DNA of 20,324 bases, taken from positions 1 to 20,324 of the IMG/VR virus record IMGVR_UViG_3300007516_000200; one strand, written 5' to 3'. The notes under the pieces are model-generated. The model was not told where the DNA came from and made no database searches. It was given only the letters and a program-made list of their open reading frames with translations. A program made the position numbers and the translations under genes. How positions within the stretch are numbered: the stretch's first letter is position 1; the number at the start of each line of letters is the position of its first letter. Below are positions 1 to 20,324 of this stretch, piece by piece. This DNA is from a virus.

Positions 1-6
1 ATAATT

Positions 7-162
7 ATGGAAAAAATGCGTAATAAAATTACAATGCTAATCGGATTGTTATGTATAGCCGGTGCATTTGCAGATAACCCAACAAATGGTTGGTTGATGT
101 TATCAGGAATGATATTGATATTCATGGCCTTCATGGACATGAATAAATGGATGGATGGTTGA
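7..162 (+). CDS. Small membrane protein, possibly 5'-partial
   Basis: This plus-strand reading frame encodes 51 residues from the ATG at 7. It is open to the left edge, so the true start may lie outside the window. Two hydrophobic segments (about residues 8-21 and 29-44) flank a short polar loop, which suggests a two-pass inner-membrane peptide. It converges on the minus-strand cluster. I do not recognise a family. The opposite strand is also open here, but its product lacks a sensible start or composition, so I favour the plus strand at moderate confidence. Confidence 0.45.
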   Translation: MEKMRNKITMLIGLLCIAGAFADNPTNGWLMLSGMILIFMAFMDMNKWMDG

Positions 163-236
163 GAAACTTCTGGATTATTAATCTAGTAGCAGTGTTAGTA
201 TTAATCTTTACATACTGTTACATACTTACCCACTAA
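159..236 (+). CDS. Putative 25-residue membrane micro-protein, TTG start
   Basis: A 25-residue frame begins with TTG at 159, overlapping the TGA of the upstream plus-strand frame, an arrangement typical of translational coupling. The product is almost one hydrophobic helix (residues 4-22), and its TAA at 234-236 stands directly before the stop of the convergent minus-strand gene at 238. Length and start codon make this uncertain; the support is the tight junctions on both sides and the single-helix composition. Confidence 0.3.
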   Translation: MRNFWIINLVAVLVLIFTYCYILTH

Positions 237-237
237 A

Positions 238-546
238 CTACCAGTCTTCACCTTTTAGGTAGCCTTCATATTCACTTAAATCAGGAATATCTGGAATTTC
301 TATAGCAAAGTCTTCTGCCTTAACGGCAATGCCTTGCTGTAGGAGTCTAGCATGGGCGATTCGGTCTGGTTGTTTGTGTTGTTCACGCATCGATGCTGAG
401 ATTTTGTCCTTACCTTCTTGTGGCATTACTTGTACTTTCTTGTAAGAACATTCTAGTGAACAATAAGGACCTTTCTTACGATGTGTTTCTTCACATGTAG
501 GACATTCTTTCTTTTTATATCTGTCGGTTGGTCTTACTTTAGGCAT
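238..546 (-). CDS. Phage zinc-finger protein of unknown function
   Basis: The 102-residue protein has a basic N-terminus and a four-cysteine knuckle, C15-x2-C18 and C29-x3-C33, consistent with a zinc ribbon. It is followed by a helical, Lys/Gln/Arg-rich segment (about 45-75) and an acidic C-terminus. Such proteins are common in T4-like marine phages and probably bind nucleic acid or a protein partner, but I cannot assign a role. It is the last gene of the minus-strand cluster, and its start is overlapped by the small membrane ORF upstream. Confidence 0.75.
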   Translation of the reverse strand: MPKVRPTDRYKKKECPTCEETHRKKGPYCSLECSYKKVQVMPQEGKDKISASMREQHKQPDRIAHARLLQQGIAVKAEDFAIEIPDIPDLSEYEGYLKGEDW

Positions 547-659
547 TTTAGATTATACACAAATGCAAATGTTTTATATGCAAACATGCCAATGACCATA
601 AATGGGAATACGCCTACAATAACAATTACTATTGAACTATAAGCTGCAATATCAACCAC
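534..659 (-). CDS. Putative 41-residue membrane protein, GTG start
   Basis: A GTG at 659 opens a 41-residue frame rich in Ile, Val, Phe and Ala with a continuous hydrophobic stretch (about residues 8-27) and a short basic tail. It fills the gap between the 68-residue gene (stop at 664) and the zinc-finger gene, overlapping the start of the latter by 13 bases. The composition is that of a single-pass membrane peptide. No clear Shine-Dalgarno sequence is seen before the GTG, so expression probably depends on coupling to the upstream gene. Confidence 0.45.
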   Translation of the reverse strand: MVDIAAYSSIVIVIVGVFPFMVIGMFAYKTFAFVYNLKCLK

Positions 660-663
660 AGTT

Positions 664-870
664 TCAAGTACTTTTCTTAACAGTTTCCGTAACATCATCT
701 AGCTCCAATTTATAAATTCTATTTCGATAGTCTTGTAATATATAATTTAACTTCTTTCTTAGTTCAACATCTGTTACTGCATTTAAATGGGTTCTCATGT
801 CAACCACCATACTATCTATTATTTTATGAAATCTCATATACTGTTTATAGTCTACTTTTATCTTTGGCAT
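664..870 (-). CDS. Small helical phage protein, unknown
   Basis: The product is a soluble 68-residue protein with a basic N-terminus and predicted long helices (about residues 8-58), without cysteine or membrane segments. I do not recognise the family. It sits in a run of short, closely packed minus-strand genes 17 bases after its upstream neighbour, with a weak TGAG element before the ATG. Genes in such positions of T4-like phages are often early host-takeover or accessory genes, but nothing in the sequence gives a function. Confidence 0.65.
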   Translation of the reverse strand: MPKIKVDYKQYMRFHKIIDSMVVDMRTHLNAVTDVELRKKLNYILQDYRNRIYKLELDDVTETVKKST

Positions 871-887
871 TGTATGGTCTCATATAG

Positions 888-1106
888 TTAATGTAAGATG
901 TTCCTATGACCTTGGCCTCGATTAATCATATCATCTATGACATCGACATATTGTCGGTCTTCAATTTCAAGTTGTGTGTAATATTGGTGGATTTCTGTGA
1001 TGAGGACGGCAACTTTAGATGGCGAACTGATATGTAAATTCTCATCTACATATTGTTCCAATAAGTTCATCTTGCTATTGATAATATCTCTAATCTTGGT
1101 GTGCAT
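888..1106 (-). CDS. Conserved small phage protein, unknown
   Basis: A 72-residue helical protein containing a segment of the type SSPSKVAVLITEIHQYY followed by an acidic DRQYVDVIDD stretch. This pattern (SKVAxLI, then a DRxYxD motif) resembles a conserved small protein of T4-like cyanophages of unknown function; that resemblance is from memory and not tested. It overlaps the 3' end of the DUF6433-like gene by 17 bases, so the two are probably translated from one message. Confidence 0.7.
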   Translation of the reverse strand: MHTKIRDIINSKMNLLEQYVDENLHISSPSKVAVLITEIHQYYTQLEIEDRQYVDVIDDMINRGQGHRNILH

Positions 1107-1500
1107 AGAATCCCGATTCTTTTAGAAATTGTTCTGTTATCTTTGGATATAATTTACCCAAATTTTGGTTCTTAACTGCCAGTAAAACTTTTACTTCATC
1201 TACATGTATATCTTTTAGTAAATCAACAAAATGCATCTCACGTCTAAAAGGTTCCATATTTGGATTATCTTTTGTGTAGACATAGAGCTTTTTTATCTCT
1301 GCAGTTAATAGACCATTCAGTCCAATGTTATCGGGATTTGGTTCAAATGGTGGGTCGCCTTCTGGCAACAAAAACTTATATTCTGGGTCAAACGCATACT
1401 TAAATAAAAGATTGAGTATTGGTTTCTTCTCTTCGTAATCTTTTATTTTAGATGTATCACTATTTATTTCATTTAAAATCTCGGGAATGTATTTCTTCAT
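1090..1500 (-). CDS. DUF6433-like phage protein
   Basis: A 136-residue protein that I match to the DUF6433 family of T4-like marine phages. The recognisable core is a region with FDPEYKFLLPEGDPPFEPN near residues 37-55, then an IKKLY stretch, an FRREMHFVDLL helix and HVDEVKVLLAVKNQNLGKLYP. The function of the family is unknown; conserved 'AKVLVAVKDKKL-KLY' and 'LPEG-PP' motifs are its hallmark. It begins at an ATGA overlap with the upstream membrane-protein gene and overlaps the following gene by 17 bases, so it lies inside an operon. Confidence 0.75.
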   Translation of the reverse strand: MKKYIPEILNEINSDTSKIKDYEEKKPILNLLFKYAFDPEYKFLLPEGDPPFEPNPDNIGLNGLLTAEIKKLYVYTKDNPNMEPFRREMHFVDLLKDIHVDEVKVLLAVKNQNLGKLYPKITEQFLKESGFYAHQD

Positions 1501-1736
1501 CCAAGAACGGTCTCAGCTGTAAATAACCAAACATAACATCCAATTGAATTCAGTCCAATGAAATAACAATTCTGCATGAATAAGGGTAAGTTCTTATGTT
1601 TTACTCCAAATTGATATGCTAATATAATATGAGCACATATGAACATTGGAAAACAATACTTATAGTAGGGCAATTGTAAGGCTAATGCTGTTGCACCTGT
1701 TACTAATAAGCCAGTTGAAATCCATTTAATATCCAT
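1497..1736 (-). CDS. Three-helix phage membrane protein
   Basis: The 79-residue product starts IKWISTG and carries about three hydrophobic segments (residues 6-24, 29-44 and 54-75). The layout and the opening [IV]KW[IL]ST motif match the protein encoded at 3730-3966, so the two may be distant paralogues. I recall small PnuC-like or DUF6552-like membrane proteins of phages with this layout, but without a comparison this is tentative. Its ATG overlaps the TAA of the upstream gene by one base (TAATG), and its TGA overlaps the next ATG. Confidence 0.65.
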   Translation of the reverse strand: MDIKWISTGLLVTGATALALQLPYYKYCFPMFICAHIILAYQFGVKHKNLPLFMQNCYFIGLNSIGCYVWLFTAETVLG

Positions 1737-1975
1737 TACTTGGACTTGCGTTTAACTATATCAGCTTCTATCGTTTCTAAACGGGCCTTGACCCATTCGT
1801 CCTCGTCTTTAAATTTTGTGAGAGATTTCATTGAAGTTTGAATATGAAATAATATCTCATACATTTTCTTCTTAGAACTCCAACCTTCTTCTGGATGCCC
1901 AGCGTAAAAATCTAGGTCATCTAGATATTCCCATATTGCACCATCTTGGTCGCCTTTATCAAATGGATTCATCAT
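1736..1975 (-). CDS. Small acidic phage protein, unknown
   Basis: A soluble 79-residue protein with an acidic, aromatic N-terminal half and a basic helical C-terminus ending KRKSK. It has a good ribosome-binding site (AGGAGA eight to ten bases before the ATG pair). I do not recognise a family. The TAATG junction with the downstream membrane-protein gene indicates coupled translation. Confidence 0.65.
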   Translation of the reverse strand: MMNPFDKGDQDGAIWEYLDDLDFYAGHPEEGWSSKKKMYEILFHIQTSMKSLTKFKDEDEWVKARLETIEADIVKRKSK

Positions 1976-1990
1976 AATTTAATTCTCCTA

Positions 1991-2152
1991 TCATGTTCCC
2001 AAACTTGCACATTCTTCACATAAGACTATAATTTCATAAATCTTATACTTTCCAATACGTCTTGGGTGTTTTTCAATCTCAATGTAATTACCTTCAAGCA
2101 AGTTTTTCTTGCCGCATTTACCACATTTTTGTGGGGCGTTGCCCTTTTTCAT
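1991..2152 (-). CDS. 53-residue zinc-finger protein
   Basis: A short gene encoding a basic protein with a CGKCGKKN knuckle at residues 10-13 and a CEEC knuckle at 45-48, forming a four-cysteine zinc ribbon. Between the knuckles lies a strand-rich segment (NYIEIEKHPRRIGKYKIYEI). It starts at a TAATG overlap with the stop of the DsbA-like gene, so the two are coupled. Comparable small 'CxxC - EGNYIEI - CxxC' proteins occur in T4-like phages; a role in nucleic-acid binding or transcription is an inference. Confidence 0.7.
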   Translation of the reverse strand: MKKGNAPQKCGKCGKKNLLEGNYIEIEKHPRRIGKYKIYEIIVLCEECASLGT

Positions 2153-2409
2153 TATCCCTCGCCTGTTATACGATGATATAATATTACAAACTCATCATGA
2201 GTTGAAACTTCTTCTGCTAAGTTTTGATTGTGGTATACTTTCGCCATCTTAGAAATAACCTTTTTAGGTATCTCAAATTTTTCATGGAGATTAGACACAA
2301 TCTCTTTCATCAAATCTTTCTCAGCTCCGGTTCGTAGCATACAATTGCTTAACTCTTGCATTGCACCTGATATTTCTTTTTTATCTGCATCACTAATCGC
2401 TGGCATCAT
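2152..2409 (-). CDS. dsbA: DsbA-like late-transcription DNA-binding protein
   Basis: The 85-residue product resembles T4 DsbA, a small double-stranded DNA-binding protein linked to late promoters. Both are all-helical, contain a middle KEIVSNLHEKFEIPKKV helix pair followed by MAKVYHNQNLAE, and end with a FVILYHRIT segment comparable to the VVELYDTVF end of T4 DsbA. Two ATGs open the frame; AAGGAG stands four bases before the first and seven before the second, so the second (at 2406) is probably used. In T4 dsbA neighbours gene 33. Here the upstream neighbour is a 52-residue basic protein and the downstream one a zinc finger. Confidence 0.65.
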   Translation of the reverse strand: MMPAISDADKKEISGAMQELSNCMLRTGAEKDLMKEIVSNLHEKFEIPKKVISKMAKVYHNQNLAEEVSTHDEFVILYHRITGEG

Positions 2410-2551
2410 CTAACTCCTTGTTTGATTTCGAATGTTTAATCTTTCTATTATATTTTGTTTTGTCTTTCTCTACCTTGTGTCCAAATGGCAAATTATCACT
2501 AAACAATTCTATTGCTCTTCTAGTCCAAGGTTTAGGCTTTTGAGGTATCAT
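2393..2551 (-). CDS. 52-residue basic phage protein
   Basis: Its ATG overlaps the TGA of the upstream 92-residue gene (ATGA), and its 3' end overlaps the start of the DsbA-like gene by 17 bases, so it is tied into the operon on both sides. The protein begins with KPKPWTRRAIELF, has a DNLPFGHKVEK segment and a very basic middle (KTKYNRKIKHSK). Its position next to the dsbA-like gene recalls that of T4 gene 33, but it is much shorter and I see no similarity that would justify that name. Confidence 0.65.
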   Translation of the reverse strand: MIPQKPKPWTRRAIELFSDNLPFGHKVEKDKTKYNRKIKHSKSNKELDDASD

Positions 2552-2826
2552 TGAATATCTTCACCATATGGGTTTCCACCCTCATTATCATCAGACCAAC
2601 CTTTCTCCCAATCAGGAGAGTCGTTGAGCCATGTGAATATCTTTTCATATGCATCATGTTCGCTTAATGCCAATACTTTAAATATCGCCTCACCATCTTT
2701 CATTTCTAATTTAAATGGCATGTTCTTTGGTAAGTTAAATGGTTTCTCAATACTCACTTCTATATCGTAGTATTGCATTGCCTTAATTTTATCAATCACT
2801 TCTGTAACTTGCCAATCGCCAATCAT
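2548..2826 (-). CDS. Soluble phage protein, unknown
   Basis: A 92-residue protein with alternating strand-like and helical segments (DIEVSIEKPFNLP, FKLEMKDGEAIFKVLALSEHDAYEKIF) and an acidic Gly/Asn-rich tail. The SEHDAYEKIFTWL helix recalls small phage 'activity-unknown' domains that follow a beta sheet, but I do not recognise a family. It overlaps its upstream neighbour by four bases (ATGA) and the downstream 52-residue gene in the same manner. Confidence 0.65.
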   Translation of the reverse strand: MIGDWQVTEVIDKIKAMQYYDIEVSIEKPFNLPKNMPFKLEMKDGEAIFKVLALSEHDAYEKIFTWLNDSPDWEKGWSDDNEGGNPYGEDIQ

Positions 2827-3167
2827 TCTGAATCAGGCTCTATTGGAGTAACAGCTGACATAAATTCATCAACTTGTACTTCGATTGTATCAGGACTATT
2901 AAGGTTTACGATACCATCTACAACCTTATCAGTAAAACTTGGTTCAACTATTATTTCTTCTGTCATAATTTCTACATAACCATGTTGATGGTCTTTATGG
3001 AAATCACTTATCAATGTCCATAGTATAGATAGTATTATAACAAAAACCACTAGTAATAGAGGCAATCTTTTGTTCGAATAAAATAGATGTATGTAAAACA
3101 TATCTAATGAATCTCGACATTGTATTAGCTGATTATTAATACAGTTAATGAACTGGCGCTTATTCAT
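2823..3167 (-). CDS. Single-pass membrane protein, unknown
   Basis: A 114-residue protein with a basic, Cys-containing N-terminal region (1-33), one strong transmembrane helix (about 34-54, LPLLLVVFVIILSILW) and an acidic C-terminal domain rich in Val, Glu and Asp. By the positive-inside rule the acidic domain would lie in the periplasm. The family is unknown to me. It overlaps the upstream 48-residue gene by eight bases and the downstream gene by four. Confidence 0.65.
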   Translation of the reverse strand: MNKRQFINCINNQLIQCRDSLDMFYIHLFYSNKRLPLLLVVFVIILSILWTLISDFHKDHQHGYVEIMTEEIIVEPSFTDKVVDGIVNLNSPDTIEVQVDEFMSAVTPIEPDSE

Positions 3168-3306
3168 TATTGAGAAGTGCTATATGTTTTGGTTGGTAAT
3201 CTGAGGGTGCGACCAGGCTTATTTCAGTTGCCGGTGCAGTTGCTTGATAATGCTCTTCTACTGTATCGTAGAAAAACATAAATGCATAAAGTAGAACATA
3301 ATCCAT
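3160..3306 (-). CDS. 48-residue phage protein with shared leader
   Basis: A 48-residue frame with a hydrophobic N-terminal segment (YVLLYAFMFFY) followed by an acidic and Ala/Pro-containing tail. A clear GGAG lies nine bases before the ATG within an 18-base leader identical to that of the gene starting at 4682, at the same distance from the start codon. This conserved translation signal is the main support for the gene. It overlaps the downstream membrane-protein gene by eight bases. Function unknown. Confidence 0.65.
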   Translation of the reverse strand: MDYVLLYAFMFFYDTVEEHYQATAPATEISLVAPSDYQPKHIALLNNE

Positions 3307-3310
3307 AATA

Positions 3311-3328
3311 TAACTCCATAATATAAAT
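3311..3328 (-). repeat. 18-base leader repeat, copy 1
   Basis: The plus-strand sequence TAACTCCATAATATAAAT occurs here and at 4687-4704. On the minus strand each copy carries GGAG and ends exactly four bases before an ATG (3306 and 4682). It is therefore a duplicated ribosome-binding leader rather than a random match. Confidence 0.8.
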
Positions 3329-3333
3329 TTTAA

Positions 3334-3486
3334 TTAATCACAATCAGATAAAGCGTCAAACATTCTTCTGTTTTTTTCTTTAGTTTCTTTTGTTGCTAAC
3401 ATCTCAGCTTCTTGTTGTTGCTGGTCGAGATTTTGCTGATGATTTTCATCACTATCCCAGTCATCTTGTCGCTGTGTATCTGTCAT
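3334..3486 (-). CDS. 50-residue acidic, Gln-rich protein behind a late promoter
   Basis: The frame encodes a very hydrophilic protein rich in Gln, Asp and Glu, with a likely coiled-coil helix (about residues 14-43). It has its own AAGGAA ribosome-binding site and, 55-62 bases upstream of the ATG, a perfect T4-type late element TATAAATA immediately after the stop of the previous gene. It may thus be expressed late although its neighbours look early. Function unknown; a virion or assembly role is only inferred from the promoter. Confidence 0.6.
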   Translation of the reverse strand: MTDTQRQDDWDSDENHQQNLDQQQQEAEMLATKETKEKNRRMFDALSDCD

Positions 3487-3540
3487 TTTACTATTCCTTT
3501 TGAGATTAAATTAAAAAATAAATGCCTTGTGAGCAATTAT

Positions 3541-3548
3541 TATTTATA
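3541..3548 (-). promoter_or_regulatory. T4-type late promoter (TATAAATA)
   Basis: On the minus strand the octamer TATAAATA stands directly after the TAA of the 60-residue gene (3551) and is followed by an A+T-rich leader and the 50-residue gene at 3486. It matches the T4 late -10 consensus exactly. In such A+T-rich DNA several chance matches are expected over the window, so its location at a gene boundary is the main argument. Confidence 0.5.
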
Positions 3549-3550
3549 CC

Positions 3551-3733
3551 TTATTCTATCCCAGGTATCTTTTGTTTTGTCTGAATCAAATGATATCGAT
3601 ACCTTTTTAAAAAACTATTACTTCTTTTAGGTTCATGTATAGGATTGGGTAAAGGACCGAACAATCTGTCCATATCCTCTATTATCCCTTGAGCTTCTTC
3701 ATCTGATATTTGGTCTTCACCTAAAGTTATCAA
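3551..3733 (-). CDS. 60-residue conserved phage protein
   Basis: An acidic N-terminal half (EDQISDEEAQGIIEDMD) leads to a RLFGPLPNPIHEPK motif and a basic, aromatic helix (FLKRYRYHLIQTKQK). Small phage proteins with a 'LFGxLPNPxxxPK...LRYYKY' pattern are frequent in T4-like marine phages; I know of no function for them. The ATG overlaps the upstream membrane-protein stop by four bases, supporting the start. Confidence 0.65.
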   Translation of the reverse strand: MITLGEDQISDEEAQGIIEDMDRLFGPLPNPIHEPKRSNSFLKRYRYHLIQTKQKIPGIE

Positions 3734-3966
3734 AGGAAAGTTCTCACTACACCATATCCATATAATACCGCCATCATTACATTTATTATGATAACGCTTG
3801 GTTCACGCCAGAGACTTCCGATGTAAACCCATCCGATACCTGCTATAGTACCTAACCAGACATTTAGTGGGAACATTTCTAATGCAGATGCTAATGCACA
3901 ACCGCAGGCAGCTATCGTAGATAACCACTTAACCCAAAATGCAAATGTTGATTGATTTGATATCAT
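3730..3966 (-). CDS. Three-helix membrane protein, DUF6552-like
   Basis: The 78-residue protein contains WVKWLSTIAACGCALAS, NVWLGTIAGIGWVYI and VIIINVMMAVLYGYGVV, giving three membrane helices with little loop. This layout fits the small phage DUF6552 group as I remember it, which itself looks like half of a PnuC-type transporter; the assignment is tentative. It shares the opening VKWLST motif with the protein at 1497-1736. ATGA overlaps link it to both the HNH gene upstream and the 60-residue gene downstream. Confidence 0.6.
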   Translation of the reverse strand: MISNQSTFAFWVKWLSTIAACGCALASALEMFPLNVWLGTIAGIGWVYIGSLWREPSVIIINVMMAVLYGYGVVRTFL

Positions 3967-4373
3967 AGAGAAAAACCTAGAGCCTTCAATTGAGCAGGAC
4001 TAGGATTTACTATTGTTGGTGGTATATCACTACTCTTTATATGAACTTGTCTACTAAAATCGCCATTCTTTTTGCTTTTTGCTATATGGCAAGGTCTACA
4101 TAACTCCTGTATATTATTTGGACTATTATTCATACAATTACCATCTATATGGTCAAGTTCTGTAAGTCCTATAGCTATTGACCCTTCACTATAATCTGTT
4201 GGACACAAATGTCCTAATCTTCCGTTTTGATTTGAACATATTCCTGTTTTAATAGGTTTTATATTCTTTCTTATTTTACCTAAATGACATGTTCCACATA
4301 AAGGCCTAAGTTTTCCATTACCATTATCGTGGCGCTTAGAATTACAACCATAATTTGCACATACATTTTTCAT
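3963..4373 (-). CDS. HNH endonuclease, freestanding
   Basis: The 136-residue protein has an HNH core in which H75 (LDHIDG), N86/N87 and H96 (CHIAKSKK) are the expected metal-binding and catalytic residues, with structural cysteine pairs C46/C57 and C92/C95. Two further Cys pairs near the N-terminus (C5/C10, C26/C29) suggest an added zinc finger for DNA binding. Such freestanding HNH enzymes in T4-like phages usually act as homing or nicking endonucleases. Its gene lies six bases after the stop of the promoter-proximal 100-residue gene and ends in an ATGA overlap, so it is integrated into the operon and not interrupting a recognisable gene. Confidence 0.85.
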   Translation of the reverse strand: MKNVCANYGCNSKRHDNGNGKLRPLCGTCHLGKIRKNIKPIKTGICSNQNGRLGHLCPTDYSEGSIAIGLTELDHIDGNCMNNSPNNIQELCRPCHIAKSKKNGDFSRQVHIKSSDIPPTIVNPSPAQLKALGFSL

Positions 4374-4379
4374 AAAAGA

Positions 4380-4682
4380 TTATTTATTTCCGTTGTGTTG
4401 AATTACAAAAAGATTTGAGTCTTCGTTAAACTTAACACTAAGCTTCATTTTCTTTGATACTGGAGCTGCAGGTCTCCATAATTTTGCTTTTTCGCCCTTT
4501 GCCTTTAACAGTGATATAGGAAATAATATAAAATCACCTTTTACTTTAAGGTCGTCCCAATTTAGCGGCCCTTGTCTTTTAGATTGAAATAATTCTGGAT
4601 TATTTTTCATAAAATCTTTAGCTTTTTGGCCATTAAATGCAACTGGTTGTGATAATTCTGTAAGTTTTAATGCTGTGCTCAT
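4380..4682 (-). CDS. First gene behind a strong early promoter, unknown
   Basis: A 100-residue protein with a DFMKNNPELF segment, a GPLNWDDLKVKGDFILFPISLL stretch split by charged residues, and a C-terminal strand-rich part (KMKLSVKFNEDSNLFVIQHNGNK). It is the first gene downstream of a near-perfect sigma70 promoter and has a GGAG leader. Strong early expression suggests a host-takeover or early regulatory role, but I recognise no family. The first 20 residues are uncharged enough to be flexible, and no membrane segment is present. Confidence 0.7.
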   Translation of the reverse strand: MSTALKLTELSQPVAFNGQKAKDFMKNNPELFQSKRQGPLNWDDLKVKGDFILFPISLLKAKGEKAKLWRPAAPVSKKMKLSVKFNEDSNLFVIQHNGNK

Positions 4683-4686
4683 AGTG

Positions 4687-4704
4687 TAACTCCATAATAT
4701 AAAT
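4687..4704 (-). repeat. 18-base leader repeat, copy 2
   Basis: Identical to the copy at 3311-3328 and likewise four bases from an ATG (4682). On the opposite strand this copy overlaps a perfect TATAAATA (4698-4705) that would point rightwards against the early promoter at 4739-4767. Confidence 0.8.
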
Positions 4705-4738
4705 AAAATTGATGCCTAATTCGACATCTTCATACAGG

Positions 4739-4767
4739 AGTATATCACTATTTTGAGTAAATGTCAA
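4739..4767 (-). promoter_or_regulatory. Near-consensus sigma70 early promoter
   Basis: On the minus strand TTGACA (4767-4762) is followed after 17 bases by TATACT (4744-4739). The expected +1 is near 4732, giving a leader of about 50 bases that ends in the GGAG element before the ATG at 4682. It stands in a real intergenic gap (4683-4780), which makes a chance match unlikely. It should be read by the host housekeeping RNA polymerase early in infection and drives the 100-residue and HNH genes. Confidence 0.85.
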
Positions 4768-4780
4768 GCACTTTCGAGCT

Positions 4781-5041
4781 TTATTTGGAGTGTTTTTGTG
4801 GCAAACTTTCTATATCGATGCCGTGTGTGGAGGGGTCTTGATGTAAAATCCAATTGACATAGTCAACAGCTAAATCTTCATCTTTAAAGTATTTTGTGAC
4901 TACTTGGCCTGATAATATAGACCCAATAAAAATAAGTATATTGCCTTTATAGTTAGAAAACTTAATCCACCAATATTGTCGTATTATCGGTTTAAATGTT
5001 TTCAATGAGAGTTCAATATCTCTCTTGATATCATCATTCAT
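4781..5041 (-). CDS. Small phage protein, unknown
   Basis: The 86-residue product has an amphipathic helical start (DDIKRDIELSLKTFKPIIRQYWW), a moderately hydrophobic middle (GNILIFIGSILSGQVV) that may be a buried strand-helix rather than a membrane helix, and an acidic helix DEDLAVDYVNWIL. I recognise no family. Its stop is directly followed by the early-promoter gap, so it is probably the last gene of the transcript coming from the nrd/Fe-S region. Confidence 0.6.
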   Translation of the reverse strand: MNDDIKRDIELSLKTFKPIIRQYWWIKFSNYKGNILIFIGSILSGQVVTKYFKDEDLAVDYVNWILHQDPSTHGIDIESLPQKHSK

Positions 5042-5077
5042 TATAACACTATATCTAGTATGAGTTGGGCAAACATG

Positions 5078-5548
5078 TTACTTTCTTGGTAATCTTTGAC
5101 TATAACCATTGGATTTAGGTGATGAGTTATTATAAGTAATGGTGTCCGGTTTTGATATAAGATTATCTTTCCTTATTCGACAAGTGACCCAATCATTATA
5201 GTATTCGTGTGTAACTAAAGCATCTCGTGTAAATATCTCGTACGTCTCGAAATAAGATAATTCTGAACGAGTCTTGCATAGATGTAGTATTTCTCTCGTA
5301 AAATGTTTCTTGCCAGCCTTCTGTACATCTTCTTTGATTACTTTATTTGAACCCCAATATTCTTCCCAATCAGACTTCACTCTGATTTTTTTCTTTTTAC
5401 CCCTTACTTGCTTCCGGGAAGCTTTGGTAAAAAACTTCTTACCTACATATTTTCTATTATTCTGTAGATTGGTGATTAAGTAAACTATTCCAAAATACTC
5501 ACCGACATGTTCTTCGGTAAATTCTTTACCTCTAAATGTCCAATTCAA
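5078..5548 (-). CDS. GIY-YIG endonuclease, TTG start
   Basis: The 156-residue protein carries a GIY-YIG domain: G20-I-V-Y23 and Y34-V-G36 stand for the two signature triplets, followed by an Arg/Lys-rich strand, a W61..YWGSN motif, the candidate catalytic glutamate in FETYEIF (E101 or E104) and a YYND motif near 117-120. This is the phage Seg-like single-domain form, which usually acts as a homing or nicking enzyme. The start is TTG at 5548; AAAGGA lies about ten bases upstream and no ATG or GTG is in frame before it. It follows the zinc-ribbon gene and does not interrupt a recognisable reading frame. Confidence 0.8.
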   Translation of the reverse strand: MNWTFRGKEFTEEHVGEYFGIVYLITNLQNNRKYVGKKFFTKASRKQVRGKKKKIRVKSDWEEYWGSNKVIKEDVQKAGKKHFTREILHLCKTRSELSYFETYEIFTRDALVTHEYYNDWVTCRIRKDNLISKPDTITYNNSSPKSNGYSQRLPRK

Positions 5549-5564
5549 TATAGATTCATCCTTT

Positions 5565-5735
5565 CTAATAAGTTACGTTAGGATTATATGGTGCATCATT
5601 TTTATTTATGGGTTTCAATGCCAGGTATTCACCACAGAATGGGCAATAAGTAGGTTCATCATCTGCTGTCTCTATACTATAACTTACTACAAATTCAGAT
5701 TGACAACTACTACAGGTGTGGTCTAATGTTCTCAA
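5565..5735 (-). CDS. 56-residue zinc-ribbon protein, TTG start
   Basis: The protein has two cysteine knuckles, CSSC (residues 8-11) and CPFC (31-34), spaced like a rubredoxin-type zinc ribbon, with a strand-rich linker containing acidic residues and PTY before the second knuckle. A similar small 'C..C - EPxYCPFCGE' protein is frequent in T4-like marine phages. An in-frame TAA two codons upstream excludes an earlier start, so the TTG at 5735, preceded by AAGGAA at good spacing, is the start. It may bind a polymerase or metal-dependent partner; no function is known to me. Confidence 0.7.
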   Translation of the reverse strand: MRTLDHTCSSCQSEFVVSYSIETADDEPTYCPFCGEYLALKPINKNDAPYNPNVTY

Positions 5736-5821
5736 GTTTTATTTCCTTTATAATCAAATTTATTTATTATCATACATTATCCTTGTGTTAACCCTAATAG
5801 ATTAAAAGGATATGCTCTATA

Positions 5822-6142
5822 TTAAACGGTAAATGATTCCCCACACCCACATCTTGCTGATTCATTTGGGTTGATGAACTCAAATCCTTGGTTTAATCCC
5901 TTTTTCTGATAATCTAGTTGTAAACCATCTAGATAGGTTAAATCTTTTTTATCTATTATTAGAGTAACACCCTTGTCAGTGTAAGTATTGTCTTCTGGTA
6001 ATATATTGTCAACAAACTCTAATACATATGCCATACCTGAGCACCCAGTAGTTTTTACACCAATACGGAGTCCTACAGTATTTTCTCTACCTGTAATTGC
6101 ATTGCTAGCTTTCTCTGCCGCTATATCAGTTAAAGATATCAT
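5822..6142 (-). CDS. iscA: IscA, A-type Fe-S cluster carrier
   Basis: IscA-family proteins accept Fe-S clusters or iron from a scaffold such as IscU and deliver them to apoproteins in the cytosol. The 106-residue product matches the usual length and has all three ligand cysteines at C34, C98 and C100 (TGCSGMAYVLEFVD and RCGCGESF), almost the same positions as in E. coli IscA. The conserved LDGLQLDY and GLNQGFEFINPN blocks favour IscA over ErpA. The ATG follows the stop of the formate dehydrogenase gene directly (TAAATG), so the two are translated together. No cysteine desulfurase is encoded nearby, so sulfur must come from the host. Confidence 0.93.
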   Translation of the reverse strand: MISLTDIAAEKASNAITGRENTVGLRIGVKTTGCSGMAYVLEFVDNILPEDNTYTDKGVTLIIDKKDLTYLDGLQLDYQKKGLNQGFEFINPNESARCGCGESFTV

Positions 6143-7339
6143 TTACTTTTTGAACTCTGCCGCTTCTTCTGAGCCGCCTGTTGAAGTTCCTTTAGTGTAA
6201 GAGTGAGCACCAACACCAGCTAATTCTCCGTTCTGAACGATTAGATATTCATCTCTGATATCAACCTCATTGAATACACACTCTAATATCTCTCTAACTC
6301 CGTCTGCATATCGAGTCTGAGCAGATAGAGATGTTCCAGATGTATGAGGAGTCATTGCATGATTTGGCATTGTCCTCCAAACATGGTCATTAGGTGCAGG
6401 TTGTGGGAACCATACATCACCAGCATAACCACTTAGATGTCCTGATTCTAGACCTCTAGCAATTGCATCTTTATCACAAATCTTTCCTCTTGCAGTATTA
6501 ATTATATAAGCACCTTTTTTACATTTAGCAATCATCTCATCATCAAACAGATGTTCAGTTTCAGGATGTAAAGGACAACTAATGTTAATCACATCACAAA
6601 CTGCAACCATTGATTCGACTGAATCGTGATATGTAAGATTTAACTTTTGTTCTTGTTCTATACTTAATCTATGTTTATCAAAGTAATGGAGATGTACATC
6701 AAATGCCTCCATCTTTCTTAATACATCTAGACCAATACGACCAGCCGCAATTGTACCAACATTCATACCCTCTACATCATAAGACCTAGAAACAGCATCA
6801 GCAATATGCCAACCGCCATCATTAACAATCTTATGTTGAGTAGTAAAATCTCTTACTAAAACTAGAATCTGCATAATGATATGTTCAGCAACAGACCTTG
6901 AGTTACAATAAGTTACTTCAACAACATCAATGTTATGGTCCATGGCGGCTTGTAAGTCAACATGGTCTGAACCAATGCCGGCAGTAATCGCCATCTTTAA
7001 ATTCGGGGCAGTTTCCATCAATTCTCTTGTTACATAATATGGCCAAAATGGTTGAGATATAACAATATCTGCATCAACTAATTCTTTATCTGCCGTACAT
7101 CCTTTGCCATCTTTGTCAGACGTAACGACTAATGTATGACCAGCATCTTCTAAAAACTTTCTAAGACCTAACTCACCAGATACACAACCTAATAATTCAC
7201 CAGGTTTAAAATCTCGTCCTTGAGGATTTGGCAATGTCATGCCATCAGGATATTTGTCTATTTTAGGTAAATTGCTTAATGGATAACTCTCAGGCATTCC
7301 GCCTTTAGGGTCATCATATAATATACATAACACTTTCAT
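6143..7339 (-). CDS. fdh: NAD-dependent formate dehydrogenase
   Basis: The enzyme oxidises formate to CO2 and reduces NAD+ to NADH, without metal or Fe-S cofactors; it belongs to the D-2-hydroxyacid dehydrogenase superfamily. The 398-residue product is collinear with the 400-residue Pseudomonas sp. 101 enzyme as I remember it. PFWP 97-100, I122, N146, R284, D308, Q313, H332 and S334 (substrate and catalytic site) are all present at identical numbers, as are the AAGRIG nucleotide loop at 198-203 and D221, which selects NAD over NADP. The C-terminal GGSEEAAEFKK is also kept. It starts behind GGAG, lies between iscU and iscA and is coupled to iscA. Nothing suggests decay. NADH made from host C1 metabolism could feed respiration or reductive synthesis during infection. 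Confidence 0.95.
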   Translation of the reverse strand: MKVLCILYDDPKGGMPESYPLSNLPKIDKYPDGMTLPNPQGRDFKPGELLGCVSGELGLRKFLEDAGHTLVVTSDKDGKGCTADKELVDADIVISQPFWPYYVTRELMETAPNLKMAITAGIGSDHVDLQAAMDHNIDVVEVTYCNSRSVAEHIIMQILVLVRDFTTQHKIVNDGGWHIADAVSRSYDVEGMNVGTIAAGRIGLDVLRKMEAFDVHLHYFDKHRLSIEQEQKLNLTYHDSVESMVAVCDVINISCPLHPETEHLFDDEMIAKCKKGAYIINTARGKICDKDAIARGLESGHLSGYAGDVWFPQPAPNDHVWRTMPNHAMTPHTSGTSLSAQTRYADGVREILECVFNEVDIRDEYLIVQNGELAGVGAHSYTKGTSTGGSEEAAEFKK

Positions 7340-7362
7340 TTTATTTCTCCATTTTCGTCAAT

Positions 7363-7761
7363 TCAAATTTTTATGCGGTTTTTTTGTTTACTCTTATAAT
7401 CAGCTAATGCACTTTTAATAGCATCTTCAGCTAAAACTGAACAATGTATTTTTACTGGAGGTAAAGCTAATTCTTCTACTATATCCATATTTTTAATTTC
7501 TTGTGCTTGCTCGACTGACTTACCTTTGAGCCAAGTTGTAACAAGACTACTTGAAGCTATAGCTGAACCACATCCATAAGTTTTGAACTTAGCATCTTCA
7601 ATAATTCCAGTTTCTTCATTAATTTTAATTTGTAACTTCATTACATCTCCGCAAGCGGGGGCTCCAACCATACCAGTTCCTACTGTCGGGTCATTTTTAT
7701 CAAATGAGCCTACGTTTCTAGGATTCTCATAATGGTCTAATACGGCTGCTGAATAAGCCAT
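7363..7761 (-). CDS. iscU: IscU Fe-S cluster scaffold
   Basis: IscU is the cytosolic scaffold on which a cysteine desulfurase (IscS) builds [2Fe-2S] clusters, which HscA/HscB then help release. The 132-residue protein keeps every key residue: C37 and D39 (PACGD), C64 (YGCGSA), H106 and C107 (KIHCSVLAEDA), and the LPPVK HscA-recognition motif at 100-104. D39 is the residue that lets clusters be transferred. The start has AAGGAG six bases upstream. It lies between the ErpA-like gene and the formate dehydrogenase gene. Because LPPVK is kept, the protein probably works with host chaperones of the Isc type; if the host only has a Suf system, the partner is unclear. Confidence 0.95.
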   Translation of the reverse strand: MAYSAAVLDHYENPRNVGSFDKNDPTVGTGMVGAPACGDVMKLQIKINEETGIIEDAKFKTYGCGSAIASSSLVTTWLKGKSVEQAQEIKNMDIVEELALPPVKIHCSVLAEDAIKSALADYKSKQKNRIKI

Positions 7762-7772
7762 GGCATTCTCCT

Positions 7773-8105
7773 TTATACTGCAAAACTACTTCCGCATCCA
7801 CAGGACGATGAAGTAGATGGATTTGATATTTGAAATTGTTCTGCCGTTAGAGTTTTATTGTAAGCAACAGTTGAACCTTCTAGATATTGGTTAGAGTGTG
7901 CATCGACAATAACTTTTAGTTCCGTGCCTTCTAGGTCTAATGCAAAATCACTATCAGATATGGTATTTTCCCATGTAAATCCATATTTAAACCCTGAGCA
8001 TCCGCCACCTTCTACATACATTCTGAGACCTTTTATTTCGGAATCTGATTCTTCCGCATATAGGTCTACAATCTTGTCAATAGCGGACTGTTCAATGGTT
8101 ATCAT
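7773..8105 (-). CDS. erpA: ErpA-like A-type Fe-S carrier
   Basis: This second A-type carrier of 110 residues has cysteines C36, C102 and C104 (GGGCSGFKYGFTW and SCGCGSSFAV). The GGGCSGFxYGF block and the S-CGCGSSF end are typical of ErpA, whereas the carrier at 5822-6142 has the IscA version. ErpA delivers clusters to final targets, including respiratory and isoprenoid enzymes. The ATG at 8105 is the right start, since the longer upstream reading of this frame only gives a Cys/Ser-rich sequence antisense in character that overlaps the upstream gene. It starts two bases after the stop of that membrane-protein gene, so it is coupled, with only a weak ribosome-binding site of its own. Confidence 0.92.
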   Translation of the reverse strand: MITIEQSAIDKIVDLYAEESDSEIKGLRMYVEGGGCSGFKYGFTWENTISDSDFALDLEGTELKVIVDAHSNQYLEGSTVAYNKTLTAEQFQISNPSTSSSCGCGSSFAV

Positions 8106-8107
8106 TT

Positions 8108-8299
8108 TTATTTCTTTGCTTGTTCTTTTGTATATAATGTCCAAGCACCATATACAATAGCACCAACTGCTGCTACTGATACTAATGCATGTGACATTAG
8201 AGCAAGAGTGCCAAGTACAATCAAAGCAATTCCGTCCCATGAAGTTCTTTCAGCCCAGCGAGCAAGAAGCCACGCCTTTATAACATTTAAATCTAACAT
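8108..8299 (-). CDS. Small two-helix membrane protein
   Basis: The 63-residue protein starts at the ATG at 8299, which has AAGGAA nine bases upstream; longer readings overlap the nrdB end and lack a start signal. A WLLARWAERTSWDG head is followed by two hydrophobic helices (about 21-35 and 38-56) and a YTKEQAKK tail. Small proteins with the 'ERTSWDGxxLI-LG ... YGAWTLW' pattern are common in marine T4-like phages, but no function is known to me. It links nrdB to the Fe-S genes and is coupled to the ErpA-like gene. Confidence 0.75.
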   Translation of the reverse strand: MLDLNVIKAWLLARWAERTSWDGIALIVLGTLALMSHALVSVAAVGAIVYGAWTLYTKEQAKK

Positions 8300-8320
8300 A
8301 ATAGTTTTTCCTTTTTGTTT

Positions 8321-8335
8321 ATAGCTATAAGCTAT
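8321..8335 (+). terminator. Weak stem-loop in the nrdB gap, plus-strand T-run
   Basis: ATAGCT-ATA-AGCTAT is a perfect 6-bp inverted repeat with a 3-base loop. On the plus strand it runs into T6, like a terminator for antisense transcripts. On the minus strand it is preceded by A-rich and followed by A-rich sequence, so it could act only as a processing or pausing hairpin between nrdB and the next gene. The stem is weak (two G-C pairs). Confidence 0.35.
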
Positions 8336-8351
8336 TTTTTGTTCAACTACT

Positions 8352-9377
8352 CTAGGTTGCAACTTTCTCATTTTTCTTATCCTCGGGATTTCCCCATACA
8401 TCTTCCCACGAACCAGTCAAAGCGCCTTTAGCATAATCCGTTGCACGATTCTCGAAGAAATTAGTGTGTGTAGGAGCATTAATCATCTCTTCAACCCAAG
8501 GCAATGGATTCTTTTTAACTTTATACACACCTCGAAGTCCTAATGATATCAACCTTCTGTCACAAATATAACGAATGTACTGTTTAACTTGAGCTGCGGT
8601 TAAATCGGGCATATCGCCCATTTCAAATGATAAATCAATAAATTTATCTTCTAACTCAACCATCTTTTCTGCAATTGAATAGATTCGAGATTTAAGTGTG
8701 TCGTTCCAAATCTCTTTGTTCTCCTCTATATATGTTCTGAATAACTTAATCATTGATTCGGTGTGTATTGTTTCATCAACAATAGACCATGTTATAATCT
8801 GACCCATACCTTTCATCATACCGTGGCGAGGGAAGTTTAGTAACATAATAAATGATGAGAACAATTGCATACCTTCAGTAAATGCGGAGAAAACTGCAAT
8901 ATGTGTAGCTGTAGATTGTTTATCGCCATTACGATTACTAATATCTTTTACATAATCGTGTTTATTTTTCATTGCTTCATATTCTAGAAATTCACCATAA
9001 GTTGACTCAGGCATTCCTAGAGTTTCAATTAGATGTGAGTAAGCTGCAATATGAAGTGCTTCACGAGCGGCAAATCCCATTAACATCATTCGAACTTCTG
9101 GTTGTGGAAAATATGGTAAATAGTTATTCACATATCCACCAGCAACGTCTATATCACCTTGAGTAAAGAATCTAAATATGTTTGTAAGAAAATGTTTTTG
9201 TGGTTGAGTTAATACTCGTTGCCAATCTTTTACATCTTCTGCCATTGGAACTTCTGTATGTAACCAATGACTTTGTTCATGTTTTAACCAGGCATTATAA
9301 GCAAAAGGATAATTGAAGGGTTTGAAGGTGTTTCTTTCTTCCATTAAATTTGGTTTTTTATTCTCACTTGCTGCCAT
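8352..9377 (-). CDS. nrdB: Ribonucleotide reductase class Ia, beta subunit
   Basis: NrdB holds the diiron-tyrosyl radical that starts reduction of ribonucleotides by NrdA. The 341-residue protein has metal ligands D75, E106, H109, E168, E202 and H205 with exactly the spacing of E. coli R2 (D84, E115, H118, E204, E238, H241), and the radical tyrosine is present at Y113 (EALHIAAYSH). The gene starts behind AGGAAAAGG and follows a 50-residue gene; nrdA and thioredoxin lie upstream, a small membrane protein and Fe-S carriers downstream. The diiron site makes iron supply relevant, which gives one reason for the neighbouring Fe-S genes. No inteins or gaps seen. Confidence 0.97.
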   Translation of the reverse strand: MAASENKKPNLMEERNTFKPFNYPFAYNAWLKHEQSHWLHTEVPMAEDVKDWQRVLTQPQKHFLTNIFRFFTQGDIDVAGGYVNNYLPYFPQPEVRMMLMGFAAREALHIAAYSHLIETLGMPESTYGEFLEYEAMKNKHDYVKDISNRNGDKQSTATHIAVFSAFTEGMQLFSSFIMLLNFPRHGMMKGMGQIITWSIVDETIHTESMIKLFRTYIEENKEIWNDTLKSRIYSIAEKMVELEDKFIDLSFEMGDMPDLTAAQVKQYIRYICDRRLISLGLRGVYKVKKNPLPWVEEMINAPTHTNFFENRATDYAKGALTGSWEDVWGNPEDKKNEKVAT

Positions 9378-9422
9378 ATGTTTTACCTTTTCCTATAATT
9401 GTTTAGTTGATATAATCCCTGT

Positions 9423-9575
9423 TTATATCGTACGTCCAGACTCTACATATAGATTACATGTAGTACCTGGTTCTGTGCATTTCTGTATTGTGTCAAAGTC
9501 TATTAAATACCCATTCATAATGTGACTGAGGCCTAAAATAATAGAGGCAATTATAATTGATTGTTGTATACTCAT
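9423..9575 (-). CDS. 50-residue membrane or exported protein
   Basis: The gene starts at a TAATG overlap with the thioredoxin stop and fills the gap before nrdB. The product has an N-terminal hydrophobic segment (SIIIASIILGLSHIM) and a polar tail with two cysteines (C33 and C40) in a small loop. This would suit a single-pass membrane protein or a secreted peptide with one disulfide outside the membrane. Its fixed place between thioredoxin and nrdB suggests a link with redox biology, but that is inference. Too short for usual gene calling. Confidence 0.6.
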   Translation of the reverse strand: MSIQQSIIIASIILGLSHIMNGYLIDFDTIQKCTEPGTTCNLYVESGRTI

Positions 9576-9817
9576 TATATTGCCCATTCCTCTAATTGTT
9601 TAGTTGATAAAACCCCAATACTTCTTTTTACTTCCGTTTCACCATCTAACATTAATAGAGTTGGTACAGAACGAACTTGCCATTGTGTTGCTAAATCTTC
9701 ATCTTCATCAATATCAATAACCTCTATAGGAATATCAATCTTAGCTGAATTCAAATTCATTTCTAAACCTTTACATGGTTGGCACCAAGAGGCTGTAAAT
9801 CTCAATATCTTTTTCAT
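9575..9817 (-). CDS. Thioredoxin, short phage form
   Basis: The protein has the WCQPCK active site (C12 and C15), an IDIDEDEDLA strand-helix and the cis-proline in SVPT (P52), the set that defines a thioredoxin fold. At 80 residues it is shorter than the usual 105 or so. The ATG at 9817 has AGGA six bases upstream and lies seven bases after the nrdA stop; the longer frame starting further upstream would run into nrdA and lacks a signal. Its position between nrdA and nrdB makes it the likely electron donor to NrdA, the role played in T4 by the NrdC protein. It would itself need reduction by a host reductase. Confidence 0.92.
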   Translation of the reverse strand: MKKILRFTASWCQPCKGLEMNLNSAKIDIPIEVIDIDEDEDLATQWQVRSVPTLLMLDGETEVKRSIGVLSTKQLEEWAI

Positions 9818-9824
9818 TATTATC

Positions 9825-11621
9825 CTATTCGCAGGCGATACAAATGCCATCGTCTTCTGCCATTTTTGTTAAGTCTAACTCTTGAATTACCTGTCTTTCA
9901 ATTTTCTTTGCGACCTTATCAGCCTTACCAATTTTCTCTGAACGACAATAGTACATCGTTTTAAGTCCACCTTTCCATGCCATATAATGTATTGCGTGTA
10001 CATATTTAATGTTAGCATCTGGTCTGAAAAATACATTTAATGATTGTGCTTGGTCAATCCATTCTTGTCTATCTACTGCATGTTGAATCAACCATCGTTG
10101 GTCAATTTCCATTGATGTTTTAAATATATCTCTTTCCCAATCTGATAACTTATCCAAATGTTGTACACTGCCGTCATTAGCAATGATTGATGACCAAATC
10201 TCATCATAGTCCATTTTACTATCTAATTTACATTTATCTTTTATTATTTTATCTAAAAATTTATTCTTATGTAAATGTGAACCAGACAATGTATCTTGTC
10301 TATAAGCATTAGCACGATATGGTTCTATACTTGGAGAAGTATTACCCATGATAATAGATGATGAGGCATTTGGAGCCACAGCCATAAGATGTGAGAATCT
10401 TTGACCTGAACCTTCTGCATCTGGAGCTTCACCTCTCGCTTCGCCAAGCTCTTGATTAGCTACATCTAAAGAAGTTCTTATGTGTTTAAATATTTGTTTG
10501 TTCTTACTAACAGCTAATGCTGATTCCCATGGAATATTCTTCTTTTGAAGATGAGCATGCCAACCTAATGCACCAACACCAATACTTCTCTCACGTGAGG
10601 CTGAGTAAGATGCTCTTGCAACAGATTCTGGTGCATTTTCAATAAAATATTGTAATACATTATCTAACATCTCAGCAATATCTTTTAAGAATAAATCATT
10701 CTTTTTCCATGCATCATAATATTCTAAATTTACAGAAGACAAACAACACACAGCTGTTCGATTTTCATCTGTTGGTAGAATAATCTCTGAACATAGATTC
10801 GATTGTTTAATAGATAAACCTAAATCTTTTTGAAACTGTGGCATCTTATCATTAGAAATGTCAATGAAATGTAAATATGGTTCACCTGTTTGCATACGAA
10901 TTTCTAAAATTCTTTGCCATAAGTCTTTAGCTGAAACCACTTCTTTAATCAGACCACTGTTTGGGTCTTTTAATTGCCATGAATCGTCTGCATCGCCTTC
11001 AATCATACTTCTTTCAATAATCTGCATGAAGTCATTTGTGATATTGATGCCATGATGTAGATTCAGACATCTCATGTTCTGGTCACCAGTAGGTCTTCGC
11101 ATTTCTAGAAACATCATGATATCAGGATGAGATATATCTAGGTACGCTGCATAGGAACCTCTCCTTGTTCGTCCTTGACGGTATGCCAATGAGGATGCAT
11201 CATATGTTCGTAAGTGAGGCATTACACCAACAGACTTATCATCTGATGAACGAATACCAACACCAATGCCGACACCTCCACCTAACATAGACAAGGAGTT
11301 TACTTCTGAGAGTGTTGAGATTAAACCTTCTGATGAATCATCTAGATACGGTAGAAAACATGATATCGGTAAGCCACGCTTAGACCGACCATATGATAGG
11401 ATAGGAGTTGAATATGATAACCAATGTTGACTTGCATAATCATACAATCTTTGTGCATGTTCTTTATTCGAACCAAATACACTCGATACATATGCGAATC
11501 GTTCTTGAGGACTATCTTCATCCTCTTTCATATAACTTTCTTTTAATCTCTTGAGACCTAATTGGTCAAATAGGGAATCTTTTGTAAAATCAACTTTAAT
11601 ACCATGAACAATGTTGTCCAT
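9825..11621 (-). CDS. nrdA: Ribonucleotide reductase class Ia, alpha subunit, no ATP cone
   Basis: NrdA reduces ribonucleoside diphosphates to deoxy forms. The 598-residue protein contains the redox cysteine in GLPISCFL (C88), the catalytic N275-x-C277-x-E279, the second redox cysteine in VCCLSS (C292/C293), the radical-transfer tyrosines in MYYCR (Y557/Y558) and a C-terminal CIACE pair that passes electrons from thioredoxin. C88 corresponds to E. coli C225, so about 137 N-terminal residues are missing relative to E. coli, including the region of the ATP cone that senses dATP. The enzyme may thus escape dATP feedback. The start has GGAG at good spacing and follows a structured 141-base leader. 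Thioredoxin and nrdB follow. Confidence 0.97.
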   Translation of the reverse strand: MDNIVHGIKVDFTKDSLFDQLGLKRLKESYMKEDEDSPQERFAYVSSVFGSNKEHAQRLYDYASQHWLSYSTPILSYGRSKRGLPISCFLPYLDDSSEGLISTLSEVNSLSMLGGGVGIGVGIRSSDDKSVGVMPHLRTYDASSLAYRQGRTRRGSYAAYLDISHPDIMMFLEMRRPTGDQNMRCLNLHHGINITNDFMQIIERSMIEGDADDSWQLKDPNSGLIKEVVSAKDLWQRILEIRMQTGEPYLHFIDISNDKMPQFQKDLGLSIKQSNLCSEIILPTDENRTAVCCLSSVNLEYYDAWKKNDLFLKDIAEMLDNVLQYFIENAPESVARASYSASRERSIGVGALGWHAHLQKKNIPWESALAVSKNKQIFKHIRTSLDVANQELGEARGEAPDAEGSGQRFSHLMAVAPNASSSIIMGNTSPSIEPYRANAYRQDTLSGSHLHKNKFLDKIIKDKCKLDSKMDYDEIWSSIIANDGSVQHLDKLSDWERDIFKTSMEIDQRWLIQHAVDRQEWIDQAQSLNVFFRPDANIKYVHAIHYMAWKGGLKTMYYCRSEKIGKADKVAKKIERQVIQELDLTKMAEDDGICIACE

Positions 11622-11642
11622 TCATATACTCCAAATAAAATC

Positions 11643-11728
11643 TAAAAATAAAAAACACTGGGGAATAACTTTACAAACATGAGCCTTTTTGGTGTTAGCA
11701 TGATAATGGCGACTAGCCAATCAGTGTT
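11643..11728 (-). terminator. Structured nrdA leader with alternative hairpins
   Basis: On the minus strand AACACTG (11728-11722) can pair perfectly with CAGTGTT (11660-11654), which runs straight into TTTTTTATTTTT. A second AACAC (11696-11692) competes for the same GTGTT, and a small TGGC-TAGTC-GCCA hairpin lies in the long loop. This looks like a terminator or attenuator between the primase gene and nrdA. The outer pair gives a tRNA-like size of about 75 bases, but no anticodon or T-arm could be built, so a tRNA is rejected. Confidence 0.4.
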
Positions 11729-11762
11729 AGATTACAACACACAATTTATTATTAACTTGATA

Positions 11763-12797
11763 CTAGACTTTCTTCCAGTATACTAAATTTGTTTCTGCTT
11801 CCAAACCTGAAAAGGTATTAGTACTTATAATATTTTCTATCTCACTTATGGTCAAACCAGACACAATCATGTCATTAATATCTTTCTTGCCGTGAAGCGT
11901 TTTGGGCCATATTACGACATTCTGTTGCGAACTTACTGCAACTTTCATCATCTTCACTATTTCTTTGTTTCTCGGTTCATTATCAAAAATGAGCACCTTA
12001 CTAGCACATTCGACACTTTTAGATGTTAAATATAAATTAGCATCGCCAGATGCCAAACAATTGTCTAAGAATAGACTATCTAGTGGTCCTTCTACAATCT
12101 TTACTGTTTTTGATAAATCAATTCTATCTAAACCAAAAGCTAACTTCTTATCACTCTCCACTACTCTCATTGTAACGTAACGAATGAGTTTGTCATTGGA
12201 TTCTAATGCACGACCCGACACAGCAATCAAATTATTATACTCATCATAGAAAGGAATTACCAATCTAGCATCATCAACTAATAGTTTGTCGTGATTAGGT
12301 ATAAGGACATCAATAAACTGTTTATACTTTGGTGCAAATAGTAATTGAGACCAAAACTTTTCTGGAATCTTTCTACCTTTTAAATACTTAACACACCAAT
12401 GTTCTGCGGATAGTTGGTTACACCATTCCGCATTGTCAAATGATTTTTGTTTTTGAATCTTATCAAATCTAGGTGGGGGTATCTCAAATTCAGGCTTCTT
12501 ATAATTTGAATTGCCAATTTCACCAGCTTTATATCTCTCTAGTATATATTCTTTGTGTAGGGTTTCGTCAATAGACTTAATAAGATTACCGACAGTTGTG
12601 CCTGAACCACAATTATGACACCTATAAAACAAGTTATTTGCTTTTTGGTATACATAACCTCGAGCTTTAGATTTATTCTTTTGTGAATCGCCACAGAAAG
12701 GGCAAGAAAAATTAAAGAGATAGTTGTTCTTCTGTTTGAAGTTTCTCAAACGATAAGAGACCATCTTGGTATATTTAGAATCGATTACTAATGACAT
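11763..12797 (-). CDS. T4 gp61-like DNA primase
   Basis: The enzyme makes RNA primers for lagging-strand synthesis with the replicative helicase. The 344-residue protein has a CHC2-like zinc finger (C32, C35 and C60, C63: CPFCGDS and CHNCGSG), then a TOPRIM catalytic domain with the EGPLDSLF motif, the LIFDNEPRN motif and KDINDM near the C-terminus, in the order of T4 gp61. The N-terminal part before the first cysteine is of similar length to that of gp61, which supports the first ATG. That ATG has no ribosome-binding site: it is the sixth to seventh base after a sigma70 -10 box, so the message should begin at or next to it. Confidence 0.92.
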   Translation of the reverse strand: MSLVIDSKYTKMVSYRLRNFKQKNNYLFNFSCPFCGDSQKNKSKARGYVYQKANNLFYRCHNCGSGTTVGNLIKSIDETLHKEYILERYKAGEIGNSNYKKPEFEIPPPRFDKIQKQKSFDNAEWCNQLSAEHWCVKYLKGRKIPEKFWSQLLFAPKYKQFIDVLIPNHDKLLVDDARLVIPFYDEYNNLIAVSGRALESNDKLIRYVTMRVVESDKKLAFGLDRIDLSKTVKIVEGPLDSLFLDNCLASGDANLYLTSKSVECASKVLIFDNEPRNKEIVKMMKVAVSSQQNVVIWPKTLHGKKDINDMIVSGLTISEIENIISTNTFSGLEAETNLVYWKKV

Positions 12798-12803
12798 AGT
12801 GTA

Positions 12804-12832
12804 ATTATAACAGGTGCCGCTATAATAGTCAA
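12804..12832 (-). promoter_or_regulatory. Sigma70 promoter for a leaderless primase mRNA
   Basis: TTGACT (12832-12827) and TATAAT (12809-12804) are separated by 17 bases on the minus strand. The base seven positions downstream of the -10 box is the A of the primase ATG at 12797. The promoter fills the 36-base gap between the coiled-coil protein gene and the primase gene and separates the late-type lysis genes from the replication and nucleotide genes. Confidence 0.88.
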
Positions 12833-12833
12833 G

Positions 12834-13283
12834 TTAAAACAGGTCAAATATTCCAAGTTCGCCTAAAAGGAAACCAAGCGCTAAGAAGAAACCAATAAGA
12901 AAGTATTTAGCTTTATCGATATCCGCCCACTTTACAAATGGATTTCTATCATCTTTCTTATGTTTAATTAAATCATTTCTTATTTCGTCTAACTTATCTG
13001 TAATGCGACCTTCTATCTGGTCTATCTTATTATAAATCTCTTTGGTAGTGGTGCTAACTCTTGAATGAATATCTCTAATATCGTCATGTAATCCATCTGA
13101 TATTTTTTCTTGTTGGTCATGTCTTTGCTCATGCAAAGAAATCATTTTAACGATATTCTGGTTAGTCTCTTGTATCTTATCTAGAGTTAATGTGGTTCTA
13201 TCGAATAATGATTCACACTGCTCAGCATCCTTCTTCAATAGTTCGGTAGCTATCTTTAATTCGTTGATATCTTTATCTGACAT
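12834..13283 (-). CDS. Coiled-coil protein with C-terminal membrane anchor
   Basis: The 149-residue protein is a long helix with heptad pattern (about 1-115) followed by one transmembrane segment (about 127-147, KYFLIGFFLALGFLLGE). The FDRTTLTLDKIQETNQNI and LHEQRHDQQE segments are the type found in a widespread phage family placed near lysis genes; an XhlA- or holin-associated role is plausible but not shown. It starts at a TAATG overlap with the EF-hand membrane-protein gene, so the two are expressed as a pair. Its stop abuts the -35 box of the primase promoter. Confidence 0.75.
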   Translation of the reverse strand: MSDKDINELKIATELLKKDAEQCESLFDRTTLTLDKIQETNQNIVKMISLHEQRHDQQEKISDGLHDDIRDIHSRVSTTTKEIYNKIDQIEGRITDKLDEIRNDLIKHKKDDRNPFVKWADIDKAKYFLIGFFLALGFLLGELGIFDLF

Positions 13284-13624
13284 TACGAATCTATATTCTT
13301 AGTTTTTTTGGAATATGCTTGTGTTCCGTAAAATGCCGCTACAATAGCTGCAACTGATACAAAATATGTGGCTGCCATATCTCCTAATATCTTAGCAGCT
13401 CCATCTAGACCGAGTGCTACTGCTAGAACAACTGCAAATGGATATAATAACATACCTCCAAGAGCAAACCACGCCATGTTCCTTTGAGCGTCTTCTCTCT
13501 TGTCTTCGTTTTCTAATCGTATTTGTCTTTCTTCCAATTTAAATTCCTCATCACTAACTATGCCGTCATTATTGGCATCATACTTTGCATACTTAGATGT
13601 TGATTCGAGTTTCTTTGCTACCAT
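13283..13624 (-). CDS. EF-hand two-helix membrane protein, holin candidate
   Basis: The 113-residue protein carries one complete EF-hand loop (D16, N18, D20, I22, S24, E27: DANNDGIVSDEE) in its cytosolic or periplasmic head, a charged helix, and two membrane helices (about 49-71 and 83-101). This combination occurs in many marine T4-like and vibriophages near the lysis genes and is a holin candidate; Ca2+ binding is predicted from the canonical loop. AGGAGAAACC precedes the ATG. It is coupled to the coiled-coil anchor gene. Confidence 0.8.
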   Translation of the reverse strand: MVAKKLESTSKYAKYDANNDGIVSDEEFKLEERQIRLENEDKREDAQRNMAWFALGGMLLYPFAVVLAVALGLDGAAKILGDMAATYFVSVAAIVAAFYGTQAYSKKTKNIDS

Positions 13625-13637
13625 GGTTTCTCCTAAA

Positions 13638-13919
13638 TTAAACTACTAGAGACCCAACAGATATTAATGTAGATATTAGTCCATTTAATTTAGTTCTTAC
13701 CTCAAGTTCACCGGCTGCTGCTTCTACTACTTTTGTGTTTTCCAAATCAATTAGAAATTCTTTATATTCATCAAAAGATATTTCTTTTGCTTCAAAGAGT
13801 TCTTTAAAGTTTTGGGTTTCTACTACTAAATCTACAACAGATTCGTTGTCTGACTTAAGCAATTCTTCTAACTGTTCTTCTAGACTTTGAAGTCCTTCTG
13901 TTATTTTATCAAGACTCAT
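13638..13919 (-). CDS. Acidic helical protein, unknown
   Basis: A 93-residue acidic protein with heptad-like helices (LQSLEEQLEELLK and NFKELFEAKEISFDEYKEFL) and a more hydrophobic C-terminal segment (LNGLISTLISVGSLVV) that might touch the membrane. The 'ELFxAKxISxDEYKEFL' segment is common in small phage proteins that precede membrane helices. It overlaps the lipoprotein gene upstream by four bases (ATGA). A role in the lysis or envelope module is suggested only by position. Confidence 0.65.
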   Translation of the reverse strand: MSLDKITEGLQSLEEQLEELLKSDNESVVDLVVETQNFKELFEAKEISFDEYKEFLIDLENTKVVEAAAGELEVRTKLNGLISTLISVGSLVV

Positions 13920-14317
13920 CGTGGTTTTCCTCCAACTACATTCTGAATTGTTATTGCATTTTTATTCAGTAAATTAAATTTAATAGTACAATAGGTTTTA
14001 CTTACGTTTGGGTCAACTTCATACTTAACATGTAGACCTTTTGTAATCTCTAGTAATGCACCAGACATTTTTATTGTCTGTTCATTGTGTGGAATTGAAG
14101 TAGAGTAATTATTAAACTCATTCACTTTAATCCAAAGGGTGTCAACTAATGGTTTTGCATACTTAGTGCCACAATGTTTTTCGCCTAAAGCCGAAGATGT
14201 TCTAATTTGATTTATTATGTAATATTCATTATTGTCAAATTTTGCCATATTGTAACTATCTAAGATAGCACACCCAGGTAATACAAACAGTGCCAATACT
14301 ATAATTAATTTTTTCAT
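13916..14317 (-). CDS. Phage lipoprotein
   Basis: The 133-residue protein begins with a basic end, a hydrophobic stretch and the lipobox LPGC (C16), so it should be processed by signal peptidase II and anchored in a membrane facing the periplasm. The mature part (about 117 residues) holds cysteines near 49 and 110 that could form a disulfide. No family recognised. Its neighbours are an exported nuclease upstream and the helical and EF-hand genes downstream, both joined by ATGA or short gaps, which places it in an envelope-acting operon. Superinfection exclusion or lysis accessory are possibilities, without direct evidence. Confidence 0.75.
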   Translation of the reverse strand: MKKLIIVLALFVLPGCAILDSYNMAKFDNNEYYIINQIRTSSALGEKHCGTKYAKPLVDTLWIKVNEFNNYSTSIPHNEQTIKMSGALLEITKGLHVKYEVDPNVSKTYCTIKFNLLNKNAITIQNVVGGKPR

Positions 14318-14769
14318 TTACACCAACTCTCCTTTTTTTTACCATAATATTCTCTTGCGTAACCGTGTTCTAGTAATTGTTTTGTTAAACTCTCACCATC
14401 TAGTATAATATCACCGATAACTCGGCCTCCATACTTATCCCACTTCATTATAACTACTTTAGTGGTTGTTGCGTTATTAACTAGAGCCTTTGTGAAATCA
14501 GAAGCTTCTTGCCCCTTCTTGGCCTCTGATGGACATTCTGCACGATGTCCTTTTTCTGGAGTATCCACACCATAAACACGAAGACTTAATTCTGGTTGTA
14601 ATGGGGCAGGTAGAAAGTTAGCTTGAAATGCAACAGTATCGCCATCAATAACTCTTGTTATTTTGTAGTCATATTCAACGCCTTTCAACTCTTTAGAAAA
14701 AACTGATATAGAGGTGAGGCATATCAGTATAATAACAATTGAAATAAAGTAAAATGTTAATCTATTCAT
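14314..14769 (-). CDS. Exported staphylococcal-type nuclease
   Basis: SNase-family enzymes cut DNA and RNA in a Ca2+-dependent way. The 151-residue protein has a signal anchor (residues 5-24), then an OB-fold nuclease domain with VIDGDTV (D42, D44), LRVYGVDTPE (R64, D69, E72) and KYGGRV (R116), the counterparts of D19, D21, R35, D40, E43 and R87. A CESW-like C-terminal cysteine (C150) and C79 may form a disulfide. Export suggests it works in the periplasm, for example on host or competing DNA. The ATG follows the stop of the Lys-rich micro-gene with no gap and the stop overlaps the lipoprotein gene. Confidence 0.9.
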   Translation of the reverse strand: MNRLTFYFISIVIILICLTSISVFSKELKGVEYDYKITRVIDGDTVAFQANFLPAPLQPELSLRVYGVDTPEKGHRAECPSEAKKGQEASDFTKALVNNATTTKVVIMKWDKYGGRVIGDIILDGESLTKQLLEHGYAREYYGKKKESWCK

Positions 14770-14862
14770 TTATTTTTTCTTTTTCTTTTCTACTATTTTT
14801 AATTTTGGAGCTTTCTTTACTTCTTTTACTTCTAATGTTGGTTTCGGTCTTAAAATTCTCAT
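14770..14862 (-). CDS. 30-residue Lys-rich micro-protein
   Basis: A strong AGGAGAAG ribosome-binding site seven bases from the ATG leads to a 30-residue frame that ends directly before the nuclease ATG (TAAATG). Over a third of the residues are Lys, with a MRILRPKPTLEV start and a KKKKK end. Similar tiny basic proteins occur in T4-like phages; it could bind nucleic acid or only serve to couple translation. The signal and abutting junction are the support, since length alone would not be. Confidence 0.55.
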   Translation of the reverse strand: MRILRPKPTLEVKEVKKAPKLKIVEKKKKK

Positions 14863-14883
14863 GTACTTCTCCTATGTGAATAT

Positions 14884-15282
14884 CTATTTATCTTGCTTAG
14901 GTTCGTAATATTCTTTATATTTAATAATAATTGTTTTTTGTGACTTTATATAATTTCTTATTTCAGCCATCGTTATAGACAACTCTTCATATCCATCATC
15001 AGTCAATGCAAATAATACTAAATCAATATTCTTATCTTTTAGTTTTGCAAAAACCTCTTCTGCATTATCTGGAGTAACAACATACCATTTAGGTGTTCTT
15101 GGATTTAATTGAGGAGGGTTGGGTAGATTGAGAGGATTTCTGTCTACAGCTACAGATTTAATTTCAATTGGTTTAACATCAGTATCACCAAATAAACTAA
15201 ATGATGCACACCCCTGTAAACTAAGGAGTAGTAGGGATAAAATTAGGATTTGCAATTGCTGGACATTCACGGTTAGTCTCAC
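14884..15282 (-). CDS. o-spanin-type lipoprotein, overlapping the i-spanin gene
   Basis: The frame encodes up to 132 residues with a hydrophobic leader and an LQGC lipobox (C25), then a Pro-rich linker (NPLNLPNPPQLNPRTPKW) and a compact domain with DLVLFALTDDGYEELS and an IKSQKTIIIKYKEYYE helix. This is the layout of outer-membrane spanin partners in marine T4-like phages and vibriophages. The first 62 bases lie in another frame inside the i-spanin gene, as in Rz/Rz1. The start is GTG at 15282 or, with a better GTGAG signal, GTG at 15270. Together with the i-spanin it would fuse the membranes at the end of lysis. Confidence 0.75.
   Translation of the reverse strand: MRLTVNVQQLQILILSLLLLSLQGCASFSLFGDTDVKPIEIKSVAVDRNPLNLPNPPQLNPRTPKWYVVTPDNAEEVFAKLKDKNIDLVLFALTDDGYEELSITMAEIRNYIKSQKTIIIKYKEYYEPKQDK
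14885..14892 (-). promoter_or_regulatory. Possible late promoter (GATAAATA) at gene end
   Basis: GATAAATA covers the last codons of the o-spanin gene and stands 22 bases before the micro-gene at 14862. Late promoters of marine T4-like phages follow the pattern NATAAATA, but here the match is partly made of the codons GAT AAA TAG, so it could be chance. Confidence 0.25.
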
Positions 15283-15715
15283 TTGTTAATTTAGCGTTAA
15301 GTTCTTTTTCAGTATGTGGAGCACCAGTTAATAACTCTAAACATCTAACTGTATTTTTTGTTCCACGGTTAACCAATCTTTCTATTACTTTTGGTTTGAC
15401 AGCTGCAAGTGTACCAAAATCTCTTTTGTCCCCATTAGCTTTGACATTAAATTTATCTGTCAGTTTTCTAATCTCTTTTTGGTTCTCTACATTAAGGTCT
15501 TGTAGTGATTGGTTGATTGTTTGAATTGCTACAACATCTTCTTGCATTTTATCAACCAAATATTGTTGTTCTTTAATGCCTTCTTCTAACTTGGCACTAT
15601 TAGCTTCACTGATTGCAAGGTTAGCTTTTAAATTTGAGACATGCCAGAGGCCGCCTGCAAGTATTAATACTATAATCAAAATAGCAATCATCTTTATTGC
15701 TGAAGTAATACCCAT
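15221..15715 (-). CDS. i-spanin (Rz-like) membrane protein
   Basis: The 164-residue protein has an N-terminal signal anchor (about 6-26), a long coiled-coil (27-90), a DFGTLAAVKPKVIERLVNR segment, two cysteines (about 124 and 150) and a conserved NRECPAIANPNFIP end. The 'RDLGDLAxxKPKxxExxIN ... RCxE ... NxECPxxANPN' pattern is that of inner-membrane spanins of vibriophages and marine T4-like phages. Such a protein links with an outer-membrane lipoprotein, here the overlapping o-spanin. It starts at a TAATG overlap with the upstream virion-type gene. Confidence 0.8.
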   Translation of the reverse strand: MGITSAIKMIAILIIVLILAGGLWHVSNLKANLAISEANSAKLEEGIKEQQYLVDKMQEDVVAIQTINQSLQDLNVENQKEIRKLTDKFNVKANGDKRDFGTLAAVKPKVIERLVNRGTKNTVRCLELLTGAPHTEKELNAKLTSETNRECPAIANPNFIPTTP

Positions 15716-16473
15716 TATACAGGAGTTTTCCTAGTAAATGAGGCAAACCCCATAAGAGCATTCTTTTTGCCTTTCTTTCTAGGCAACATTACACCTGGTT
15801 CGCCTTCAGGTCCGACACCGGTTCCTGCAATGGCACCACCACCTACTGCATTAGCAGGGGCATCTTCATTCTGTTTTCTTAAAGCATCTGCAACTTGTGG
15901 GTGATTGCTTAATCCTTTAGCTATTTTTTCAATCTTTTTGTGAGCGCCAGAATAATCTCCGCCAGCGTGGCGTGGGTCAGCAGTAATACCGATAGCCATT
16001 TTTACATGTTTAGGGTCATGGGTAACATCTTCTTTAATTTTAACATCTTTTACTTTAGTATGTGGATTTAAAAAGTAATCCATCATTGGGTTTTTCTTTG
16101 CTCTTTGATTAATAATATTCTTATGTTTATCACCCACAGAGTTTGAATGAGGTTTAGATATAGGAGTTTTCTCATCTAGACCTTCTTTTCTATATCTATG
16201 CCAAGTTGAGGTATCTTCATTTGTTTTATAAGCACCACCAAATTGATTTAATTTAAGACCATGTTTCTTTTCTAAATCTTTCATGGTTTTTGCATGAGTA
16301 GTTTGGTCTTTCATTGCTTGATTGTGATTTGGACTTGTTGAATAAGATTTCATTGCTTTCACGAAAGCTTTATGATGCAACTTTCTTGCGGTGTTATGTT
16401 GTTCTACGCCATCTTCAGAAATATCTTGTGCAACTGGATTTCTTTTTAGCACAGTTTTAGTTTTTGTTTCCAT
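15715..16473 (-). CDS. Basic phage protein with Gly-rich tail, virion-associated?
   Basis: The 252-residue protein is hydrophilic and basic (many His, Lys and Asn), with little predicted fold, a KHVKMAIGITADPRHAGGDY block near 158-177, an IEKIAKGLSNHPQVADALRKQNED helix and a C-terminal GGGAIAGTGVGPEGEP stretch that is common at the ends of T4-like marine phage proteins. The ATG at 16473 overlaps the upstream TGA (TGATG); a TTG one codon earlier is less likely. Position after structural genes suggests a virion or assembly protein, which is inference. It shares character with the partial protein at the right edge. Confidence 0.6.
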   Translation of the reverse strand: METKTKTVLKRNPVAQDISEDGVEQHNTARKLHHKAFVKAMKSYSTSPNHNQAMKDQTTHAKTMKDLEKKHGLKLNQFGGAYKTNEDTSTWHRYRKEGLDEKTPISKPHSNSVGDKHKNIINQRAKKNPMMDYFLNPHTKVKDVKIKEDVTHDPKHVKMAIGITADPRHAGGDYSGAHKKIEKIAKGLSNHPQVADALRKQNEDAPANAVGGGAIAGTGVGPEGEPGVMLPRKKGKKNALMGFASFTRKTPV

Positions 16474-16865
16474 CAAATTGTCTCTCTTAGAATTGTTTCT
16501 ACTCGTGAATCAATGGGTATATTGGATGATATAATATCAACACCTCTGATACCTATTACTTTAATTGGCATTAGGTTAAGAAATGTTAAATATGTTTTGA
16601 GTGCTGAGTAATCTTCGGGAACCATTTTATAAAATAGCAATCTAGTTGCTACTATTGGACCAAAAACATTACAAAGAACTATCAAATGGTTTATTATCAA
16701 CCGTTCTTTTATTTCACCAAAGGACCTATATCGTTTAAATAGTCTTTTAAGATAATTGAATCTCTTCATATCATCTTTAAACTCACTCATGACACAATTC
16801 GGTCTGTCATAAGCTTTTACTGCGTAAATCATTATACTGTCATGGTTTAAATTATCAAAAATCAT
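16473..16865 (-). CDS. Conserved phage protein (DUF7207-like)
   Basis: The 130-residue helical protein contains YAVKAYDRPNCVMSEFKDDMKRF, a LFKRYRSFGEIKERLIINHLIVLCNVFG block split by charged residues, and ATRLLFYKM. I recall a DUF7207 group in cyanophages with the same 'KERLILNHLIVLxNVFG ... ATRLLFFK' core; I regard this as likely but unchecked. Its function is not known. TGGAG precedes the ATG and its TGA overlaps the next ATG, so it belongs to the virion operon. Confidence 0.75.
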   Translation of the reverse strand: MIFDNLNHDSIMIYAVKAYDRPNCVMSEFKDDMKRFNYLKRLFKRYRSFGEIKERLIINHLIVLCNVFGPIVATRLLFYKMVPEDYSALKTYLTFLNLMPIKVIGIRGVDIISSNIPIDSRVETILRETI

Positions 16866-16876
16866 ATTACTCCAGT

Positions 16877-17311
16877 TTATTCTAGTTCTAGTTCTTCCTC
16901 ATCTTCTTCATCTGCTAGAATTTCATCCAAAGATTCGTTATCAATAGCTTCAGCATAAAAATCATATGTGCCATCGTCTGCTAGATAATATAGAATATAC
17001 ATTGAATATTCTTCAACTGATAATTCATTACCAAATTGATTTAATTCAATAGTTAATTCATCTTCTTCTGGATTGAGGTCATAAAGCGTAGGTATATCTA
17101 AAGCATGTCTACTTAATACTTTACGAACCGTCTGTATACCCGAATAAGGTGAACGAACTTCTACTAATTCTCTAGAAAGGCGGAGGTTTATGTCCGCTCT
17201 AACTTTTGGATTAGATAATGAAGATGCACCGAGTCCATTCGGAGTAAGTGTTGCAATCGCTTGGCCAGAATCTGTCGATACAGTCTGGCTCAAATATTGT
17301 TTAAAGTTCAT
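16877..17311 (-). CDS. Acidic-tailed phage structural-operon protein
   Basis: The 144-residue protein has an N-terminal Ser/Thr/Ala-rich part, then NLRLSRELVEVRSPYSGIQTVRKVL helices, and an extremely acidic C-terminal tail (EILADEEDEEELELE). Related small proteins lie beside the DUF7207-like gene in marine T4-like phages, of unknown function. There is no clear Shine-Dalgarno; the ATG is six bases after the stop of the 520-residue gene, so it is probably translated by coupling. Confidence 0.65.
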   Translation of the reverse strand: MNFKQYLSQTVSTDSGQAIATLTPNGLGASSLSNPKVRADINLRLSRELVEVRSPYSGIQTVRKVLSRHALDIPTLYDLNPEEDELTIELNQFGNELSVEEYSMYILYYLADDGTYDFYAEAIDNESLDEILADEEDEEELELE

Positions 17312-17317
17312 ATGTTA

Positions 17318-18880
17318 TTACGGAGTAGCTTCGCCAGAAATACTTCCCATAGCAACTAATGTTTCATAGTTGACTCGACCAGCACGGCCGCCTGTACCAA
17401 TAGTTTCTCTAACCCAACCAGCGTGAGTGATATTAGAACCACCAGCACCAGAACCTCTGATTGCTTCTGCAGTTGCAACAACAATTGTTCCAGCAGCAAG
17501 TGTTAAATCAATGTATTGAGCATTATTACCTGTACCAGAAACAACAGGAGTATCTTCAATTACATAAGTTAATCCAGTCAAAGTGCCAACAACTGAAACT
17601 ACCGCAGTGGCATCTAATTCAGTTAAAGTGAATCCTGTTCTTGTAGTAGCGCCTCCACCAGTTACAGCAGAAACTGTATATGATTTTGGAGTGGTATATC
17701 CAGTGATACTACCTGTACCGCCTGCAGTACCAGTAATTGTAACTGTATCATCTACTGAAACATCAGTAGCGCCACAAGTAAATACGCCTGCAGTTCCGCC
17801 CACCGCAACAGTGCCACCAAAACTAGGTGCAGCTACAGTTGTTTTAAGCATGAAGGTGTTTGCTGCGAGACTTGCTTGAGCAACATAATATGTTGTACCT
17901 GAAACTAGTCCAGTAGCACTTGCTCCGCCACCATTTTGATAATCTACTACTTGTTGAGCAGTAAATCCATGAGCAGTAAATGTGATGATACTAGTACCAG
18001 TAGCAACTGCAGATGTAGCAATTGTAGCACGAGGACTATCAATAGTTACAATTGGAACTGAAGTATAATCTGAACCTAAGTTTGTCATTACAAGTGAACC
18101 ATCTACCAATGAACCGGCAGAGAATTGAGCAACTGCTGTTGCTTGCAAACCACCAAATGATTGTGCGTTGTTACCTGTGCCTGATAGGGTAATTACAGTG
18201 CCAGCATAAGCATTTGCTTGTGATGTTGCAAGTTTAATAGTATTTGCAGATACGTTAATAACAAAATAGTTTGTAGCATTCACTAGAGGCGCAAGTGCTG
18301 TGCCGCCATTTGCTAAGTAAGTCAATGCTGTACCAGTTGTCAAACCATGAGCGGTCATTGTAATTAAATCAGTAGCAGTAGTAACTGCTGATGTTGCAAC
18401 AACTCTAGCTGATGGTGCTGCGATTGTTACGACAGGAGCTTCATTTGTAAGATATCCTGCACCTTTTAAGACTTGTGATAAACCTACAATTGCATCTCCA
18501 CTATCTTCTGCTTCGTTTGTGTCTATACCATATACATCGTTTGGATTACCACCGCCGGCAGAAGTATATGATTCACCTGTAATATAACTAGGTTTCTCGT
18601 TCAAAGTATAGGCTGTGCCTGCACTGTGAGCTGACATTGAACCGCCAGATATTCCAGCTTTAACTGTCATTGATGTATTTGATGCAACAGACGTAATCAA
18701 GTATGATTCTGGTACTCCTGCTGTTGTAATTACCATGTAACCGAAATTTCCTCCGTCCATTGGTAAGTTTGGTTTAGTTTCTGTTAAAAAAGCAGTGGTA
18801 ACTCCCGTTACAACACCTGCTGTCGTAACTGCGATAGTGCCGGTTGCAGTTTTACTGTCTTTGTTTCCCCATAAAGCCAT
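17318..18880 (-). CDS. Beta-rich repeat virion structural protein
   Basis: The 520-residue protein starts ALWGNKDSKTATGTIAVTT, a well-known opening of a structural protein in marine T4-like phages, and ends GRAGRVNYETLVAMGSIS, equally typical. In between lie Gly/Thr/Ala-rich beta repeats, with a PVVTIAAP strand (149-156) and a PIVTIDSP strand (276-283) each followed by a TAHG-type repeat (162-245 and 288-366). It has no catalytic motif and no membrane segment. A strong AAGGAG site and an upstream CATAAATA late element fit abundant late expression. It probably sits on the virion surface or tail. Confidence 0.85.
   Translation of the reverse strand: MALWGNKDSKTATGTIAVTTAGVVTGVTTAFLTETKPNLPMDGGNFGYMVITTAGVPESYLITSVASNTSMTVKAGISGGSMSAHSAGTAYTLNEKPSYITGESYTSAGGGNPNDVYGIDTNEAEDSGDAIVGLSQVLKGAGYLTNEAPVVTIAAPSARVVATSAVTTATDLITMTAHGLTTGTALTYLANGGTALAPLVNATNYFVINVSANTIKLATSQANAYAGTVITLSGTGNNAQSFGGLQATAVAQFSAGSLVDGSLVMTNLGSDYTSVPIVTIDSPRATIATSAVATGTSIITFTAHGFTAQQVVDYQNGGGASATGLVSGTTYYVAQASLAANTFMLKTTVAAPSFGGTVAVGGTAGVFTCGATDVSVDDTVTITGTAGGTGSITGYTTPKSYTVSAVTGGGATTRTGFTLTELDATAVVSVVGTLTGLTYVIEDTPVVSGTGNNAQYIDLTLAAGTIVVATAEAIRGSGAGGSNITHAGWVRETIGTGGRAGRVNYETLVAMGSISGEATP
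17783..18397 (-). repeat. Two diverged HG-type repeats within the structural gene
   Basis: Protein residues 162-245 and 288-366 form two copies of the pattern ATSAV-(I/L)IT-x-TAHG(L/F)-NGG-(T/S)-Y(F/Y)V-NT. Each directly follows a PxVTIxxP strand. Further copies of GTGNNAQ occur at 234-240 and 449-455. This is a duplication within the gene, diverged at DNA level. Confidence 0.7.
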
Positions 18881-18931
18881 GTGTATCTCCTTGTTGTTTC
18901 TTTATTTTATTTAATAATTTACTTTATAATC

Positions 18932-18939
18932 TATTTATG
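18932..18939 (-). promoter_or_regulatory. T4-type late promoter (CATAAATA)
   Basis: On the minus strand CATAAATA stands in the 71-base gap between the partial basic-protein gene and the 520-residue structural gene, about 52 bases before its ATG. It matches the NATAAATA pattern of late promoters in marine T4-like phages. The gap has no other coding capacity, and the downstream gene is a typical late structural gene. Confidence 0.6.
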
Positions 18940-18951
18940 CCAACACTATGT

Positions 18952-20324
18952 CTAGTTACTATCGTTCTTACTGATGTTATTATTCAAAGTAGGTTCATCT
19001 TGAAATGTTTCAGGCTTTACTTGTTTATCTTTTGCCTTCTTAGCAGCTTCTTTTACCGTTTTCACTTTCTTACTTAAATCATATGGTTTGTTTCTAGGTC
19101 TTTGTGAATAATCGGGAATTTTAGTTTCCCCATCCATAAACCTCTTGTGTGATGCCATATCATTTAATTTCTTAGCTATACGGTCGGAAGCTGAAGATTC
19201 TTTTACTACCATACTCTTTAGTCTGTCTTTTCTTTTTGACATATATCTTGATGCTGGATTACTAGTTTTGTAATCTTTTTCAATCTTGGCCTTTACTTTT
19301 GCTACTTTCTTTGCATATCCCGGATTAGTCTTATCTATCATCTGTGCAATACCATCATCTGCTTCTTTTGTTAATTGTTTAGTTGCATTATGAATACCTT
19401 TCATTCTTACAGTCATTCTTTGGTCATAATGTTTTTGCATATCTTTATTATCTTTGGTCATATTTGCAGATATATTAAAAGCTCTACCTTGAGCATTATG
19501 ACTTAATGAATTTGCAGCTTTTGGTATATAACTTTTTAATGTTTTTTTAGACACTTCTTCTAAAGATTCTGATTCTTTATAAACTTGACCTTCACCTCTT
19601 GTTGCTGAAAAACCTGGATGTTTTTTCTTCATTACACCAGAAGCATGTTTATGTGCTTCAATCTCACTGTGTCCTTTTTTAGTGACATCCGTATGAGCAT
19701 TATCATAAACATTTTGAGCTTTATATGTTTCTGGATGAACTTCCTCATTTGGTCCATATCCTTTTGGCGTTACATCTCTTGTCTTAAAATTACCATTTGG
19801 CATATTTTTCTTACCAATACGTTTCATTAGTTGTTGAATATGTGGAGGTAACTCTTTTTTCTGAGCAGGTTTAGAATTAGCAAGTCTAGCATCTTCTTTT
19901 CTGTTTGTATCTATATTTTTATAGTAACCTTCTTTGATTTGTTTAACAGTAGGTCTTAAAAGTGCAGCTACTTGTTCATTCTTAAATGAACCTGGCGTTG
20001 AAACTGAATCAGAACCTAGTGCATCTGCCCATTGGTTTGTAGTTGGTTTTTTTCTTACAGGTTCACCTCGATATTCTCTTTGTGTCTTTTGTTGTGTTAC
20101 AATTTTATTAGCTCTTTGGCGATTAGATTCTCTTGTTCTATTCAATTTTTCTGCAGGTGTCTCTTCAATCATTCTTTGTGGTTCTTTAGTGTGAAGATGA
20201 ACATCAATACCTTTAGTGTCTTTTGCACCAAATTGTTTTGCTGCATTTTTAGCTGCATCATATGATGATGTGCCTTTAACTTTTCTTGTACCATGTTTAA
20301 CATGAACAGCTGTGTAGTCTCTAT
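18952..20324 (-). CDS. Basic virion-type protein, N-terminus outside window
   Basis: The frame is open to the right edge, giving more than 456 residues; the ATG at 20172 is internal, as the reading frame continues without a stop through SSYDAAKNAAKQFGAKDTKG upstream of it. The protein is very basic and hydrophilic with little fold. A KKTLKSYIPKAANSLSHNA ... KGIHNATKQLTKE segment resembles a short recurrent unit in marine T4-like phage proteins. The N-terminal AAKxFGAKDTKGIDVHL motif is also of phage type. Composition resembles head-core or internal proteins, but no certain assignment is possible. Ends NNNISKNDSN just before the late promoter. Confidence 0.75.
   Translation of the reverse strand, partial: RDYTAVHVKHGTRKVKGTSSYDAAKNAAKQFGAKDTKGIDVHLHTKEPQRMIEETPAEKLNRTRESNRQRANKIVTQQKTQREYRGEPVRKKPTTNQWADALGSDSVSTPGSFKNEQVAALLRPTVKQIKEGYYKNIDTNRKEDARLANSKPAQKKELPPHIQQLMKRIGKKNMPNGNFKTRDVTPKGYGPNEEVHPETYKAQNVYDNAHTDVTKKGHSEIEAHKHASGVMKKKHPGFSATRGEGQVYKESESLEEVSKKTLKSYIPKAANSLSHNAQGRAFNISANMTKDNKDMQKHYDQRMTVRMKGIHNATKQLTKEADDGIAQMIDKTNPGYAKKVAKVKAKIEKDYKTSNPASRYMSKRKDRLKSMVVKESSASDRIAKKLNDMASHKRFMDGETKIPDYSQRPRNKPYDLSKKVKTVKEAAKKAKDKQVKPETFQDEPTLNNNISKNDSN

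Follow-up and report, generated by a model that had tools for sequence, protein, structure and literature searches.

A sigma70 promoter abutting the primase ATG of a T4-like phage points to a leaderless or near-leaderless primase mRNA and to a wider class of such genes

The gene for a gp61-type DNA primase in an environmental T4-like phage is preceded, within the 36-nt gap that separates it from the upstream gene, by a near-perfect promoter of the host sigma70 type, which would probably give an early primase mRNA that is leaderless or nearly so (leader of 0-3 nt). The stretch of DNA analysed here, referred to as the window, comprises the 20,324 bases of an IMG/VR virus record. On its minus strand the order toward the primase is TAA-AC-TTGACT-N17-TATAAT-TACACT-ATG, and the features are as follows.

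12834-13283, minus strand: upstream gene, encoding a coiled-coil protein (DUF7201) with a C-terminal membrane helix, from annotation searches
12827-12832, minus strand: -35 element TTGACT, from the sequence, its TTG being invariant in 26 aligned promoter-bearing relatives
12810-12826, minus strand: 17-nt spacer with the extended -10 TG (12812-12811) at its 3' end, from the sequence
12804-12809, minus strand: -10 element TATAAT, from the sequence and the relatives
12798-12803, minus strand: 6-nt discriminator TACACT, from the sequence
12797-12795, minus strand: ATG start codon of the primase, from the sequence
11763-12797, minus strand: gp61-type DNA primase of 344 aa, with an ATG lacking a Shine-Dalgarno site, from phrog_47 and the T4 gp61 alignment
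9825-11621, minus strand: nrdA, the next gene downstream, which in contrast to the primase has its own GGAG Shine-Dalgarno site

The first-pass annotation had placed a near-perfect sigma70 promoter, TTGACT-17-TATAAT, at 12795-12832, and its coordinates were right, with all elements on the minus strand. The hexamers agree with the consensus at 11 of 12 positions, the 17-nt spacing lies within the 16-18 nt of near-consensus promoters, and the extended -10 TG is present; this was the top promoter match between 11000 and 15000 and the sole TG-bearing one there. A single copy of the TTGAC-N18-TATAAT core was counted in the window where chance predicts 0.08, and 8 of 100 shuffles contained it. As the stop codon of the upstream gene ends only 36 nt 5' of the primase ATG, the intergenic gap holds little more than the promoter. 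The TATAAT ends 6 nt 5' of the ATG, and sigma70 transcription begins about 7 nt past the -10 element, at a purine. From the promoter spacing, its conservation in relatives and the pyrimidine before the A, we infer that transcription begins on the A of the primase ATG (12797) or at most about 3 nt from it, which supports the earlier placing of +1 at this codon. Since a strong promoter directly abuts the ATG, the mRNA is predicted to start at, or a few bases from, the start codon, without a ribosome-binding site. The absence of such a site, also claimed earlier, was borne out: no Shine-Dalgarno match was found 5' of the primase ATG, and the anti-Shine-Dalgarno duplex energy was +1.5 kcal/mol, one of the weakest values in a survey of 42 ORFs in which GGAG or AGGAG is common. 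The predicted structure of the first 100 nt of the primase message was ordinary (z -0.85), with the first 30 nt unpaired.

We examined whether the ATG at 12797 was the true start. The primase ORF matched phrog_47 (DNA primase) at 6.6e-63, and had no in-frame ATG, GTG or TTG 5' of 12797. Its residue 1 paired with residue 1 of T4 gp61 (33% identity), and homology extended over the full length, from the zinc-binding N-terminus through the catalytic core; the CPxCGDS and CHNC cysteines and the EGPxDSLF and DNEPR motifs line up with those of T4 gp61. Met12 is not conserved in the alignment and Met1 corresponds to Met1 of T4 gp61, which ruled out translation from Met12 and agreed with the earlier choice of this ATG over a later codon. 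In two cyanophages, P-RSM4 (L085) and Syn33 (L086), gp61 is annotated from a downstream start which drops part of the zinc-binding N-terminus; the conserved N-terminus begins 165-246 nt upstream, at GTG/TTG-type starts, and those starts are leadered.

Conservation of the promoter spacing and of the ATG had been proposed as a check, and both were retained. We examined the upstream regions of 80 relative loci together with those of the cultured phages Melnitz and Mosig, and reduced them at 90% nucleotide identity (ungapped, so that a few near-duplicates may persist) to 49 non-redundant relatives; promoters were called where they passed a shuffle control at the 1% level. The -10 element ends 6-10 nt 5' of the primase ATG in 32 of the 49, and all 32 have a spacer of exactly 17 nt and an ATG start codon. 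In 26 of these, aligned by hand, mean pairwise identity was 0.81 for the -35 element and 0.80 for the -10 element as against 0.37 for the spacer; since these rows had been picked for promoter presence, the shuffle and decoy controls are the fair tests. Comparison of the window with its 95% relatives revealed many differences in the spacer and a single one in the hexamers, at the sixth base of the -35 element. In L020 and L021, whose proteins begin one codon later, the spacing between the promoter and the new ATG is the usual one. No Shine-Dalgarno site was seen in the upstream sequences printed for promoter-abutting relatives. The gap before the primase in promoter-bearing relatives is mostly 36-40 nt, barely exceeding the promoter, and the upstream coiled-coil/membrane protein is alike in many of them. 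On these comparisons the promoter arrangement at the primase is not a product of chance.

The exact spacing varies. Many relatives have 8 nt between the -10 element and the primase ATG, not 6, which could yield a leader of 1-2 nt, and in Mosig the distance is 10 nt. In the closest relatives (L001-L006) an A, not a pyrimidine, precedes the ATG. The close promoter is missing in 17 of the 49 non-redundant relatives. An ATG-abutting promoter is absent from L034-L036, L046, L047 and L058-L066, and in the cyanophages S-8S29, P-RSM4 and Syn33 and the cyanophage-like L075-L080 the promoter stands about 20 nt or more from the start. A sigma70 promoter just 5' of gp61 is thus widespread, and the leaderless spacing is therefore one of its states, with repeated gains, repeated losses or both. 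In L023 and L046 the upstream gene and promoter are swapped for a common, hairpin-like sequence, GCGACC-ACACCTATTTAT; no tRNA was found 5' of the primase in these two loci.

The distance of the promoter from the ATG was further checked by four pattern scans of IMG/VR, each a sample, with the same promoter placed 3, 6, 8 or 14 nt from an ATG. Among the matches listed, the ATG opened an ORF of at least 60 aa in 99 of 154 cases at 6 nt (64%), 43 of 114 at 8 nt, 38 of 121 at 14 nt (31%) and 28 of 108 at 3 nt (26%), against a baseline of 18% for all ATGs in the 6-nt loci. Again among the matches listed, the excess at 6 nt over 14 nt was strong (p ~7e-8) and that at 8 nt alone was not significant (p 0.34). 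Bacterial RNA polymerase prefers a pyrimidine at -1 and a purine at +1. A pyrimidine preceded the ATG, among the matches listed, in 81 of 99 cases at 6 nt and 35 of 43 at 8 nt, as against 13 of 38 at 14 nt and 11 of 28 at 3 nt; this known initiator context supports a transcription start at the A of the ATG, with the caution that promoter-less primase relatives also often have T before the ATG.

The primase had been regarded as unusual among T4-like genes, and this part did not hold: the primase belongs to a second class of promoter-abutting starts that has 20 non-primase genes as well. We scanned about 1.1 Mb, made up of the contigs of 11 relatives, the Melnitz genome, the window and the first 50 kb of Mosig, and measured how far the -10 element of each strong promoter lies from the ATG that opens the longest ORF (minimum 60 aa). 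The distances were bimodal, with 32 cases at 5-9 nt (12 primases and 20 others), 7 at 10-19 nt and 53 at 20-34 nt; the last class mostly carries Shine-Dalgarno-like sites, and there was no excess between the two classes. For control we used 14 decoy motifs of the same composition, of which 8 of 705 sites fell at 5-9 nt, so that about 3 non-primase cases were expected where 20 of 261 were observed (p ~8e-7). Of the 32 close starts 3 have a Shine-Dalgarno-like tetramer, and of the 85 leadered starts 55 do, the close class having a much shorter stretch to hold one. According to reviews, leaderless initiation favours AUG as the start codon and a 5' end near that codon (PMC9031893). Genome-wide, the ATG, GTG and TTG counts showed no clear difference between the 5-9 nt and 20-35 nt classes, and the AUG-only rule was dropped as genome-wide support because these counts fail to part the classes clearly. 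Promoter-abutting genes in the contigs of relatives included the following.

G008: gp47/SbcD-like nuclease
G001: phrog_459 peptidase
G004: IrrE-like metallopeptidase
G011: pyrimidine-dimer glycosylase-like protein
G005 and G008: SWIM-type proteins
G004: a protein similar to the SWIM-type ones, without a database match

In Mosig, a cultured Pelagibacter phage with host HTCC1062, a -10 element stands 6-9 nt ahead of the annotated start codons of gp55, of a DUF4338 protein and of a peptidase, and Melnitz, also cultured, with host Methylophilales H5P1, has promoter-abutting annotated starts as well. In the Syn33 segment most distances were 20-35 nt, and no close case turned up in the T4 segment that was scanned. 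Promoter-abutting genes form a wider class in these phages, apparently one not described so far.

Three other explanations of the arrangement at the primase were weighed. The promoter may be real, while most primase is made from longer read-through transcripts, by Shine-Dalgarno-less internal initiation or by termination-reinitiation after the upstream gene, with the close promoter mainly boosting nrdA. The upstream genes are on the same strand across a gap of 36 nt in which no terminator was seen, and therefore read-through would also give a leadered mRNA without a Shine-Dalgarno site; moreover, the promoter-less L034-L036, L047 and L058-L066 retain the primase with T-rich upstream sequence free of such a site. 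Against this, the distance from promoter to ATG is kept, and the genome-wide enrichment lies at 5-9 nt and not at 10-19 nt; a promoter serving only the downstream genes would have no need to abut the ATG. We consider read-through as the main source of primase to be unlikely.

Reading of the -10 region by gp55 as a T4-type late promoter (TATAAATA) instead of by host sigma70 is very improbable, even though TATAATTA in the window differs from that motif by one mismatch. T4-type late promoters need no -35 element, whereas all 32 promoter-bearing relatives keep a -35 of TTGA, TTGC or TTGT with the 17-nt spacer, and their variants TATGGTTT, TATAGTAT, TACAATAT and TATGATTA break the late motif at its diagnostic positions; this candidate was rejected. 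Weak promoter-like sites are plentiful in AT-rich DNA, and the 4 kb scanned (11000-15000) held 21 where 18.7 were expected, which is what might be said for a promoter-like sequence arising by chance, with translation from a later codon such as Met12. The conservation refuted this reading, the decoy tests and the T4 gp61 alignment from residue 1 told against it along with the unconserved Met12, and it retains hardly any likelihood.

The preferred and probable explanation is that the gap separating the primase from its upstream neighbour is filled by an early, host sigma70-dependent promoter, at the point where the primase/nrdAB block follows spanin-type and other genes. RNA polymerase would start at the A of the primase ATG or at most about 3 nt away, and a start there would make the early primase mRNA leaderless. 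Leaderless initiation proceeds with 70S ribosomes, or with 30S subunits together with fMet-tRNA and IF2, and is known to withstand kasugamycin. Ribosomes would accordingly initiate on the 5'-terminal AUG of the primase message without Shine-Dalgarno pairing; the primase yield would probably be modest, and nrdA would be translated through its own Shine-Dalgarno site. The plain reason for such an arrangement may be genome compaction, the promoter being fitted into the smallest possible gap. It is also conceivable, and in our view decidedly doubtful, that leader length acts as a regulatory switch, with conditions that restrict canonical initiation, such as host shut-off or altered initiation factors, giving a translational advantage to a separate leaderless set of early genes in environmental T4-like phages (primase, gp47, gp55, peptidase and others). 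The earlier suggestion that the arrangement could permit translation by ribosomes in an altered state is speculative. A phage bS21 gene, as a possible ribosome modifier, was found in none of the 13 environmental records searched. It is present in Melnitz and Mosig only, which argues against a general link, and bS21 was set aside as the linked modifier.

The surroundings of the primase gave several further observations. The upstream protein (12834-13283, minus strand) matches residues 14-89 of phrog_451 and the primase residues 132-461 of the same family, as if some phages carry, or have annotated, a fusion of the two. Beyond it, a gene at 13283-13624 (minus strand) encodes a small protein that contains an EF-hand-like calcium loop (DANNDGIVSDEEF) and matches a holin family weakly, below the cutoff, near two Rz-like spanin genes (14884-15715). 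Iron-sulphur assembly genes at 5822-8240 (minus strand), NifU/IscU-like (7363-7761) and IscA/ErpA-like (5822-6142 and the C-terminal part of 7773-8240), adjoin nrdA/nrdB and a thioredoxin-like gene. Among them, at 6143-7339 (minus strand), lies a 398-aa protein of the D-isomer-specific 2-hydroxyacid dehydrogenase family, likely an NAD-dependent formate dehydrogenase, with 83-85% identity to SAR86 and Thioglobus copies and about 76-81% to those of Pelagibacteraceae. The gene resembles an auxiliary metabolic gene, and its matches hint that the host may be a marine gammaproteobacterium.

The most familiar leaderless mRNAs are those of a handful of phage repressors and of certain bacteria and archaea. 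If the present reading is true, a sizeable set of early genes in abundant marine and freshwater T4-like phages uses a different route of translation start, and a conserved leaderless class would cover replication genes; gene finders favouring Shine-Dalgarno sites would misplace such starts. In the open literature we found no description of leaderless mRNAs in T4-like phages, cyanophages or pelagiphages; as many papers fall outside that scope, this silence is weak evidence of novelty. Sigma70-type early promoters and no middle promoters are reported for Melnitz (PMC9004378). The same paper tallies promoters, and the word 'leaderless' occurs in it only in the title of a cited gene finder (PMC9004378).

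In Melnitz, Mosig and the cyanophages looked at, a promoter precedes gp61 as in the window; the cyanophage promoters (Syn33, S-8S29, P-RSM4) differ from that of the window in standing about 20 nt or more from the start codon. T4 gp61 is orthologous to the window primase and has the same N-terminus, but T4 gene 61 begins 2 nt after gene 61.1, a gap too small for such a promoter, as compared to 36 nt here. Two leader classes have a precedent in Lactococcus cremoris, where leaders were bimodal by experiment, one group lying below 5 nt and the other near 40 nt, and leaders of 4-14 nt were absent (PMC10986495), which resembles the distance gap in the phage contigs. L. cremoris is a bacterium with mapped 5' ends, and the second class is shorter in the phages, at 20-34 nt from -10 to ATG. 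The classical leaderless phage mRNAs are those of lambda cI, transcribed from PRM, and of phage P2 gene C. Lambda cI is also named as leaderless in a review (PMC9031893). The window primase resembles both in being a phage gene with an mRNA predicted to start at AUG from a sigma70 promoter without a Shine-Dalgarno site. Those two encode repressors of temperate phages, whereas the window primase serves lytic replication in a T4-like phage, belongs to a larger set of genes arranged in this way, and is known from sequence alone.
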